Program-made: the position numbers and the translations under genes
Notes under the pieces: model-generated
What the model was told of the DNA's origin: nothing
Database searches by the model: none
What the model saw: only the letters and a program-made list of their open reading frames with translations
NCBI GenBank assembly: GCA_025354165.1
Contig: JANXNI010000002.1
Location: 1-52,350, forward strand
Origin: Burkholderiales bacterium
GTDB taxonomy: Bacteria; Pseudomonadota; Gammaproteobacteria; Burkholderiales; Casimicrobiaceae
Length of the DNA: 52,350 nucleotides
Reading direction: 5' to 3'
Shown: piece by piece, positions 1 through 52,350 of the stretch
Layout: every line of letters starts with the position of its first letter
How positions within the stretch are numbered: position 1 is the first letter of the stretch

Positions 1-1
1 G

Positions 2-160
2 GAGGTCGCCGCGAACGTTCGCCGATCCCTGGTGTGTAGTCGTCTGCATGGCACACAATCGCTGTTGAACTCGCTTGCCAACGCCAAGAGCCTGACCGAC
101 TTTGCAAGAGCGGAAATCTCCGAAACGTGGTGGTCAGATGACAGACAGCCTCACGATTAG
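2..160 (+). CDS. 3' end of an unidentified gene
   Basis: An open frame enters from the left edge and ends at TAG 158-160, giving 52 residues rich in Ala, Ser and Arg and ending in Asp-Arg-Gln-Pro-His-Asp. I do not recognise the fold. A strong terminator follows at 319-345. The frame is the one that would result if the truncated DUF4942-type gene at the right edge (51893 on) were joined to base 1, giving a 205-residue protein. The similarity to DUF4942 proteins that I can recall fades at that junction, so the link is an inference. It could equally be the tail of an unrelated gene. Confidence 0.5.
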   Translation, partial: EVAANVRRSLVCSRLHGTQSLLNSLANAKSLTDFARAEISETWWSDDRQPHD

Positions 161-318
161 GCGGGTGCGGCAGTTAAGGCACATGACACGCGTTGTTGCA
201 TATGCGGCTTGACACAACCCGCTTTCTCGCGGAACGATTGCCACTGTAGCGAGCCCCCTCCTCGCGCTCAAGTTGTGTTGCGTTCGCCTCCCCCGGTGAA
301 CCCTCGGCAAAGCTCATT

Positions 319-345
319 GACCGGCCTCTGTGCCGGTCTCTTTTT
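319..345 (+). terminator. Rho-independent terminator
   Basis: Perfect 7-bp stem GACCGGC/GCCGGTC with a 6-nt loop followed by TCTTTTT. It lies downstream of the gene ending at 160 and upstream of the next promoter at about 395. Confidence 0.8.
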
Positions 346-394
346 GTCAGCGCCTACTGCAGCACGGCTGAACCGCCCGAGCAGCACCCATAGC

Positions 395-439
395 TGTCGA
401 ACGCACTCTTTCGGCATAGATCGTCGAACATGGGGTTCG
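395..439 (+). promoter_or_regulatory. Promoter plus ATGGG-loop hairpin (leader element A)
   Basis: TGTCG (395-399), 15 bp, CATAG (415-419), then a perfect hairpin CGAAC-ATGGG-GTTCG (425-439) near the expected transcription start. Elements with the same order lie before the genes at 780, 21984 (minus) and 51893, and the hairpin alone recurs before 1888. The stem is base-swapped relative to the TTCG/CGAA version at the first three of those sites, while the ATGGG loop is kept. Confidence 0.6.
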
Positions 440-472
440 CTCGTTCTCATGCGTTTTCAATCAGGAGACGTT

Positions 473-607
473 ATGAAAAAGTATCTCGCACTCTGCTGCT
501 GCGCACTCGCCATTGGCGCTTACGCAAAATCGACCTTGACTGAGACGTTCACGTCTGCAGCTCAGGTCCAGCAAACCCGACTTGCCTTCAGCGATCGCGG
601 TTTGTAA
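473..607 (+). CDS. Small exported peptide (44 aa)
   Basis: ATG 473 has a good ribosome-binding site (AGGAGA, 463-468). The product starts Met-Lys-Lys and has a hydrophobic segment with Cys-Cys-Cys at residues 8-10 and Ala-Tyr-Ala at 16-18, so it looks like a signal peptide (type I site after Ala18) or a small lipoprotein with the modified Cys near residue 8. The mature part would be only about 25 residues. The frame is open upstream to 209, but no start there has a ribosome-binding site and the promoter element lies inside it. It is preceded by leader element A and followed by a terminator at 664-696. No family is recognised; a small toxin or entry-exclusion peptide is possible but unproven. 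Confidence 0.5.
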   Translation: MKKYLALCCCALAIGAYAKSTLTETFTSAAQVQQTRLAFSDRGL

Positions 608-663
608 CGGGTCGCGTTGCATGTTTCGACACGCAACGCGCGAGTAGTTAACGCTACTCCCCA

Positions 664-696
664 AACCCCTCAACGCTTCGCGTTCTGGGGTTTTTT
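664..696 (+). terminator. Terminator, shared family copy 1
   Basis: AACCCC pairs with GGGGTT, with an inner AACGC/GCGTT stem and a TTC loop, followed by a T run. The same two-part architecture recurs at 1779-1810 and, on the minus strand, at 21186-21217. Confidence 0.75.
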
Positions 697-707
697 CGTA
701 CCCGTAA

Positions 708-752
708 TTGTCGTGCGCACTCTCGTGGCATAGGACTTCTTCGATGGGCGAA
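708..752 (+). promoter_or_regulatory. Promoter plus ATGGG-loop hairpin (leader element B)
   Basis: TTGTCG (708-713), 15 bp, CATAG (729-733), then TTCGATGGGCGAA (740-752), an inverted repeat with an ATGGG loop. AGGAGA at 768-773 precedes ATG 780. The loop ATG (744) is in frame with the gene, so a 12-codon N-terminal extension is formally possible. Confidence 0.6.
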
Positions 753-779
753 GGCGTTCTTTTTCACAGGAGAATTGAC

Positions 780-1763
780 ATGAAGACACTTACGATTTTG
801 GAGACACTTGTGGTCGTGCAACTGGACATGAATGTGTTCGGTGGCCGCAAGACATTGACACCAGAAGATCTTCGCGCTGCATTTGGCGACAAGTACGTTG
901 AGGTGCCGAAGAATGCGGTTACACCGGGTTCGATCAAGCTGATTGACGCGGATGCACTGAAGGTGTTCAACCGCTTGAAGCAGCGTGCGCGTCGCGCCTG
1001 TCTCGCGGCTGGCACTTCGTTCATGGGCGGCTTTGCGATACCGGAAACGGGTGTTACACCGCTCATGGTTGTACTCAACGAAATCGGCGCGGAATTTACG
1101 TCCGAGATCGACACCATCGTTGCTCGGTGGGATAGTGCAGTCACGGCATGGGCGAAACAGTTTCCCGAATGGGAAAGCGTGATCAAAGCGAATGCGCCAA
1201 CGGCGGATTGGGTACGCTCGCAATTTGGCTATGCCGTCGGCGCGTTTCGCATTGCTCCGGCTGCAGAAGCTGCTGCCGCGGTCGCCGCTGCACCTGAGCT
1301 CGATCTCATCGAGGGACAGGTGGGTAGTTTGGGCGTTCAGATCGTGCGCGAAATCGCACAGGATGTTCGCGCTTCGGTTGATCATGGCGCAGGTTCGCGG
1401 CTTGCTGCAACAGCTCGATCAGTGCTATCACGGGTACGCAATAAAGCGGCTGGACTTGCATTCATCGCACCGCACATCAACAACGTCGTGTTGGCGATTG
1501 ATACCGTGTACGGCCACGTCCCCGACAACGGCAAGCTGGAAGGCTTCACGCGGTTGGCGGTTGATGGCTTGTTCGCCTGGTTGTCAGATGAAAAGCGAAT
1601 TGTGTCGGAGGTTTTCTCGATTGATGAGCAAACTCGCAGTGCAACTGCGGTGACTGATGACGATCAGACCGAGATAGTATCGGACGATGAGACAACAGGG
1701 ATGCTGATTCCAGCACCGTTGAAGCAACGTCGCGCTTTCGATCCACAAGTGCTCGCTTTCTAG
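780..1763 (+). CDS. DUF3150-type protein
   Basis: A 327-residue soluble protein starting at ATG 780 with AGGAGA 7 nt upstream. The N-terminus (leucine/valine-rich strand, then Gly-Gly-Arg-Lys-Thr-Leu-Thr-Pro-Glu-Asp-Leu) matches what I know of the DUF3150 family, common on plasmids and ICEs and often near a MoxR-type ATPase; no such ATPase is seen here. Residues about 160-200 are Ala-rich and the C-terminus is acidic and probably disordered. No catalytic motif is visible, so no function is assigned. It carries leader element B and a terminator of the shared family, so it is probably a single-gene transcript co-regulated with the genes at 473, 1888, 21232 and 51893. The longer frame back to 708 would read through the promoter and is not favoured. 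Confidence 0.8.
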   Translation: MKTLTILETLVVVQLDMNVFGGRKTLTPEDLRAAFGDKYVEVPKNAVTPGSIKLIDADALKVFNRLKQRARRACLAAGTSFMGGFAIPETGVTPLMVVLNEIGAEFTSEIDTIVARWDSAVTAWAKQFPEWESVIKANAPTADWVRSQFGYAVGAFRIAPAAEAAAAVAAAPELDLIEGQVGSLGVQIVREIAQDVRASVDHGAGSRLAATARSVLSRVRNKAAGLAFIAPHINNVVLAIDTVYGHVPDNGKLEGFTRLAVDGLFAWLSDEKRIVSEVFSIDEQTRSATAVTDDDQTEIVSDDETTGMLIPAPLKQRRAFDPQVLAF

Positions 1764-1778
1764 CGTTCACAGATCCCC

Positions 1779-1810
1779 AACCCCCAGCGCTTCGCGTTCG
1801 GGGTTTTTTT
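1779..1810 (+). terminator. Terminator, shared family copy 2
   Basis: AACCCC/GGGGTT outer stem, inner GCGC/GCG stem with a TTC loop, then seven T. It ends the DUF3150-type gene. Confidence 0.75.
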
Positions 1811-1849
1811 CACACCAGTGATTGTCCGCTTCACTTGTCATTGCAAAAC

Positions 1850-1864
1850 CGAACATGGTGTTCG
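1850..1864 (+). promoter_or_regulatory. ATGGT-loop hairpin (leader element E)
   Basis: CGAAC-ATGGT-GTTCG, the same stem as element A with one loop change, 23 nt before ATG 1888. The promoter half is diverged (CATTG at 839-843 of this kilobase instead of CATAG; no matched upstream box at the usual distance). Confidence 0.45.
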
Positions 1865-1887
1865 ATGCAATTCAAACGGAAAGTACT

Positions 1888-2076
1888 ATGGACATTACCC
1901 TTGATCCCAGAGAGCACGCGAGCGTGATAGCGGGCTTGCGTGCGCTGCAACACCTCATGTTCGACCAGGCATGCGACGAACAGAAAGCGTGCATCATGGA
2001 ACTCGCGAGCAATGGAGGCACGGTCATGCCGTTGTCAGCTCGACAAATTGACTCGCTGTGCGCACGGATCAACTGA
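1888..2076 (+). CDS. Small hypothetical protein (62 aa)
   Basis: ATG 1888 is preceded by GGAAAG. The product is short and mostly helical in appearance, starting Met-Asp-Ile-Thr-Leu-Asp-Pro-Arg-Glu and containing two Cys. No domain is recognised. The frame is open upstream to 1822, but that stretch contains the leader hairpin at 1850-1864. Its placement after the DUF3150-type gene with a related leader suggests membership of the same regulated set. Role unknown. Confidence 0.5.
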   Translation: MDITLDPREHASVIAGLRALQHLMFDQACDEQKACIMELASNGGTVMPLSARQIDSLCARIN

Positions 2077-2409
2077 GTTCCGGAATAAATGACACCTTCG
2101 GTGTCGGACGTGCCTTGCGCGTAGAGGAGGCCGCGCCCCTGGGTCGCGGCTGCGTCGCCTTCCGCCGTTTCCTTCTTCGTTGCATTCCCTAGGAGTGACT
2201 TTGTCCCCTCATTTCCCGTTTGCCTTGCATTCGGGAATTTCTTTTGCCTGACATCGTCTATTTGCCGCTAATCGCTCGGATCGTAAGTACTTGTTTTTTA
2301 TAGAGAAACGTTGACGATTTTCTCGCAATTCTTGGTCGAAACTCCGTATGTTTCACGGAATGTTTCACGACTTTTGGCGATTTTCGTTCTTTTGTGTAAC
2401 ATTTGTTAT
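2077..2409 (+). other. Intergenic region with one hairpin and tandem TGTTTCACG repeats
   Basis: No convincing gene. GACACC-TTC-GGTGTC (2090-2104) is a perfect hairpin without a T run just after the small gene. Two direct copies of TGTTTCACG (2349-2357 and 2361-2369, 12-bp period) lie just before the KfrA-like gene. They equal the left half of the widespread chromosomal parS sequence and could be an operator for the downstream DNA-binding protein. Confidence 0.5.
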
Positions 2410-2892
2410 GTGACGGCACACGCACCAACCTCCACTCAGCGAAAGCATCGTAGTGGCGTGAAATTCGACGCCGCGCGAGCTGCTGCGCTTGCTCGCCTGC
2501 TCGCTCGCGGGGAATGGACAACCGTGCGCCAGTTCCGGATTGATGCCGGTGGCGGTAGCCATCAGGACATCGCAAAAGCGCTGGACGCGTTTCGCAGCGA
2601 GCTGCCAATCTTGCTTGCACACGAAGCCGCGAGCAACCATGAGGTTCTTCGCCAAATGGCGATACTGACGCAGGAGAATGCTCGCTTGACAATAGCGCTC
2701 AGCGACGCCGAGGCTCGCTTTGAGGGCGACCGTCGATTCTTGATGATAGAAACGTCGCGACTTCGCGACGAGCTTGAGAGGACCTATCGGCCCAACGCGC
2801 GTGCCATGGTGGTGAACCGCGACGCCGATTTGACTAGGTCGAATATCGACGCTGGTGAAGAAATAACTTCTGAAATATTTGCTCGGCGCTGA
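2410..2892 (+). CDS. KfrA-like plasmid DNA-binding protein
   Basis: About 160 residues if started at GTG 2410; the frame is open back to TTG 2311, but that extension covers the tandem TGTTTCACG repeats and has weaker coding character. The N-terminal part resembles the KfrA N-terminal DNA-binding domain (Trp-Thr-Thr-Val-Arg-Gln-Phe, then Gly-Gly-Gly-Ser-His-Gln-Asp-Ile). The middle (Asn-Ala-Arg-Leu-Thr... Arg-Leu-Arg-Asp-Glu-Leu-Glu) looks coiled-coil. KfrA proteins are autoregulated plasmid-maintenance proteins with a helix-turn-helix head and long coiled coil; this one is short for the family. It sits in the replication/partition region, consistent with that role. The start is uncertain. Confidence 0.6.
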   Translation: MTAHAPTSTQRKHRSGVKFDAARAAALARLLARGEWTTVRQFRIDAGGGSHQDIAKALDAFRSELPILLAHEAASNHEVLRQMAILTQENARLTIALSDAEARFEGDRRFLMIETSRLRDELERTYRPNARAMVVNRDADLTRSNIDAGEEITSEIFARR

Positions 2893-2934
2893 CTGTTCAT
2901 GTCAGGTGAGCAACTAATCACCCGGAACCACCCA

Positions 2935-2960
2935 CCCCAACTGCGTTGGGGCGTTTACTT
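2935..2960 (+). terminator. Probable terminator after the KfrA-like gene
   Basis: CCCCAA-CTGCG-TTGGGG stem-loop followed by a T-rich tract (CGTTTACTTTG), 43 bp after the stop codon. Confidence 0.55.
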
Positions 2961-2986
2961 TGCTTCTTTACAGTGGTAAAAACTAC

Positions 2987-3029
2987 ACACGGCTGAAAAT
3001 ATCCAGAAAAACGCCGTGTTTTTTGGATA
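2987..3029 (+). promoter_or_regulatory. Two mutually exclusive hairpins, one terminator-like
   Basis: ACACGGC (2987-2993) pairs with GCCGTGT (3013-3019), followed by a T run to 3024. TATCC (about 3000) can instead pair with GGATA (about 3025), extended by the A-tract/T-tract in between. The two folds share sequence, as in an attenuator. There is no peptide-coding gene in 2960-3140 on either strand that I would support. Confidence 0.4.
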
Positions 3030-3106
3030 CCTGATGTAAGACAGTTCGTCATGCAATCTAGGCTGTAAGCAAGGAAATAACGTGAACCAACTGTAGCTGG
3101 CCCCAG

Positions 3107-3144
3107 AAAAAACAAAACCGCCCTGGCAGGCGGTTCGGTTTTTT
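3107..3144 (+). terminator. Rho-independent terminator before the winged-helix gene
   Basis: AACCGCC (3116-3122) pairs with GGCGGTT (3129-3135), followed by CGG and six T. An A-rich tract upstream makes it usable from both sides. With no gene between 2893 and 3267, it probably ends a short untranslated RNA starting after about 2960. Confidence 0.65.
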
Positions 3145-3266
3145 GAATTTGATACCCAATGCTTCATACCTGAAACAAAAGAGCACAACACCAATCAAGT
3201 TGTGATTTTCCCAAGGTTGTAGTTCGGTGTCAAGGGGTTGCCGCACCTTTTTTGCAGGATGACACC

Positions 3267-4580
3267 GTGGCAAAGACACAATCCGAGGCGGAAGGCGCGA
3301 ACGCGCCTGCGCTCACCATAGGCACCAGGGGCGAATTATTATGGGCCTCACCAGCACTTAGCCTGGCTGTCGAACCCATCGACGACCAGGTACTCGCCTC
3401 GTTGCTTCGTTTTGCACGATCCGTCGCTGTGTCGCCGGGGGTTATTTCCGTGCTGCAGCTCATCTCTCAACTCTCCGCCGTGCGCCCGGATGGCTCACGC
3501 GTCTCCTGGGTGAGCCCTGCTCCGATTTGTTCGGTGCTCGGCATTACCCAGCAGGGTGCAAGCAAAATCTTGAAGCGGTTGTGCGCACTTGGTGTGCTGC
3601 GCGAGGATGGCGAGCCGCTGCTGTTTAAGTGGTCAACTACGGCCGGCGCGAGACCTCGGCCACGGCGACTGTTTGTTGTCGCAATACCAGAGTTTCCGAT
3701 CGGGTCACAGCTTCAGCTCGAGGTCGAGACGCCCACGCCCTGCATGTTCGTCCCTGTTCCCTCATGCGCACCGTCATCGACCGATCTCGACGGCGATGGG
3801 TTTTTCACGTCACCCCAACAGCCTACCCAACCCACACCCAAACTGACACCCAAAAAGGCGAAATCAAGCCCCATTCCCCTAGAAGAATCACGAAGTTCAC
3901 AAAGTTCACTGGAAATTGTTGATGAAAATTCGAATCGGGCAGAGGGCAAATCCGGGTTTGCGGGAAAGCCTTACACCTTCCGAACTTTTGCCGACCTTCA
4001 GTGGCTTTTTGAGCCTCATCGTGAGATTGACCAATCGCTCGACAAGGATGTTGCCGGTCTGACCAAGATGTGCAAGAAGGGCGGTTTTACACTGGGCGAT
4101 GTGGTGTTGCTGGCTAGCCGTAATGCGAAATGCGCCTTGCTCAAGGGCAGGCCGTTGCTCGGGTACATCTACGGCATGATCCGCAACAATTCGCCGTGGA
4201 ACCACTTTGGCATTCAGGCGGCCAAAATTCGCGACGCGGATGAACAGATCAACGCCCACCGTCGATTAGCAGAGGAGGACGCACTGGCCCTCTTTCGTGC
4301 GGCTGAGCTGCAGGGCGTGGTGCTTGAAAACCCAATCGGGGAGACAGCAGTGATCGAAGGACGGTTCATCAGTTTCGTCGGAGGTTCTGCCCCCGTGAAT
4401 GCGAAGACGCTCCGCGCTTTGGATTCAGCCGGATTCAAATCTCGCATGATCGGGGGAAGGTCGAGCCAGTTAGTTGTACCCACGACGGTAAGTCCGGTGA
4501 TAGACGCGCCTCAACGAGGCATTCCGCCGGAAGTACTCACATTGTTGCAGTCGCGGCGCGTGGCGTTACGCTCACCATGA
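3267..4580 (+). CDS. Winged-helix plasmid protein, function unknown
   Basis: About 437 residues from GTG 3267 (AGGA a few bases upstream); TTG 3252 is an alternative in the same frame. Residues about 75-120 form a likely winged helix-turn-helix (Ile-Thr-Gln-Gln-Gly-Ala-Ser-Lys-Ile-Leu-Lys-Arg-Leu, then Gly-Val-Leu-Arg-Glu-Asp), the pattern of MarR-like or replication-initiator DNA-binding domains. A Pro/Ser/Thr-rich linker follows at about 180-230. The C-terminal half is a separate helical domain with Pro-Leu-Leu-Gly-Tyr-Ile-Tyr-Gly-Met-Ile-Arg. This layout resembles phage and plasmid replication accessory proteins, but I cannot name the family. It precedes the structured non-coding DNA at 4625-4906. 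Confidence 0.7.
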   Translation: MAKTQSEAEGANAPALTIGTRGELLWASPALSLAVEPIDDQVLASLLRFARSVAVSPGVISVLQLISQLSAVRPDGSRVSWVSPAPICSVLGITQQGASKILKRLCALGVLREDGEPLLFKWSTTAGARPRPRRLFVVAIPEFPIGSQLQLEVETPTPCMFVPVPSCAPSSTDLDGDGFFTSPQQPTQPTPKLTPKKAKSSPIPLEESRSSQSSLEIVDENSNRAEGKSGFAGKPYTFRTFADLQWLFEPHREIDQSLDKDVAGLTKMCKKGGFTLGDVVLLASRNAKCALLKGRPLLGYIYGMIRNNSPWNHFGIQAAKIRDADEQINAHRRLAEEDALALFRAAELQGVVLENPIGETAVIEGRFISFVGGSAPVNAKTLRALDSAGFKSRMIGGRSSQLVVPTTVSPVIDAPQRGIPPEVLTLLQSRRVALRSP

Positions 4581-4624
4581 ACCGGACAGATTTGATGAGC
4601 TTTTTGCGAGCGTCTTTGACGTGG

Positions 4625-4706
4625 AAACGGTCGCTCCGGGCGACCGTTTGGAGTGGGGGCTTGGTGATGGGGCACCAAGCGGTGAGTGATCGCGCTTCGA
4701 AGCGCG
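4625..4706. repeat. Cluster of three perfect inverted repeats
   Basis: AAACGGTCG/CGACCGTTT (4625-4649, 9-bp arms), GCTTGGTG/CACCAAGC with loop ATGGGG (4659-4680, 8-bp arms), and the palindrome CGCGCTTCGAAGCGCG (4691-4706). They fall inside an unconvincing frame at 4577-4915. Dense perfect dyads in a non-coding plasmid segment fit an origin of transfer, a resolution site or a structured RNA; which one cannot be decided here. Confidence 0.5.
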
Positions 4707-4843
4707 GCAACAATCCTCGTTGGATACTACAAGCGCTGCGCTCATCGTATGAGCCGGTTGTAGTGTCTAAGCGGGTGCTTCACACGGTCACTCTGTTGCC
4801 ATCGAGTTTCTTGCAGGAGAACATTCGCTCGACGAAACGATTC

Positions 4844-4906
4844 TGTATTGACGCAATTAAAGTGTCAAGAGAGTATTGCGTAGTTGATTGTGTATTGACA
4901 CAATTA
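4844..4906 (+). repeat. Two 16-bp direct repeats before a small gene
   Basis: TGTATTGACGCAATTA (4844-4859) and TGTATTGACACAATTA (4891-4906) differ at one base. The first is followed by GTGTCAA (4862-4868), making an inverted pair with TTGACGC. They lie directly upstream of ATG 4912 and contain TTGACA-like boxes, so they may be operators or iterons. Confidence 0.5.
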
Positions 4907-4911
4907 CAACA

Positions 4912-5256
4912 ATGATGATCGAAGGCGAGCTCGTGAGGCGTTTCGATGTGGGTGACCACGTGTTTTCGGCGTTCGACAAAAACTGCGAAGGTGGCACCGT
5001 GGTACAAGTCCTGAATGTGACTCCCGTCTGTGTATGCGTGGCGGGACAGCATATGACCAACAATCGCGCAGAGACTTTTTGGTATGCACTGTCGAATGTA
5101 TTCGCAACTCACGACGAAGCGCGGCGTAATTATCAAAACCCCATGGTCAAGGCGGTTGAAGCTCGAGTTGCCCCAAAGTGTCAGCCAGTCGACAACGTGT
5201 CCCACCTCCACCCGCGAAGGACTGACAAATCACCCTCTCTAAAGAAGGCCGCGTGA
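4912..5256 (+). CDS. Small hypothetical protein (about 114 aa)
   Basis: ATG 4912 or 4915 are possible starts; neither has a clear ribosome-binding site. The first 60 residues look like a small beta-barrel (Val-Gly-Asp-His-Val-Phe-Ser-Ala-Phe, then a run of strand-forming Val residues), reminiscent of SH3-like or KOW folds, but no family is identified. The C-terminus is basic and probably disordered. It follows the direct repeats at 4844-4906, which may control it. The frame is moderately convincing only. Confidence 0.4.
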   Translation: MMIEGELVRRFDVGDHVFSAFDKNCEGGTVVQVLNVTPVCVCVAGQHMTNNRAETFWYALSNVFATHDEARRNYQNPMVKAVEARVAPKCQPVDNVSHLHPRRTDKSPSLKKAA

Positions 5257-5382
5257 AGGTTGGTGCGAATAAGGCTCGCGCCACACTCATTGGATATGCG
5301 TCGATATGATTGGCTGCCCCTCAGCGCAATCAATAGGTGGTGGCCAGCCACCTGTAGATTCCGCTGACCGAGGATATCGGCA

Positions 5383-5607
5383 GTGAATGTAAAAGCAAAT
5401 CCACGCAGAGCTGGCCGGAAGCCACCCTCCATTCCCACCAGGAGCCGTAACTTCCGGTTGAATGACATCGAGTTCGCCGCTCTTCGCGCGGCTGGCGGTG
5501 GTGAGGACGCAACGTTAGGTTTGCGTCGTTTGATATACGACGACGCGGGTGTGCGCCAAGCGATTCGGGATGCGATGGGTCTGAAGCACGATACGAAAGC
5601 CAAGTGA
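5383..5607 (+). CDS. Small basic plasmid protein (74 aa)
   Basis: GTG 5383 is preceded by GAGG at 5370-5373. The product has a basic, Pro-rich N-terminus, then Phe-Arg-Leu-Asn-Asp-Ile-Glu-Phe-Ala-Ala-Leu-Arg-Ala-Ala-Gly-Gly, followed by a predicted helix. Short proteins with this 'Leu-x-Asp-x-Glu-x-x-x-Leu' plus Gly-Gly pattern are common on proteobacterial plasmids and may bind DNA; no function is known to me. It points toward the partition site at 5631-5719. Confidence 0.5.
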   Translation: MNVKANPRRAGRKPPSIPTRSRNFRLNDIEFAALRAAGGGEDATLGLRRLIYDDAGVRQAIRDAMGLKHDTKAK

Positions 5608-5630
5608 ATCGCGGTGACAACGGTCGTCCA

Positions 5631-5719
5631 ATTTTTCACATGAAAAATTTGGAACCGCCGTCATCATTTTTCACATGAAAAATTCTGGAGCCGCATCTGT
5701 CATTTTTCATGTGAAAAAT
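5631..5719. promoter_or_regulatory. Putative parS centromere, three palindromes
   Basis: Two copies of ATTTTTCACATGAAAAAT (5631-5648, 5666-5683) and one in the opposite orientation, ATTTTTCATGTGAAAAAT (5702-5719), spaced 35 and 36 bp. Each has perfect 8-bp arms around a 2-bp centre. The segments between copies are also alike (GGA-x-CCGC). Position just after parB and the TTTCAC/GTGAAA core, as in known parS sites, identify this as the ParB-binding centromere. Confidence 0.8.
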
Positions 5720-5734
5720 GACGACGCATACGGG

Positions 5735-6775
5735 CTATTTGCGCTCGCTTTGAATTAAATCGACTAACCGCGCGAGCGTAGCATCACTCACATAGCTCGC
5801 GAATTCCTTGGGGAATTTGAGCGTCACAGCCCCGGAACGGCTGACCACCTTGGTGAATAGTTGCTCGCCGGAAGGAGATGCAAAGGGCGTAGCTGAGGCT
5901 CGTGGGCGAGTTGGTCGCTCTTCGTCCCCTACGTTCGAATGGTCATCCCACACTCGCGGGATGTCGGCGACCCGAATGTCGCCATTCTCAATTTTCGGCA
6001 TATCGCGGATTATTTGTGCCATATAGCCGCGGCCTTGAGCCACTGATAATGCGTACCCAATACGAAGAGAAAGCGAAGCGATGTTGGTGATCGACGACAC
6101 GATCTCGGGTGCCAAACTTGCAAAACCCATGTAGTAGCTTAATTCGCTATTCGACAATCCACTCATTTCCGCCAATTCGGTCAACGAGGATGCAAACCCC
6201 TCTGCCATGGCAACGGAATATCGCTTGGCTCGGGCGTAATCCGATAAATCTGCACGAAAATCATTCTCCGCCAACATCATGCGGAAAGCAGCCTTGTCGT
6301 CGAGTTCGCGAATAACAACATCTAACTGAAAACCCGCACGCAACGCGGCTTGCCATCGACGAACGCCAGCGATGATCTCAAATCGAATTTCTGGATCGCT
6401 CGCGTCGTGACAAACACGCACAACGCTTGCCTGAACTTGTCCGTCCGCCAGAAGCGATTGGCCTAGCTGATCAAGATCCGCGAACTCGCCTTGCGGTCGA
6501 TCCGCCAGTCGCCAAGGTCGGCAGACTCTGGGATCGACCCTAGCGCGATTGGCGGAAGGGTACAGAGTGACTTGACTGGCGGCCGGAGTTGCATGAGGTC
6601 GCTCCGGTTGAACATGTGGCGTTGCACCGCCCAGTATCGTGGGATCACTGTCGAGCTCCCCCAGCAGACGAGACAGCGCGCCCGAATTCGCCACCCGCTT
6701 ACGACGCTCCGCACTGGAGGGTGGTGGAGGTTTTACTTCTGTGTTCACGGCATCACCTGGCGATTTGAACCCCAT
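5735..6775 (-). CDS. parB: ParB-family partition protein
   Basis: 346 residues from ATG 6775, chosen because GGGAGGTAA lies just upstream; the frame extends to 6817 but overlaps parA. The Lys-Pro-Pro-Pro-rich N-terminus would contact ParA. The central ParB/Srx domain includes Phe-Glu-Ile-Ile-Ala-Gly-Val-Arg-Arg-Trp-Gln-Ala-Ala, the CTPase-type Gly-x-Arg-Arg motif, followed by Leu-Ala-Glu-Asn-Asp-Phe-Arg-Ala-Asp-Leu and a helix-turn-helix (Leu-Ser-Asn-Ser-Glu-Leu-Ser-Tyr-Tyr). The C-terminal 50 residues resemble the dimerisation segment. It would load on the parS palindromes at 5631-5719 and drive segregation with ParA, whose gene ends 5 bp upstream in the same operon. Confidence 0.9.
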   Translation of the reverse strand: MGFKSPGDAVNTEVKPPPPSSAERRKRVANSGALSRLLGELDSDPTILGGATPHVQPERPHATPAASQVTLYPSANRARVDPRVCRPWRLADRPQGEFADLDQLGQSLLADGQVQASVVRVCHDASDPEIRFEIIAGVRRWQAALRAGFQLDVVIRELDDKAAFRMMLAENDFRADLSDYARAKRYSVAMAEGFASSLTELAEMSGLSNSELSYYMGFASLAPEIVSSITNIASLSLRIGYALSVAQGRGYMAQIIRDMPKIENGDIRVADIPRVWDDHSNVGDEERPTRPRASATPFASPSGEQLFTKVVSRSGAVTLKFPKEFASYVSDATLARLVDLIQSERK

Positions 6776-6780
6776 AATCG

Positions 6781-7968
6781 TTACCTCCCGACGCTTGATA
6801 ATGACTGACGCGCCCACGTCGCTCTAAACACCTCAAGCAATTCCTCGTTGGCCGAATCCAATGACGTTATGGCCCTAGCAAATGCTTCCTTGGAACCTCG
6901 CGAACGCTCCGATTCGTATACACCGCCAAAGTCGTTGCTAGCGCGCTCAATTTCGACGGTCTCCACAGTAACCGCATGCATGACGCTTTCCTTGAAGTTG
7001 ACCCGTATCAGTGCTTCGACGTCAGCCGCCTCCGACGTTCCGGTATGCCGAGTGATTAGCACCTTCAAAAAATCCAATGACTTCATAAAAGACGGGCGAG
7101 CCAAAAGTTGTCCCATCGACTGAAAAAACTGTCGAGCTGAACCAAAGTCAGGCATGGCAGGCGGAATCGGAACCAACAACCCCGTCGCCGCGTACACCGC
7201 ATTAAGGGTAAACGTGCCCATGTTCGGTCCACAGTCCAAAACTACGACGTCGTACTGATCTTCAACAGCACTAATCGCAGCTCGCAAGCGCTCGACGGCG
7301 TGAAGGCCCAACGCGGTCTGATTATTTTCGTCGACATTAGCAAGCTGAAGTTCCGCGTCCTGCAAACACAGATTGGCCGGCACAAGATCCACACCAGTGA
7401 AGTACGTCTTTCTAATGACGCTAGGCAAATCCGCTGGGTTCTGTACCAAAACGCTGGCAATCGTGTCTTCAGCTTCGAGATCGAGATCTGGAATAACCCC
7501 AAACATCAATGTCATCGTCGCTTGGGGATCGAGATCAATGGCGAGTACGCGCAGTCCAGTTAAAGCGCACTTCTGAGCTAAATGAACGGCAGTTGTGGTT
7601 TTTCCAGCGCCGCCCTTGAAATTTGTCACTGCGCACACGATGGCTCGTGTGCCTGATGGTCGTTGATACAGCGAGCCTGCGTATCGTCTGTATCGATTTA
7701 TCAGTTCCAGTGAATAGGCCCTGCGCCCAGCATCGTCCCGCAATGGAATGAGGTCGGGATGTTCCGCCTCAAGGCGTTTGAGTGTTGGTCCGCTACGATC
7801 TATCATCTTCGCAGCCGCCTCAATTCCCCACGTGCGTAGCCGCTTTGTTTTGGACGGCGAAGTGATGGCGTCTCGAAGTTTCTCCAGAATAATTGCACCG
7901 TTGTCAGCGTATTTAATCAGTAGCGTAGATGCATCATTGATTTGTGGATTAGTTGCCGTATTTTCCAT
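6781..7968 (-). CDS. parA: ParA partition ATPase with N-terminal HTH
   Basis: 395 residues. Residues about 46-66 look like a helix-turn-helix (Gly-Ile-Glu-Ala-Ala-Ala-Lys-Met-Ile-Asp-Arg-Ser-Gly-Pro-Thr-Leu), then the deviant Walker A motif Phe-Lys-Gly-Gly-Ala-Gly-Lys-Thr-Thr-Thr near residues 117-126, A-prime Leu-Ala-Ile-Asp-Leu-Asp-Pro-Gln, and Walker B Val-Val-Leu-Asp-Cys-Gly-Pro. The length and HTH fit the P1/F SopA-type (type Ia) ParA, which also represses its own operon. It is transcribed divergently from rep across the iteron region, so parAB and rep promoters probably share control sequences in 7969-8314. Confidence 0.92.
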   Translation of the reverse strand: MENTATNPQINDASTLLIKYADNGAIILEKLRDAITSPSKTKRLRTWGIEAAAKMIDRSGPTLKRLEAEHPDLIPLRDDAGRRAYSLELINRYRRYAGSLYQRPSGTRAIVCAVTNFKGGAGKTTTAVHLAQKCALTGLRVLAIDLDPQATMTLMFGVIPDLDLEAEDTIASVLVQNPADLPSVIRKTYFTGVDLVPANLCLQDAELQLANVDENNQTALGLHAVERLRAAISAVEDQYDVVVLDCGPNMGTFTLNAVYAATGLLVPIPPAMPDFGSARQFFQSMGQLLARPSFMKSLDFLKVLITRHTGTSEAADVEALIRVNFKESVMHAVTVETVEIERASNDFGGVYESERSRGSKEAFARAITSLDSANEELLEVFRATWARQSLSSVGR

Positions 7969-8045
7969 GTGTTCTCGCTTATTTGACTTGCGTGCTTATA
8001 TTCTCTCTTTTCTTGAAAAAACACACAATCACCGAAAACAATCTA

Positions 8046-8280
8046 GCAAAGATGGCACCGTAACGCTCACTTAGTGTGTCTTACTAAAAAAATACATCGT
8101 ACAGTGCAAAACTTGCTGCAAAAACAAAGAGTTACACGTTTTACGGTTCCATCTTTGCTTACTTCGGTGCCAGCATTGCTCGGCTGTGTGCCGCCAAAAT
8201 TGAATCGTGCCATCATCGCTGTGTACGGTGCCATTGTTGCTAATTTGCATCGCTATTGCGTGACCGGTGCCATTGTCGGC
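8046..8280 (+). promoter_or_regulatory. oriV: Iteron-type origin of replication (oriV)
   Basis: Repeats of consensus CGGTGCCATCNTTGC occur at about 8143, 8164, 8204, 8225 and 8264, with degenerate copies filling the gaps near 8185 and 8246, giving a period of about 20-21 bp. One reversed copy lies at 8046-8061 in the parA leader, and partial reversed copies overlap the rep start (8285-8310). An AT-rich stretch (7980-8140) lies between. I found no good DnaA box. Directly repeated iterons immediately before a Rep_3 gene are the hallmark of an iteron-controlled plasmid origin. Confidence 0.85.
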
Positions 8281-8314
8281 ATAATTCGGCACCGAAAAGC
8301 GGAATGGCACGAGC

Positions 8315-9676
8315 ATGCAAAAAGCAGAGGCACAAGACATCCGAGCGCGCATCGTTATACGTGACGCATCAGCGTCAATGACCACGTCCGTTTCAGAAGC
8401 TAGAAAAGCGCTCGAAGCCATTGACGTTCGCATGATGAACAAGCCGATTACGCTTGTCCAGCAACGTCTGTACGACGTTTGGGTAGCGTTCGCGCAAGTC
8501 GATCCGGATTCGAGAAAAACGGACACCAATATTTTCGAGTTTCCTCTTGATGGTGTTGTCGCCGCTTGCGGCATGGCAGATACGTACAACCGCAAATTCT
8601 TTGATGAAACTGCGCTGGGTTTGATGGATCTGCGCGTGACATACGGCGGATTCTTCACCGAGCCCGACGCAACTGTCCGGCGATCACGGATCAGAGCCGG
8701 GACAGGGCGCAGCTCAAAAACGCGCATCGTTGCCATGCAACTGGTGAGCTTTGTTGAGATAGATTCCGCAAGAAATGTGATTCGCGTGGAATTTCCGGAA
8801 GTCATTCGAAAGCAAATTCTGGAGCCCGGTTTCTACCGCAGAATCGATCTAGAAATACAGAGGCAACTCAGCACGCGCACAGCGATAGCCCTCTACCAAT
8901 GCTCACGCGAGTTCGCAAGTGCCCAAGCATCGCCATGGTTGCCTTGGCAAGAGTATTCTGCATTTCTCGGTGGTACACCAGAACCGCATGCGAGCGTTCG
9001 CGATTTCGTGAAAGTACTGAATCGCGCCGTCCCACAGGTGAACCAGGTAAATCCAGACCACCGAATCGAGGTCGAATTCACCAAGAGCGGACGATCTTTC
9101 GATCAGATGCGCATTGTCACGGCGCTTAAACACCAACGAGAGCTTGATCTTGTCGAATCGCTCAATATCGAAGTTCCGGACGACGTACTGGCTCTGTCAA
9201 CAGAACTAAGAATCCCCGCGCCGACTATTTCCAAGCATTTGAAGGATGGCATCCCTGTTGACTACTTGCGCGCGCAACTTCTCTACACGCGCGGGAGAAT
9301 CGGACGTCGAGACCAAGCGCCGGTGTCCTCACCTGCGGCGTTCTTTTCTGCCGCCGTAAACCAAAACTACGCAGCGTGGCGCTCACCAGATCCAGTCGCG
9401 CAGCGACAAACAACTCCCGCGCTAGATAGTAGATTGACAGAAATCGCGCCAGCTACATCACAAAAAACGCTGGCCGTGTTGATCCCGTCAAAGCCAGATA
9501 TCCGAGTTCATTTTGAGGGTCTGAAAGAAAGCGATAGAGCGAACTTGGCTGCCCGCTTTTATGCGAGCGCGGGTGGAACGTTGCAGAAGAAAATAAGTAC
9601 TTCAGGACTAGGTAGTCCTTTAGTCGCTAAACTTTTTGACGCTTGGCTCGCCAAGGAGCTAGCACCAGAAAAATGA
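8315..9676 (+). CDS. rep: Replication initiator, Rep_3 family
   Basis: 453 residues from ATG 8315; ATG 8378 (residue 22) is an alternative and neither has a strong ribosome-binding site. The signature Lys-Pro-Ile-Thr-Leu-Val-Gln-Gln-Arg-Leu-Tyr-Asp-Val-Trp opens the first winged-helix domain of RepA/RepE/pi-type initiators. The second winged helix covers about residues 160-290 (Ser-Thr-Arg-Thr-Ala-Ile-Ala-Leu-Tyr, typical of the Rep_3 core). The C-terminal 160 residues are longer than in small Rep_3 proteins and are Ala/Pro-rich. It would bind the iterons directly upstream, opening the origin and limiting copy number by handcuffing. The only replication gene recognised in the window. Confidence 0.88.
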   Translation: MQKAEAQDIRARIVIRDASASMTTSVSEARKALEAIDVRMMNKPITLVQQRLYDVWVAFAQVDPDSRKTDTNIFEFPLDGVVAACGMADTYNRKFFDETALGLMDLRVTYGGFFTEPDATVRRSRIRAGTGRSSKTRIVAMQLVSFVEIDSARNVIRVEFPEVIRKQILEPGFYRRIDLEIQRQLSTRTAIALYQCSREFASAQASPWLPWQEYSAFLGGTPEPHASVRDFVKVLNRAVPQVNQVNPDHRIEVEFTKSGRSFDQMRIVTALKHQRELDLVESLNIEVPDDVLALSTELRIPAPTISKHLKDGIPVDYLRAQLLYTRGRIGRRDQAPVSSPAAFFSAAVNQNYAAWRSPDPVAQRQTTPALDSRLTEIAPATSQKTLAVLIPSKPDIRVHFEGLKESDRANLAARFYASAGGTLQKKISTSGLGSPLVAKLFDAWLAKELAPEK

Positions 9677-9719
9677 ACGGCAGCGTTTCACTGACGATTC
9701 AACAGGTTGAAAAAATCAG

Positions 9720-10103
9720 CTATTTTGGAATTGTAAGAATCGCGCGCAGCTTTGTCCGACCGTCTTTGTCCGCAGCGCGATAAGCCGCGCGCGCCATTGC
9801 AACAAATGCATCTTCTCCTGGAGCCGGACGGGATACGGCGGGGGACAGAGCGAGGCTCAACCAGCCATTCGCCTTCCTGCACCGCGTCTCGATCTGATTG
9901 GCGATAGCGTCACTAATGTTGCGCGATGTTTTGAGTTGGCTTAACAGCGATTTGCTCATCTGCAACCGCTCGGCGAACGCTTTCTCCGTGCCGTTAGTCG
10001 GATCACCCGCTGCGATACGCGCTTGAGAAAAATCTCGCAGCAATAGCAACAGGTTTTCGCGGCGAATCGCGTGCAGCTCACTGTTGTTATTTTGCGTCGA
10101 CAT
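9720..10103 (-). CDS. XRE/Cro-like transcriptional repressor
   Basis: 127 residues. Residues about 36-80 form a helix-turn-helix (Thr-Glu-Lys-Ala-Phe-Ala-Glu-Arg-Leu-Gln-Met-Ser-Lys-Ser-Leu-Leu-Ser-Gln-Leu-Lys), followed by Gln-Ile-Glu-Thr-Arg-Cys... Gly-Trp-Leu-Ser-Leu, the pattern seen in phage-type XRE regulators that end the DNA-binding domain with Gly-Trp. The C-terminal 45 residues are helical. It faces a strong promoter with a palindromic operator at 10126-10153, which it probably represses together with its own gene. Confidence 0.7.
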   Translation of the reverse strand: MSTQNNNSELHAIRRENLLLLLRDFSQARIAAGDPTNGTEKAFAERLQMSKSLLSQLKTSRNISDAIANQIETRCRKANGWLSLALSPAVSRPAPGEDAFVAMARAAYRAADKDGRTKLRAILTIPK

Positions 10104-10125
10104 TAAAAATAGTGGTTAGCTTCAT

Positions 10126-10153
10126 TTGACAATTCGTAAACAGTGTTTACAAT
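10126..10153 (+). promoter_or_regulatory. Strong promoter with palindromic operator
   Basis: TTGACA (10126-10131), 16 bp, TACAAT (10148-10153). The perfect palindrome GTAAACAGTGTTTAC (10136-10150) fills the spacer and overlaps the -10, a classic repressor site. The adjacent divergent XRE gene is the obvious candidate regulator. Confidence 0.7.
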
Positions 10154-10184
10154 TCTATCTGTCGGTTGAATCTTTGTCGATTCA

Positions 10185-10427
10185 ATGGGTCGTAGCAGCA
10201 ACATCGTCTGTGCGACCAAACGACGCCCACACCATAAACCACTCAGGAAACGACTTTTCAATCATGTTCAGAGCATTCATACATCAGACGACAGCAAGGG
10301 CCTTACGGCCAATGCCTGTGCTCGCCTGTGCGATGCCAATGAATTCCTGGTCGAAACCATCCCTGTTGGGCGGACAACCTCAGCACAGTTTTATTGCGTG
10401 CTCACTCCCATTGGATCGCGGCTATGA
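10185..10427 (+). CDS. Possible small ORF on the repressor-controlled transcript
   Basis: Two overlapping frames are open. The frame 10185-10427 (up to 80 aa) has good codon character in its second half (ending Gln-Phe-Tyr-Cys-Val-Leu-Thr-Pro-Ile-Gly-Ser-Arg-Leu) but no convincing start signal. The frame 10264-10470 begins at ATG 10264 with AGGAA 12 nt upstream but has weaker codon use. Either could be the product made from the promoter at 10126; equally the 370-nt transcript, which ends at the terminator 10487-10530, may be a non-coding RNA. An inverted repeat TTGAATC/GATTCAA lies at 10166-10185. Confidence 0.3.
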   Translation: MGRSSNIVCATKRRPHHKPLRKRLFNHVQSIHTSDDSKGLTANACARLCDANEFLVETIPVGRTTSAQFYCVLTPIGSRL

Positions 10428-10486
10428 GCCCCCGCCCCGGCATTCGAGAATTTCGGAGAGCGTCGTGTAAATCGCGGCACTCCCCC

Positions 10487-10530
10487 AAAAGCCCGGATGC
10501 TCCGAAAGGACTCCGGGCTTTTTGTTTTTT
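10487..10530 (+). terminator. Strong Rho-independent terminator
   Basis: AAAAGCCCGGA (10487-10497) pairs with TCCGGGCTTTT (10512-10522), followed by TGTTTTTT. It closes the short transcript from 10126 and insulates the tRNA array from it. Confidence 0.85.
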
Positions 10531-10657
10531 GGTGCGCAACGCTGTGTCGCTGCCGATCGCAAGATCGAGTGCGATCAGCGTATCTGGTGCGGTGCTGCAT
10601 CGTCTCTCATAGCGGAGCCGGTGTGTCGGCGGTACAGCGTTGTGCATCGAAGCAAAA

Positions 10658-10674
10658 CACTCTTTAACAATCAG
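10658..10674 (+). promoter_or_regulatory. boxA-like antitermination site before the tRNA array
   Basis: CACTCTTTAACAATCAG contains CTCTTTAACAAT, identical to the core of the rRNA-operon boxA that binds NusB/NusE. It lies 44 bp before the first tRNA. A hairpin (CCCCGCGTA/TACGTGGGG, one mismatch, GAAA loop) lies between it and the tRNA. A promoter between 10531 and 10657 is expected; I cannot fix it (an inverted repeat GATCGCA/TGCGATC is present near 10553-10574). Confidence 0.6.
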
Positions 10675-10717
10675 CAATCGCAAAACCGTCCCCGCGTAGA
10701 AATACGTGGGGACACAC

Positions 10718-10793
10718 GCGGACATAGCTCAATAGGCAGAGCGCGACGCTTCCAACGTCGAGGTTGCAGGTTCGATGCCTGTTGTCCGCTCCA
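10718..10793 (+). tRNA. tRNA-Gly(TCC)
   Basis: Full cloverleaf: acceptor GCGGACA/TGTCCGC, D-stem GCTC/GAGC, anticodon loop CTTCCAA, T-loop TTCGATG, CCA encoded. First gene of the array. Confidence 0.92.
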
Positions 10794-10796
10794 TAC

Positions 10797-10831
10797 CGCA
10801 GTGCCTTCATGATGAGAGGACACTGCGGGAT
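10797..10831 (+). repeat. Intergenic hairpin between tRNA-Gly and tRNA-Pro
   Basis: CCGCAGTG pairs with CACTGCGG, with an inner CCT/AGG stem. Possibly a processing or stability element of the precursor transcript. Confidence 0.4.
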
Positions 10832-10841
10832 GGAAGTTATT

Positions 10842-10920
10842 CGGTGTGTAGGCTAGCCCGGTCGAAGTCGTCTGCTTTGGGAGCAGAAAACCGCAGGTTC
10901 AAATCCTGCCACACCGACCA
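10842..10920 (+). tRNA. tRNA-Pro(TGG)
   Basis: Acceptor CGGTGTG/CACACCG, anticodon stem TCTGC/GCAGA with loop TTTGGGA, T-stem GCAGG/CCTGC with loop TTCAAAT, CCA encoded. Confidence 0.93.
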
Positions 10921-11093
10921 AATGGGCATCAGACGAGATGGGCGACGAATGTCTACCCGGATCGTGTGATGCGCGAAGGTGATCACGGAAAGTACGGCAA
11001 ATGCGGAACGTGATTGCATCGCTGCCCACGGCTGGTAGCCAACGGTAGAGGCTCAGCGACAGCACGCGATTGTCGCGGGGAGCCACCCTTTAC
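10921..11093 (+). other. Spacer in the array with a possible tRNA relic
   Basis: No intact tRNA. The part at about 11027-11085 contains a D-arm-like TAGCCAACGGTAGAGGC, a 6-bp hairpin GCGACA/TGTCGC and GGCT/AGCC ends followed by ACC, which could be a deleted tRNA lacking one arm. This is weak. Confidence 0.25.
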
Positions 11094-11187
11094 GGAAAAT
11101 TGGCAGAGTGGCTTATTGCACCTGATTTGAAATCAGTGATGTCCTGTGAACCAGGGCGCGAGGGTTCGAATCCTTCATTTTCCGCCA
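11094..11187 (+). tRNA. tRNA-Ser(TGA)
   Basis: Acceptor GGAAAAT/ATTTTCC with G73, anticodon loop TTTGAAA, long class II variable arm (GTCCTGTGAACCAGGGC), T-loop TTCGAAT, CCA encoded. Confidence 0.92.
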
Positions 11188-11196
11188 GTGTTTTTT

Positions 11197-11285
11197 GGAA
11201 GATTGCCAGAGTGGACTATTGGCACGGTTTGCTAAACCGATGGTCGCGGCAATGCGGCACGAGCGTTCGAATCGCTCACCTTCCG
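11197..11285 (+). tRNA. tRNA-Ser(GCT)
   Basis: Acceptor GGAAGAT/ACCTTCC with one A-C mismatch, anticodon loop TGCTAAA, long variable arm, T-loop TTCGAAT. The template reads G then CAA, so the 3' CCA is not encoded, unlike the other tRNAs of the array. Confidence 0.88.
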
Positions 11286-11306
11286 CAACGACGGTTAGAC
11301 AGTTAC

Positions 11307-11381
11307 TGCGGGGTATATCAGCGGCAGATTGCCGGTCTCATAAGCCGATGGACGTGCGTTCGAATCGCACCCCCGCAACCA
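11307..11381 (+). tRNA. tRNA with CAT anticodon (copy 1)
   Basis: Acceptor TGCGGGG/CCCCGCA, anticodon loop CTCATAA, T-stem GTGCG/CGCAC with loop TTCGAAT, CCA encoded. T1-A72 is paired and the anticodon stem lacks three G-C pairs, so it is not a canonical initiator. Elongator Met is likely, Ile2 (lysidine-modified) cannot be excluded. The anticodon stem has a C-A mismatch at its base. Confidence 0.82.
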
Positions 11382-11403
11382 CATCAGCTCGTCAGATCAC
11401 ATT

Positions 11404-11479
11404 GCCGCTAAAGCTAACCCGGTGGAAGCGCCTGTTTGAAGAGCAGGAGGGCAAGGCTCGACACCTTGTGGCGGCGCCA
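11404..11479 (+). tRNA. tRNA-Phe(GAA)
   Basis: Acceptor GCCGCTA/TGGCGGC (two wobble pairs) with G73, anticodon stem CCTGT/GCAGG with loop TTGAAGA, T-stem CAAGG/CCTTG. The T-loop CTCGACA has C54 in place of T54. CCA encoded. Confidence 0.8.
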
Positions 11480-11494
11480 TTGCTTTACTTTTTT

Positions 11495-11569
11495 GTTCCG
11501 TTCGATTTTCGGTGAGATCACCAGACTTTCAATCTGGCCAGACGGGTTCGACTCCCGTACGGAACGCCA
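11495..11569 (+). tRNA. tRNA-Glu(TTC)
   Basis: Acceptor GTTCCGT/ACGGAAC with G73, anticodon loop CTTTCAA on stem CCAGA/TCTGG, T-loop TTCGACT, CCA encoded. Confidence 0.9.
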
Positions 11570-11575
11570 TGTTTT

Positions 11576-11651
11576 GGGTCTTTAGCTCATTTGGGAGAGC
11601 GCCTGTTTTGCACGCAGGAGGCGGCGAGTTCGAATCTCGCAAGATCCACCA
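11576..11651 (+). tRNA. tRNA-Ala(TGC)
   Basis: Acceptor GGGTCTT/AAGATCC contains the G3-U70 wobble pair that specifies alanine. Anticodon loop TTTGCAC, T-loop TTCGAAT, A73, CCA encoded. Confidence 0.94.
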
Positions 11652-11657
11652 TTTTCA

Positions 11658-11722
11658 GGTGCCTTAATCCAGTCTTCGGGAGAGCGTGCAAGATCGCGGT
11701 GGGTTGAACTCCCGCAGGTCCA
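11658..11722 (+). pseudogene. Degenerate tRNA-like sequence
   Basis: A good T-arm (GTGGG/CCCGC with loop TTGAACT) and a D-arm-like GTCTTCGGGAGAGC are present, but the acceptor (GGTGCCT against AGGTCCA) has mismatches and the anticodon arm is shortened to about GCG/CGC around TGCAAGAT. About 65 nt long. It is probably a decayed member of the array; its former identity cannot be read. Confidence 0.5.
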
Positions 11723-11735
11723 AAATTCACTCAAG

Positions 11736-11811
11736 AGGGGAGTAGCTCAGTTGGTAGAGCATCGGATTTTGATTCCGACGGTCTCAGGTTCGAACCCTGC
11801 CTCCCCCGCCA
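11736..11811 (+). tRNA. tRNA-Gln(TTG)
   Basis: Acceptor AGGGGAG/CTCCCCC (A1-C72 mismatch) with G73, anticodon stem TCGGA/TCCGA with loop TTTTGAT, T-loop TTCGAAC, CCA encoded. Confidence 0.88.
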
Positions 11812-11826
11812 CTCCATCACTTCAAT

Positions 11827-11901
11827 GGCGCATTAGCTCAGCGGCAGAGCACCGGATTGTCTATCCGGCCGTCGGCGGTTCGATCCCGCCATGCGTCGCC
11901 A
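11827..11901 (+). tRNA. tRNA-Asp(GTC)
   Basis: Acceptor GGCGCAT/ATGCGTC with G73, anticodon stem CCGGA/TCCGG with loop TTGTCTA, T-stem GGCGG/CCGCC with loop TTCGATC, CCA encoded. Confidence 0.94.
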
Positions 11902-11911
11902 ACTTGTCCCT

Positions 11912-11989
11912 GCATCGCTGGCGCAATCGGCAGACGCGCTGTTTTCAAAAAGCAGATTTCTCTCGGTTCGAATCCGAGGCGATGCACCA
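11912..11989 (+). tRNA. tRNA with CAA anticodon (Leu)
   Basis: Acceptor GCATCGC/GCGATGC with A73, anticodon loop TTCAAAA, T-stem CTCGG/CCGAG with loop TTCGAAT, CCA encoded. The variable region is only about 6 nt, whereas bacterial tRNA-Leu has a long arm, so charging with Leu is uncertain. Confidence 0.78.
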
Positions 11990-12004
11990 CACAAAATAGT
12001 CAAT

Positions 12005-12083
12005 GCCCCAATGGTGGAATCGGTAGACACCGCCGCCTTAAAAACGGTCGCTATTGCGCGTTCGAATCGCGCTTGGGGCACCA
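12005..12083 (+). tRNA. tRNA-Leu(TAA)
   Basis: Acceptor GCCCCAA/TTGGGGC with A73, Leu-type D-arm (TGGTGGAATCGGTAGACAC), anticodon loop CTTAAAA, T-stem GCGCG/CGCGC, CCA encoded. The anticodon stem has one mismatch and the variable arm is short for Leu. Confidence 0.85.
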
Positions 12084-12102
12084 TGCAATTCACAACAGTT
12101 TC

Positions 12103-12185
12103 GCCCTCCTGGTGGAACGGCAGACACACCTGTCTTAGGAACAGGCGCACAAGCATTCCGAGTTCGAATCTCGGGGAGGGCACCA
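12103..12185 (+). tRNA. tRNA-Leu(TAG)
   Basis: Acceptor GCCCTCC/GGAGGGC with A73, anticodon stem CCTGT/ACAGG with loop CTTAGGA, a class II variable arm of about 12 nt, T-loop TTCGAAT, CCA encoded. Its last base abuts the toxin gene on the other strand. Confidence 0.92.
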
Positions 12186-12473
12186 CTACCGCTTCAGCGC
12201 AGTGTAGAAATTCTCGTGGGGCCCCAGCGCTAGCAGCACAACCGTCTTCGGTTTGAGTTTACTGGGCACGAGCTCATACGCAAGCAAGGTTTCTTGCTTG
12301 TTGAGTTTGAATTTGTGAACGAACACACCCAGCAAGTCGCCTTTTTTCTCCTCGCCGATCGCTGGGTTTTCGGCAACCGCTGCCACCTCGGAATCGACGA
12401 CCTTTTTGTCCTTCGCGTGCAGCTTTTTGACCACACGATCAAACGATGAAGTCGCGCTAATCGTCAGCGCCAC
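12186..12473 (-). CDS. RelE/ParE-type toxin
   Basis: 95 residues with the compact RelE/ParE layout: an N-terminal helix (Ser-Phe-Asp-Arg-Val-Val-Lys-Lys-Leu), a second helix (Lys-Lys-Val-Val-Asp-Ser-Glu-Val), then a beta-sheet (Gly-Val-Phe-Val-His-Lys-Phe-Lys-Leu... Leu-Leu-Ala-Tyr-Glu-Leu) and a C-terminal Leu-Ala-Leu-Gly-Pro-His-Glu-Asn-Phe-Tyr. Such toxins are mRNA interferases or gyrase poisons. The antitoxin gene ends 4 bp upstream. The pair sits inside the tRNA array, antisense to it, with the toxin stop directly against the CCA of tRNA-Leu(TAG). Confidence 0.8.
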   Translation of the reverse strand: MALTISATSSFDRVVKKLHAKDKKVVDSEVAAVAENPAIGEEKKGDLLGVFVHKFKLNKQETLLAYELVPSKLKPKTVVLLALGPHENFYTALKR

Positions 12474-12476
12474 GCC

Positions 12477-12695
12477 CTAGCCAAACTCATAGGGTGAAAC
12501 ATGGCCGGCCTTCACTTCTTCGCGCGAAAGCAGAATATCTTGCACCGTCCGAAGCGGAAGCTCTGGATTCTCCAAGACAGCCTTTCCAATTCGCGCCCAG
12601 TATTCAATTTGTTTTGGTACGGACCGATGTTCCGCCGCAGCGGCGACCTTGGCTACATCGACCAGTTCATCGGAGAGTTTCAGAGCAGTGGCCAT
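12477..12695 (-). CDS. ParD-like antitoxin
   Basis: 72 residues from ATG 12695 (CAGGAG upstream); the frame is open to 12746 but without a better start. The sequence Ala-Leu-Lys-Leu-Ser-Asp-Glu-Leu-Val-Asp-Val-Ala-Lys... Arg-Ser-Val-Pro-Lys-Gln-Ile-Glu-Tyr-Trp-Ala-Arg matches the ParD-like antitoxin family with a ribbon-helix-helix N-terminus that dimerises on its own operator. It precedes the toxin, the usual order. It would neutralise the toxin and repress the operon; the promoter should lie in 12696-12775. Confidence 0.8.
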   Translation of the reverse strand: MATALKLSDELVDVAKVAAAAEHRSVPKQIEYWARIGKAVLENPELPLRTVQDILLSREEVKAGHVSPYEFG

Positions 12696-12777
12696 GCGTG
12701 GCTCCTGTGAGCGTTGAATTGTCAAGGTTGCATTATATGGCGACATGCAACCTTTTACTACCCGCTGTGCCGATCAC

Positions 12778-12855
12778 CGCGCGATGGCCGAGTGGCCCAA
12801 GGCAACTGCCTGCAAAGCAGTCAAATCGCTGGTTCGAATCCAGCTCGCGCGTCCA
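12778..12855 (+). tRNA. tRNA-Cys(GCA)
   Basis: Acceptor CGCGCGA/TCGCGCG with T73 (a cysteine identity base), anticodon stem ACTGC/GCAGT with loop CTGCAAA, T-loop TTCGAAT, CCA encoded. It resumes the array after the toxin-antitoxin pair. Confidence 0.93.
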
Positions 12856-12935
12856 CCTCCGATTAGCGCGACATCGCGCGCGAATTCACAAAATAGGCAT
12901 GCCTGCGTCAGTCAAACGCAGACGGTCACTTTTAC

Positions 12936-13012
12936 GCCCCCGTAGCTCAGCCGGAAGAGCACTCGCCTTGTAAGCGAGCGGCCGCGCGTTCGAATCGTCG
13001 CCGGGGGCACCA
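12936..13012 (+). tRNA. tRNA-Thr(TGT)
   Basis: Acceptor GCCCCCG/CGGGGGC with A73, anticodon stem CTCGC/GCGAG with loop CTTGTAA, CCA encoded. The T-stem (GCGCG against CGTCG plus one extra C) pairs poorly, so the gene may be decaying. Confidence 0.82.
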
Positions 13013-13016
13013 TTAT

Positions 13017-13092
13017 TCCTCGATAGCTCATTGGGTAGAGCGCTCGGCTGTTAACCGAGAGGCGCGTGGGTCGGAGCCACGTCGAGGAGCCA
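13017..13092 (+). tRNA. tRNA-Asn(GTT)
   Basis: Acceptor TCCTCGA/TCGAGGA with G73, anticodon stem CTCGG/CCGAG with loop CTGTTAA, T-stem CGTGG/CCACG. The T-loop GTCGGAG lacks both T54 and A58. CCA encoded. Confidence 0.88.
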
Positions 13093-13098
13093 ATTACC

Positions 13099-13182
13099 GG
13101 AGAGTTGTCCGAGCGGTCGAAGGAGCCTGACTGTAAATCAGGTCACACAAGCGCGTTGGTTCGAATCCAGCACTCTCCACCA
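13099..13182 (+). tRNA. tRNA-Tyr(GTA)
   Basis: Acceptor GGAGAGT/ACTCTCC with A73, anticodon stem CCTGA/TCAGG with loop CTGTAAA, class II variable arm, T-loop TTCGAAT, CCA encoded. Confidence 0.93.
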
Positions 13183-13194
13183 CTTTTGATTCAT

Positions 13195-13271
13195 GAGTCA
13201 GTAGCTCAAGCTGGCAGAGCGCCGGTCTCCAAAACCGGAGGTTCGCGGTTCGACCCCGTGCTGATTCGCCA
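13195..13271 (+). tRNA. tRNA-Trp(CCA)
   Basis: Acceptor GAGTCAG/CTGATTC with G73, anticodon stem CCGGT/ACCGG with loop CTCCAAA, T-loop TTCGACC, CCA encoded. Confidence 0.92.
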
Positions 13272-13279
13272 TTTCCGAT

Positions 13280-13354
13280 AGACGTGTAGCTCAGTGGCAG
13301 AGCGTCGCCCTCATAAGGCGAAAGTCGATGGATCGTTCCCATCCACGTTTACCA
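13280..13354 (+). tRNA. tRNA with CAT anticodon (copy 2)
   Basis: Acceptor AGACGTG/CACGTTT with A73, anticodon stem TCGCC/GGCGA with loop CTCATAA, T-stem GATGG/CCATC. The T-loop ATCGTTC has A54 and T58, the reverse of the universal T54-A58. Met or Ile2. CCA encoded. Confidence 0.85.
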
Positions 13355-13363
13355 ATTTTTCCT

Positions 13364-13439
13364 GCGTCTGTAGCTCAACTGGCAGAGCACCCGGCTTTTA
13401 ACCGGTAGGTTGTCGGATCATCCCCGACCGGACGCACCA
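13364..13439 (+). tRNA. tRNA-Lys(TTT)
   Basis: Acceptor GCGTCTG/CGGACGC with A73, anticodon loop CTTTTAA, T-stem GTCGG/CCGAC. The T-loop ATCATCC shows the same A54/T58 swap as the preceding tRNA. One mismatch at the base of the anticodon stem. CCA encoded. Confidence 0.86.
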
Positions 13440-13447
13440 GCACACTT

Positions 13448-13525
13448 CCCTCGTTAGCTCAGCGGAATCAGAGCTCCCGGCTTCGAACCGGGCGGTCGGG
13501 CGTTCGAATCGCTCACGAGGGGCCA
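13448..13525 (+). tRNA. tRNA-Arg(TCG)
   Basis: Acceptor CCCTCGT/ACGAGGG with G73, anticodon stem CCCGG/CCGGG with loop CTTCGAA, T-loop TTCGAAT, CCA encoded. TCG replaces the usual bacterial ACG (inosine) tRNA for the CGN box. Confidence 0.92.
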
Positions 13526-13532
13526 CGCTTGT

Positions 13533-13609
13533 CTGTCCTTAGCTCAGCGGACTAGAGCAGCCGTCTTCTAAGCGGCATGTCGCACGTTCGAATCGTGCAG
13601 GACGGGCCA
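13533..13609 (+). tRNA. tRNA-Arg(TCT)
   Basis: Acceptor CTGTCCT/AGGACGG with G73, anticodon stem GCCGT/GCGGC with loop CTTCTAA, T-stem GCACG/CGTGC with loop TTCGAAT, CCA encoded. Confidence 0.92.
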
Positions 13610-13652
13610 GTTTCAGGCGTCAAATGTGCTTTTTAGCGATTTTGTCAACCAA

Positions 13653-13727
13653 TGCTGCGTAGCTCAGAGGCAGAGCAATCGCTTGATAAGCGATAGGCCG
13701 TCGGTTCAATCCCGACCGCAGCAACCA
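13653..13727 (+). tRNA. tRNA-Ile(GAT)
   Basis: Acceptor TGCTGCG/CGCAGCA with A73, anticodon stem ATCGC/GCGAT with loop TTGATAA, T-stem GTCGG/CCGAC with loop TTCAATC, CCA encoded. Confidence 0.93.
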
Positions 13728-13743
13728 CTTTCATCAGTTCAAC

Positions 13744-13819
13744 GGTGTTCGTAGCTTAATGGCAAAGCCCCAGATTGTGAATCTGGCGGATGCCGGTTCA
13801 ATCCCGGTCGAGCACCCCA
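13744..13819 (+). tRNA. tRNA-His(GTG)
   Basis: Acceptor GTGTTCG/CGAGCAC with an encoded G(-1) opposite C73, the histidine identity pair. Anticodon stem CCAGA/TCTGG with loop TTGTGAA, T-loop TTCAATC, CCA encoded. Last tRNA of the array; no terminator is seen before the HNH gene. Confidence 0.94.
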
Positions 13820-13883
13820 GTCCTTTATCCGCATTGCGATTGCTAATTGTTGCCCCGATACTTTATTGCACACGGAGATCATT

Positions 13884-14468
13884 GTGCGCGTCTTGAAACT
13901 CGACATCAGCGGTGTTCCAGAGTCATGGATCACGCTGGAACACGCGGTTGGCTACTACGCCACCGGCAGCGTCGCGTACACGCTAGGCGACGCGATGAGC
14001 ACGCTTCGCGGTGGTCACAATCATCGCGGGCTCCGCTCGACTGTGGACGTGCATCCCATCATCGCAGTCAATGGTGTGTCCGCTGCTGGCAAACTACTCT
14101 CCGCAACGCCGCGACTGACGCGGCACAACCACAAGCTGTTCCGGCGTGATCGTTACACCTGTGGTTATTGCGGTGGGCTATTTCGTGAACATGAATTGGA
14201 ACGCGAACACGTGATCCCGACCAGTCGCGGCGGCAAAGACAGTTGGACGAATGTGGTGAGCGCGTGTCGGTCGTGCAACCAGGTCAAGGCGGCAAAGACA
14301 CCGGAAGAAGCGGGCATGCCGCTTCTGTACGTGCCGTATCAGCCATCACGTTGGGAAGACATGATTCTGCAAACTCGGGTCGATCACATCCTCGCGGATC
14401 AAATGGACTTCCTGCGCGCCAATCTGCCACGAAGTTCTAGATTGGCGGGCTCGTTTGGGTTGGTCTAA
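13884..14468 (+). CDS. HNH endonuclease
   Basis: 194 residues from GTG 13884, chosen for GGAG 6 nt upstream; TTG 13866 is in frame. The C-terminal half holds the HNH fold: Cys-Gly-Tyr-Cys zinc knuckle, Arg-Glu-His-Val-Ile-Pro-x-Ser-Arg-Gly-Gly with the catalytic His, Trp-Thr-Asn-Val-Val-Ser-Ala-Cys, and Cys-Arg-Ser-Cys-Asn with the second knuckle and the final N. The N-terminal 80 residues are a separate domain of the kind found in 'HNH endonuclease' genes beside phage and plasmid tRNA clusters. No terminator separates it from the tRNA array, so it may be read from the same transcript. It could be a homing-type nuclease or a defence nuclease. Confidence 0.85.
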   Translation: MRVLKLDISGVPESWITLEHAVGYYATGSVAYTLGDAMSTLRGGHNHRGLRSTVDVHPIIAVNGVSAAGKLLSATPRLTRHNHKLFRRDRYTCGYCGGLFREHELEREHVIPTSRGGKDSWTNVVSACRSCNQVKAAKTPEEAGMPLLYVPYQPSRWEDMILQTRVDHILADQMDFLRANLPRSSRLAGSFGLV

Positions 14469-14473
14469 TCTTT

Positions 14474-14516
14474 GAGGGCAGCGACGTCAATACTTCGGTG
14501 TGACGTCGCTGCCCTC
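14474..14516. terminator. 16-bp perfect inverted repeat between convergent genes
   Basis: GAGGGCAGCGACGTCA (14474-14489) is exactly matched by its complement at 14501-14516 around an 11-nt loop. It lies between the HNH and PLD nuclease stop codons and includes the last codons of the latter. No T run on either strand. A bidirectional terminator or mRNA 3'-end protector is likely. Confidence 0.55.
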
Positions 14517-15089
14517 ATACCAAAGTCTGCGCCATTCCAATCCATACTGTTTTGCAAGCTGAGGTTGGTTGCGCAGTAGCAAGGCGTTTCCTGCGTTCCG
14601 CTTCTTTGCGGACGATGTGAAGTTCTCGGATCCAGTCCAAACATCTCGTTCGTCGAATACTGCGAATTTATAGTGCAATATCGCGTACCGCTCATTGATG
14701 CGGACGGGGATACTCTCGTTCGCTAGAAACTGAATTGCAGAGTAGCCTTGTTTGGCTGATCCTGCATCAGCCACGACGAACACTCTGACGCCGCGTTTCG
14801 ACGCACGCTGAAGTGCAACGGCGACATCTTTGTGCGAAAACGCGTAAGCAGCGAGAAGCACGGATTGTTTCGCGGCATCAGTTGAGCGAATGAGCTGCAG
14901 CATCGGTGATTGATGCGGTGAGAACACTACCTCCGCCGGCGACTGATTGAGCTGCATGGTCGAGCTGTGGTCTTGCCCCGACGCGTTCGCTAATGCCAGC
15001 GCGAGGGCTGGACATGTAGTGAGCAAACAAAGGAGCAGGGCGGGCAAACCGCAGCTCAGACTGTGTGTTGCGGTTGTAAATAGCGTCAT
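14487..15089 (-). CDS. Exported phospholipase-D-family nuclease
   Basis: 200 residues: an N-terminal signal peptide (hydrophobic to about residue 35), then a single PLD domain with His139-Tyr-Lys141 and Asp146 (the HKD motif) followed by Thr-Gly-Ser-Glu-Asn-Phe-Thr. One HKD copy per chain and a signal sequence fit the Nuc/EndA-like endonucleases of conjugative plasmids (for example Nuc of IncN pKM101), which dimerise to form the active site and degrade DNA in the periplasm. It is the last gene of the minus-strand run from traD. Confidence 0.85.
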   Translation of the reverse strand: MTLFTTATHSLSCGLPALLLCLLTTCPALALALANASGQDHSSTMQLNQSPAEVVFSPHQSPMLQLIRSTDAAKQSVLLAAYAFSHKDVAVALQRASKRGVRVFVVADAGSAKQGYSAIQFLANESIPVRINERYAILHYKFAVFDERDVWTGSENFTSSAKKRNAGNALLLRNQPQLAKQYGLEWRRLWYEGSDVTPKY

Positions 15090-15123
15090 GGAGCGTTCTC
15101 AATTTGCGTAAACATTGGATGGT

Positions 15124-17286
15124 TTAGGCCGGTGCAAGCAGATCAAGCAAGCTTGCTCGTTTGAGCACGGCCTCGGCGTTAACGATGTCGTTGGCGACTT
15201 GAGCCTTGTCGTCGAGCATCGCCCACATAATGTCGTCCAACGTACCCTCGAATAGAAATATTTTCGAGATCACAAGGCGTGTCTGGCCTTGCCGATCAGC
15301 GCGCGACTCGGCCTGGTCGAGGAGCCCCGGAGTCCAAGGCAACGAGGCACAGGCGACATAGTTCGCGGCTTGCAGATTGTTGCCTGTTGCGCCGGCACCA
15401 AAGGTGGCCACGAGCGCACGCACATCGTCGTTCTGTTGAAAGGCATCGATCGCCTTTTGTCGTTTTGCCGGTGTGTCGTCTCCGACGATAGTGACTACCT
15501 GGCTGGCCTCCGACGTGAGACGCCGCTTGAGCAGATTGACGGTTTCTCGGAACTCTGTAAAAACCAACAGCTTGTCCGTCGGCAACAAATCCTGAAAAAA
15601 GCGCACGATGACGTCGACGCGCTCCCGTTCGAGCAGCATTCGCAGCGAAATGACCTTCTCCAGGCAATACTTGCTGCCATCGCGCATTAGCGCGTTGTAT
15701 TTCTCCCGTGCGGGGTCAGGGAGCGGCAGGCGCAGCACCTGGCGTTGGCGACCCTTCAGATCGCGTAAAACGAGGTTCTTCCGTCGCCGGAGCATCCAGT
15801 CGGAGATTAGGCCGCCCAGATTGTTTCGCAGTGCGTGCGAGCCCGCGTACGTGGCTTGAAATTCGTTGAGTGGCAACAGACCAATTGGATGACCGGATAG
15901 ATGCAGCAAAGTGTGCAGCTCCGCCTCGCGATTGAGCACAGGCGTGCCGGTGAGCAGGTATCGAACCGGCACGCGCGCAGCAATTTCAAACGTCAATCGA
16001 GTGCGCTCTGCGGCAGGCTCTTTGAGGTAGTGCGCTTCGTCAACCACCATGACCGCAAAGCGATGGGCGAAGAGGGTGAGTCGTCCAAGCAACTCATAGT
16101 TGCAGATGACCCACTCAGCCATCGGATCGTAGTCTCGAACGACCGTCGTGGCGGTCGGAAAGACCATGTGGATCTCGCGCTGCCAGTTGATCACGAGGCT
16201 CGCCGGTGCAATGATGAGTATCTGGTTGCGCCCGGCACCCAATTCGGTGCCCGGCGCCTGCGTCCCTGGGCCGCAGTGTTCTTGTTCTTCGGCGACAAAT
16301 GTCGCGTCTCGTGCCTTGCCCTTTGTGTCGTCTGCGTCGTACGTATCGTCAGCACGCGAAAGCATGCTTTGCAGTTTGATGAACGCTGCGATCACTGCCT
16401 GGCGGGTTTTGCCAAGCCCGGGATCATCTGCCAGCAGTGCGGAAGATCGCGGGATGAGAAAGCGAATGCCTGCAGCCTGATAGTCTTTGATCGGATAATG
16501 ATCAAGATTGACCGGTGCGAATGATTCTTCCCCATGGTCGTCTCGAAACGCGTCGACGGTGGCCAGCAGCGCACCTGCGACTTCATCTTCTGCGGGTAGC
16601 CCGCGTGGCTCAGGCACTTTGCCTGAGACCTGGATCCAGGGCTCGCTACCGTGGGAGTTTTCCTTGAACTCGTATTCACCGTCCATCACAACGATCGACG
16701 CGGCTTCGCGCTCCGTCAATTGCAACTCGCGAACCAGTTCGTCTTTGAACAGATCTGCTGATGCGCGGGCTACTAACCACCCTCGACAGCTCGGCGCATA
16801 TTTTCCGCCGCTACGACGTGCGACGGCGATCGCGCCACGATGAAACGCAGTGACCGACATGAACCCGCCATTCTTCAGCGGGTAGAGCTTGCCGTTAAAT
16901 CCATGAACAAACGCGCGCGGCGCCGGTTGTTGCCGGGCCTCGGCGATGACTTGCCGCAGCCGTTCAACAGCGAGCTCCGTGAGCGCTGTTTGGTCTTCGT
17001 AGAGCAGCGGGTGTTCGACCAAGGCGGAGATGCGGCTCACGCGACCCGTGACGACGGCGGCTGCCAATGCCTCGATATGGGTGTCGACAACAAGTTCCTG
17101 GAACAGCCAGAAGTGCCGGTAAGGGTGACCCGTACCAGAGATGTAGGTGCCCTTGAAGGGCTCCGCTTTGAGAATGGCGGGGAGTCCGACAAAGAATTCG
17201 AAACGCAACCCGTATTGGTAGCCGTCGAAAACGGCCTCGATAGCGGACAGGCTGGCGTTGATCGTCGTTCTAACTAGTGGAAGCAT
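15124..17286 (-). CDS. SNF2-family DNA-dependent ATPase
   Basis: 720 residues. The C-terminal two thirds are a SNF2 motor: Walker A Asp-Pro-Gly-Leu-Gly-Lys293-Thr, Asp-Glu-Ala-His at 416-419, Leu-Leu-Thr-Gly-Thr-Pro near 445, and motif VI Gln-Ala-Glu-Ser-Arg-Ala-Asp-Arg-Gln-Gly-Gln near 660. The insert at about 310-350 is hydrophilic. The first 260 residues are unassigned, with a patch (His-Arg-Gly-Ala-Ile-Ala-Val-Ala-Arg-Arg) that may bind DNA, as the HARP domain does in SMARCAL1-like annealing helicases. ATG 17286 follows directly on the stop of the upstream gene, so translation is coupled. A role in remodelling or annealing plasmid DNA is inferred; restriction-like systems also use SNF2 motors. 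Confidence 0.88.
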   Translation of the reverse strand: MLPLVRTTINASLSAIEAVFDGYQYGLRFEFFVGLPAILKAEPFKGTYISGTGHPYRHFWLFQELVVDTHIEALAAAVVTGRVSRISALVEHPLLYEDQTALTELAVERLRQVIAEARQQPAPRAFVHGFNGKLYPLKNGGFMSVTAFHRGAIAVARRSGGKYAPSCRGWLVARASADLFKDELVRELQLTEREAASIVVMDGEYEFKENSHGSEPWIQVSGKVPEPRGLPAEDEVAGALLATVDAFRDDHGEESFAPVNLDHYPIKDYQAAGIRFLIPRSSALLADDPGLGKTRQAVIAAFIKLQSMLSRADDTYDADDTKGKARDATFVAEEQEHCGPGTQAPGTELGAGRNQILIIAPASLVINWQREIHMVFPTATTVVRDYDPMAEWVICNYELLGRLTLFAHRFAVMVVDEAHYLKEPAAERTRLTFEIAARVPVRYLLTGTPVLNREAELHTLLHLSGHPIGLLPLNEFQATYAGSHALRNNLGGLISDWMLRRRKNLVLRDLKGRQRQVLRLPLPDPAREKYNALMRDGSKYCLEKVISLRMLLERERVDVIVRFFQDLLPTDKLLVFTEFRETVNLLKRRLTSEASQVVTIVGDDTPAKRQKAIDAFQQNDDVRALVATFGAGATGNNLQAANYVACASLPWTPGLLDQAESRADRQGQTRLVISKIFLFEGTLDDIMWAMLDDKAQVANDIVNAEAVLKRASLLDLLAPA

Positions 17287-17511
17287 TTACGATTGCCGTG
17301 TTGCGCCAAGCGTGGCCATCACGGCTAGGAGCGCAGTCGTTGAAGCCGCCTTACGAGAGATCAACGCTGGCCAGAACTTCGTGTGCTGCGCGCAATACGT
17401 ATCCGGCGCGTCGTGAAACATGTAGCAGTGGTCGCCAGGCGCTGCATCTTCTCGGTGACCACATCCAACGCAGCATTGCTGTGTGATGGGCGGCTTTTTC
17501 GCATCGGCCAT
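17287..17511 (-). CDS. Small Cys-rich protein with C-terminal hydrophobic segment (74 aa)
   Basis: The product begins Met-Ala-Asp-Ala-Lys-Lys and has Cys-Cys-Val-Gly-Cys-Gly-His near residue 13 and further Cys/His (His-Cys-Tyr, His-Asp, Cys-Ala-Gln-His) before residue 45, a spacing that suggests metal binding. The last 20 residues (Thr-Thr-Ala-Leu-Leu-Ala-Val-Met-Ala-Thr-Leu) are hydrophobic. Its stop touches the start of the SNF2 gene. No family is recognised. The ribosome-binding site is weak, so the start is uncertain. Confidence 0.55.
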   Translation of the reverse strand: MADAKKPPITQQCCVGCGHREDAAPGDHCYMFHDAPDTYCAQHTKFWPALISRKAASTTALLAVMATLGATRQS

Positions 17512-17615
17512 TGGCGTGTCTCAGCAAGTGATTGGCAAGGAAATACGCCCGACGAAGCGTCGAAGCGCGAGGAGGGCATGTCACACGCAAACGCGGTGAC
17601 ATGCCCGTGCGAGAC

Positions 17616-17777
17616 CTAGCGAAGGATCCACATGCCCACTGCCGCCGCAATGCCACCCATCACCGCGAATTTCTTTGCCTTCATTTTCGCGGGGTCATTG
17701 TCTTTTTTCATGATGAACCAAATGAGGCCGCCGGCAAGCGCACCTGCGACAACCGCGTAGACGATCTGAGTACCCAT
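17616..17777 (-). CDS. Two-TM small membrane protein (53 aa)
   Basis: ATG 17777 has GGAG 8 nt upstream. Two hydrophobic helices (residues about 4-22 and 38-52) are separated by a charged loop containing Lys-Lys-Asp-Asn-Asp-Pro-Ala-Lys-Met-Lys-Ala-Lys-Lys; the first helix is Gly/Ala-rich (Ala-Gly-Ala-Leu-Ala-Gly-Gly). A hairpin membrane protein with both ends on the same side is expected. It lies directly downstream of the mini-hairpin array at 17845-17978 in the traD operon. Function unknown; a coupling-complex or channel accessory is possible. Confidence 0.65.
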   Translation of the reverse strand: MGTQIVYAVVAGALAGGLIWFIMKKDNDPAKMKAKKFAVMGGIAAAVGMWILR

Positions 17778-17844
17778 ACTTTTCACTCCAGTTGTAGTTG
17801 CAATACGCTCAGCTCAGCAGCGCACCGGAGTGGTGATGCCGCGG

Positions 17845-17978
17845 TCGCGGAGCGAGTCCTTAATGTTGGCGAAGCCAACTTCTTAGCCCGCGAAGCGGGT
17901 CCTTTTCGTGGCGTAGCCACGTCCTTATGCTGGGCGGCTTGCCGCCCAGCTTCTTCCGTCGAGGCATAGCCGAAGACG
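17845..17978. repeat. Array of six consecutive mini-hairpins
   Basis: Perfect or near-perfect hairpins: TCGC-GGA-GCGA (17845-17855), GTTGGC-GAA-GCCAAC (17865-17879), CCCGC-GAA-GCGGG (17887-17899), CGTGGC-GTA-GCCACG (17907-17921), a 10-bp stem with TT loop (17929-17950), and CGTC/GACG enclosing GGC-ATA-GCC (17957-17978). Centres are 21-27 bp apart and linkers read TCCTT or TTCTT. Four contain GCGNAGC, the motif known to form exceptionally stable DNA mini-hairpins. It lies between the gene ending at 18022 and the RBS of the gene starting at 17777 (minus strand). Confidence 0.7.
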
Positions 17979-18021
17979 CTTGCTAAGGCAAACCTATCCC
18001 TTTGCTGCAGGTTCACGCACT

Positions 18022-18345
18022 TCATTGCGAAGCCCATATGTCTATGCCCAGCCGTTCCGCCAACGCGCGCAGATCGTCAAAGGAATTAACAGGCACACGC
18101 TCAAGTCTTTCGTTGTTACGATCACCAGCCTCAACGAGATCGTGCGATCTCAGTAGGTCGAGTCCTTGCTCATTCGCGTAGGAGAGCAGGGTTTCTTTGA
18201 TCGCCTGAAAACCGAACATCTGTTCTGTTTTGGCGAGGCTGTCGGAAAACGCCCTTGCGTTGCCTGTAAGGTAGGGCGCATGCCTTACGATGCTCGTATC
18301 GGAATGATGGTGCGTCGTGTTTTGCAAGGCGCGATCAGAATTCAT
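18022..18345 (-). CDS. Hypothetical protein downstream of traD (107 aa)
   Basis: ATG 18345 overlaps the end of the preceding gene (stop at 18335), so it is translationally coupled; the frame is open upstream to 18393 without a better start. The N-terminal third is His/Thr-rich, the rest helical (Phe-Gly-Phe-Gln-Ala-Ile-Lys-Glu-Thr-Leu-Leu-Ser-Tyr-Ala, then Phe-Asp-Asp-Leu-Arg-Ala-Leu-Ala-Glu-Arg-Leu-Gly-Ile). Soluble; no domain recognised. Position in the traD run suggests a conjugation or regulation accessory. Confidence 0.5.
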   Translation of the reverse strand: MNSDRALQNTTHHHSDTSIVRHAPYLTGNARAFSDSLAKTEQMFGFQAIKETLLSYANEQGLDLLRSHDLVEAGDRNNERLERVPVNSFDDLRALAERLGIDIWASQ

Positions 18346-19372
18346 CGTCTGGCCACAGTTGCGACCAAGGGGTTTCGCGTGCTTTTTTTGCAAGACCCGG
18401 CGTCATGCGCATTTCCGAGGCGTGGCTCCTCACTTCAGGATTTCGCCCGGTCGCGTACCAGAAACCAGTGCGTTCAATCAAGTACCCGTCTTCGACGCAG
18501 CGGGCCAGAATGCCTGCTAAATCCTTCATAGCCTCTGCGGGGGCTTTGACCTGTAGTGCGTTCGTGGTGATGCCTGGCGTAGACCAAATGAGCCTCAGTA
18601 AGTCGACAGCGAGAGCGCCATGACGAAACCAGAGTTCGTCAGCGAGATACGCAGGAATGCGCAATGAGCCAGCGACGGGCTCATCAAACACCACCCAGCG
18701 TTTGGAGAGCTCGTACATCAGTCGAGTGCGCACAACAAACGGCCTCACGCGGAGTGCGGCGCAGCACATCTGCATCGTGAGCGCGTGGCGGCGGTTGTAG
18801 TCATCGTCGTCGCGAAACAACCACTCGAACGCTTTCACCCGCTCATCGTGTTTGATGCGTGAGAGGTAGACCGAGCGACAAGCGGCCATAATGATTTTCA
18901 TGCTCTCGCGTAGAGCTCCCGCCGGGAAGTCTTCTTCCGTTACTCTTTTGAGTCGTCCTTTTTTGCGATCGAACGAAAGATGACGCTTCGTGGCGTGAAG
19001 AAATTTAGGATCAAGACTTTGTGCGCCCAGATCACTCTCTTCATCAGTGCAAACATCCGCATCAGTATCTGCTGAGTGATCCAGAGCAGCACTGGACCAA
19101 GCATCGCTCGGCCGCCCTTCGTGAACGAAGCGAAAATAATCAACAGTATGATGATGAGGATCGTGAAGCGAAACTGGCTGCTCGCCAGCAAATCGGCGAA
19201 GCTGCTGTTGTCCCACCACTCTTTCATGTCGTTCACCTTTTGCTTTCTGTTCATCGTGGCCGATTGAATCGAGCGCCTCCATCAGGCTGTGACTCAACTG
19301 GACGTTAAGCGCACCGCTGTCCCAGTCGTCGATAAGAACTTCGTCAGCCGTCGAGGCGGTGTCACTCATCAT
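18335..19372 (-). CDS. Long frame after traD; only its ends look coding
   Basis: 345 codons open from ATG 19372, which overlaps the traD stop. The first 45 residues and the region from about residue 150 on (Glu-Glu-Asp-Phe-Pro-Ala-Gly... through a soluble helical domain with Val-Val-Phe-Asp-Glu-Pro and Tyr-Leu-Ile-Glu-Arg-Thr-Gly-Phe-Trp-Tyr-Ala-Thr-Gly) have coding character. The middle, residues about 48-145, is His/Arg/Asp-rich and looks out of frame, because a better membrane-protein frame (18940-19227) occupies the same DNA. Alternatives: two genes, one starting at 19372 and another at ATG 18901 (188 aa), or true dual coding. The C-terminal domain resembles helix-turn-helix proteins loosely; no family named. 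Confidence 0.5.
   Translation of the reverse strand: MMSDTASTADEVLIDDWDSGALNVQLSHSLMEALDSIGHDEQKAKGERHERVVGQQQLRRFAGEQPVSLHDPHHHTVDYFRFVHEGRPSDAWSSAALDHSADTDADVCTDEESDLGAQSLDPKFLHATKRHLSFDRKKGRLKRVTEEDFPAGALRESMKIIMAACRSVYLSRIKHDERVKAFEWLFRDDDDYNRRHALTMQMCCAALRVRPFVVRTRLMYELSKRWVVFDEPVAGSLRIPAYLADELWFRHGALAVDLLRLIWSTPGITTNALQVKAPAEAMKDLAGILARCVEDGYLIERTGFWYATGRNPEVRSHASEMRMTPGLAKKARETPWSQLWPDDEF
18940..19227 (-). CDS. Small inner-membrane protein nested in another frame (95 aa)
   Basis: ATG 19227 is preceded by AAGGTG at good spacing; ATG 19254 is an alternative. The product starts Met-Lys-Glu-Trp-Trp-Asp and has a strong transmembrane helix (Phe-Thr-Ile-Leu-Ile-Ile-Ile-Leu-Leu-Ile-Ile-Phe-Ala) at about residues 20-34, a second amphipathic or membrane segment (Gly-Pro-Val-Leu-Leu-Trp-Ile), and a basic C-terminus. 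Codon third positions are strongly G/C, as in the real tra genes, which is not so for the overlapping long frame. It is probably a membrane partner of TraD. Same strand as, and fully inside, the frame 18335-19372. Confidence 0.6.
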   Translation of the reverse strand: MKEWWDNSSFADLLASSQFRFTILIIILLIIFASFTKGGRAMLGPVLLWITQQILMRMFALMKRVIWAHKVLILNFFTPRSVIFRSIAKKDDSKE

Positions 19373-21168
19373 CGATCCATGTCAAGAAAAGCTTCGAGCT
19401 TGTCCTGGAGACCGAGGACTCTCTGCCCATGCGGATTGGGCGGCAGACGGCGCTTGATCACGGGCTGGCCGGCTGCGGCCTTCAGCTCGTCTGATAGTTG
19501 CACCATGGGTACGCGCAAATGACACACGGTACTTCCGCCGTAGGTGACAATGCATTCGCCGAGACCCAGCTCTCGCAAGTGATCTGGGGCCACTCGATAG
19601 CCTTCCTGCTCGCGCTCACCAAAGCTCTCTCCCCCCGACTGGCCTTGCCCAAAATCAGGGCCAACTTTCAAGAATTGCGCGTTCACGCTGCTGCTGGACG
19701 TCTGACTCAATGACTTGAGCGTTTGCATTTCCTTGCCGATGAACTCGGCGGCTTCCTCCAGCGCGTCGGGGGTGCCCAAGTTGAAAAAGAGCTTGGTATA
19801 GGTGTTACCGGTGACCATCTCCTTGAGTTCGGGGCTGATCGCCTCGAAGTTTGCCGGCGTCTGGGTCGCCAACCAGAACGCGAACCTCGCGGAGCGCACT
19901 TGCTCAGGGATACGATTCCACGATTCGGCGATATACGATCCGGCTTCGTCGCCAAGAAACAGAAAAGGTGGATCCGGCTTTTCGTCGTCTGGCAGCGCCT
20001 GTGTCGCCGCCAGTGCGGTTCGCAAATCCGCAACAAACATGTGCCCGAAAATGACCGCCGCTTCGTCCATGCCCATGGTCGGTAGCTGAACGACGAGAAT
20101 CTTCTTCCTGCGAATGATCTCGAATAGACGTACGTCCGGGTAGTAGGTGTTCATCACCTCCCCGAAGTAGCCGCTGGCGAACGCCTGCATCTTCGACGCC
20201 AGTGCCGAAAACGTGTTTTTCACCTTGTCCATGTTGTAGACAGAGTTGCCCTCCTTATCCTTCGTTTTGAACGCGGAGAAAAAGGTCAGAGCAGCAAATA
20301 TCGCCTTCTTGTCCTTCGCGGCCGCCAATGATTGATGCAAGGAGGTCTCAACGAAGGCGAACGCCTTCTCGCTCTGGAACATGATGCAGAGATCAGAGAA
20401 TGTGTAGCGGTAACCTGACGCATCGAGTGCTGACAACAGTACGAGGAGCGCTCGAAACGCTTCACCTCGATAAAACGCGTTGTTGCCCGTGTCTTCGATC
20501 ACCGCCATGATGCGAGATGCCTTTTCAAGGCTCAAGCCGTCGGCGCAGGGATTCCATGTATTCGACATCGCGGGATTACCTGGATTGAGCACATAGAGAT
20601 CCTGTGCCCTGCCGGTTGCAAACGCCATGTAATGGATGGTCAACAAGTCGGCGGCCGACATCTTCGCGTCCATGAACATGGCTCCACCGCCGCGCATCAT
20701 CTGCTGATACAGCATGAGCATCATCACGACGGTCTTGCCGTACCCGGACTGGCCAAGAATCCATCCGTGACGAATCAGAAACGCATCCGGCAACCAGAAC
20801 TCTTCGCCCGTGTCCTGCACGATGCCCAGCATGATTCCCTTGGGTTTAGGCTCGCCCGGGCGGCGTAACAGCGGTACTTCGTCACTGTGGAACGACAAGG
20901 CAGTTGGCGCGACTTGACGCACGGTCGAGAGGTCGGCGAGACTGCTTTCCTTGATCGGTTCTGCCGCGCGCTCTGACAGCCACCATGCGCCGAGCATTCC
21001 CGCGCCGCCGGCGAGGCTAAGTGCCCAGGTCGGAGCAGCCCAGAACAATGGGTTGCTCATGGCCACCAAACCGACGCCCAGCCCGAGCACGGACAGGGCG
21101 TCCCCTTTACCGCCAAACTTGAGCCTAAAGAGATGTTCGGTGATCGTCGTTTTTTCTCGAAGAGCCAT
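19369..21168 (-). CDS. traD: TraD-like type IV coupling protein
   Basis: 599 residues from ATG 21168; the frame extends to 21207 but that part is the terminator of the upstream gene. Two N-terminal transmembrane segments (about residues 27-70), then the nucleotide-binding domain: Walker A Gly-Gln-Ser-Gly-Tyr-Gly-Lys145-Thr, Asp-Ala-Lys-Met-Ser-Ala-Ala-Asp, Walker B Pro-Pro-Phe-Leu-Phe-Leu-Gly-Asp-Glu-Ala-Gly, and Phe-Trp-Leu-Ala-Thr-Gln-Thr-Pro, the T4CP motif. It would dock the relaxosome to the transfer channel and power DNA export. Genes for the rest of the channel are on the other strand from 22148, so transfer functions are split into two operons. Shorter than F TraD (717), lacking its long C-terminal tail. 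Confidence 0.9.
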   Translation of the reverse strand: MALREKTTITEHLFRLKFGGKGDALSVLGLGVGLVAMSNPLFWAAPTWALSLAGGAGMLGAWWLSERAAEPIKESSLADLSTVRQVAPTALSFHSDEVPLLRRPGEPKPKGIMLGIVQDTGEEFWLPDAFLIRHGWILGQSGYGKTVVMMLMLYQQMMRGGGAMFMDAKMSAADLLTIHYMAFATGRAQDLYVLNPGNPAMSNTWNPCADGLSLEKASRIMAVIEDTGNNAFYRGEAFRALLVLLSALDASGYRYTFSDLCIMFQSEKAFAFVETSLHQSLAAAKDKKAIFAALTFFSAFKTKDKEGNSVYNMDKVKNTFSALASKMQAFASGYFGEVMNTYYPDVRLFEIIRRKKILVVQLPTMGMDEAAVIFGHMFVADLRTALAATQALPDDEKPDPPFLFLGDEAGSYIAESWNRIPEQVRSARFAFWLATQTPANFEAISPELKEMVTGNTYTKLFFNLGTPDALEEAAEFIGKEMQTLKSLSQTSSSSVNAQFLKVGPDFGQGQSGGESFGEREQEGYRVAPDHLRELGLGECIVTYGGSTVCHLRVPMVQLSDELKAAAGQPVIKRRLPPNPHGQRVLGLQDKLEAFLDMDR

Positions 21169-21185
21169 ACCGTCGTTACAAATGG

Positions 21186-21217
21186 AAAACCCCAAAATGC
21201 AAAGCATTGAGGGGTTT
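21186..21217 (-). terminator. Terminator, shared family copy 3
   Basis: On the minus strand CCCC pairs with GGGG, with an inner AATGC/GCATT stem and a TTT loop, followed by TTTT. Relative to copy 1 (AACGC/GCGTT) the inner stem shows a compensatory C-G to T-A change. It ends the ERF gene and insulates traD. Confidence 0.7.
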
Positions 21218-21231
21218 GGGGGGACAGGGAG

Positions 21232-21984
21232 CTACGCGGGAGCGAGTTCCATCTTGCGAGCATTGATCGCGGCTTCAACAGCAGCGAAATCTTCTCCAGA
21301 GTAAACACCAGTGATGGTGGCCAAAGCGCGGTTGCAACCGTCGATGGTTTTGTAGCCCAATGCCTTGTGTACAGCGATCTTGGCGCGGTCGCTAAGATCG
21401 ACTTTGAAGGTTGAGAGCAACGCAGCGGCTTTCTCCTGAACGTCCTTGGGGAACTCTTCAGGCACGAATGGCGTTTGCGGTGGCGGGGAAGACTGCTGCC
21501 GTGAGGCAGTGGTCGTTTGCGCGTTGGCGGCAGGAGCGGAGCGCTGCGATGTTTTCGACGCGTTGGCGGCATCGTCATCAGCATCAGCAATTCCAGCAAC
21601 AGCTTGCAACGCGGTGCGTCGGGCATACGTGACAGCAGACTTAAAGCCTGGCATGTCGCGTTTACCGATCATGAGTGGCATCGAGCTTTGCAGCACAGCG
21701 CCCTTCTCGTGCACCAGCATCGTAACTACTGTTTCACCGAAAACAGGTTGCAAGATTGCAAGTCCGTTGTCAGAGAAAGGCTTACGAATGGCTTCGAGGC
21801 AAGCAGACAAGTCTGCGTATTTGCTTTTGAACGCCGGATTGGAGCTGTCGGCGATGGGATCCTTGAGGACACCCTGAGCCTTGGCAAGAGCAGCGAAAAG
21901 CGCAGAAACCTGATCGGATGACCCTGTTATCGAGGGGCCGTTGGTCACTGTGACTTCGCCAGAAGCGATATTTACTTCATTCAT
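21232..21984 (-). CDS. ERF-family single-strand annealing recombinase
   Basis: 250 residues from ATG 21984 (AGGAGA upstream); the frame is open to 22083 but that covers the promoter. The ERF core is clear: Ala-Leu-Ala-Lys-Ala-Gln-Gly-Val-Leu-Lys, Asn-Pro-Ala-Phe-Lys-Ser-Lys-Tyr-Ala-Asp-Leu near residues 35-55, then Val-Thr-Tyr-Ala-Arg-Arg-Thr-Ala-Leu-Gln-Ala-Val-Ala-Gly-Ile-Ala-Asp-Ala-Asp-Asp-Asp. A Gln/Thr/Pro-rich linker precedes a C-terminal helical domain. ERF proteins (phage P22) anneal complementary single strands; on a conjugative element this can rescue incoming single-stranded DNA by recombination. It carries leader element C and the shared terminator, so it is probably co-regulated with the accessory genes at both window ends. 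Confidence 0.88.
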   Translation of the reverse strand: MNEVNIASGEVTVTNGPSITGSSDQVSALFAALAKAQGVLKDPIADSSNPAFKSKYADLSACLEAIRKPFSDNGLAILQPVFGETVVTMLVHEKGAVLQSSMPLMIGKRDMPGFKSAVTYARRTALQAVAGIADADDDAANASKTSQRSAPAANAQTTTASRQQSSPPPQTPFVPEEFPKDVQEKAAALLSTFKVDLSDRAKIAVHKALGYKTIDGCNRALATITGVYSGEDFAAVEAAINARKMELAPA

Positions 21985-22018
21985 GTCTGTATCTCCTGTG
22001 TGCTGAAAACAAACCTCT

Positions 22019-22066
22019 TTCGCCCATCGAAAGTGGTTTCTATGCACGTGGAGTGCGTCGTGACAA
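22019..22066 (-). promoter_or_regulatory. Promoter plus ATGGG-loop hairpin (leader element C)
   Basis: On the minus strand TTGTCA (22066-22061), 16 bp, CATAGA (22044-22039), then TTCGATGGGCGAA (22031-22019). AGGAGA (22 bp further) precedes ATG 21984. A short frame starting at the loop ATG ends inside the ERF start (ATGAATGA). Confidence 0.6.
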
Positions 22067-22082
22067 CACTGGGTATGACACA

Positions 22083-22112
22083 TTGCTCAATTTTTCAAGT
22101 TGGTGTGATAAT
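22083..22112 (+). promoter_or_regulatory. Candidate tra operon promoter
   Basis: TTGCTC, 18 bp, GATAAT, about 35 bp before the first tra gene. It is divergent from the ERF promoter in the same 160-bp intergenic region. Prediction only. Confidence 0.4.
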
Positions 22113-22147
22113 ACGACAGTAGAAGTTTTTATGCTATTGCGAACATT

Positions 22148-22849
22148 GTGAAAAGTGTAGCGTTTGCTTTTTTAGTCTTGTTGTTACTACCAGAGTGCGG
22201 ACATGCGCGATTGTCCCTCGGACAGCGCGTGGGTGCAATTGCACCCACGGCCAACCCACATTCATGGTGTTTCGCCGAAGCGGCTGCGGCTATTGCCGTG
22301 GATTCCGATCTGTTGCGCGGTATCGCCCAGACCGAGTCGTCGATGCGGGTCGCTGCGATCAACGACACGCATTTCGCGGCCACTGGGACGCGAGACATCG
22401 GAGTGATGCAGATCAACAGTGGACACCTCTTGGCCTTGCAATCGATCGGCATTACAGAGGCTCGCCTACTTAGCGAACCTTGCACCAATATTCGCGTGGC
22501 GTCGGCACTGTTGTCTGAATTGATTGAGCGGCACGGTTCTACCTGGAACGCTGTAGGCGCATTCAATGCGGTCTGCGTAAAACTCAAAGGGGATGCGTGT
22601 ACGAAAGCTCGATCCCTGTACGTAAGCAAAGTCCATAGAGCTTTCAGTGCACATAAACGTATTGCGGCTCCGACTGTGTTGCCTGCGGCGATGCTGGTGC
22701 CTATGGGAACAAGCCCGTCCCCAGGGGCCAGTCTGCGACTCGTATCTGCCGCTGGCAGCACCTTCCCCCGTTCGGCGACGCGTGTCGCTACCGGCCCGTC
22801 ACTACGGGTTACCGGTTCCACTGAACCACCCACCACGGAGTCACCATGA
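22148..22849 (+). CDS. Lytic transglycosylase (VirB1-like)
   Basis: 233 residues from GTG 22148. A signal peptide (hydrophobic residues 4-20) leads to an SLT domain: Glu in Ala-Gln-Thr-Glu-Ser-Ser-Met-Arg is the catalytic acid, followed by Asp-Ile-Gly-Val-Met-Gln-Ile-Asn-Ser-Gly-His and Trp-Asn-Ala-Val-Gly-Ala-Phe-Asn-Ala. Such enzymes open peptidoglycan locally so that the secretion channel can be assembled. The C-terminal 60 residues are Pro/Ser/Thr-rich and probably disordered. First gene of the plus-strand tra operon; its stop overlaps the next start (ATGA). Confidence 0.88.
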   Translation: MKSVAFAFLVLLLLPECGHARLSLGQRVGAIAPTANPHSWCFAEAAAAIAVDSDLLRGIAQTESSMRVAAINDTHFAATGTRDIGVMQINSGHLLALQSIGITEARLLSEPCTNIRVASALLSELIERHGSTWNAVGAFNAVCVKLKGDACTKARSLYVSKVHRAFSAHKRIAAPTVLPAAMLVPMGTSPSPGASLRLVSAAGSTFPRSATRVATGPSLRVTGSTEPPTTESP

Positions 22850-23223
22850 CCACAGACGCGCTCACCCTGTCGGTGGGCCTTGACACCACGCAAATTGCCG
22901 ACTTCTTGATGAGTATTGCCGGGTATTCGTACTACGGCGCGTCACAGGGCGCGATCAATGATCTGCTCGACTCTGGCGACATGGTCGACACCACCCAGGA
23001 GTCGATCGATGAGTTGTTTGCAAGGTTCGGCAGGAAGCTCGACGAAAACGGGGTGGCACCCGTGATTCCCTTTGAGAGGCGGTTGGTTAAGGGCGGAAAA
23101 GGCGGATATCTCTTTGTCTGGGAGAACGTGACGCTTGTGTCAGGAGAGCCTGCGGGAAAGTTGTATTCGCGTGATTACGGTTCAATCCGCGCGTTGTACT
23201 TTGACCACAAGATACGTAAGTGA
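22846..23223 (+). CDS. Hypothetical soluble protein in the tra operon (125 aa)
   Basis: ATG 22846 overlaps the preceding stop. No signal peptide or membrane helix. The N-terminal half is helical and acidic (Asp-Leu-Leu-Asp-Ser-Gly-Asp-Met-Val-Asp), the C-terminal half strand-rich with Lys-Gly-Gly-Lys-Gly-Gly-Tyr-Leu-Phe-Val-Trp. No family is recognised. Placement between the transglycosylase and the PilB-like ATPase suggests a cytoplasmic accessory of the transfer machine. Confidence 0.6.
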   Translation: MTTDALTLSVGLDTTQIADFLMSIAGYSYYGASQGAINDLLDSGDMVDTTQESIDELFARFGRKLDENGVAPVIPFERRLVKGGKGGYLFVWENVTLVSGEPAGKLYSRDYGSIRALYFDHKIRK

Positions 23224-23238
23224 CGCGGTGAGACAACA

Positions 23239-23586
23239 ATGAAGAAGCTGCTTTTCTCCATTGTCTTCCTTGTCGGTTTAGCCCTTGCAGGCGGCGTTTA
23301 CTTTGCGCCGAAGGGCGACGGCACATTGAAGGTGCTGTGCGCACCTGTAGCCAAGGGCGGTTCATGGATTGCTGACGTATTGATTCGACCCTGGAGCGAA
23401 GACATCGCAGCCAAACTGGATCGCGGCACCGTCTGGGCAAGCTACGAATGCAACTACTTTTGGTGGAGACAGTTGTACTCCCGGGAATGGATCAATAACC
23501 AAACCGGTGAGGGCGCGCAGGCTCCCGCCGCGCACCAGCCCAACCCTACCGTCGTCAAGAAAGACACCCATGCAGCAAGTCAGTGA
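23239..23586 (+). CDS. Hypothetical membrane-anchored or exported protein (115 aa)
   Basis: Begins Met-Lys-Lys-Leu-Leu-Phe-Ser-Ile-Val-Phe-Leu-Val-Gly, a signal peptide or N-terminal anchor. The rest is periplasmic in character with three Trp near residues 74-80 (Tyr-Phe-Trp-Trp-Arg-Gln-Leu-Tyr) and two Cys (residues about 34 and 73) that could form a disulfide. The C-terminal 25 residues are Pro/Ala-rich. It overlaps the start of the ATPase gene by 17 bp. Not recognised. Confidence 0.55.
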   Translation: MKKLLFSIVFLVGLALAGGVYFAPKGDGTLKVLCAPVAKGGSWIADVLIRPWSEDIAAKLDRGTVWASYECNYFWWRQLYSREWINNQTGEGAQAPAAHQPNPTVVKKDTHAASQ

Positions 23587-24925
23587 TGTAGCAGGACTCA
23601 GCGCACGACAGGCAGCACTGCATCGATTCGTCCCAGCGTCTCCGATGGACACGCATGCCTGTGAGGAGATGAACAGTGCATTTGATATCGCAGTATCGCG
23701 CGCCGCATCAGACATACACATCGAACACGCTGCGGACGATATCGTCGTGCGGTTGCGCGTCAACGGCCTGTTATCCGAGTTGAAGCGTCTGCCGACACAC
23801 ATGGCATTGCCGCTGTTCGCGCGAATTCGGCAGCGCTCGAAAATGGACACGATCCAAACGCGTGCTCCAGCCGACGGAACGTTTTCAGTGTACGCACACG
23901 ATCAGTTGGTTTCAGCGCGCGTGTCGGTTATTCCCGGTTTGCATGGTCCGATTACTGTCATGCGGATTCTGTATTCACGCACGCGCGCAACGCTTGATTC
24001 TCTGCCGTTTTCGCCGTTGCTGCGCGATGCCGTTCAAGGCGCGCTGGAAAAGAATGAGGGCCTGATTCTGCTGACTGGCCCGACAGGGTCGGGGAAAACG
24101 ACGTCCCTATACGCCATGCTTGATCGACTCAATACGCCCGAGCGCGCAATCAGTACGGTCGAAGACCCCGTCGAGTACCAGGTGCCGGGACTGCGACAAG
24201 TGCCAGTCACACCCGACACTACGTTCGAGAAAGCGCTCCGCGCCCTACTGCGCCAGGATCCCGACGCGATGCTGATCGGCGAAATTCGGGATCGGGTGAC
24301 CGCAGCCATCGCGTTACAGGCGGCTAACACCGGTCACCTGACCTTGTCGTCGACACATACCAATTCGGCACCTGCCACGATCTCGCGTCTGTTGAATCTC
24401 GGGTGCGAAGGTTACGACATCGCGGTAGCGCTCGAACTGGTGATTGCGCAACGATTGCTCCCCGTGTTGTGTCCGGCCTGCGCGTTACGCGGTGATCAAA
24501 GAGAAGAGGGCGAAACCTCGCACTACGACGCCGATGGAATGACCCAACTCGAAACGCATTGGATCAACAAAAACAATCTTGGACGATACCGCACGCAGCC
24601 ATTTGCGCGTGCAAGCCCCCATGGCTGCGATCAGTGCCACTGCACCGGATACAAGGGCCGTATCCCCATCTTCTCTGCGATTGCTCGCAGCGACGCGATG
24701 CAGAACGCGATCACTGCCGCTGCACCGGAAGGAATAGAGCGCGCTGCGCGTCAACAGGCGCTATACGAGCCGTTGATTATTGCCGGCATACGATTGGCCG
24801 TGGATGGGCAGATACCAATCAGTGCGCTCATGCAGATGCAGTCAGTTTCGACTGCGGTGGATGCGCAAATCGATACGCCAGCGCTGATCGTGGCCGCAAC
24901 CGGCGTGGAGGAGACAAACCAATGA
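23570..24925 (+). CDS. PilB/GspE-like secretion ATPase
   Basis: 451 residues from ATG 23570. The order is typical of type II secretion and type IV pilus ATPases: Ala-Ser-Asp-Ile-His-Ile-Glu (N2 domain), Walker A Gly-Pro-Thr-Gly-Ser-Gly-Lys176-Thr-Thr, Asp box Thr-Val-Glu-Asp-Pro-Val-Glu-Tyr, Walker B Asp-Ala-Met-Leu-Ile-Gly-Glu-Ile-Arg-Asp, His box Thr-Gly-His-Leu-Thr-Leu-Ser-Ser-Thr-His-Thr-Asn. A C-terminal zinc knuckle is present (Cys-Pro-Ala-Cys and Cys-Asp-Gln-Cys). F-type conjugation systems normally lack a VirB11 or PilB ATPase; only TraC and TraD are expected. It may power pilus extension or retraction here. It is coupled to the Dsb-like gene by ATGA. Confidence 0.88.
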   Translation: MQQVSDVAGLSARQAALHRFVPASPMDTHACEEMNSAFDIAVSRAASDIHIEHAADDIVVRLRVNGLLSELKRLPTHMALPLFARIRQRSKMDTIQTRAPADGTFSVYAHDQLVSARVSVIPGLHGPITVMRILYSRTRATLDSLPFSPLLRDAVQGALEKNEGLILLTGPTGSGKTTSLYAMLDRLNTPERAISTVEDPVEYQVPGLRQVPVTPDTTFEKALRALLRQDPDAMLIGEIRDRVTAAIALQAANTGHLTLSSTHTNSAPATISRLLNLGCEGYDIAVALELVIAQRLLPVLCPACALRGDQREEGETSHYDADGMTQLETHWINKNNLGRYRTQPFARASPHGCDQCHCTGYKGRIPIFSAIARSDAMQNAITAAAPEGIERAARQQALYEPLIIAGIRLAVDGQIPISALMQMQSVSTAVDAQIDTPALIVAATGVEETNQ

Positions 24926-25575
24926 TCAAGTCATTACGTCTGGCGGTAGTGGTAAACCTCGCGGCGCTCGGATCGATGGTTGTGCTCGCACAAGGTCAGC
25001 CTGCCCCGTCAAACAAGGACACTGTGCAAACACCTTACGAGCTGATTCAACGGCCCTTCGCTGGAGACGCTCGCACCGTATATTTTTTCTTTGATCCGAC
25101 ATGTCCGTATTCTGCGCAGTACCACGCGAGCTATGTTGCATGGGGACGAACACTGATCGCACCATGGAAGTTTGAAGCCATCCCCATTGTCGCGAACAAA
25201 GCGCACGCGACCTGGGCGATGGCGTACTACGCAGGACTCATGGCGTCGCCCGAGAAGTCCGAGGCGCTGACGGGCGCCCTGTACGTTCAGGGACAAATGT
25301 CGGCGTTTGATCCGGCCACAGGCGTGCGCGAGGCGCTACGCTCAACGGGTATCGCCTATGCCGCCGTGCAACGAGCGTCCAAGCAGCCGCAATTTGCGAA
25401 GCTACTTGAATCCGCGCTTGACAGAAACCAACGCGCAGACCTGACCTACTCACCCACCATTGTCATCGCAGGCAAATACAAGATCCACGCTGAGCTCACT
25501 GGCGGCGATTATGGGCTGCTGATGCAACTTGCCAATGGCCTCGTTTCAATGCTCGCTCAAGGACAACAACCATGA
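24922..25575 (+). CDS. DsbA-like thioredoxin-fold protein, CPYS active site
   Basis: 217 residues from ATG 24922, overlapping the ATPase stop. A signal peptide (to about residue 24) is followed by Phe-Phe-Asp-Pro-Thr-Cys61-Pro-Tyr-Ser64 and a cis-Pro region (Thr-Tyr-Ser-Pro-Thr-Ile-Val-Ile). The second active-site Cys is replaced by Ser, so it cannot cycle as a normal dithiol oxidase; a monothiol isomerase or chaperone role is possible. It probably helps folding of the Cys-rich tra proteins (TraN, TraU, TraH) in the periplasm. Confidence 0.8.
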   Translation: MIKSLRLAVVVNLAALGSMVVLAQGQPAPSNKDTVQTPYELIQRPFAGDARTVYFFFDPTCPYSAQYHASYVAWGRTLIAPWKFEAIPIVANKAHATWAMAYYAGLMASPEKSEALTGALYVQGQMSAFDPATGVREALRSTGIAYAAVQRASKQPQFAKLLESALDRNQRADLTYSPTIVIAGKYKIHAELTGGDYGLLMQLANGLVSMLAQGQQP

Positions 25576-26540
25576 AGACTATCGCCAGCGCAATCGGGCT
25601 CACCATAGCTTGTGCCGCCCAGTACACGCTCGCGCAGACGACACCGGTGCAGACAAAGACTGCTGCGCAAAGCGGAGCCAAAACCGGGACAACTGTCGAA
25701 AGAGAGTTTGAGCCACCGCGCGCGGTGCGCATGGCCATGAAGCGCTTTACCGATTCCGGCCTGATTATCCGCGGCTATTTCCCAGGTCCTGCGGATTTGG
25801 TCGGCGTCGCCGGCCTGATGTATGGGTCAGGACTGGTGTTCTACGTGGACAAAAAGGGAAAGAGCGTCATTATCGGCGCTGCAATTGATTCCGTGACCGG
25901 TGCCAATCTGACGACAAGTGCAGCGGCCAAGTTCTTCAAAGACGTGCCCGACAGTAATGCCGTTACGCTGGCGGCTGCGCGACAGCTCAATGAAATCGCC
26001 GCGACCCGCGCTCAGGCGAACGCAAAGGAAACTCCCACGCGCATGCCCACCAGCGATGAGCTTGAGCAGCTTGGTTATGTTCAGCAAGGCGCGAAGTCGC
26101 CATCGCGAATCCTCTACGCCGTGGCCGACTTCCAGTGCGCGTTCTGTAAGGAAGCATTCGAAAAGTCCGAAGCGTGGCTAGCTGCCAATCCGCTGACGAC
26201 CATTCGCTGGATACTGATCGGCGACGACGCACGGGCATCGTTTGCACTGGGCACAAAGCACTACGCCCATTTGCGTGCAGGCTTCAGCGGCGTCAGCGGA
26301 ACACGGTTCACCGACGCGCAGAACAATACCGAGCCCGGGTCCGACGAACGCGTGAAGCAAGCCCTGGTTGTTGGTGCGATGGCACTCGAACGCAATTTGG
26401 TGTGGGTCGACGGTATCGGCCTCAAAGGCACCCCGACATTCTTTCTGGTGGGTGATGGTCGCGTGACTCGACACGCCGGTTTCGACACGGCCGGATATCC
26501 AGCGGTTATCGCTGCTCTTTTGTCCCCACAGAACAACTGA
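25572..26540 (+). CDS. DsbC/DsbG-like thiol isomerase
   Basis: 322 residues from ATG 25572 (ATGA overlap). Signal peptide to about residue 21; an N-terminal DsbC-like dimerisation domain (Phe-Thr-Asp-Ser-Gly-Leu-Ile-Ile-Arg-Gly-Tyr-Phe, Met-Tyr-Gly-Ser-Gly-Leu-Val-Phe-Tyr-Val), a helical linker, then the catalytic domain with Cys189-Ala-Phe-Cys192 and cis-Pro in Leu-Lys-Gly-Thr-Pro-Thr-Phe-Phe. This is the layout of periplasmic disulfide isomerases, comparable to TrbB of F. It likely shuffles disulfides in TraN, TraU and TraH. Confidence 0.85.
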   Translation: MKTIASAIGLTIACAAQYTLAQTTPVQTKTAAQSGAKTGTTVEREFEPPRAVRMAMKRFTDSGLIIRGYFPGPADLVGVAGLMYGSGLVFYVDKKGKSVIIGAAIDSVTGANLTTSAAAKFFKDVPDSNAVTLAAARQLNEIAATRAQANAKETPTRMPTSDELEQLGYVQQGAKSPSRILYAVADFQCAFCKEAFEKSEAWLAANPLTTIRWILIGDDARASFALGTKHYAHLRAGFSGVSGTRFTDAQNNTEPGSDERVKQALVVGAMALERNLVWVDGIGLKGTPTFFLVGDGRVTRHAGFDTAGYPAVIAALLSPQNN

Positions 26541-26549
26541 GCCCTAAAA

Positions 26550-27014
26550 ATGCTTTTCCGTAGTAATTTCTATACAAATACTTGTGCAATTTTTCTCGTT
26601 GGTGTATTGTTCCAGTATAGAAACGACTGCCAAGCAGAAGACGGAAAGGCCTCCCGCAGCGTCATCGCAGTAGCAATTCCACTACCAACGGCGTACACGC
26701 CCGGTGCCCGGATTCCCCCGACGGAGCACTTGGTGAGCTGGCAATATCAGGAGCCAGCGCTGACCGGAATTGCTACTGCGATGACTCTAGGGATGTGGCC
26801 TGACCATTACGGCGGTGATGCGCAACTCGTACGGGCTCCAAAAAACCTGCACGAAGCGCGTAACGCTTCAGGGTGGAGCGAACTACAGTTCCACTACCTG
26901 AAGCCACACGCCGAGGCCATTTACCGGACCTATAAGCACCTCACGTTCGCGGTGCTCGGGTTGGGAATGGTCTTTTTGATCTTCAGCCGGGTACGCAAAA
27001 AGCGAACTCGGTAG
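26550..27014 (+). CDS. Hypothetical membrane protein in the tra operon (154 aa)
   Basis: An N-terminal hydrophobic segment (residues about 10-23) suggests a signal peptide, a middle periplasmic part contains Trp-Gln-Tyr and Met-Trp-Pro-Asp-His-Tyr, and a C-terminal membrane helix (Thr-Phe-Ala-Val-Leu-Gly-Leu-Gly-Met-Val-Phe-Leu-Ile-Phe) is followed by a basic tail. So it is a bitopic protein with a periplasmic domain. No good ribosome-binding site at ATG 26550. Not recognised. Confidence 0.55.
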   Translation: MLFRSNFYTNTCAIFLVGVLFQYRNDCQAEDGKASRSVIAVAIPLPTAYTPGARIPPTEHLVSWQYQEPALTGIATAMTLGMWPDHYGGDAQLVRAPKNLHEARNASGWSELQFHYLKPHAEAIYRTYKHLTFAVLGLGMVFLIFSRVRKKRTR

Positions 27015-27065
27015 CCCTCGCAAAGCAGTCGTTCGAAGTATGAACATTTCGAACTGGACGCATGC

Positions 27066-27770
27066 GTGGATAGATGGTTGGAACTTGCAAGACTCGTGCT
27101 GTACCCAGCGGTGGCAACAGCGCTGGTGGGTTGCACGAGCGTCAAGGTAACCACGGTCGACAACTACGTCGAGTCCGGTGCCCTGTTTCGCGTCGCTATC
27201 GTCAAGTACGATGACCGCAGCGGGCCGGCTCGTATCGAGCCAAGCGTTGAGCACGTGATTACGGCGGCGAGTTTCTCCACACCGTTGCAGACACCGGCAG
27301 CGGTGCGTTGGATTCCGGTGGTCGTGCCGCTACAGCTGCCAAAGATAGATAGGCCAACGCCCATCCGATCGGCGGACAGCACGCCGACGATTGCCCCGCC
27401 ACCGACACAATTGATCATCGAATCTCACGTCGCACTATTCCCGTTCGATAGTGCCGTCTTGACTGCCCCGGCCCGGCTCGCGCTCCAGTCCTTCGTGCAG
27501 AAGAACGAGCTTGATATTGCGAAAAGCGCATCGATTGAGATCCGAGTTGTTGGTCACACGGATGACGTTGGTGCAGATCGCTACAACGCGAAGCTCAGCG
27601 AAAAGCGAGCCTTTGCAATCAAGTCGGCTTTGGTCGCACTCGGCGTGACAGAGCAGTCTATCCAGACGCTAGCGCTCGGCGCTACGCGTCCCGTTGAAAG
27701 CAACACCACGGAAGTCGGTCGCGCGAAAAATCGTCGCGTTGAAGTCACTCCCAGATCGGTAAACCAATGA
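27066..27770 (+). CDS. OmpA-family lipoprotein
   Basis: 234 residues from GTG 27066. A lipobox Leu-Val-Gly-Cys23 marks a lipoprotein. The last 110 residues form an OmpA-like peptidoglycan-binding domain: Leu-Phe-Pro-Phe-Asp-Ser-Ala, Ile-Arg-Val-Val-Gly-His-Thr-Asp-Asp-Val-Gly, Asn-Ala-Lys-Leu-Ser-Glu-Lys-Arg-Ala and Asn-Arg-Arg-Val-Glu-Val. The middle is Pro-rich. It may anchor the outer-membrane part of the channel to the cell wall; an OmpA-type protein is not a standard part of F-like systems. Coupled to traL by ATGA. Confidence 0.82.
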   Translation: MDRWLELARLVLYPAVATALVGCTSVKVTTVDNYVESGALFRVAIVKYDDRSGPARIEPSVEHVITAASFSTPLQTPAAVRWIPVVVPLQLPKIDRPTPIRSADSTPTIAPPPTQLIIESHVALFPFDSAVLTAPARLALQSFVQKNELDIAKSASIEIRVVGHTDDVGADRYNAKLSEKRAFAIKSALVALGVTEQSIQTLALGATRPVESNTTEVGRAKNRRVEVTPRSVNQ

Positions 27771-28051
27771 TGGATCTTCCCAAAATTGCCATGCCCGTCC
27801 ACGCGGATTCGCAACGCCAGTACCTCTACTGGGAAGAGGATCAGATGTTCACTTTTCTCGCTTGTCTGACAGGCGGCATTGCGCTTGATCTCACGTGGCC
27901 CATGCTCGTCTTTGGGCTCATTGTTGCCTATGCGCTGGAGCGCATGAAGAGTGCCTATCTGCCGGGCTTCGCGCAGCACATCCTATTTCGTCTCGGCATG
28001 CCGTTGAACAAAGTGTTCACCAATGGCATGGCGCGAACCTTCATCGCATAA
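27767..28051 (+). CDS. traL: TraL pilus assembly protein
   Basis: 94 residues, the usual TraL size. Short soluble N-terminus ending Tyr-Leu-Tyr-Trp-Glu-Glu-Asp-Gln, then a membrane stretch (Phe-Thr-Phe-Leu-Ala-Cys-Leu-Thr-Gly-Gly... Leu-Val-Phe-Gly-Leu-Ile-Val-Ala-Tyr) and a C-terminal segment Leu-Gly-Met-Pro-Leu-Asn-Lys-Val-Phe. TraL is the VirB3 counterpart, an inner-membrane partner of the TraC ATPase in pilus assembly. Position at the head of L-E-K-B-V is diagnostic. Confidence 0.85.
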   Translation: MMDLPKIAMPVHADSQRQYLYWEEDQMFTFLACLTGGIALDLTWPMLVFGLIVAYALERMKSAYLPGFAQHILFRLGMPLNKVFTNGMARTFIA

Positions 28052-28063
28052 CGCGAAAGCCCC

Positions 28064-28885
28064 ATGAATTTCAAAGAATACGTCAGCAACTGGAACAGCG
28101 CAGCGCGCGTCGCCTTTGTGTGTGCGTGCGCGGCCCTTGTTCTGGGCATTGCCGTGCTGCTTTTGTCCTTCCAGCTACTGACAAAGAAGGATCGCGTCGT
28201 TCTCGTACCGCCTTACCTTGATGAGCGGGTCGAGGTTGCGTGGAAAGAGGCGTCATCGCCGTATCTCCGATCCTTTGGGCTTTATGTGGCAACCCTGATC
28301 GGCAACGTCACGCCCAAGAATATCGCTTTCGTACGCGATCATCTGAGCGTGTTCATGGGCCCCAAAGCCTACGCGCCGGTACGCGCTGCGCTCACCTCGT
28401 TGTCACAAGATCGCCTATTCCAAGAGGGCGCAAATATTCGGTACTTCAGCCCGAACGACATCGTCTGGGAAAAAGAAACATCACGCGTTTTTATTCTTGG
28501 AAGAGAGACCGTTGCCAATCCCAACAACGCTCAACCTACCATCGTCAACAAGGTCTACGAGATGACGATTTTGATGTACGACGGAAAGCCCGTCATTACG
28601 ACACTCACCAATTACGCTGGGCAGCAACCTAGAACGCAAAAGTGGCTGCAAAACAACAGCGATTTTGCCAAGGACAATCCAGATGCGGGTCAACCACCCG
28701 CACCGCTGAAGGACTCGGATTTGCCAACCCCAACGTCGGGCGCGAAAGACACGATGTCCGGTGCGCTTGAGTTGCCGACTACCGCGGCTCCGCCACCGCA
28801 AACAAACAATGCGCCCACTAAGGATGCAGTCGGCGCTACTGCACCTGCGACCGCTCCAGCGATCACACTCGGAGCGAAACAATGA
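28064..28885 (+). CDS. traE: TraE (VirB5-like placement, VirB8-like fold)
   Basis: 273 residues. One N-terminal transmembrane helix (about residues 17-40) followed by the TraE periplasmic domain (Val-Val-Leu-Val-Pro-Pro-Tyr-Leu-Asp, Tyr-Leu-Arg-Ser-Phe-Gly-Leu-Tyr-Val-Ala-Thr-Leu-Ile-Gly-Asn-Val). F TraE is 188 residues; the extra C-terminal 70-80 residues here are Pro/Thr/Ala-rich and probably disordered. It belongs to the inner-membrane pilus assembly complex. Stop overlaps traK (ATGA). Confidence 0.87.
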   Translation: MNFKEYVSNWNSAARVAFVCACAALVLGIAVLLLSFQLLTKKDRVVLVPPYLDERVEVAWKEASSPYLRSFGLYVATLIGNVTPKNIAFVRDHLSVFMGPKAYAPVRAALTSLSQDRLFQEGANIRYFSPNDIVWEKETSRVFILGRETVANPNNAQPTIVNKVYEMTILMYDGKPVITTLTNYAGQQPRTQKWLQNNSDFAKDNPDAGQPPAPLKDSDLPTPTSGAKDTMSGALELPTTAAPPPQTNNAPTKDAVGATAPATAPAITLGAKQ

Positions 28886-30138
28886 TGCACTTTCGTGCCT
28901 TGCACCTGACTCTCATCGGCGCAACGGTGTTGGCTACTGCAGGTGTTGCAATTGCACAGCCGGTTGCACCGCCGAAGCCCCCAGCAGATCCTTTTTTCGC
29001 GCCAGCCGTACCCGCTGTCGCGGAAAAAAGCGACGTTCGCAGTGGCGTGAGCGCTGCAACTGATCAGGGCAGCACCGGCGGTTCCGGACGGATCGTTGTG
29101 CCAAAAACCGAGGGCGGAATCAACGCGCTGCCCGCCGTGGGTGCTCCTGCGCCAGTTCCCATTCCTGCGAAGGGTGGACGTCCCGTCAACGCACTTAAGA
29201 TTCCGGTTGTTCCGTCGCTAGCCCCCGCCAAACCGGCAACCGCCACGCCGTTGCCGGACACGGCAGTACCCGCTGAGTCGTCAGGTGTCCAGGTGAGCAC
29301 CACAGGCGCATCCGCACCGGCCCGCATATTGACCGGCACAGGCGGTGTCATCACGCGCAGTACCGGAGCAACGACCAGCGACCCACCGCAGCAGAACGGT
29401 GCCGTTGCGGTGCCAACGGAGCTGCTCGCCGACGTACCGTCACAGATAGGTGCGGTTCCAAAACTACCCGTGCTCGGTTCACGCGACGAATTTGGTTCTT
29501 TACAAAAACGTCGCCCAGTGGTGATCAATGCGGAAGACGGTACCAACGACGTGGTGATCATCAGCTCGATCAGTCCCAATCGTATCGCAACAAATTTTGT
29601 CAAACCAGATCTGGTGGACGACGGCACTTCGGAAGTGCAGGTGATCGGCTCGAACATATTTCTCACACCCAAGGCGACCCAGCCGTTTGGGATATTCATC
29701 GTCGACAGCGCCACGGGCGCAACCGTTTCGCTCACGCTTGTACCTCGCAAAGTTCCCAGTCAAACCATCCTGGTACAAACGGCGAAACCGCGCACTGACA
29801 ATCTTGCTGGTGGGCCGATTGATGCACACGCCGCTGCGGTAGATGGCCTGCTGCGCAAAGCCACCCGCGGTGCGCTCGGCAAAGAATGGCTCGAAGCGCC
29901 GATAGAGGCCGGTTCAGCCATGCTCGGAATGTTGCGCGCGACTCCCGAGCGTCGCTGGACGACGACGGGGCTCGTGATTGATCGGTTTCACCTGCTCAAC
30001 GAAGGCTCTGAAATCGAGTTGCGCGAGGAGAGTTTCATTACGGGATCGGTGAAAGGCGTGACGTTCTTTCCGAACGTTCGATTGGCTCCGGGAACCTCGA
30101 CTCACGTGTTCCTATTGAGTGGAACTGCCGCGCAATGA
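28882..30138 (+). CDS. traK: TraK secretin-like outer-membrane protein
   Basis: 418 residues with a signal peptide (to about 27). The first half (about 30-195) is low-complexity, rich in Pro, Ala, Val and Thr. The second half carries the TraK/VirB9-like beta domain (Val-Val-Ile-Ile-Ser-Ser-Ile-Ser-Pro-Asn-Arg-Ile-Ala-Thr-Asn-Phe, Ile-Phe-Leu-Thr-Pro, Pro-Phe-Gly-Ile-Phe-Ile-Val-Asp). F TraK is 242 residues, so this one has a long N-terminal extension. It forms the outer-membrane core complex with TraB and TraV. ATGA overlaps on both sides. Confidence 0.88.
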   Translation: MMHFRALHLTLIGATVLATAGVAIAQPVAPPKPPADPFFAPAVPAVAEKSDVRSGVSAATDQGSTGGSGRIVVPKTEGGINALPAVGAPAPVPIPAKGGRPVNALKIPVVPSLAPAKPATATPLPDTAVPAESSGVQVSTTGASAPARILTGTGGVITRSTGATTSDPPQQNGAVAVPTELLADVPSQIGAVPKLPVLGSRDEFGSLQKRRPVVINAEDGTNDVVIISSISPNRIATNFVKPDLVDDGTSEVQVIGSNIFLTPKATQPFGIFIVDSATGATVSLTLVPRKVPSQTILVQTAKPRTDNLAGGPIDAHAAAVDGLLRKATRGALGKEWLEAPIEAGSAMLGMLRATPERRWTTTGLVIDRFHLLNEGSEIELREESFITGSVKGVTFFPNVRLAPGTSTHVFLLSGTAAQ

Positions 30139-31649
30139 ACAGCTTGAAAGCCTGGTGGAAGAAGCTGCCCGATGACAAGCGTCGGCAGTACGCAATCCTT
30201 GGCGGGATCTCGGCGATCATCCTGATCTTCATTGTCACGCAAATGTTTTCGTCGAACCCGGCATCGAAAACGCGCAAGCGCGCGTCCGACCCCGAGACCT
30301 TCGCGTTGGGTCAATCCCGCGAGGTAGGCATGGCCGACCTACAGGCGCTAGTCAACAACCTCGGTGCAGATCAGGACAAGCTGCGCAAGCAAATTCAGGA
30401 CGGCACCATCACCGCCGAGGCAACGGCAAGAGCGAATCAACAGACCATCGATACGCTCACGCGGCAGTCGACAGCGGAGAAAGCCGAACTCACGGAAAAG
30501 CTAGCGAAGCTGGAATCGAAGGTGGCGTCTGGCGGCGGGGGAATCTCCGTTGGCGCGGGGCCCGGTGCCAACGGTGCCATAGGGGTCACCATCGCACCCC
30601 AACAGCCAGGGGGTGTGCGTTCCGCCCCCGGCGCGCCGTCGCTAAGCGCACCGCTCCCCGTGACCCTGGTCGGGCCGCAAGGCAGCTCAATCGTCCCGCC
30701 CAGTCCGACCGGTGCCGCCGATAGCCCCGGCGGATCGGGCGTGGCAGGTAGCGACGGATCACGAACCGGACTACGGGTGTCTCGCGATGATCGTGGCACC
30801 GGCACAACACGCAGCGGAACCGCTTCGCCAGGTCCATCCGGCACCACCGCAAACGGTTCGTCAACGCCGATGGGGCAGATCGGTTCGGGATCGGCCGCAG
30901 GCGCGCGTCACCCCCTTCCTGCGGACGCGAAAAACGCGGGTTCCCCTGCCTCTGTGCTATTGGGCGGCGCAGCCAACGGTGCGCGAGGTGACAGCAGCGC
31001 GCCACTGTCATCGACTTCGCACGACGAAAATTTCATTCCCGCAGGCAGCATGTTCGAGGGTGTCTCGATCACCGGCCTCGACGCGCCCACCGCTTCTGCC
31101 GCACAAAAGTCTCCGACACCCATGCTCGTTCGCATCAAGCATGAGGCGATCCTGCCGAATCTCGCCAGCTATGACATCAGCGAGTGTTTTGTGCTGCTGT
31201 CGGGGCACGGAGAACTTAGCAGCGAGCGAGCAAAACTGCGTACTGAGACCCTGAGCTGTGTCAATTCAGATCGAACCGTCATAGAAGCAAAACTGGATGG
31301 TTTTGCGGTCGGCGAAGACGGAAAGGTGGGCCTACGCGGCCGCCTTGTCTCGAAGCAAGGCGCTGTGATCGCGCGCGCGCTCCTCGCGGGGTTCTTGTCC
31401 GGCATCGGCAAAGGACTACAGCCAACAGCAGTCATTCCGCTTACGGGCGGCGCAAGCGCGCTCTCCAGCACTGCAGGTTTGACCGATGTGTTGGAGGGTG
31501 GTGCCGCCGCTGGTGCCAACACGGCGCTCAATCAGATCGCCAAGTTCTATCTGGATCAAGCCAAGGAAATGTTTCCTGTCGTCGAGATCGACGCTGGACG
31601 GAAAGTCACCATCGTACTGGTGCGCGGCACCTCTGTGAAAAAGCGCTAA
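30135..31649 (+). CDS. traB: TraB (VirB10-like) channel protein
   Basis: 504 residues. A transmembrane helix near residues 19-38 (Ile-Leu-Gly-Gly-Ile-Ser-Ala-Ile-Ile-Leu-Ile-Phe-Ile-Val), a coiled coil (about 65-130), a long Gly/Ser/Pro-rich periplasmic span (130-300), and the C-terminal VirB10-like barrel (Ile-Pro-Ala-Gly-Ser-Met-Phe-Glu-Gly-Val-Ser-Ile-Thr-Gly-Leu-Asp, ending Val-Glu-Ile-Asp-Ala-Gly-Arg-Lys-Val-Thr-Ile-Val-Leu). It spans both membranes as the scaffold of the core complex. Confidence 0.92.
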   Translation: MNSLKAWWKKLPDDKRRQYAILGGISAIILIFIVTQMFSSNPASKTRKRASDPETFALGQSREVGMADLQALVNNLGADQDKLRKQIQDGTITAEATARANQQTIDTLTRQSTAEKAELTEKLAKLESKVASGGGGISVGAGPGANGAIGVTIAPQQPGGVRSAPGAPSLSAPLPVTLVGPQGSSIVPPSPTGAADSPGGSGVAGSDGSRTGLRVSRDDRGTGTTRSGTASPGPSGTTANGSSTPMGQIGSGSAAGARHPLPADAKNAGSPASVLLGGAANGARGDSSAPLSSTSHDENFIPAGSMFEGVSITGLDAPTASAAQKSPTPMLVRIKHEAILPNLASYDISECFVLLSGHGELSSERAKLRTETLSCVNSDRTVIEAKLDGFAVGEDGKVGLRGRLVSKQGAVIARALLAGFLSGIGKGLQPTAVIPLTGGASALSSTAGLTDVLEGGAAAGANTALNQIAKFYLDQAKEMFPVVEIDAGRKVTIVLVRGTSVKKR

Positions 31650-31651
31650 AT

Positions 31652-32338
31652 ATGCCTACTCTTCTCATCAGCAAAATCGGGACTCGCTTAGCCTCCGTCA
31701 ACCGTGGCTTAATCGTTGTTGCGACGCTAGGCCAGTTGGCGGGATGCGCTTCGTTACTCAGTGACGGCGCAGCATCCTTCAGTTGCCCGGCTGATGCGCA
31801 GGGCGTAACCTGTATGTCGCCGCGCGAGGTGTACGGCCTCACCCACAACCGTGACTCGATCAGCAATTCGCAGCTCAATCGCGGTGGCACCGGTATCACC
31901 GGTCGGTCGGCCACACTCGAAGGCGCTAGCGGCGTTACGCCACGACAAATTGCGCGTGGCCAATTACAAGGGCCAGGCGTCACTTTGGATGATCTTGCCG
32001 CGCTCTACCGGCCACAGATTGCACCCGGTCTGGCTTTTACGCCGATTCTCGAAGCTGCTCAGGTTCAACGGACTTACGTCGCGCCGTATGTCTCACCGAC
32101 AGGTTCACTGGTTGCGCCCGGCAAGGTCTTCACCGAAGTGACCCCGCGCCGCTGGCGCGTTGGCGAAAGCATGATCAAAGGCTCTTCGGTCGCTGCGCCG
32201 TTACGAGCGATCCAGCAAGAACAACGTCCGGACGCCACGCAGGGTGGCCCCATCCTCTCGACGACACGGCCAGGCACCGATGTCGATCAACCCGCTCTTT
32301 CCGGTTCTTCATCAGAGCCGAAGGTACCCGCGCAGTAG
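31652..32338 (+). CDS. traV: TraV outer-membrane lipoprotein
   Basis: 228 residues. The lipobox Leu-Ala-Gly-Cys32 follows a hydrophobic signal. After it comes Phe-Ser-Cys-Pro... Val-Thr-Cys-Met-Ser-Pro-Arg-Glu-Val-Tyr, the Cys pattern of TraV (VirB7 counterpart), and a central motif Arg-Thr-Tyr-Val-Ala-Pro-Tyr... Thr-Pro-Arg-Arg-Trp. TraV anchors the TraK-TraB core in the outer membrane. The start 2 bp after the traB stop is close enough for coupling. Confidence 0.88.
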   Translation: MPTLLISKIGTRLASVNRGLIVVATLGQLAGCASLLSDGAASFSCPADAQGVTCMSPREVYGLTHNRDSISNSQLNRGGTGITGRSATLEGASGVTPRQIARGQLQGPGVTLDDLAALYRPQIAPGLAFTPILEAAQVQRTYVAPYVSPTGSLVAPGKVFTEVTPRRWRVGESMIKGSSVAAPLRAIQQEQRPDATQGGPILSTTRPGTDVDQPALSGSSSEPKVPAQ

Positions 32339-32401
32339 GTTCCCTGCTCGCCATAACAACGAGAAAACAAACCATGTCTATGAAATCAATCTGGAATCGA
32401 A

Positions 32402-32704
32402 ATGAAACTCAATATCTCTCAAAACGTTGTTGTGACCCTTCTCATCGGCATGATGATCACAGGCCTGGCAGTTGCCGGTACCGGCGGTACGACTGAATTT
32501 GGCGGTGTCTACACGACCGTCCAAGGCTGGTTGTCCGGAACTCTCGGCAAGTTGCTGGCGCTGGTGTTCCTGGCCGTCGGCGTAGCGGTAGGCATCGCCA
32601 AGCAAAACCTGTTCGCGTTTGTCGCGGGCATTGCCTGCGCCTTGGGAATAAACGCAGCACCGACCATCATTGATGGCCTGATCACCGCCACGCTTCCACT
32701 CTAA
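32402..32704 (+). CDS. traA: TraA-like pilin
   Basis: 100 residues. An N-terminal signal (to about residue 25, Leu-Ala-Val-Ala) leaves a mature chain of about 75 residues with two hydrophobic helices (Leu-Gly-Lys-Leu-Leu-Ala-Leu-Val-Phe-Leu-Ala-Val-Gly-Val-Ala-Val-Gly and Phe-Ala-Phe-Val-Ala-Gly-Ile-Ala-Cys-Ala) separated by a short basic loop (Ile-Ala-Lys-Gln-Asn). This is the F/VirB2 pilin plan. It is unusual that the gene lies between traV and traC rather than at the start of the operon as in F. A strong hairpin follows at 32720. Confidence 0.8.
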   Translation: MKLNISQNVVVTLLIGMMITGLAVAGTGGTTEFGGVYTTVQGWLSGTLGKLLALVFLAVGVAVGIAKQNLFAFVAGIACALGINAAPTIIDGLITATLPL

Positions 32705-32719
32705 GTATTTGGCGCGATG

Positions 32720-32747
32720 ACCTCGCTTCGCGCAAGCGAAGCGAGGT
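32720..32747 (+). repeat. 12-bp perfect hairpin after the pilin gene
   Basis: ACCTCGCTTCGC, a GCAA (GNRA) loop, and the exact complement. There is no T run, so it is more likely an mRNA 3'-end stabiliser or processing barrier than a terminator. It would favour high pilin yield relative to traC downstream. Confidence 0.65.
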
Positions 32748-32794
32748 AGTTCAGCAATCCGGACGAACGTCCGACTCTTAACAGCCGACCCCCA

Positions 32795-35299
32795 ATGTCC
32801 ACTGCCACGGTACGCACTTCTTACGAACGCAACTGGACATCCAAGGATGCGCCGCCGCATGCGTTTGACCCTGAAGAGGACGCAATCTTTCTCAACGACT
32901 CTTTGCAGCAAGAGGCGTGGGGAAAAGTCTTCGAAGCCAATCTGCTGGTCGGGCTCGACGAACAAACGCTTGCGCGTATTCAGACTACGCTCGCCGCCGA
33001 TCTGCCGCCCGGCAGTTTCATCCAGTTCGCGCTCTTCGCCTATCCGAGTGCCGAGACCATTGTCACGCAATATCTGGCGGCGCGAGACACATTGCTCTTT
33101 GATGAAAATCTGGCACCGCGACAACGGGACATTCTTCAAGAGTACGTAGCAAGTCGCGCGCAGATGTTCTCCGACGGTGCCTCGCACCCGATCGTTCGCG
33201 GCGACAACGTGCTGTCGAAGACGTTGCGACTCTTCATTGCGATCCGTCAACCAACGTCGAGCAAGGATAAGGCGACCGAAGAAAACAAAGCAATATTCAC
33301 GCGCTTCAATTCGATTCGAGATGGCCTCAGTTCCATCGGCTTGGGCTTACGTGCGCTTAACGAAGGCGACTACCTGGCGCTGATCCGTAAATGGTTGAAG
33401 CCATTTGAGCCGACCGATTCGCACTACGATAACAACTTGCTGCTGGGAGAGCAGTGGCTGGCCCCAGGTGATTCGCTGGACGATGGCGATGACGACAGCG
33501 GTGTGGTTCGTGTTAACGACAACCACGTTGCCGTGCTCTCTCTCAATCACCTCCCGAGAGCCGCGTCGGCTTCGATGATGGGCTACCTGATCGGAGATCC
33601 CATTCGCGGTTCCGACCAGATCGGTTGTCCGTATGTCATCTCGTGGGCGGTACACATCCCAAATCCGCTGACGTTCACGGCCACCATCAAGAACAAACAG
33701 AAAATTGTGAGCTTCCAGGCGTTCGGCCCAATGTTGCGCTACGTACGCAAGCTGGCCGCGCTAAAAGAAGGGCTCGATGTTCTGGCAGATGCGCTCGACA
33801 ACCGGGAAATGCCTGTCGAGATGAATTTCAGCGTTCTGCTCTATGCCAAAACGCGCGAGGAAGTGCTCCGCCATACGGCGCAAGCGCGCTCGTTTTTCGC
33901 ATCATTCGAAGTCGATATCCGGCTCGACAAGAAGCTCGCCTATCCAACCCTTAGGAATACGATTCCGCTCTTCACAAGCACTGAGAGCATTGCCGGATCC
34001 TATCGCTGGAAGCCGATGGCCTTAAACCACGCGGCGCAGTTTCTGCCGGTCATCGGCGAATGGATTGGCACCCACAGTTATCTGGCCGCTGAGCGCCGCG
34101 CCGGCGCGGCGCTGTTGATGTTGTCGCGGCGTCGGCAACCGATGCTGTATGACCTCTATGACAGCACCACAAGCTTCGGTGCCGTGATTTGCGCCGAATC
34201 GGGCTCCGGCAAGACGTACCTGTGCAACATGCTCGCCTTGGAGTATCTCTCGAAGGGAGCGAAGGTTTGGCTGTTTGACAAGGGATACAGCTTCGAGGGC
34301 TTGACCCAGTACGTCGAAGGCTCGCACATCACCATTAGGGAGGAAAGCGGGCTCTGCTTTAACCCATTCACACGCATCGCGCCCGGTGAACTGCCCGAGT
34401 ACATCGCGTTTCTGAGCGCGCTGTTGGCCAAGATGGCCGCGCCGCGCGATGGTCTCAATGATGTTTCGATGCGCTACGTGGAAGAAGCGATCAAGGCAGC
34501 GTGGGCCAACAAGGCCCAGGCAATGACAATTACTGATGTGGCGGAATACCTCAGCAACAACGAGGATCCTGAAATCCGCAAGATCGGTTTGATGCTGGAG
34601 CCCTACACCGCGCGCGGTGCGTACGCCCATTGGTTCGAGGGCGAAAACAACATCGACATGGAAAACGCGTTGGTGACGATTGAGTCACAAGATCTGGAAA
34701 ACAAGCCAGAGCTGCGTGAAGTCCTGCTCATGCAAATGCTCGCGCGCATCGCGGATGACATGAAGACAATGCCGCGGAGTCGGCCAAAAATTCTGCTCTT
34801 CGATGAGGCGCGAGACTTTCTTGAGAGCGAAGCAACCGCGAAGGTTCTGGAACGCTTTTATAGCCAAGTGCGTAAGCACAACGGCGCGCCGATCATCGTG
34901 CTGCAGTCGTTGTTTCAGCTCTACAACACCCCGGTTGGACGCATCATCGAGAGCAACGCACCGAACCGCATCGTTCTCAAACAGCTCTCGGTATCAATTC
35001 AGGAGGCGCGTGCAACCGGCAAGTGGCCGATTGGCGAGCACGGCTATGAACTGATGCAGTCGGTCGCACTCGCGGAAGGCAAATACGCGGAAGCCTTCTT
35101 CTTCAACGAGGCGACCGGCTGGGGCGTAGGACGAATCATCGCGGCGAAAGAGTTCGATCTAATTTTTGATACTCGTGGCCCGCGTCGAGAGGCGCTCAAT
35201 CGGCTGTTGAAGTCGGGCATGACGCTGCGCAAAGCGGTCGTGGCGTTGCTCGCGCTTGAAGAGAAGGATCTAGCAAAACGGAGAACGGAGAATGACTGA
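32795..35299 (+). CDS. traC: TraC pilus-assembly ATPase (VirB4-like)
   Basis: 834 residues, the usual TraC size. The N-terminal half is the TraC-specific domain; the C-terminal half is a RecA-like motor with Walker A Ala-Glu-Ser-Gly-Ser-Gly-Lys473-Thr, then Trp-Leu-Phe-Asp-Lys-Gly-Tyr-Ser, Cys-Phe-Asn-Pro-Phe, and Walker B Ile-Leu-Leu-Phe-Asp-Glu-Ala-Arg. It energises pilin extraction and pilus assembly at the inner membrane. Its last codons overlap trbI. Confidence 0.94.
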   Translation: MSTATVRTSYERNWTSKDAPPHAFDPEEDAIFLNDSLQQEAWGKVFEANLLVGLDEQTLARIQTTLAADLPPGSFIQFALFAYPSAETIVTQYLAARDTLLFDENLAPRQRDILQEYVASRAQMFSDGASHPIVRGDNVLSKTLRLFIAIRQPTSSKDKATEENKAIFTRFNSIRDGLSSIGLGLRALNEGDYLALIRKWLKPFEPTDSHYDNNLLLGEQWLAPGDSLDDGDDDSGVVRVNDNHVAVLSLNHLPRAASASMMGYLIGDPIRGSDQIGCPYVISWAVHIPNPLTFTATIKNKQKIVSFQAFGPMLRYVRKLAALKEGLDVLADALDNREMPVEMNFSVLLYAKTREEVLRHTAQARSFFASFEVDIRLDKKLAYPTLRNTIPLFTSTESIAGSYRWKPMALNHAAQFLPVIGEWIGTHSYLAAERRAGAALLMLSRRRQPMLYDLYDSTTSFGAVICAESGSGKTYLCNMLALEYLSKGAKVWLFDKGYSFEGLTQYVEGSHITIREESGLCFNPFTRIAPGELPEYIAFLSALLAKMAAPRDGLNDVSMRYVEEAIKAAWANKAQAMTITDVAEYLSNNEDPEIRKIGLMLEPYTARGAYAHWFEGENNIDMENALVTIESQDLENKPELREVLLMQMLARIADDMKTMPRSRPKILLFDEARDFLESEATAKVLERFYSQVRKHNGAPIIVLQSLFQLYNTPVGRIIESNAPNRIVLKQLSVSIQEARATGKWPIGEHGYELMQSVALAEGKYAEAFFFNEATGWGVGRIIAAKEFDLIFDTRGPRREALNRLLKSGMTLRKAVVALLALEEKDLAKRRTEND

Positions 35300-35831
35300 T
35301 CAGTCCAACGTCGACGCACAGACAACCAACGAAATTGCTGCGGCTGTTGCGCAGCCGCAGACGCAGACGCAACGCACCGGCATAAGAGTCTGGGAGGTTG
35401 TTGCCATTTCGTCTACGGCGGCAACGGTAGTTTTCTTTGCACTGTTGTGGGCGATTCCACATTACAGCAATTGGTGGCCACGAGACGAAGCACGCCCGAT
35501 ATTTTTTCTTGATGGACAACTGATCGTCCAGTCCAAACTGGCCGCTATCCAACGGTCACCGGAGACGGCCGCGGGTGTCGGCGAAGCGTTTGCAAAGGCG
35601 CTGGACGCCTACATCGCTCGACTGTCACAGCAGGGTGCCATCGTATTGAACAAGCGCGCCGCCATCGCATATCCACCTGCTATTGATATTACAGAGCAAG
35701 CAGCCAAGGATTTGCAGGTAGTCATCGCTCGTGACGACGTGCGCAGCGCGGCGAGCACGGCGGCGGCCGCCGTGCAGGCACCGACAGCCGCCCCCGCAAC
35801 TGCGACCGAAAGTGGAGCAAAGAAGCAATGA
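35292..35831 (+). CDS. trbI: TrbI (F-type) membrane protein
   Basis: 179 residues. Hydrophilic N-terminus, one transmembrane helix (about 35-56, Val-Val-Ala-Ile-Ser-Ser-Thr-Ala-Ala-Thr-Val-Val-Phe-Phe-Ala-Leu), then a periplasmic part with Gln-Gly-Ala-Ile-Val-Leu-Asn-Lys-Arg-Ala-Ala-Ile-Ala-Tyr-Pro-Pro-Ala-Ile-Asp-Ile-Thr, the F-type TrbI signature. Implicated in pilus retraction in F. Overlaps traC by 8 bp and the next gene by ATGA. Confidence 0.85.
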   Translation: MTDQSNVDAQTTNEIAAAVAQPQTQTQRTGIRVWEVVAISSTAATVVFFALLWAIPHYSNWWPRDEARPIFFLDGQLIVQSKLAAIQRSPETAAGVGEAFAKALDAYIARLSQQGAIVLNKRAAIAYPPAIDITEQAAKDLQVVIARDDVRSAASTAAAAVQAPTAAPATATESGAKKQ

Positions 35832-36487
35832 AACCCAGCTCCAAATTTTCGGTGCTTGCGTCGGATCGACGGAGCAAGCGGCAACGTGCCGCAGCGGCAT
35901 ATGGCGCATGCGCTTCAGGCATCGAAGGGATATGGCACACGCCATCCAAACGACGTCAACTCTACTGGACACTGGCACTGGCGCCGTTCGCCTGGTTTGG
36001 CACCGAACTGCTCACAGCGAAAGTGGGCGAATCCTATCGGATTGGCTTCGATCCGCAGATCGAAACTTGCCTTCCGTGGCGCGTGTATTTGGTGACGCCA
36101 GTACGTCGTGACACGTCACAGCGGCAAAGCCTGGAGGCGGCGCTACAGCGCAGGGAGCCGTCCATGCGGGGTGCCTTCGTGCAACTTGTTGCGCACGATA
36201 CAGGGAGTCCAGGTTTTGAGGGTAAGCCACTGGCCAAGATGGTGCTCGGATTGCCAGGTGACCAAATCCGCATCGAGCGAGACCGCTTGTTCGTTAATGA
36301 CAAGGAATGGGACGCGCTGTGGTTGATGAACCGTTTGCAGTTGGCGCCCGGCTCGCTGGATCGCACTTACACGGTTCCCGAGCAGCATGTCTTCGTAGCC
36401 GCCACCGCGCGAAACAGCTTTGATTCACGCTACTGGGGGCCGGTACCGTTTGATCGAATCACTGGAACGGTGACGGCAATTTTCTGA
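35828..36487 (+). CDS. traF: S26-type conjugal signal peptidase with Cys in the Ser position
   Basis: 219 residues; membrane helix at about 44-60, then the TraF/LepB-like catalytic domain. The usual Ser-x-Pro site reads Glu-Thr-Cys81-Leu-Pro-Trp-Arg-Val-Tyr, and the general-base Lys is present (Lys137 in Ala-Lys-Met-Val-Leu-Gly-Leu-Pro-Gly-Asp). So the nucleophile would be Cys unless a neighbouring residue serves. RP4 TraF-type peptidases process or cyclise pilin; in this operon the likely substrate is the TraA-like pilin or another exported tra protein. The N-terminal 40 residues are basic. Confidence 0.8.
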   Translation: MKPSSKFSVLASDRRSKRQRAAAAYGACASGIEGIWHTPSKRRQLYWTLALAPFAWFGTELLTAKVGESYRIGFDPQIETCLPWRVYLVTPVRRDTSQRQSLEAALQRREPSMRGAFVQLVAHDTGSPGFEGKPLAKMVLGLPGDQIRIERDRLFVNDKEWDALWLMNRLQLAPGSLDRTYTVPEQHVFVAATARNSFDSRYWGPVPFDRITGTVTAIF

Positions 36488-37746
36488 TGAAAACGCGCCT
36501 CTCCCACTTTGCGTCGTGTGTCATTGCGGCGGGGCTGTTACTGGCAGCGCCGGCGTTGCGCAGCCAGCCCAATCCTACCGCTGTGCCGACGTTGGCGAAC
36601 GACTCCAAACAAGCTCTGCAACAGTTGTCGACCGACGACGCCGCTGCGTTGGACCGAATGACACGACGCACACAGCCGGGCGCAGGCGGTTCACAGCAAA
36701 CAGATGCGACCAAACAGGCCGTTGCCGGTATGCCCAGCTTTCGACAGGAATCAGTCAATTCGCTGGCTGCCGCTGCGATGCGCGAGATCGAGAACGGAGA
36801 CGTTGTTGGTAATCCCAACACTCAGTTGATCGATAGTGCGCGCCTGTTTGTGTTCATTTCTCTCGGGATGCCAGAGGGCGAGCTCAAGACGCTCTTTCGT
36901 CAAGCCGCCAACGATCCAGGTGTGGTGTTCGTATTGCGCGGCTATGACGTGCCGTACCTGAGCCGCACGGTGACTCGGGTGCATCAGATAGCCGGTGAGC
37001 CGAACGTGAACGTCATCATTGATCCCACGATGTTTCGTGAGTACGAGATTGATCGCATTCCGGTCTTTCTGGGCAAACAATTGAATGCGCAAACGGCCTA
37101 TGGCGCGAAACCTTCGTGGTTTCGCGTAGTCGGCACCGTGAGTGTTACCGGCGCTGAGTCGCTCATTGCGGAGGGGCGTGGATCTCGAACAACCCAGTAT
37201 GGCCCCACCTTCGCAATCAGCGAACCCGATGCACTTGCTGAGTTTGAAAAGCGAGCAGCGCAGGTGGATTGGACACAGGAGATGCAAGGTGCCGCCGACC
37301 GTTTGAAGCAAGCCAAATTACCGTTCATGGATTTACCTGCGGCGAAACACGCCAGGGTGCGCAGCGTCGATCTCACGATCATGGCCCAACAGAATCTGGC
37401 GCTTCCCGATGGTCGCGTTTTTGTGCGAAAAGGCACCCGAGTCAATCCACTCGACTACATCACGCTGGCGCACGACTACCTCATCTTCGACGGCACCGAC
37501 GCAGATCAAATTGCGATAGCGAAAGGCATCCTCAAAACCGCACGTAAACCAGTGTTCATGATGGTGACCCGATTCCCAGATGCGGAAACCGGCAAACCGC
37601 TTCTCCACGAACAATTGGGCCAGTCTGTCCACAACCTGACCAATCAGGTCGTGGATCGCTTCCAACTTGAGTCCGTGCCCTCTCTGGTGGTTCAAGACGG
37701 CAAGGCGCTGCAAGTCAAAGAAATCGCCACCAATGCAAAACAATGA
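36487..37746 (+). CDS. trbC-traW: TrbC-TraW fusion protein
   Basis: 419 residues with a signal peptide (about 1-26). The TrbC domain starts near residue 117 (Leu-Phe-Val-Phe-Ile-Ser-Leu-Gly-Met-Pro-Glu-Gly-Glu-Leu-Lys) and includes Val-Val-Phe-Val-Leu-Arg-Gly-Tyr-Asp. From about 287 a TraW-like part follows (Val-Phe-Val-Arg-Lys-Gly-Thr-Arg-Val-Asn-Pro-Leu-Asp-Tyr, Leu-Ile-Phe-Asp-Gly-Thr-Asp-Ala-Asp-Gln, ending Val-Pro-Ser-Leu-Val-Val). In F the two are separate adjacent or near genes whose products interact in the periplasm. No separate traW is present, so the fusion supplies both. Start ATG overlaps the previous stop (TGATG). Confidence 0.85.
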   Translation: MKTRLSHFASCVIAAGLLLAAPALRSQPNPTAVPTLANDSKQALQQLSTDDAAALDRMTRRTQPGAGGSQQTDATKQAVAGMPSFRQESVNSLAAAAMREIENGDVVGNPNTQLIDSARLFVFISLGMPEGELKTLFRQAANDPGVVFVLRGYDVPYLSRTVTRVHQIAGEPNVNVIIDPTMFREYEIDRIPVFLGKQLNAQTAYGAKPSWFRVVGTVSVTGAESLIAEGRGSRTTQYGPTFAISEPDALAEFEKRAAQVDWTQEMQGAADRLKQAKLPFMDLPAAKHARVRSVDLTIMAQQNLALPDGRVFVRKGTRVNPLDYITLAHDYLIFDGTDADQIAIAKGILKTARKPVFMMVTRFPDAETGKPLLHEQLGQSVHNLTNQVVDRFQLESVPSLVVQDGKALQVKEIATNAKQ

Positions 37747-38075
37747 ACACAAAACGCATCACCACACCGGGGTCGGCGCGCGGAATTTCGCGCCATGCCA
37801 TCAAGGTCGCGGCGTACAGCCGAGAGTACACCGCGATTTCGCATGCCGTCCATATGACTATTCGATCATTTCGACCCGGCGAGAACCCACGCCGACAACT
37901 CGAACCCGCGTTCGATGAACTGAAAGAAAAACTATCGCTACCTCACGATCCGAAAGAAACCAATGAGCGAATTGCCACCATCGACCTCGTCTACACCATC
38001 GTCTACCTCATTGTGGAGTTCAATCACGCAGGGGCTGCGCCGCCTGTTTTCGCGGCGCAAGAAATCCCCGCTTAA
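37743..38075 (+). CDS. Hypothetical protein overlapping the S49 gene (110 aa)
   Basis: ATG 37743 overlaps the previous stop. The N-terminal 60 residues are basic (Lys-Arg-Ile-Thr-Thr, Arg-Gly-Ile-Ser-Arg-His), the middle is Glu/Lys helical, and residues 78-92 are hydrophobic (Leu-Val-Tyr-Thr-Ile-Val-Tyr-Leu-Ile-Val-Glu-Phe). The last 113 bp overlap the S49 peptidase start in another frame, an unusually long overlap. The C-terminal part may therefore be spurious or the peptidase start may be downstream. Not recognised. Confidence 0.45.
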   Translation: MNTKRITTPGSARGISRHAIKVAAYSREYTAISHAVHMTIRSFRPGENPRRQLEPAFDELKEKLSLPHDPKETNERIATIDLVYTIVYLIVEFNHAGAAPPVFAAQEIPA

Positions 38076-39060
38076 CGCTGTCGAAGTTCCAGAGAACGCG
38101 ACGGAGGCGACGGCACTTGTCATGGCGATGCGTGGCTATCACGCAATAGCGCTTGAATACTTTCGTGAGCGGCGCGGAGAGTCACAGTGGAAGTGGTTCA
38201 AACGCGCCCTGATTACCGTGATTAGCGGCACCAGTTTCGTCTTGTTTGTCACTGAGTACTTCAACCGCGCCGGCACTACGCCCGGGTTCCTCAAAGACGA
38301 AGCGGCTGCGGTAGTGACGATCCGCGGTGCAATTGGCGAAGACACCTACGGCAAAGCGTCGATCATCATTCCGCGGTTGACCAAGGCATTCCATTCATCA
38401 CGCACGAAGGTGGTCATCCTTCGCATTGACACGCCTGGCGGCAGTCCAACCGATGCTGAGCGGATTTACAAGACGCTCGAAGATCTCAAGCATGAGACCG
38501 GCAAGCCGGTCATCGCGGTCATTGAGGGTGTCGGCGCGTCAGCGGGCTACATGATCGCAATGCATGCCGACAAAGTCTATTCGGGCCAGTATTCGCTCGT
38601 GGGCAGCATCGGGGCGTTCCTGTCAACCTGGGATGCCAGCGGTTTCATTGCGGAACATAACGTGAAACAAAACTCGTTCGCGTCAGGGCCGCTCAAAACC
38701 ATGGGCCAGACGTTCGCGGCGATGACTCCGGAGCAGGCGAAGAAGGCGCAGGCAATCGTAGATCACCTTGGTGAAATGTTCGCGGCCGACTTCCTCAAAG
38801 CGCGCGACGGCAAGCTTAAACAGCCGAGCCGTTACTACACCTCGGGAGAGGTCTGGCACGGTGACCAGGCGCTGGCCATTGGTTTGGTGGACGGAATCAA
38901 GAGTGTCGAAGCGGTGGCACGCGAATACGATGCGCCAATCAGCGAGTATGGTCCGGCCCCGGCACCGCCATTCGCTGGCGGCTTCCTGAGCTCGTTTGTC
39001 GATGCGGTCGCCCGATCAGTGATTACGCAGGTTCGTTCGACCGCAGTTCCGTCGCTATGA
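37963..39060 (+). CDS. S49 signal-peptide-peptidase-like protease
   Basis: 365 residues. Cytoplasmic Ser/Thr/Pro-rich N-terminus, a membrane helix (about 85-100), then the SppA/SohB domain: Val-Val-Ile-Leu-Arg-Ile-Asp-Thr-Pro-Gly-Gly-Ser, catalytic Ser193 in Gly-Val-Gly-Ala-Ser-Ala-Gly-Tyr, and Lys245 in Ser-Gly-Pro-Leu-Lys-Thr. The 52-residue Ser-Lys spacing equals that of Bacillus SppA, so a Ser-Lys dyad is intact. It would degrade cleaved signal peptides or membrane proteins in the periplasm. This is not a standard F tra component; coupling to traU by ATGA shows it belongs to the operon. Confidence 0.85.
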   Translation: MSELPPSTSSTPSSTSLWSSITQGLRRLFSRRKKSPLNAVEVPENATEATALVMAMRGYHAIALEYFRERRGESQWKWFKRALITVISGTSFVLFVTEYFNRAGTTPGFLKDEAAAVVTIRGAIGEDTYGKASIIIPRLTKAFHSSRTKVVILRIDTPGGSPTDAERIYKTLEDLKHETGKPVIAVIEGVGASAGYMIAMHADKVYSGQYSLVGSIGAFLSTWDASGFIAEHNVKQNSFASGPLKTMGQTFAAMTPEQAKKAQAIVDHLGEMFAADFLKARDGKLKQPSRYYTSGEVWHGDQALAIGLVDGIKSVEAVAREYDAPISEYGPAPAPPFAGGFLSSFVDAVARSVITQVRSTAVPSL

Positions 39061-40244
39061 ATCTCCTTTGGCAGGTCGCGAAAGCTCTCCGTGTGATTGC
39101 GCTGATGGCTTGCTGCGCTCCATTGTTGGTAGCGGCACAGACAACGATTTCAAGTCCGAAGGCGTTGATGTGTCCCGACGCGAAGGTGCTGACCAATATT
39201 CACAAACAGGTGTGCTGGTCGGCCATGTTTCCCATTCGCATCATGGGTGTCACCATGGGTGGCGGTTCGAAGCCCGATGGCAGCGCCTCGCGCGCGTTCT
39301 GTGCATGTGGCGGAGACATCACTCGTGGTCGTCTTCCAACAGTGGGCTTTTCGGTGGGGCTCTACCTGCCGCTGCGCGTGGTTGAGGTGGTACGCAAACC
39401 CTACTGTTTTCCTTCTCTGCAGGGTCTGGAGTTGACCAACAACAATGTTGTCGCGGGTGGCTCCCGCGCGATGGGTGGATCATTCTCGATACAGGATGGG
39501 CCGTACAAAACTGAGACCGGTTTCTACAACTTCCATTACCTCGCGTATCCGCTCGCAGCGCTCATGAATTTGTTTGACGCGCCAGCGTGCAACGTGGGCG
39601 GCTTCACGAACCCGGATGTCATGTTCATCGGTGAGGCGCTGCCGAATTGGTACAACGATGAGCTGGGCGCAATGTTGTCGCCGGAGAACATCCTGTTCGC
39701 CAATCCTCTGGCGATGGCGGCAGCGCCCATTGACTGCGCAGCGCTCTCGACCGCGACAACTGGCACCAACTTCAGTGATTCGCTTTACTGGGCCGCTGGA
39801 TGCTGGGGTGGAATGTATCCGTTGACCGGCACCGCAGCGAATCAATCGCTTTCTCGGACGACGTCGCTACTCGCGACGCGGGCCATTTTCCTGCTGAGTC
39901 GAATTGGTCTGGTCAAACGCACCATCGGGAATGACGCGCTTTGTGAAGCGCAGGTGATGCCCATCATGCGTAAAGCGCAGTACAAGATGCAGATGCTTTT
40001 CCCGGTACCGGAGTCACGCAGCGCGATCAACATGGCCACTGCACCGCAGGTGGCAACTACGCCACAGACACCGGAAATAGATCCATCGGCATTCAATACA
40101 TCGTCACGCGCCTGCTCGCATCCGATCGGTAAGAACACTATGCAGTGGGGCGAGTGGCGAGCTCGCCCGGCCACCGGTGAAGATGCGGTTTATCTGCTGT
40201 TCCAGTGGGTAGATTGCTGCATTGGAAAGGTGCCAGGGCTGTGA
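39057..40244 (+). CDS. traU: TraU periplasmic transfer protein
   Basis: 395 residues with a signal peptide to about 27. Cys-rich, with TraU signatures (Lys-Ala-Leu-Met-Cys-Pro-Asp-Ala-Lys, Val-Cys-Trp-Ser-Ala-Met-Phe-Pro-Ile-Arg-Ile-Met-Gly-Val, Phe-Cys-Ala-Cys-Gly-Gly) and a C-terminal Trp-Gly-Glu-Trp-Arg-Ala-Arg-Pro. In F, TraU is needed for DNA transfer more than for pili. Its stop overlaps the traN GTG start. Confidence 0.9.
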   Translation: MNLLWQVAKALRVIALMACCAPLLVAAQTTISSPKALMCPDAKVLTNIHKQVCWSAMFPIRIMGVTMGGGSKPDGSASRAFCACGGDITRGRLPTVGFSVGLYLPLRVVEVVRKPYCFPSLQGLELTNNNVVAGGSRAMGGSFSIQDGPYKTETGFYNFHYLAYPLAALMNLFDAPACNVGGFTNPDVMFIGEALPNWYNDELGAMLSPENILFANPLAMAAAPIDCAALSTATTGTNFSDSLYWAAGCWGGMYPLTGTAANQSLSRTTSLLATRAIFLLSRIGLVKRTIGNDALCEAQVMPIMRKAQYKMQMLFPVPESRSAINMATAPQVATTPQTPEIDPSAFNTSSRACSHPIGKNTMQWGEWRARPATGEDAVYLLFQWVDCCIGKVPGL

Positions 40245-43200
40245 ACGAAACACCGCAACTGTCGCCGCAAAATACCACCGCTGAAGGGCCAACGCTGCGC
40301 GAGGCGTTCATGCGTGTTTGTGCGACTGTTGTCGCATCGGCACATCTCGCTACCGGAAGCTTTGCAATTGTTCTGCAGTACCGCAATGTGGTTCCGGCAC
40401 TGCCGCAGTGGACGACGGCGCTGTCACAGTACATGTCGGCACGTACGACGCTCGCGTTACTGCCCTTCGTCCTGGCCAGTCTGCAAAAGCAGGCGGCTGC
40501 ACAAGCGACCCCACCCCCTCCACCGTCCGGTGTCACCGAGCCCACGGGTGTCGGCAACTATGCGACGCAAGGCCAGGCAGAAGGGGCTCGGATGTTGCAG
40601 GGAGCGGCGGCGGCGTCGAGCCGTGCGATATCGGGAGCAACGCCCGGTGCCGGGCAAACGAGTGACTCATCGCAGTTGTTTCTCCGTGAGTGGATCCCCG
40701 GTGCCACCGGCGACGTGAGCCGCTATCAAAGTGTGCTCGCCGATCCCAAGACGATGAAAGATGCTGCCATGCAGGCGCGCCGCAATGCGCTGGCCAACGG
40801 TTGCACCACGACAACTTTCGCTCCCCTGGAGACCAATCGAATCGTACTCGCCGTCAACATGTTTCGTGTGACGTTGATACCAATCCTTGACGCCAACGCC
40901 CAACCCACAGGTCGCTTTAACGAACAATTGTCGACCGCGCCAGACGTTGTATACAACGTACCGTTGGAGTGGGGGGCAATCGGATTCGGCCGGACACGCA
41001 AGATCGACGTTTCGCTCGCAACGGCAACACAGCCCGGCGTGCGCGCGGTATTGACGGGTACGCCGTTTTACGCGCCGTTGGATGGTTCGCACTTCATCTA
41101 CAACGTTCGCATCACGCAGGGCAGCGGCACCATCACCACGCATGGAGCGTTGAAGAGCGGCTATATCCCGACCGGGACACTGTCGACGGTCGGTGGTCAA
41201 GCCGCGATCACCGCAGACCTCTACCGAGCTGATCGTGACTATTACCAGCCGACATCAACGGGTTGTCAGCCCGACCCCCAGTTCTGCGTGCTCAACGGCG
41301 TTAGTTTCTGCGCCGCGCCTAACACCGGTATCTACCCGGACTTATGGCTGGCGAGGCCGAATCACAACGAGGCATTCGTCACCATTCAGGACAGCGCCGC
41401 ACGCCCCAAACCCAGTGTCGGCGACTCAAATATTCAGCAGATCATGGCGCGATCACGGAACGTGATCGACGGCACGGATCCCATTTGGTCGGAGACTTTC
41501 AGCGGTTGCACCGTGACACCGACGTCGTCTCCCGGACAGACCATTACCAAACGTATTCCTGACATCCGCACATGCAATGATGTGCGGATTGCGCCAGATG
41601 CCACGACCTGTTCCGGTACGCGCAGGCTCGCGTTCTCGCCATTGGCAATGGCGCAACATGCCATCCGCGTCCGCTACTTCCAGAACGTGCAGGTGCCCAT
41701 TCCGAACACGGTGCCTCAGCAGTATTCAACGCGCGTTGATCCCTACGTTTATACCGGGTCCGTGAATGTGAATTTCGCGCTGATCGGCGCGGCGAGTTAC
41801 TACACCAGCACGCCAGATGCGAATGGTGTTTTCGCGCAATATGAAATCAATCGGCTCGCGGCGGATCCGAGCACGTCCATTCCCTACAACATCGGCTTTG
41901 CGACAGTCGGGGCTGGCACCGTGAGCGGTAGCATCATCACGAACGGGGAAGCAACCGACAACTGGCTGCTCAATGCAACCGTTGAAGCGGTGGGTATCAC
42001 CGAAATGAACGTGCTTGTTGACTACTATCAAGTCGCCCTGAACGACATCGCGGGTTGCAAGGCATATTTCGATGCGGTTGGAGATGGATTCTGTACCGCA
42101 CCGCAAATGTCCTGCACCGACAATCGTGGCAGTTGTACGACCGTTGGTGCCGTCATTTTTTGCACCACCGGTGGCCCGGCCCAAGGCATTGCCCGTTTGC
42201 TCGCAAAGTGGGGCCCCACAGATTCGGCGCGACAAAACCCAAATGACCCGACGCAGATGATTGCGGGGGCCGGCGCAATTGAACTCGCGCCCACCATGTG
42301 CTTTGCAGCAACCGCCGGCCCGCTCGATTGCTCTCGCCTTCGCCAGGGCGTGGGTGGTTGCTACGTCGACGCGCAAGGCGTAACGCAGTGCATCAGCGTC
42401 GACGGAACGCAGTTCGCCTCCCACTTCGGGGATCCGAAGTATGTTGACGACTGCGCGGCGCGACAAGACGCGAGTGGTCGACCGTTGTGGAACAATGCAG
42501 CATGCGAGCTCGTGGACCGGCAAACCTGTATGCCGGGTCAGCAGGGGCTGTTCTCCGGGACGTGCTACACGCGAACGGTGACCTACGATTGTGGCGAGAC
42601 GACGACGGTAACGTTACCTGGCGGTTCCGCGCTTACTCAGAGTTGCGGTGGCCCGATTCGATGCATGGGTACACAGTGTCACAACGTAACCACTGAAACC
42701 AACACGGACTTCGCGCAGGTTTCGGCGAAGCTAACTGCGTTGGACTTGTCTCAACAAGATATCGGGTGTCTGGAGACCGACGGTTCGCCGCCTACCAGTG
42801 CTACGGCTTCGTGCACGCTTCGCCTTTTCTCGGGCAAGACGCGCATGTGCAAGATCGCGATCGGCTCCCCGGGATCGACCATTGGCATCGGCGTTGATTG
42901 CTGCCAGCAGGGCGAAGAGGCGGCGGCGGGTATCGACGTTGGCAAATACCTGCAGCTCATCATTCTCATGTCACGTGCGGCGAAAGATCCGATCATCGCC
43001 GCTTTGCTCGCCAAAATTCCCGGCGTGCCGAGCGTGATAGACGCATTCAGCACGGCGGGTAGCACCGTTACCAGCGGTATTGAGGCGGTGACGGAGCCGA
43101 TCGCCACTGCCTTCAGTAGCCTCGCATCACAGTTCGGTTTTGGCGCGGCGAGCGTCGCCGAGGTGAGCGCCGCAGAGGCTGCGATGTCACTGCAGTTGCA

Positions 43201-44542
43201 GATATCAGGCGGTGTTGCCACCGCTGCAGCAGAAGCCACGTCTGTTGTTGGCGGTGTTTACACCGAGGTCATCGCGAAGATCCTGACCGAACTCTTTGGC
43301 AAGGAGGCCGGAACGGCATTCCTCGGCGCAATGGCCAGCAGCGCACCGCTTGGCCAGGCACTGCAGATGCTCAACACCATTTTCATGATCTATTCGATCA
43401 TCAAAATCCTGGTGGCCATCATCTTCAAATGCACCAAAGAAGAACTTCAGCTCGGGATTGACCGCAAAATTGGCAACTGTGCCGTTGTTGGCGAATACAA
43501 GGAAGGCGTTTTGGGCCTTGTCAAACAGCGCGTGTACTGCTGCTACAAATCTCCGTTATCGCGCATTATTGCGGAGCAATTGCGCAATCCTCCAACGGCA
43601 CGGCCGCCAGGGCAAAGCATTGGTGGCGGCTGGGGTGATGTCAAAGCGCCGAAGTGTGCGGGATTCTCCGAAGAGGAAATTGCTTCCGCTGACTTCAACC
43701 GTATTGACCTGACGGAGTGGCTCATTCGCCTGCAGCAAAGTGGCATGCTGCCATCCTCTGACGCACAAGCTGAAGTGAAGTACGGCCCTGGTGCAAAACG
43801 GGTACCTGAGCGAATCACAAAGGGAGCCCCCGGACCCTACGGCGACACGTCGCCCAAGCAAGCTGTCGAGCGATTGATGACTGCTGCTGGCAGCGGCGGC
43901 GCATTTACCGACGGAGCGAAGGCCATCGAAAAACAACCTGTTTGCTACAACAACCCGGCGCTGATGCCGTGGTATCAGAAAGCGGTGAAGCCGGAAGACA
44001 TCATTGTTCCCATCGGCGGCACGGGAAGCTCCGCCTCGTGTGGCAACGGGTGTATTCAACTCACTCTCGGTGAAATTACCGACAACAATCTGGCTGGCAA
44101 CAACTGCGCCGTACCGTATCGCCAATTCTTCGACGTGAATGTGTATCGCCCAGATCTCATCACGCGAGCGGAATTGGTCGAAGGGTATTGGGATGACAAG
44201 ATGCAGATTGACATCAACGGTCAAGTCGTCTTTGAGTCGCAGAACTGGAATCTGGCGCGTTGCGATTACGGTATTACCTGGTGCTTCGGCACGCTGAGCA
44301 CGCCGAACTTTTGTGACTACTTCAGCCATGGTCGCCCCACCAGCGACGGCATGAGCACCTGGACGTATCAAAACCAGCCGATTGACGTCACCAGTTACAT
44401 CAAACAGGAGGGCAATATCCGCATTTCGACCAACGCCAAGACAGGTGGTCGTGGCGAAGCCTATGCGCGAATGCGCATTTATTACACCAATGGGGCCGTT
44501 CCCAATCCCGCGTCATCGGCTGACTGCATCACCCCCCCTTAA
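40241..44542 (+). CDS. traN: TraN mating-pair stabilisation protein, very large
   Basis: 1433 residues from GTG 40241 (GTGA overlap with traU; GGAAAGG upstream); the frame runs back to 40205. Many Cys occur in the middle and C-terminal parts (for example Cys-Gly-Gly-Pro-Ile-Arg-Cys-Met-Gly-Thr-Gln-Cys and Val-Asp-Cys-Cys-Gln-Gln), as in TraN, an outer-membrane adhesin that recognises the recipient. F TraN is about 600 residues. Here the first 500 residues and the last 250 are additional; the end (Pro-Val-Cys-Tyr-Asn-Asn-Pro onward) looks like a beta-rich module. A hydrophobic stretch at about 1045-1075 precedes the conserved Lys-Cys-Thr-Lys-Glu-Glu region. The long form may carry a second receptor-binding domain. 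Confidence 0.85.
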   Translation: MNETPQLSPQNTTAEGPTLREAFMRVCATVVASAHLATGSFAIVLQYRNVVPALPQWTTALSQYMSARTTLALLPFVLASLQKQAAAQATPPPPPSGVTEPTGVGNYATQGQAEGARMLQGAAAASSRAISGATPGAGQTSDSSQLFLREWIPGATGDVSRYQSVLADPKTMKDAAMQARRNALANGCTTTTFAPLETNRIVLAVNMFRVTLIPILDANAQPTGRFNEQLSTAPDVVYNVPLEWGAIGFGRTRKIDVSLATATQPGVRAVLTGTPFYAPLDGSHFIYNVRITQGSGTITTHGALKSGYIPTGTLSTVGGQAAITADLYRADRDYYQPTSTGCQPDPQFCVLNGVSFCAAPNTGIYPDLWLARPNHNEAFVTIQDSAARPKPSVGDSNIQQIMARSRNVIDGTDPIWSETFSGCTVTPTSSPGQTITKRIPDIRTCNDVRIAPDATTCSGTRRLAFSPLAMAQHAIRVRYFQNVQVPIPNTVPQQYSTRVDPYVYTGSVNVNFALIGAASYYTSTPDANGVFAQYEINRLAADPSTSIPYNIGFATVGAGTVSGSIITNGEATDNWLLNATVEAVGITEMNVLVDYYQVALNDIAGCKAYFDAVGDGFCTAPQMSCTDNRGSCTTVGAVIFCTTGGPAQGIARLLAKWGPTDSARQNPNDPTQMIAGAGAIELAPTMCFAATAGPLDCSRLRQGVGGCYVDAQGVTQCISVDGTQFASHFGDPKYVDDCAARQDASGRPLWNNAACELVDRQTCMPGQQGLFSGTCYTRTVTYDCGETTTVTLPGGSALTQSCGGPIRCMGTQCHNVTTETNTDFAQVSAKLTALDLSQQDIGCLETDGSPPTSATASCTLRLFSGKTRMCKIAIGSPGSTIGIGVDCCQQGEEAAAGIDVGKYLQLIILMSRAAKDPIIAALLAKIPGVPSVIDAFSTAGSTVTSGIEAVTEPIATAFSSLASQFGFGAASVAEVSAAEAAMSLQLQISGGVATAAAEATSVVGGVYTEVIAKILTELFGKEAGTAFLGAMASSAPLGQALQMLNTIFMIYSIIKILVAIIFKCTKEELQLGIDRKIGNCAVVGEYKEGVLGLVKQRVYCCYKSPLSRIIAEQLRNPPTARPPGQSIGGGWGDVKAPKCAGFSEEEIASADFNRIDLTEWLIRLQQSGMLPSSDAQAEVKYGPGAKRVPERITKGAPGPYGDTSPKQAVERLMTAAGSGGAFTDGAKAIEKQPVCYNNPALMPWYQKAVKPEDIIVPIGGTGSSASCGNGCIQLTLGEITDNNLAGNNCAVPYRQFFDVNVYRPDLITRAELVEGYWDDKMQIDINGQVVFESQNWNLARCDYGITWCFGTLSTPNFCDYFSHGRPTSDGMSTWTYQNQPIDVTSYIKQEGNIRISTNAKTGGRGEAYARMRIYYTNGAVPNPASSADCITPP

Positions 44543-44548
44543 ACGAAT

Positions 44549-45538
44549 ATGAACGATCATCACACGCAGGCTACGCTTCTGCATTTACTGCTCGCTGCTG
44601 CTTCCGCACTAGCGCTGGCCGCGTGCGGTACCACCGCCGTGAAATCCGATGGGTCGCGAATGACCCGCGCGGATATGGATCGCGCTGAGGATGTGGTCGA
44701 AATGTCGGCGGCAACGATGATGTACCGCAACTCAATGAATCGGCAGGCACTGTGGAACGTTGCGCTCGGCAAACATGCTGCCAATCTAGCAGCAGGTGCG
44801 GCGGTGACCGACGCGGTGAGCAGTAGTGGTGCCGCTGGGTTGGGTGATCTGAGTGCAGCGGTTGCCGGCATCGAAATCGCGCGTCGCGTCGCGGGCAGCG
44901 GTGGCGGTGGTTTCAGCGCCGCGCTCATTGGTGTTAACTTGGTCACCGGACTGGTGCAGTCTGAAGCGGATCAGCGTCGACGGGAACTGCGCACGATGTC
45001 ATTACCGTACCTTGCCGTCACCTTCGTCGAAACGCCACCAAGCGGTCAGGAGGCGCAAATCGCCATCCAAAGGGTGTCGGATCGCATCGAAGCGCTCCGC
45101 GAGCGTCTTGACCGGATTTCGGGCTGCCACGGGGCTGTTTGGCGTGGCAACGCGGTGCGTAACTTCGAACGTTATCGCTGGGTGGCGTGTACGGGAGACA
45201 GCGCACGCAGAGCTAACGGCGGCGGTCGATCCGTTGTTAGCGTACAACCCCCGAAAACTGCGCTCGCCCCGGCAGCGAAACCGGGTGACGTCGCAGGCAC
45301 CATTGAGTACCAGCTCAACGGCTTTTTGGGCAGTCCACTGGATGCAACGGAGTCGGAGCGCACCAATCCCCGGTTTGCCCGCTACGGTGCGGCTGCGGCC
45401 GTAGAGCTCTACAAAGCGATGAAGGGCGAACTGCCAGACGATGCCTGGATCATGTTTTCTGGGCCATCCACTGGAAGCGGTCGCTCGTCGCTGTATATCG
45501 GTCGCGGACAGACTCCGCTGACGGAATATGTGTTGTGA
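44549..45538 (+). CDS. Unrecognised lipoprotein between traN and traF
   Basis: 329 residues. The lipobox Leu-Ala-Ala-Cys26 marks a lipoprotein. A Gly/Ala-rich segment (about 80-140) could be a membrane-active or glycine-zipper region (Gly-Ser-Gly-Gly-Gly-Gly-Phe-Ser-Ala-Ala-Leu-Ile-Gly). The C-terminal half contains Trp-Val-Ala-Cys and Tyr-Ile-Gly-Arg-Gly-Gln-Thr-Pro. It is not TraT-like by eye. Coupled to traF by an overlap (stop 45536-45538), so probably part of the transfer apparatus. Surface exclusion is a guess only. Confidence 0.6.
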   Translation: MNDHHTQATLLHLLLAAASALALAACGTTAVKSDGSRMTRADMDRAEDVVEMSAATMMYRNSMNRQALWNVALGKHAANLAAGAAVTDAVSSSGAAGLGDLSAAVAGIEIARRVAGSGGGGFSAALIGVNLVTGLVQSEADQRRRELRTMSLPYLAVTFVETPPSGQEAQIAIQRVSDRIEALRERLDRISGCHGAVWRGNAVRNFERYRWVACTGDSARRANGGGRSVVSVQPPKTALAPAAKPGDVAGTIEYQLNGFLGSPLDATESERTNPRFARYGAAAAVELYKAMKGELPDDAWIMFSGPSTGSGRSSLYIGRGQTPLTEYVL

Positions 45539-46755
45539 CGATGACTGTCACTATGCCCAGACGTACGATTTCGCCAGCGCTGTTGGCGCTTGTCGTCGGT
45601 CTGACCGGGTATTCGGTTGTTACGCATGCTCAAGTCCCGAGTCAGAACGCCAATCCGAGTGCGGACGTACGACGAATCGACAACGCAACATCCGGCGACA
45701 GCGCCGACGGTGCTGGCTGGTTCTGGTATCGCGATCGCCTGATTGTGCCGCGCGTCGAACCGAAGCCCGAGGCAGCTGTGCCGCCGACAAAAGTTCCGGA
45801 TAGAAAACCAGACCGGATCGTCGTCAAAACACCCGATCCGGTGAAGCCTGCGCCACTCTCGGTTGCCTGGTTGCAGGAAAACCTTGAGAAGTATCGGATC
45901 AAGGCCATTGATGAGCCGACCACTGAAAACGTGGCCGTATTTGCGTTGCTAAACAAGGTCTATCTCGATAAGGCAGACCGGTTCGAGCGCGCCGTCATGA
46001 AGGCCGTACGAACGGATCCGCTGCTCGACGAAAACAACCGCTTTCCGCGCGCCACGGCGATGCGCGCATTTGCCATCTCGAACAGTTCCGAGGCCAGATC
46101 CGGCGTCATCAAGGAACTGGCAAAAATTGGTGGCTTGTTCTACTTCTACGACGCGAAGTGTCAGTGGTGTCTGATGCAGACGCCGGTGATCGAGCAAGCC
46201 GCCAAGCGGCACGGTTTGGTCCTGCGTTACATCTCAATGGATGGCTCCACGATAGCTGGGGTACCGAATTTTCTGGTCAACGAAGGTCAGGCACAGTCGT
46301 GGGGGATCAAGGTCACTCCGGCCATCGTCTACGCGATACCCCCCAACAAAGGCATGATCCTCAGTCAGGGGTTGGTCTCACTCGATTCACTGGAGGAACG
46401 ACTGATACTTGCCGCCGAGTCGGAAAACATGATCAGCGAGAGCATGCTCGCAAAAATTGATCCCACCGCCAAGGGGGTGCTGACCACCGACGATATGAAC
46501 AATCCGGTTCTACGCGAGATTGGCGATGATCCCGCGAAGATGGTGGCGTATCTCCGCCAGAAACTCGACCTTCGGCTCACGGGTACGCCCGATGATTCGC
46601 TGCCACCCGTGCGAATGCCAAGCAACATGAATCTGCTGCAACCACTGTCACCCAGCACGACGCAGGCAGCGGCGACCATCCTTGCCAGCCAACAGTCGGC
46701 GGCTCAATCCAACATCACCACACCGCGAGGCTCCAATGCGCAATCGCCAAGGTAA
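45535..46755 (+). CDS. traF: TraF with thioredoxin-like CxxC
   Basis: 406 residues; signal peptide to about 33, then Gly-Trp-Phe-Trp-Tyr, the TraF N-terminal motif. A thioredoxin-fold part has Phe-Tyr-Asp-Ala-Lys-Cys209-Gln-Trp-Cys212 and a cis-Pro (Lys-Val-Thr-Pro-Ala-Ile-Val). F TraF lacks the CxxC; plasmids of other groups keep it, so this copy could be an active disulfide enzyme. The C-terminal 100 residues are Ser/Thr/Gln-rich. The last 20 bp overlap traH. Confidence 0.88.
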   Translation: MTMTVTMPRRTISPALLALVVGLTGYSVVTHAQVPSQNANPSADVRRIDNATSGDSADGAGWFWYRDRLIVPRVEPKPEAAVPPTKVPDRKPDRIVVKTPDPVKPAPLSVAWLQENLEKYRIKAIDEPTTENVAVFALLNKVYLDKADRFERAVMKAVRTDPLLDENNRFPRATAMRAFAISNSSEARSGVIKELAKIGGLFYFYDAKCQWCLMQTPVIEQAAKRHGLVLRYISMDGSTIAGVPNFLVNEGQAQSWGIKVTPAIVYAIPPNKGMILSQGLVSLDSLEERLILAAESENMISESMLAKIDPTAKGVLTTDDMNNPVLREIGDDPAKMVAYLRQKLDLRLTGTPDDSLPPVRMPSNMNLLQPLSPSTTQAAATILASQQSAAQSNITTPRGSNAQSPR

Positions 46756-48226
46756 CCAACGTTCACTGCTCCTCAGAAAACTCACTGCCGTTATCACGGC
46801 TGCGGCGTTGTGCTGCGCATCGCTGCCGACGCAGGCCGATCTTGGCGGCGCGCTAGATTCAATGTTCGTCACGGCGACCACCCGCCCCGGTGTTTATCAG
46901 TCGCAATCCCGGATGGGTCTGGTGGGCGGTTCGTTCACCATGGGGGGGGCGAACAAGACAGTCAACATTATCAACTTCACGCCCCCACGGATCGAGGCCG
47001 GGTGCGGTGGTATCGATTTGTTTCTGGGCAGCTTCAGCATGATTTCGGGTGAGCAGTTCAAACAGCTACTAAAACAAATTGGATCCGCAGCAGCAGGGTA
47101 TTTCTTCGAGCTCGCGTTGAAGACGATGTGCCAGCAGTGCGCTGATGTTCTGACCAGTTTGCGGAACTACGCAAATCTGATCAATCAATCCAACATAAAC
47201 AGTTGCCGCATTGCACGCGGCGCGGTCAATGATCTTTGGGACGGCGCTGGCATGGCGCAACGCAAGGATGACAAGGGTCAGACCATCGGTACGACAGATA
47301 GTCTCTTTTCAGATTTCACGAGCGCGATGAGTAGCTTTTCTTCGCTGTTTGATCGAAGGCAGGCAGAAACGACCACTGGAGCATCGAACCCCGACGCGTA
47401 CAACTTGGTCTGGCGCATGCTTGCGAAGGGCAGGGCGACCGAAGGAACCAATGGGTTTGCGACATCAGACGGCGCGATGGGGCAAGTGCTCATGTCAATG
47501 ACCGGAACGGTAATCAATGGCAATACCCCACAGAACTGCACGGGTGCCGGCACGAGTGCAAGCGCTCAAAACTGCAAAGGGCCGTCAATGGTTCGGGTTG
47601 CTCGTCTTGACTTTGACGACTTCTTTGAGGGTAGCGCTGGACGCAACAAGAAGCAGTGGGTGTGCTCGGACTCGTCGAATTTGAGCGATCCCACCGCTTG
47701 CCAAGATGTGATTGAAGGCAACTTCAATTGGATCGGTGCACGAGGCTGGGTGCATCAACGACTCTTCGGCAGTACCGATGAAACAGACTTCAGCGAGCGG
47801 CCCGGATCTCTGGTGTACGCAGTGATCAACAATCAACCGTTGATGCCCAATGGTGATCTCGCCAAATTCGTTTCAATGTCGACGCTGCCTCTGTATTCAG
47901 CCATGCGTCAACTCAAAGACAAAGAGGCTGTGCGCACGTACGCAGTATTCGTCCGGGAGTACTACGCGAGAGATGTGGCCACCCGACTCATGCAGAGCCT
48001 GCTCGAAGCGGTTTCGCGCGCGAAATCAGATTCTGAGGTGAGCGCACCTCCAGACTGGGCCAATACGCTTGACAAAATTCGTGGCCAAATCGCAGCCCGG
48101 CGGCCGAATCCGCAGGAACATCTGGTGATGAACAAATACATCCGTGATTACATCAGTGTCGTTAATGCAAGTGCGACTGCTGGATTACTTTACGCAGGCG
48201 ACACGGCCGGCATGAATTACCGCTAA
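46736..48226 (+). CDS. traH: TraH pilus assembly protein
   Basis: 496 residues from ATG 46736 (GAGG upstream); the frame extends to 46682 inside traF. Signal peptide to about 35, then the TraH pattern: Gly-Gly-Ser-Phe-Thr-Met-Gly-Gly, Pro-Pro-Arg-Ile-Glu-Ala-Gly-Cys-Gly-Gly-Ile-Asp-Leu-Phe-Leu-Gly-Ser-Phe, and Met-Cys-Gln-Gln-Cys-Ala. TraH acts with TraF, TraU, TraW and TrbC in the periplasm/outer membrane for pilus extension and retraction. It is followed by traG after 3 bp. Confidence 0.92.
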   Translation: MRNRQGNQRSLLLRKLTAVITAAALCCASLPTQADLGGALDSMFVTATTRPGVYQSQSRMGLVGGSFTMGGANKTVNIINFTPPRIEAGCGGIDLFLGSFSMISGEQFKQLLKQIGSAAAGYFFELALKTMCQQCADVLTSLRNYANLINQSNINSCRIARGAVNDLWDGAGMAQRKDDKGQTIGTTDSLFSDFTSAMSSFSSLFDRRQAETTTGASNPDAYNLVWRMLAKGRATEGTNGFATSDGAMGQVLMSMTGTVINGNTPQNCTGAGTSASAQNCKGPSMVRVARLDFDDFFEGSAGRNKKQWVCSDSSNLSDPTACQDVIEGNFNWIGARGWVHQRLFGSTDETDFSERPGSLVYAVINNQPLMPNGDLAKFVSMSTLPLYSAMRQLKDKEAVRTYAVFVREYYARDVATRLMQSLLEAVSRAKSDSEVSAPPDWANTLDKIRGQIAARRPNPQEHLVMNKYIRDYISVVNASATAGLLYAGDTAGMNYR

Positions 48227-48229
48227 GAC

Positions 48230-51200
48230 ATGCAGTTCACCGTTTATTCCTTTGGGGACATCAGCACACTGCGCGCAGCGCTGGTTGCGGTTTCGATGAT
48301 GTTCGATCCCGCGAACAATCAATTGTTCGTTTCCAACTCCGCGATCTGGGGTGCGGGTGCGGTGTTGGGCATGAGCCTGTTACTCGGCGTCATCGTGATG
48401 ACGGGCGTTGGCATCATGCGTGCCGAATTTCCGGCTTACCACCACTTGCTGATTCTCACGATTCTTTACTGCGTGTGTTTCGTGCCAAAGGCACGAGTTC
48501 AACTTGAAGACAAGATATCCGGCGCGGTGGCTGCTGTCGACAACGTGCCGCTTGCGATTGCTATGAGCGCGGGCCTCTTCTCGGGAGCGATCAGTCGGGT
48601 CTCTGACGGTATCGAAACCGCCATATCTGCGACTGATCCGAACTACATCGCGGTTGGATCGGACGGATTTCTTTCGCCGTTGCGACTATTGCACTCCATG
48701 CGCAACATTGCCAGTGGTATGCCAGTCCTGGCACCCACGATCCACAACAATCTGATGCGCTATGGATTTAGCTGCGTGCAAGATGCTGGTTTGAGTCTTG
48801 ACACGCTGAAACGATCAGACGATTCACTCGCAACGTTTCTGCAGAACGGTCAAGGCGTTGTCATCTACGTTTCGCCGAGCACACCGACATCAACCGGTAC
48901 AGAAATGACATGCAGCTCGGCTGGGCCGATGATCCTGGCTGACATTGGCAACTTTCAGTCGGTTCCAGTAGGGGGCACGTCGCTAAGCGGCTTGGAAGCC
49001 GCACTTAATGCGCGAGTGGCCACCAATGCTTCGATGAGCGGCATGGGTCTTAGCGGTCCGCCTGCGCAAACGTTCACTCTGTACACCTGGCAAAACTCGT
49101 ACGCCTCAGTAGTCGGTACGAGCTCGGCCGCTGCGGCCAGATCCCAGCAATTCATGCAGCAATCCATCGGATCCGGATACGTGATGGGTGCGTTTGGTTG
49201 TCAACGTACCGTCTTTGAGGAATTCGTGCGCTGTGCCAGTCCGATGATTGCTGCGCAAGAACAGGCACGCGGTGACGCAGTGGCGGGGGCGACCTTCTAT
49301 CAAAAACTCGCGATTCCGGTCGCGAACTTGATGATGTTCATTTTCTTTGCGGCGTCGCCAATCGTAATCGCAGTGGCCTTCTTCATGGGCATGGCGGGGA
49401 TGCGAGTCCTGGTCATGTATCTGATGTTTGGGTTTTGGTCACAGGCATGGATGCCGTTCGCGAATATCGTCAACTTCTACATCCAGCGGGGATGTCGAGA
49501 AGACATCATGCAGTTGTTGATGTCTTACAACGGAGTGATTCCGCTCGAAGCACTCAACCAGTTCTACGACAAAGTAGGCACCCGCCTTCAGGTCGGTGCA
49601 GACATGTTGTCTGCGACACCTATGATCTCGCTAGCACTCATGACAGGTTCAATATTTGCGATCTCGCAAGTGGCCAATCGAATGAGCACTGCCGGTGGCG
49701 ATCACTATGACGAAAAAGTGAATGCGCCTTCTGGGATCAGTAATGGCCCGGCAGTGAGCGTGGGCGGGGCTCAGTCGGCACCTGTCGGATCGCAAGGGTG
49801 GCAGGCCGTCGCGTCTACTGGGGGCGGAGCTGGGGGCCTTTCAATCAATCCTCTCGGTGACTTCTCGTCGACGACATCGATCTCGTCTACTTCGTCATCG
49901 GCTGCAAGCGGAGTTACCAGTCGGGCTGTTTCAAGGACTGCCTCTGCGCTCAAGGGCATATCTACTGCAGTGGGTGGCGTTGTGAGCAACACCTCAAGCG
50001 CGGGATCTGGGGAGACAACCACCGAAGGGCAAGGCGTTTCCGGATCCGGAACGCGCTCCGTCACAGGCGGAACAGGTACATCAATTACGGACAACCGCTC
50101 CGTGGGTTCGGAGTTCTCAAGGGGCACTGGGGAAGAGGGGCGGAGAACAAACACGTCTGAGTTAGCCGCGGGTGCCAAGCTCGGTGCAGGCGGTGGAAAG
50201 TCACCATTGGCCGTCAACGCCGGCGGAAGCATCGCAACAACAATTGCCGAGGCGGACAAAGAGAATCGGGACAGCAAGAGCAAGTTTGACAGCAACATCG
50301 CGCTTGCAAATAAGCGGATGACGGAAAACAATTTCGGCGGAGCTATTCAAGCTGTGCAGGATGCGCGCAAGGCGTTACAGAGCATGTATGCCGTTAACTC
50401 GTCCGATACCGAGTCGTTATCCAAGGCGGCGCAGCAGTTGGATACGATTGCCTCAACGTTGCAGGAAGCAACGTCGTTCTCGCAATCAGCAAGCCTTGGG
50501 GCCGCGACCAACAGCACACAGAGTTTCAACGCTGGCCGGTGGACACAAGCAAAGGAGCAGCAGGTCGGTGGGCCGCAGGAAATCCGCGCCGCAGCCGATA
50601 CCGGCGAGAGCTTTACGAACGACGCAAAGGCAAAAATGAGTGAGCCTGTCGCTGCGCAAGTTGACGCAGCACTTGCCAAAGCAGTTGAAAACAAAGCAAA
50701 GCAATACGAAAGTGCAGGGGCAAGTCCCAGTCTTGCAAGCGAAACTGCGCGGTTGGAGGTCTACGCGAATGCTGGCTCATACGCTGCGAGTGCCACTAGC
50801 GGCAATCCTACCGCTCAGGCGTTGCTCGCCGTCTCCGCTGCAGCCACGCAAAACAACGCTTTGGGAAACCCAGGGGTGGCATCCGATATGCTCAAAGGCA
50901 TAGATCTGATCGGTCAAGCTGAAGCGAAAACTTCGGGCGCGAGTGCGTTGGAATCCGCAGCACCGGCGGTTAATGCGGGCACCATTGCGTCGACAAGTGC
51001 CACGGCTGATCAACGCCTATCCACAGCATCCCAGATAGAAGACAGAGGTCGCGATATTCAAGCCATCGGGGCTCCGCAGACTCAAGCTCAAAGCTACACC
51101 CGCGCCGTGAATCAAGCGCGCTGGTTCGGCTCGGGTCAAATGGGTGTTGCTGGCGGGGGCAGCGGTATTGAAAACCGTGCGCGCGAATCGCAGCGCACCA

Positions 51201-51394
51201 CGACGCCAGAAACGATACGCAGGTTAAAAGAAGGCTTTTCTGCCGCTACCGAGCCGCGTAAAAGCTACGGAGAAACGGGGGGCGAGGTGATCGCAGATGC
51301 GGTGAAAAGCAAGCTTCGCGACGACGAGGACACTGGAAAGGGATATCCAGGCAGTGCGGTTGTTAACGCACCGCCCATAAAAGGAAAGGGATAG
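48230..51394 (+). CDS. traG: TraG mating-pair stabilisation protein
   Basis: 1054 residues, near the usual TraG length (F: 938). The N-terminal half holds several membrane helices (about 40-65, 70-90, 370-400, 405-430, 465-480), typical of TraG; the C-terminal 550 residues are a periplasmic/cytoplasmic Ser/Gly/Ala-rich domain with coiled-coil parts. In F, TraG contributes to pilus assembly, mating-pair stabilisation and, through its C-terminus, entry exclusion by recognising TraS in the recipient. No traS-like gene is obvious nearby. Last gene of the tra operon. Confidence 0.9.
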   Translation: MQFTVYSFGDISTLRAALVAVSMMFDPANNQLFVSNSAIWGAGAVLGMSLLLGVIVMTGVGIMRAEFPAYHHLLILTILYCVCFVPKARVQLEDKISGAVAAVDNVPLAIAMSAGLFSGAISRVSDGIETAISATDPNYIAVGSDGFLSPLRLLHSMRNIASGMPVLAPTIHNNLMRYGFSCVQDAGLSLDTLKRSDDSLATFLQNGQGVVIYVSPSTPTSTGTEMTCSSAGPMILADIGNFQSVPVGGTSLSGLEAALNARVATNASMSGMGLSGPPAQTFTLYTWQNSYASVVGTSSAAAARSQQFMQQSIGSGYVMGAFGCQRTVFEEFVRCASPMIAAQEQARGDAVAGATFYQKLAIPVANLMMFIFFAASPIVIAVAFFMGMAGMRVLVMYLMFGFWSQAWMPFANIVNFYIQRGCREDIMQLLMSYNGVIPLEALNQFYDKVGTRLQVGADMLSATPMISLALMTGSIFAISQVANRMSTAGGDHYDEKVNAPSGISNGPAVSVGGAQSAPVGSQGWQAVASTGGGAGGLSINPLGDFSSTTSISSTSSSAASGVTSRAVSRTASALKGISTAVGGVVSNTSSAGSGETTTEGQGVSGSGTRSVTGGTGTSITDNRSVGSEFSRGTGEEGRRTNTSELAAGAKLGAGGGKSPLAVNAGGSIATTIAEADKENRDSKSKFDSNIALANKRMTENNFGGAIQAVQDARKALQSMYAVNSSDTESLSKAAQQLDTIASTLQEATSFSQSASLGAATNSTQSFNAGRWTQAKEQQVGGPQEIRAAADTGESFTNDAKAKMSEPVAAQVDAALAKAVENKAKQYESAGASPSLASETARLEVYANAGSYAASATSGNPTAQALLAVSAAATQNNALGNPGVASDMLKGIDLIGQAEAKTSGASALESAAPAVNAGTIASTSATADQRLSTASQIEDRGRDIQAIGAPQTQAQSYTRAVNQARWFGSGQMGVAGGGSGIENRARESQRTTTPETIRRLKEGFSAATEPRKSYGETGGEVIADAVKSKLRDDEDTGKGYPGSAVVNAPPIKGKG

Positions 51395-51413
51395 CGATCC
51401 GAGGTGGTGTCGA

Positions 51414-51611
51414 CTAGAGCGTCATGCGACCGTTGTCACGTCCCCAATAGCGCATGCCGGAGCGCGACTCATCGTCCACAAACAGATCATGGTTGTCGCC
51501 GTCCGGCGTTAAGTCCGCGCCGTCCTTTTTGAGGCCGACCACAAACAGAACGGCGAAAGCCGCGACCAACAGTAGAAATAAAAAAAGTCCGAAAGTCATA
51601 GCGTTACCCAT
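51414..51611 (-). CDS. Small membrane protein (65 aa)
   Basis: ATG 51611 or ATG 51599 (four codons later); neither has a strong ribosome-binding site. One strong transmembrane helix (Phe-Gly-Leu-Phe-Leu-Phe-Leu-Leu-Leu-Val-Ala-Ala-Phe-Ala-Val-Leu-Phe-Val-Val) followed by an acidic tail (Asp-Gly-Asp-Asn-His-Asp, Asp-Asp-Glu-Ser). Convergent with traG. Unrecognised; entry-exclusion proteins of F-like systems are small membrane proteins near traG, so a TraS-like role is a possibility without sequence support. Confidence 0.5.
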   Translation of the reverse strand: MGNAMTFGLFLFLLLVAAFAVLFVVGLKKDGADLTPDGDNHDLFVDDESRSGMRYWGRDNGRMTL

Positions 51612-51826
51612 ATTTTTTTTGTTTGTTGCGACGGCACAAACGTCCGCTCTGTAGTGCGCCAACAGTACGGCAGCTGCGTGCTGCCGTCAACTATGTTTGT
51701 ATGTTTTCTACCACTAAATAACGCATCCCGTTGTATCGGGTTGACGTAACGCCGGTCTGTGGCTGCCCTAGACACCGCTCTTTCACTTCTCACGCCGATA
51801 TAGTTGGCGCGCTGCGCACCACCGCC

Positions 51827-51870
51827 TGTCGCACTTACCTCTCCTGCATAGCACTGATTCGATGGGCGAA
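51827..51870 (+). promoter_or_regulatory. Promoter plus ATGGG-loop hairpin (leader element D)
   Basis: TGTCG (51827-51831), 15 bp, CATAG (51847-51851), then TTCGATGGGCGAA (51858-51870); AGGAGA at 51882-51887 precedes ATG 51893. Same order and spacing as elements A, B and C. The rest of 51612-51826 holds no gene I can support. Confidence 0.6.
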
Positions 51871-51892
51871 TCCGGCTGCACAGGAGAGAAAT

Positions 51893-52350
51893 ATGGCAGT
51901 GATTGAAACCTCCCACGACGGTGGTGAGTTAACGAGTGGGAATTACGGGCAATTCTTTGCGCCGATATCGTCAGATGCAGTTGATGCGCTGGTGGCCAAG
52001 TATCAGCAAGCTCGCGACAGCATAGGCGAGATCGCGGCTTACGCACGGGAAAACATGCAGGGAATATTCGGGTACTTCGTTTCCGGAAATGTCCCGACTG
52101 ATCGGCGCTTTGGTGTGACGGCTGTCGAAAATGTGTTCCTGGAACCAGGCGCAATAGCAGCTTTGAACAGCGACTACTGGGGCCGCGCGCTCGCGCTTAC
52201 GGACGTGCTGGATCTCATGCCAGAAACAAAACGGCAAGAGTGGTTCGACTCGATCGAGAAGCGTACGACGCCGGAGTTTACCGACGCCACGGTTCGCGAC
52301 ACTCTGGCTTCAATGCTTGCGCTGCGAGCACAGTTCTTCGCGGAAAAAGT
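51893..52350 (+). CDS. DUF4942-type protein, truncated at the window edge
   Basis: 152 codons from ATG 51893 (AGGAGA upstream), open at the right edge. Residues about 33-55 (Ala-Lys-Tyr-Gln-Gln-Ala-Arg-Asp-Ser-Ile) and 85-150 (Tyr-Trp-Gly-Arg-Ala-Leu-Ala-Leu-Thr-Asp-Val-Leu-Asp-Leu-Met-Pro, Arg-Gln-Glu-Trp-Phe, Ala-Gln-Phe-Phe-Ala-Glu-Lys) match the N-terminal half of DUF4942 proteins as I know them from enterobacterial prophages and islands; function unknown. If the window is circular the frame continues through base 1 to the stop at 160. It carries leader element D. Confidence 0.75.
   Translation, partial: MAVIETSHDGGELTSGNYGQFFAPISSDAVDALVAKYQQARDSIGEIAAYARENMQGIFGYFVSGNVPTDRRFGVTAVENVFLEPGAIAALNSDYWGRALALTDVLDLMPETKRQEWFDSIEKRTTPEFTDATVRDTLASMLALRAQFFAEK

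Follow-up and report, generated by a model that had tools for sequence, protein, structure and literature searches.

A plasmid-borne array of 24 tRNA genes within a putatively repressor-controlled, HNH-linked cassette

Arrays of tRNA genes on mobile elements, which a preliminary description of the present locus had noted as known, are better known than it stated. According to the published descriptions consulted here, Anabaena sp. PCC 7120 has a trn operon of 26 tRNAs on its delta plasmid; TrcR represses it, and treatment with chloramphenicol, streptomycin or the spectinomycin type of drug induces it, though kasugamycin does not. The TrcR regulon includes RtcB and HNH genes, and deletion of trn left the resistance of a trcR mutant to BMAA and kasugamycin unchanged. 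Mycobacterial plasmids (M. avium pS2b and others) are described as carrying 26-37 tRNAs in arrays that come with an HNH gene, termed tRNA array units and a putative antidefence system. Near-complete mobile arrays are also reported from Acidithiobacillus, on an integrative conjugative element (as in A. ferrooxidans) or a genomic island, and in phage tRNA clusters a homing endonuclease, T4 SegB, is described as adjoining the tRNA genes.

We analysed a 52,350-nucleotide stretch (the window) from a Burkholderiales bacterium, which carries a plasmid backbone (a Rep3 initiator, ParA and ParB) together with F-type transfer genes (TraC, TraU, TraH, TraG, TraE and a coupling protein). Surrounding its tRNA array is a cassette absent from the preliminary description, with an HTH gene, operator and promoter, hairpin, leader RNA, boxA, the tRNAs and an HNH gene:

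9720-10103, minus strand: gene for a predicted repressor of HTH type (127 aa), oriented divergently to the array (E 2.4e-4 to PHROG "transcriptional repressor")
10126-10153, plus: promoter of sigma-70 type facing the array, TTGACA-16-TACAAT, which agrees with the consensus at 11 of 12 letters
10136-10150, no strand assigned: predicted operator of the GTAAA-N5-TTTAC type inside the promoter, an exact palindrome
10486-10530, plus: hairpin with a T run, resembling an intrinsic terminator and lying after the promoter and before the array, aligned in four arrays and folding in each
10529-10650, plus: structured leader RNA, a long closing helix with inner hairpins (covariation, four sequences only)
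10658-10672, plus: boxA-like antitermination element by sequence match, with CTCTTTAACAAT at 10660-10671
10718-13819, plus: 24-gene tRNA array (ARAGORN, Rfam)
10960-11093, plus: conserved non-tRNA stretch with a D-arm-like hairpin between tRNA-Pro and tRNA-Ser, present in sibling array L060 and absent in L061
about 11657-11725, plus: probable decayed tRNA lacking an anticodon arm, read by eye
12186-12473, minus: ParE-like toxin (Pfam PF15781, E 5.1e-32)
12477-12746, minus: ParD-like antitoxin (Pfam PF11903, E 5.1e-18)
13884-14468, plus: gene for an HNH endonuclease, immediately 3' of the last tRNAs (Pfam HNH_5, E 2.4e-16)

Like the Anabaena operon, this is a near-complete plasmid-borne tRNA operon behind a putative repressor, and the HNH and RtcB genes of the TrcR regulon recur here or in relatives. 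TrcR (all0854) is, however, described as a ribbon-helix-helix protein, whereas the window has an HTH gene with a CI/Cro-like profile, divergent from the array itself, so that the parallel is functional and not homologous; nor are a boxA and a structured leader among the features given for trn in the description consulted. Plasmid RPME01 of Methylibium petroleiphilum PM1 is similar in its conjugative MPF_F type, its 27 tRNAs, a divergent upstream HTH homologue, a boxA matching at 12 of 12 letters at -63 and an HNH gene 3' of the array, and dissimilar in serving all 20 amino acids (its gene list equals that of locus L105), in being far less U34-only and in having AlkB-like and HD-domain genes within the array. 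The mycobacterial units belong to another phylum, and upstream of the pS2b array no boxA match exceeds 8 of 12 letters. The Acidithiobacillus arrays are described as chromosome-borne and are likened here by the array rather than its flanks, as SegB is by gene position rather than sequence. Plasmid tRNA arrays are already known, then, while the control cassette of repressor, boxA and leader RNA looks new.

Gene content and anticodon choice of the array

ARAGORN confirms the central claim of the preliminary description, finding in the window 24 tRNA genes, all on the plus strand and with the anticodons listed previously, which serve 19 amino acids (with three genes for Leu, two for Ser and two for Arg) and include no tRNA-Val. 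Their density, 24 genes in 3.1 kb, is that of tRNA array units (about 20 or more tRNAs at 2 or more per kb). Of the 24, 23 pass the Rfam tRNA cut-off. The exception, Ser-GCT at 11197, has tRNA-Sec as its sole match (34.6 bits, below cut-off) and is also the one gene of the 24 without an encoded CCA; because it lacks CCA and has an acceptor mismatch, whereas the copy of the plasmid in genome G012, with an identical set of 24 anticodons, keeps CCA at Ser-GCT, this gene may be failing. The CAT tRNA at 11307 is initiator-like by eye (A11-U24, U1-A72), and that at 13280 could be elongator Met or Ile2, so that AUA may be covered. Rfam matches to YrlA RNA lay far below cut-off and overlapped tRNAs, and this candidate was rejected. 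In searches of plasmid and phage DNA with the array, no record covered 80% of it, the matches listed covering at most 11%.

The seven four-codon boxes of the window are each read by one U34 tRNA, compared with two to four genes per box in the host genome. Among 24 arrays with at least 15 tRNAs each, U34 is the commonest choice in all four-codon boxes but two, Arg (where A34 leads) and Gly (where it is even), so that anticodon choice in related arrays is not random. The preliminary picture of a near-minimal, one-tRNA-per-box set holds as far as a U34-rich, near-complete, mobile set is concerned. The siblings are more redundant, with additional Ser-GGA and Ser-CGA in L060, Leu-GAG and Gly-GCC plus Gly-TCC in L061, and Arg-ACG in L061 and L062; judged from these sequences, the minimal set is therefore a tendency and no rule, and the suggestion that Arg-TCG avoids inosine applies to the window locally. 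Self-sufficiency, also proposed, is contradicted by the missing Val. Relative to its siblings the window has no separate Gly-TCC, no Arg-ACG and no Ile gene after Leu-TAG; its first-slot Gly reads TCC where theirs reads GCC, and Arg-TCG and Ile-GAT occupy new places. With the polarity taken from this comparison, the swaps look like upkeep of coverage. The ParDE-like pair (12186-12746) interrupts the array on the opposite strand, and we considered whether it had replaced tRNA-Val; L060 alone has a Val gene in its Ile-Cys slot, and the window, L061 and L062 have none, a pattern that does not let loss be told from gain, and the idea was dropped.

Compensation for the codon usage of plasmid genes, or a broad host range, is the usual reading of phage tRNAs in the literature consulted and by extension of arrays, yet a single U34 tRNA per box favours no particular codons and the host already has these boxes, which makes it a highly improbable explanation here. 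Four array anticodons have no host gene among the 42 host tRNA genes detected. In the 20 comparisons at the same anticodon, array and host tRNAs are 59-86% identical, so that, as in tRNA array units, the array is redundant with the chromosomal set without consisting of recent duplicates. Such divergence could suit an anti-defence set proper, in which altered anticodon loops resist host or phage anticodon nucleases, as van den Berg et al. (2023) propose for phage tRNAs; the HNH family points the same way, in that 40 of its 52 loci in viral contigs place it next to at least three tRNAs. Against this, the host's loop recurs unchanged in 12 of the 20 comparisons, Lys, Tyr and Asn among them, and seven loops differ only at positions 32 or 38, with Asp differing also at 37. 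We consider this explanation unlikely, though, as the stems differ, other determinants may confer resistance. The related idea in the preliminary description, that the array replaces host tRNAs destroyed by anticodon nucleases, is plausible in view of the RNA-repair neighbours of relatives, only not by way of loop mutations that evade cleavage.

Divergent regulator, promoter and leader

The HTH gene product has no Pfam match, and its family profile matches the phage-type repressor chain 5d50 (E 7e-4); by this resemblance to CI/Cro repressors the divergent regulator would be phage-CI-like. Its identity to the proteins of L060, L061 and L062 is 57, 55 and 57%. Using a profile built from its own hits, on loci picked through HNH, we find the gene at 23 of the 34 loci, cellular or plasmid, that have at least three tRNAs (it is missing at 11) versus 3 of 59 with fewer, divergent and upstream in 24 of 26 cases, and at none of 52 viral loci. 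A less biased test, a search of 399 genomes with the HTH alignment, gave matches in 44, from which 30 loci were taken: eight of the ten best hits (E 1.3e-49 or lower) have opposite-strand tRNAs within a 3.4-kb locus, and three of the ten also RtcB, as compared with a tRNA at 1 of 20 weaker loci. Excluding the window and the genome of L061, apart from which none of the best hits is a previously fetched locus, the count is six of eight.

The promoter towards the array is kept in three siblings, and similar palindromes precede the HTH gene at several other loci. The promoter scan found four in all, versus 2.2 in shuffles. At the HTH loci, several of which are close relatives, 21 of 26 have a promoter towards the array versus 2.45 expected from mononucleotide shuffles, two of the 21 (L105 and L210, with the same sequence) lying inside the predicted HTH frame.

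The terminator-like hairpin was not listed by a consensus scanner. In the leader RNA 13 of 43 pairs have changed on both sides, and covariation is 0.403 versus 0.200 in shuffles (0 of 500 as high), both figures coming from four sequences. The boxA is near-identical to those of rrn leaders of the same genus (TGCTCTTTAAGAATT or CGCTCTTTAAGAATT), and antitermination of the rRNA type is predicted from it. Across the window and the 199 loci scanned, CTCTTTAACA is confined to 24-108 nt before array starts. Of the 46 arrays that could be scored properly (50, minus three with too little upstream sequence and the mis-sliced L164), only 15 follow a boxA that matches at 10 letters or more out of 12. The 12-mer CTCTTTAACAAT has two further sites in the host genome, followed by no rRNA in the stretches taken.

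An open reading frame in the leader (10264-10470) is open in four siblings and ends alike, but in all six pairs its substitutions fall about equally on codon positions 1, 2 and 3, which gives no support for a protein. By eye, this stretch could pair with the terminator as an antiterminator, with one compensatory change in L062 among four sequences; we make no claim of this.

The HNH gene and mobility

The HNH protein is 80, 71 and 50% identical to those of L061, L062 and L063, and PtuB of Septu is a weak match to its domain (E 2.5e-8). The tRNAs near such genes lie overwhelmingly on the HNH strand (745 versus 13 opposite, 132 loci). This consistency is what one would expect of a selfish passenger, a homing gene spreading with its tRNA flanks among plasmids, phages and chromosomes at little benefit and decaying after insertion, as are the many loci with few or no tRNAs (50 of 80 genome HNH loci have none), the 77-bp inserts in three L062 tRNA genes, and the decayed tRNA and damaged Ser-GCT of the window. 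Repressor, operator, covarying leader and boxA are nevertheless all conserved, coverage is biased to U34, and an anticodon has apparently been replaced at Gly; we regard the passenger explanation as quite improbable.

A proposed spare operon and its repair neighbours

The reading we favour, and think probable, is that of a silenced spare tRNA operon, derepressed upon damage to tRNAs or translation and mobilised by HNH, as the cargo of a self-contained cassette that moves horizontally; its induction and benefit we infer from the Anabaena plasmid operon. The CI-like repressor would keep the operon low by binding palindromic operators that overlap the promoter. Damage, whether from antibiotics or from the anticodon nucleases that phages, defence systems or rivals deploy, would lift repression, upon which RNA polymerase would get past the leader hairpin and the boxA would recruit the Nus complex, allowing 3 kb of untranslated RNA to be made without Rho termination. 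A near-complete U34 set could then keep translation going, and the HNH enzyme would most likely spread the array by homing. One could also speculate that the leader is itself a damage sensor, the repressor together with terminator, structured RNA and boxA forming a two-step switch that senses loss of tRNA or translation, so that the cassette swaps the whole tRNA pool on demand while RtcB repairs what it can, and that HNH could even act on RNA rather than in homing; this version we hold to be rather improbable. The reason for full tRNA sets on plasmids and phages is a question to which repressor, operator, leader RNA and boxA give experimental handles.

RtcB, an RNA-repair ligase, adjoins the array or lies within it in some relatives; of 84 loci in cellular genomes, 15 have it on the same strand as HNH. 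A neighbour search with nine chosen proteins found no RtcB in the window, at 8 plasmid loci or at 52 viral loci, and of six genomes searched from the genus three show none, the draft genome of the host being among the three. The recurring neighbourhood of HTH, array, HNH and RtcB, in records named mostly as Betaproteobacteria, connects tRNA arrays of this mobile kind with the damage and repair of RNA, matches the cyanobacterial TrcR regulon and provides a search signature for such cassettes. We also scanned 20 open frames as cargo, 19 picked out of 146 for being long and in or near arrays and one (L210) taken from annotation, two of the frames (L216, L217) being already named by annotation. 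Four had no match, eight were unrelated or of unknown function, and eight were repair-, tRNA- or stress-related: three RtcB, an RNA ligase, a release-factor-like protein, an AlkB-type protein, an HD_4 protein and a metallo-beta-lactamase with a tRNase Z match below cut-off.

The tRNA array and its anticodons

The preliminary description had placed 24 tRNA genes in the window; ARAGORN likewise finds 24, all on the plus strand, and 23 of these score above the Rfam cut-off, in keeping with real genes. The elements concerned are:

10718-13819 (+), array of 24 tRNA genes
13884-14468 (+), HNH gene, directly 3' of the array
9720-10103 (-), HTH gene, encoding a predicted CI-like repressor

The array is real, with nearly all of its genes intact, and such arrays are already known as a kind. 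Its Ser-GCT gene lacks an encoded CCA and carries an acceptor mismatch, which is absent from the copy in G012, a genome of the same genus. One contig there holds a near-identical plasmid, whose array shows 99% identity across the 1491 bases that were compared and has an identical list of 24 anticodons. The window itself is contig 42 of 97 in a draft genome of 4.7 Mb, for which 66 tRNA matches were counted in total, and its neighbourhood is plasmid-like, with Rep3, ParA, ParB and F-type transfer genes. An Erf-type annealing protein is encoded at 21232-22083.

The claims that seven four-codon boxes are served by one U34 tRNA apiece and that Val is missing were both borne out. In the fetched stretches of the host genome (42 tRNAs, ARAGORN), each box has two to four genes and the wobble bases vary. 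Across 24 arrays with at least 15 tRNAs, not independent because related arrays are included, U34 accounts for 26/30 Pro, 21/23 Ala, 15/18 Val, 18/28 Thr, 16/26 Leu, 11/17 Ser and 16/32 Gly genes; in the Arg box it accounts for 4/24, and A34 for 18/24. U34 alone is used in every box present by the window (7/7) and by the comparison loci L179 (7/7) and L107 (3/3). Val is absent from six of the 24 (window, L061, L062, L091, L107 and L151), some of them cut by contig ends.

Sibling arrays of the genus

Three arrays from the same genus are syntenic with the window:

L060, 18 genes, ending at the contig end
L061, 26 genes, close to one end of a contig of 874 kb
L062, 15 genes, amid ComEC, aldehyde dehydrogenase and HemB genes

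The first slot holds Gly-TCC in the window and Gly-GCC in L060 and L061 (75 and 79% identical, anticodon stem unchanged), and the separate Gly-TCC of L061 has no counterpart in the window. Arg-ACG lies between Thr and Asn in L061 and before Asn in L062, where Thr is undetected; the window has no Arg-ACG at the Asn slot and carries Arg-TCG at another place. Its slot after Leu-TAG is now without Ile-GAT, and a different Ile-GAT stands 5' of His. Judged from these unrooted comparisons, the slot differences can be read as upkeep of coverage, whichever way the changes ran.

The arrays also contain material other than standard tRNA genes. A conserved stretch between tRNA-Pro and tRNA-Ser (window 10960-11093, L060:2838-2954) contains two hairpins, one of them D-arm-like, and reached the cut-off for nothing in an Rfam search. 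By eye, another conserved stretch runs from tRNA-Gln to tRNA-Asp (L060:3850-4005, L061:10500-10630) and is missing in the window, and two long near-perfect palindromes lie between tRNA-Ile and tRNA-Cys at L061:9855-9976, where L060 has tRNA-Val. Three L062 genes, identified by eye as Gln, Leu-TAA and Cys, carry 77-bp inserts at the same T-loop position (10132-10208, 10461-10537 and 10778-10854); identity to the first insert is 82% for the second and 90% for the third. The L062 genome has one further, partial copy, and genome G002 gives short matches. The insert seems to be a small element targeting tRNA T loops. Also by eye, L060:3689-3760 and L062:9998-10069 resemble tRNA-Ala genes, having a TGC anticodon and G3 paired with U70. 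Both have a four-pair D arm with a tetraloop and no standard T loop, are absent from the ARAGORN list, and are candidates for an elbow-less bacterial tRNA-Ala.

The proposed upstream control region

The same elements lie upstream of the array in the window and in its three siblings: an HTH gene in divergent orientation, a promoter rich in palindromes, a hairpin resembling a terminator, and a boxA-containing leader. From terminator to boxA, the leader is predicted to form a long helix with inner hairpins; 96.5% of cells in the four-sequence alignment are paired, and 13 of the 43 pairs are changed on both sides. The covariation of 0.403 was equalled by none of 500 shuffles, and slid versions reached at most 0.112, for a fold taken from the same four sequences on which it was tested. 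In a scan of the window and 199 loci, the exact 10-mer CTCTTTAACA occurs solely just 5' of array starts (window, L060, L061, L062, L077, L083 and L105, together with copies of the same loci). Under a looser score, 15 arrays out of the 46 that were properly scored, some of them related, have at least 10 of 12 boxA letters within 250 nt upstream. For rRNA leaders of the genus, boxA reads TGCTCTTTAAGAATT in genome G005, in both leader copies, and CGCTCTTTAAGAATT in G012. A 16S gene was sought in the host draft and none was found, and in the stretches taken, neither of two other CTCTTTAACAAT sites of the host genome is followed by rRNA.

The HTH gene is present at 23/34 cellular or plasmid loci with at least three tRNAs, at 3/59 with fewer and at 0/52 viral loci. 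It is divergent and upstream in 24 of the 26, in 23 of these 377-833 nt from the first tRNA. An HTH-alignment search of 399 genomes of the order gave a match in 44; eight of the best 10 loci, in three families and including the window and the L061 genome, carry tRNAs on the opposite strand, three of the 10 show RtcB, and the weaker loci have a tRNA in 1/20, on the same strand. A class-wide search with a single HTH protein gave, outside the host, only weak matches (4/274 genomes). In the mainly non-subscription literature, where the repressor was covered through boxA and array topics, we found no description of mobile tRNA arrays bearing boxA or a CI-like repressor. The control cassette occurs in three families of a single order and appears to be new.

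Flanking genes and possible function

Around HNH genes (the best 80 of 540 genome loci, and 52 viral loci), tRNAs 5' of HNH lie on the same versus the opposite strand in 200 versus 1 cases in genomes and 312 versus 1 in viruses, and tRNAs 3' of it in 5 versus 11 and 228 versus 0. In the 1 kb 5' of HNH, a tRNA on the same strand is present at 24/80 of these genome loci and 26/52 viral loci. No tRNA at all accompanies 50/80 and 5/52, respectively; array-less HNH genes are therefore common in genomes. A homing role for HNH genes adjoining arrays has been suggested before, in the accounts available to us, for mycobacteria and phages. Adjoining the HNH gene, window 14487-17286 encodes a PLD-family nuclease with a DrmC-like match and an SNF2 helicase. 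Immediately 3' of the L061 HNH gene lies a NACHT-domain protein gene (L061:5317-7722), for which PADLOC gave no match.

RtcB lies on the HNH strand at 15/84 cellular-genome loci, 10 of them with at least three tRNAs, and within the array at L106 and L107; it was not found in the window or at any of eight plasmid and 52 viral loci. By genome, it was found in G002, G003 and G010 and not in the host, G005 or G012. Among 20 cargo frames in or near arrays (19 long frames chosen by hand and one from annotation, L210), eight are repair-, tRNA- or stress-related, eight are unrelated or unknown and four are matchless.

Repair-, tRNA- or stress-related cargo frames
RtcB: L106, L107, L072
RNA ligase: L217
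Release-factor-like protein: L216
AlkB-type oxygenase: L105
HD-domain protein: L210
Metallo-beta-lactamase-fold protein, weak tRNase Z match: L132

Among tested systems, the nearest is the plasmid trn operon of Anabaena sp. PCC 7120, which is silent under repression by TrcR (PMC10272220). Inducers include chloramphenicol and streptomycin, penicillin G and kasugamycin being non-inducers, and an earlier study cited there found survival under antibiotics favoured by trn expression. Deletion of trn in a trcR mutant left BMAA and kasugamycin resistance unchanged (PMC10272220), which argues against a simple benefit under these two. An M. avium plasmid array is termed a putative antidefence system in PMC12803027. 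Our best reading of the array, held with moderate confidence, is that of an emergency tRNA supply. In a genome from another family of the order, an EF-G gene (L063:16927-18996) follows the array and HNH gene.
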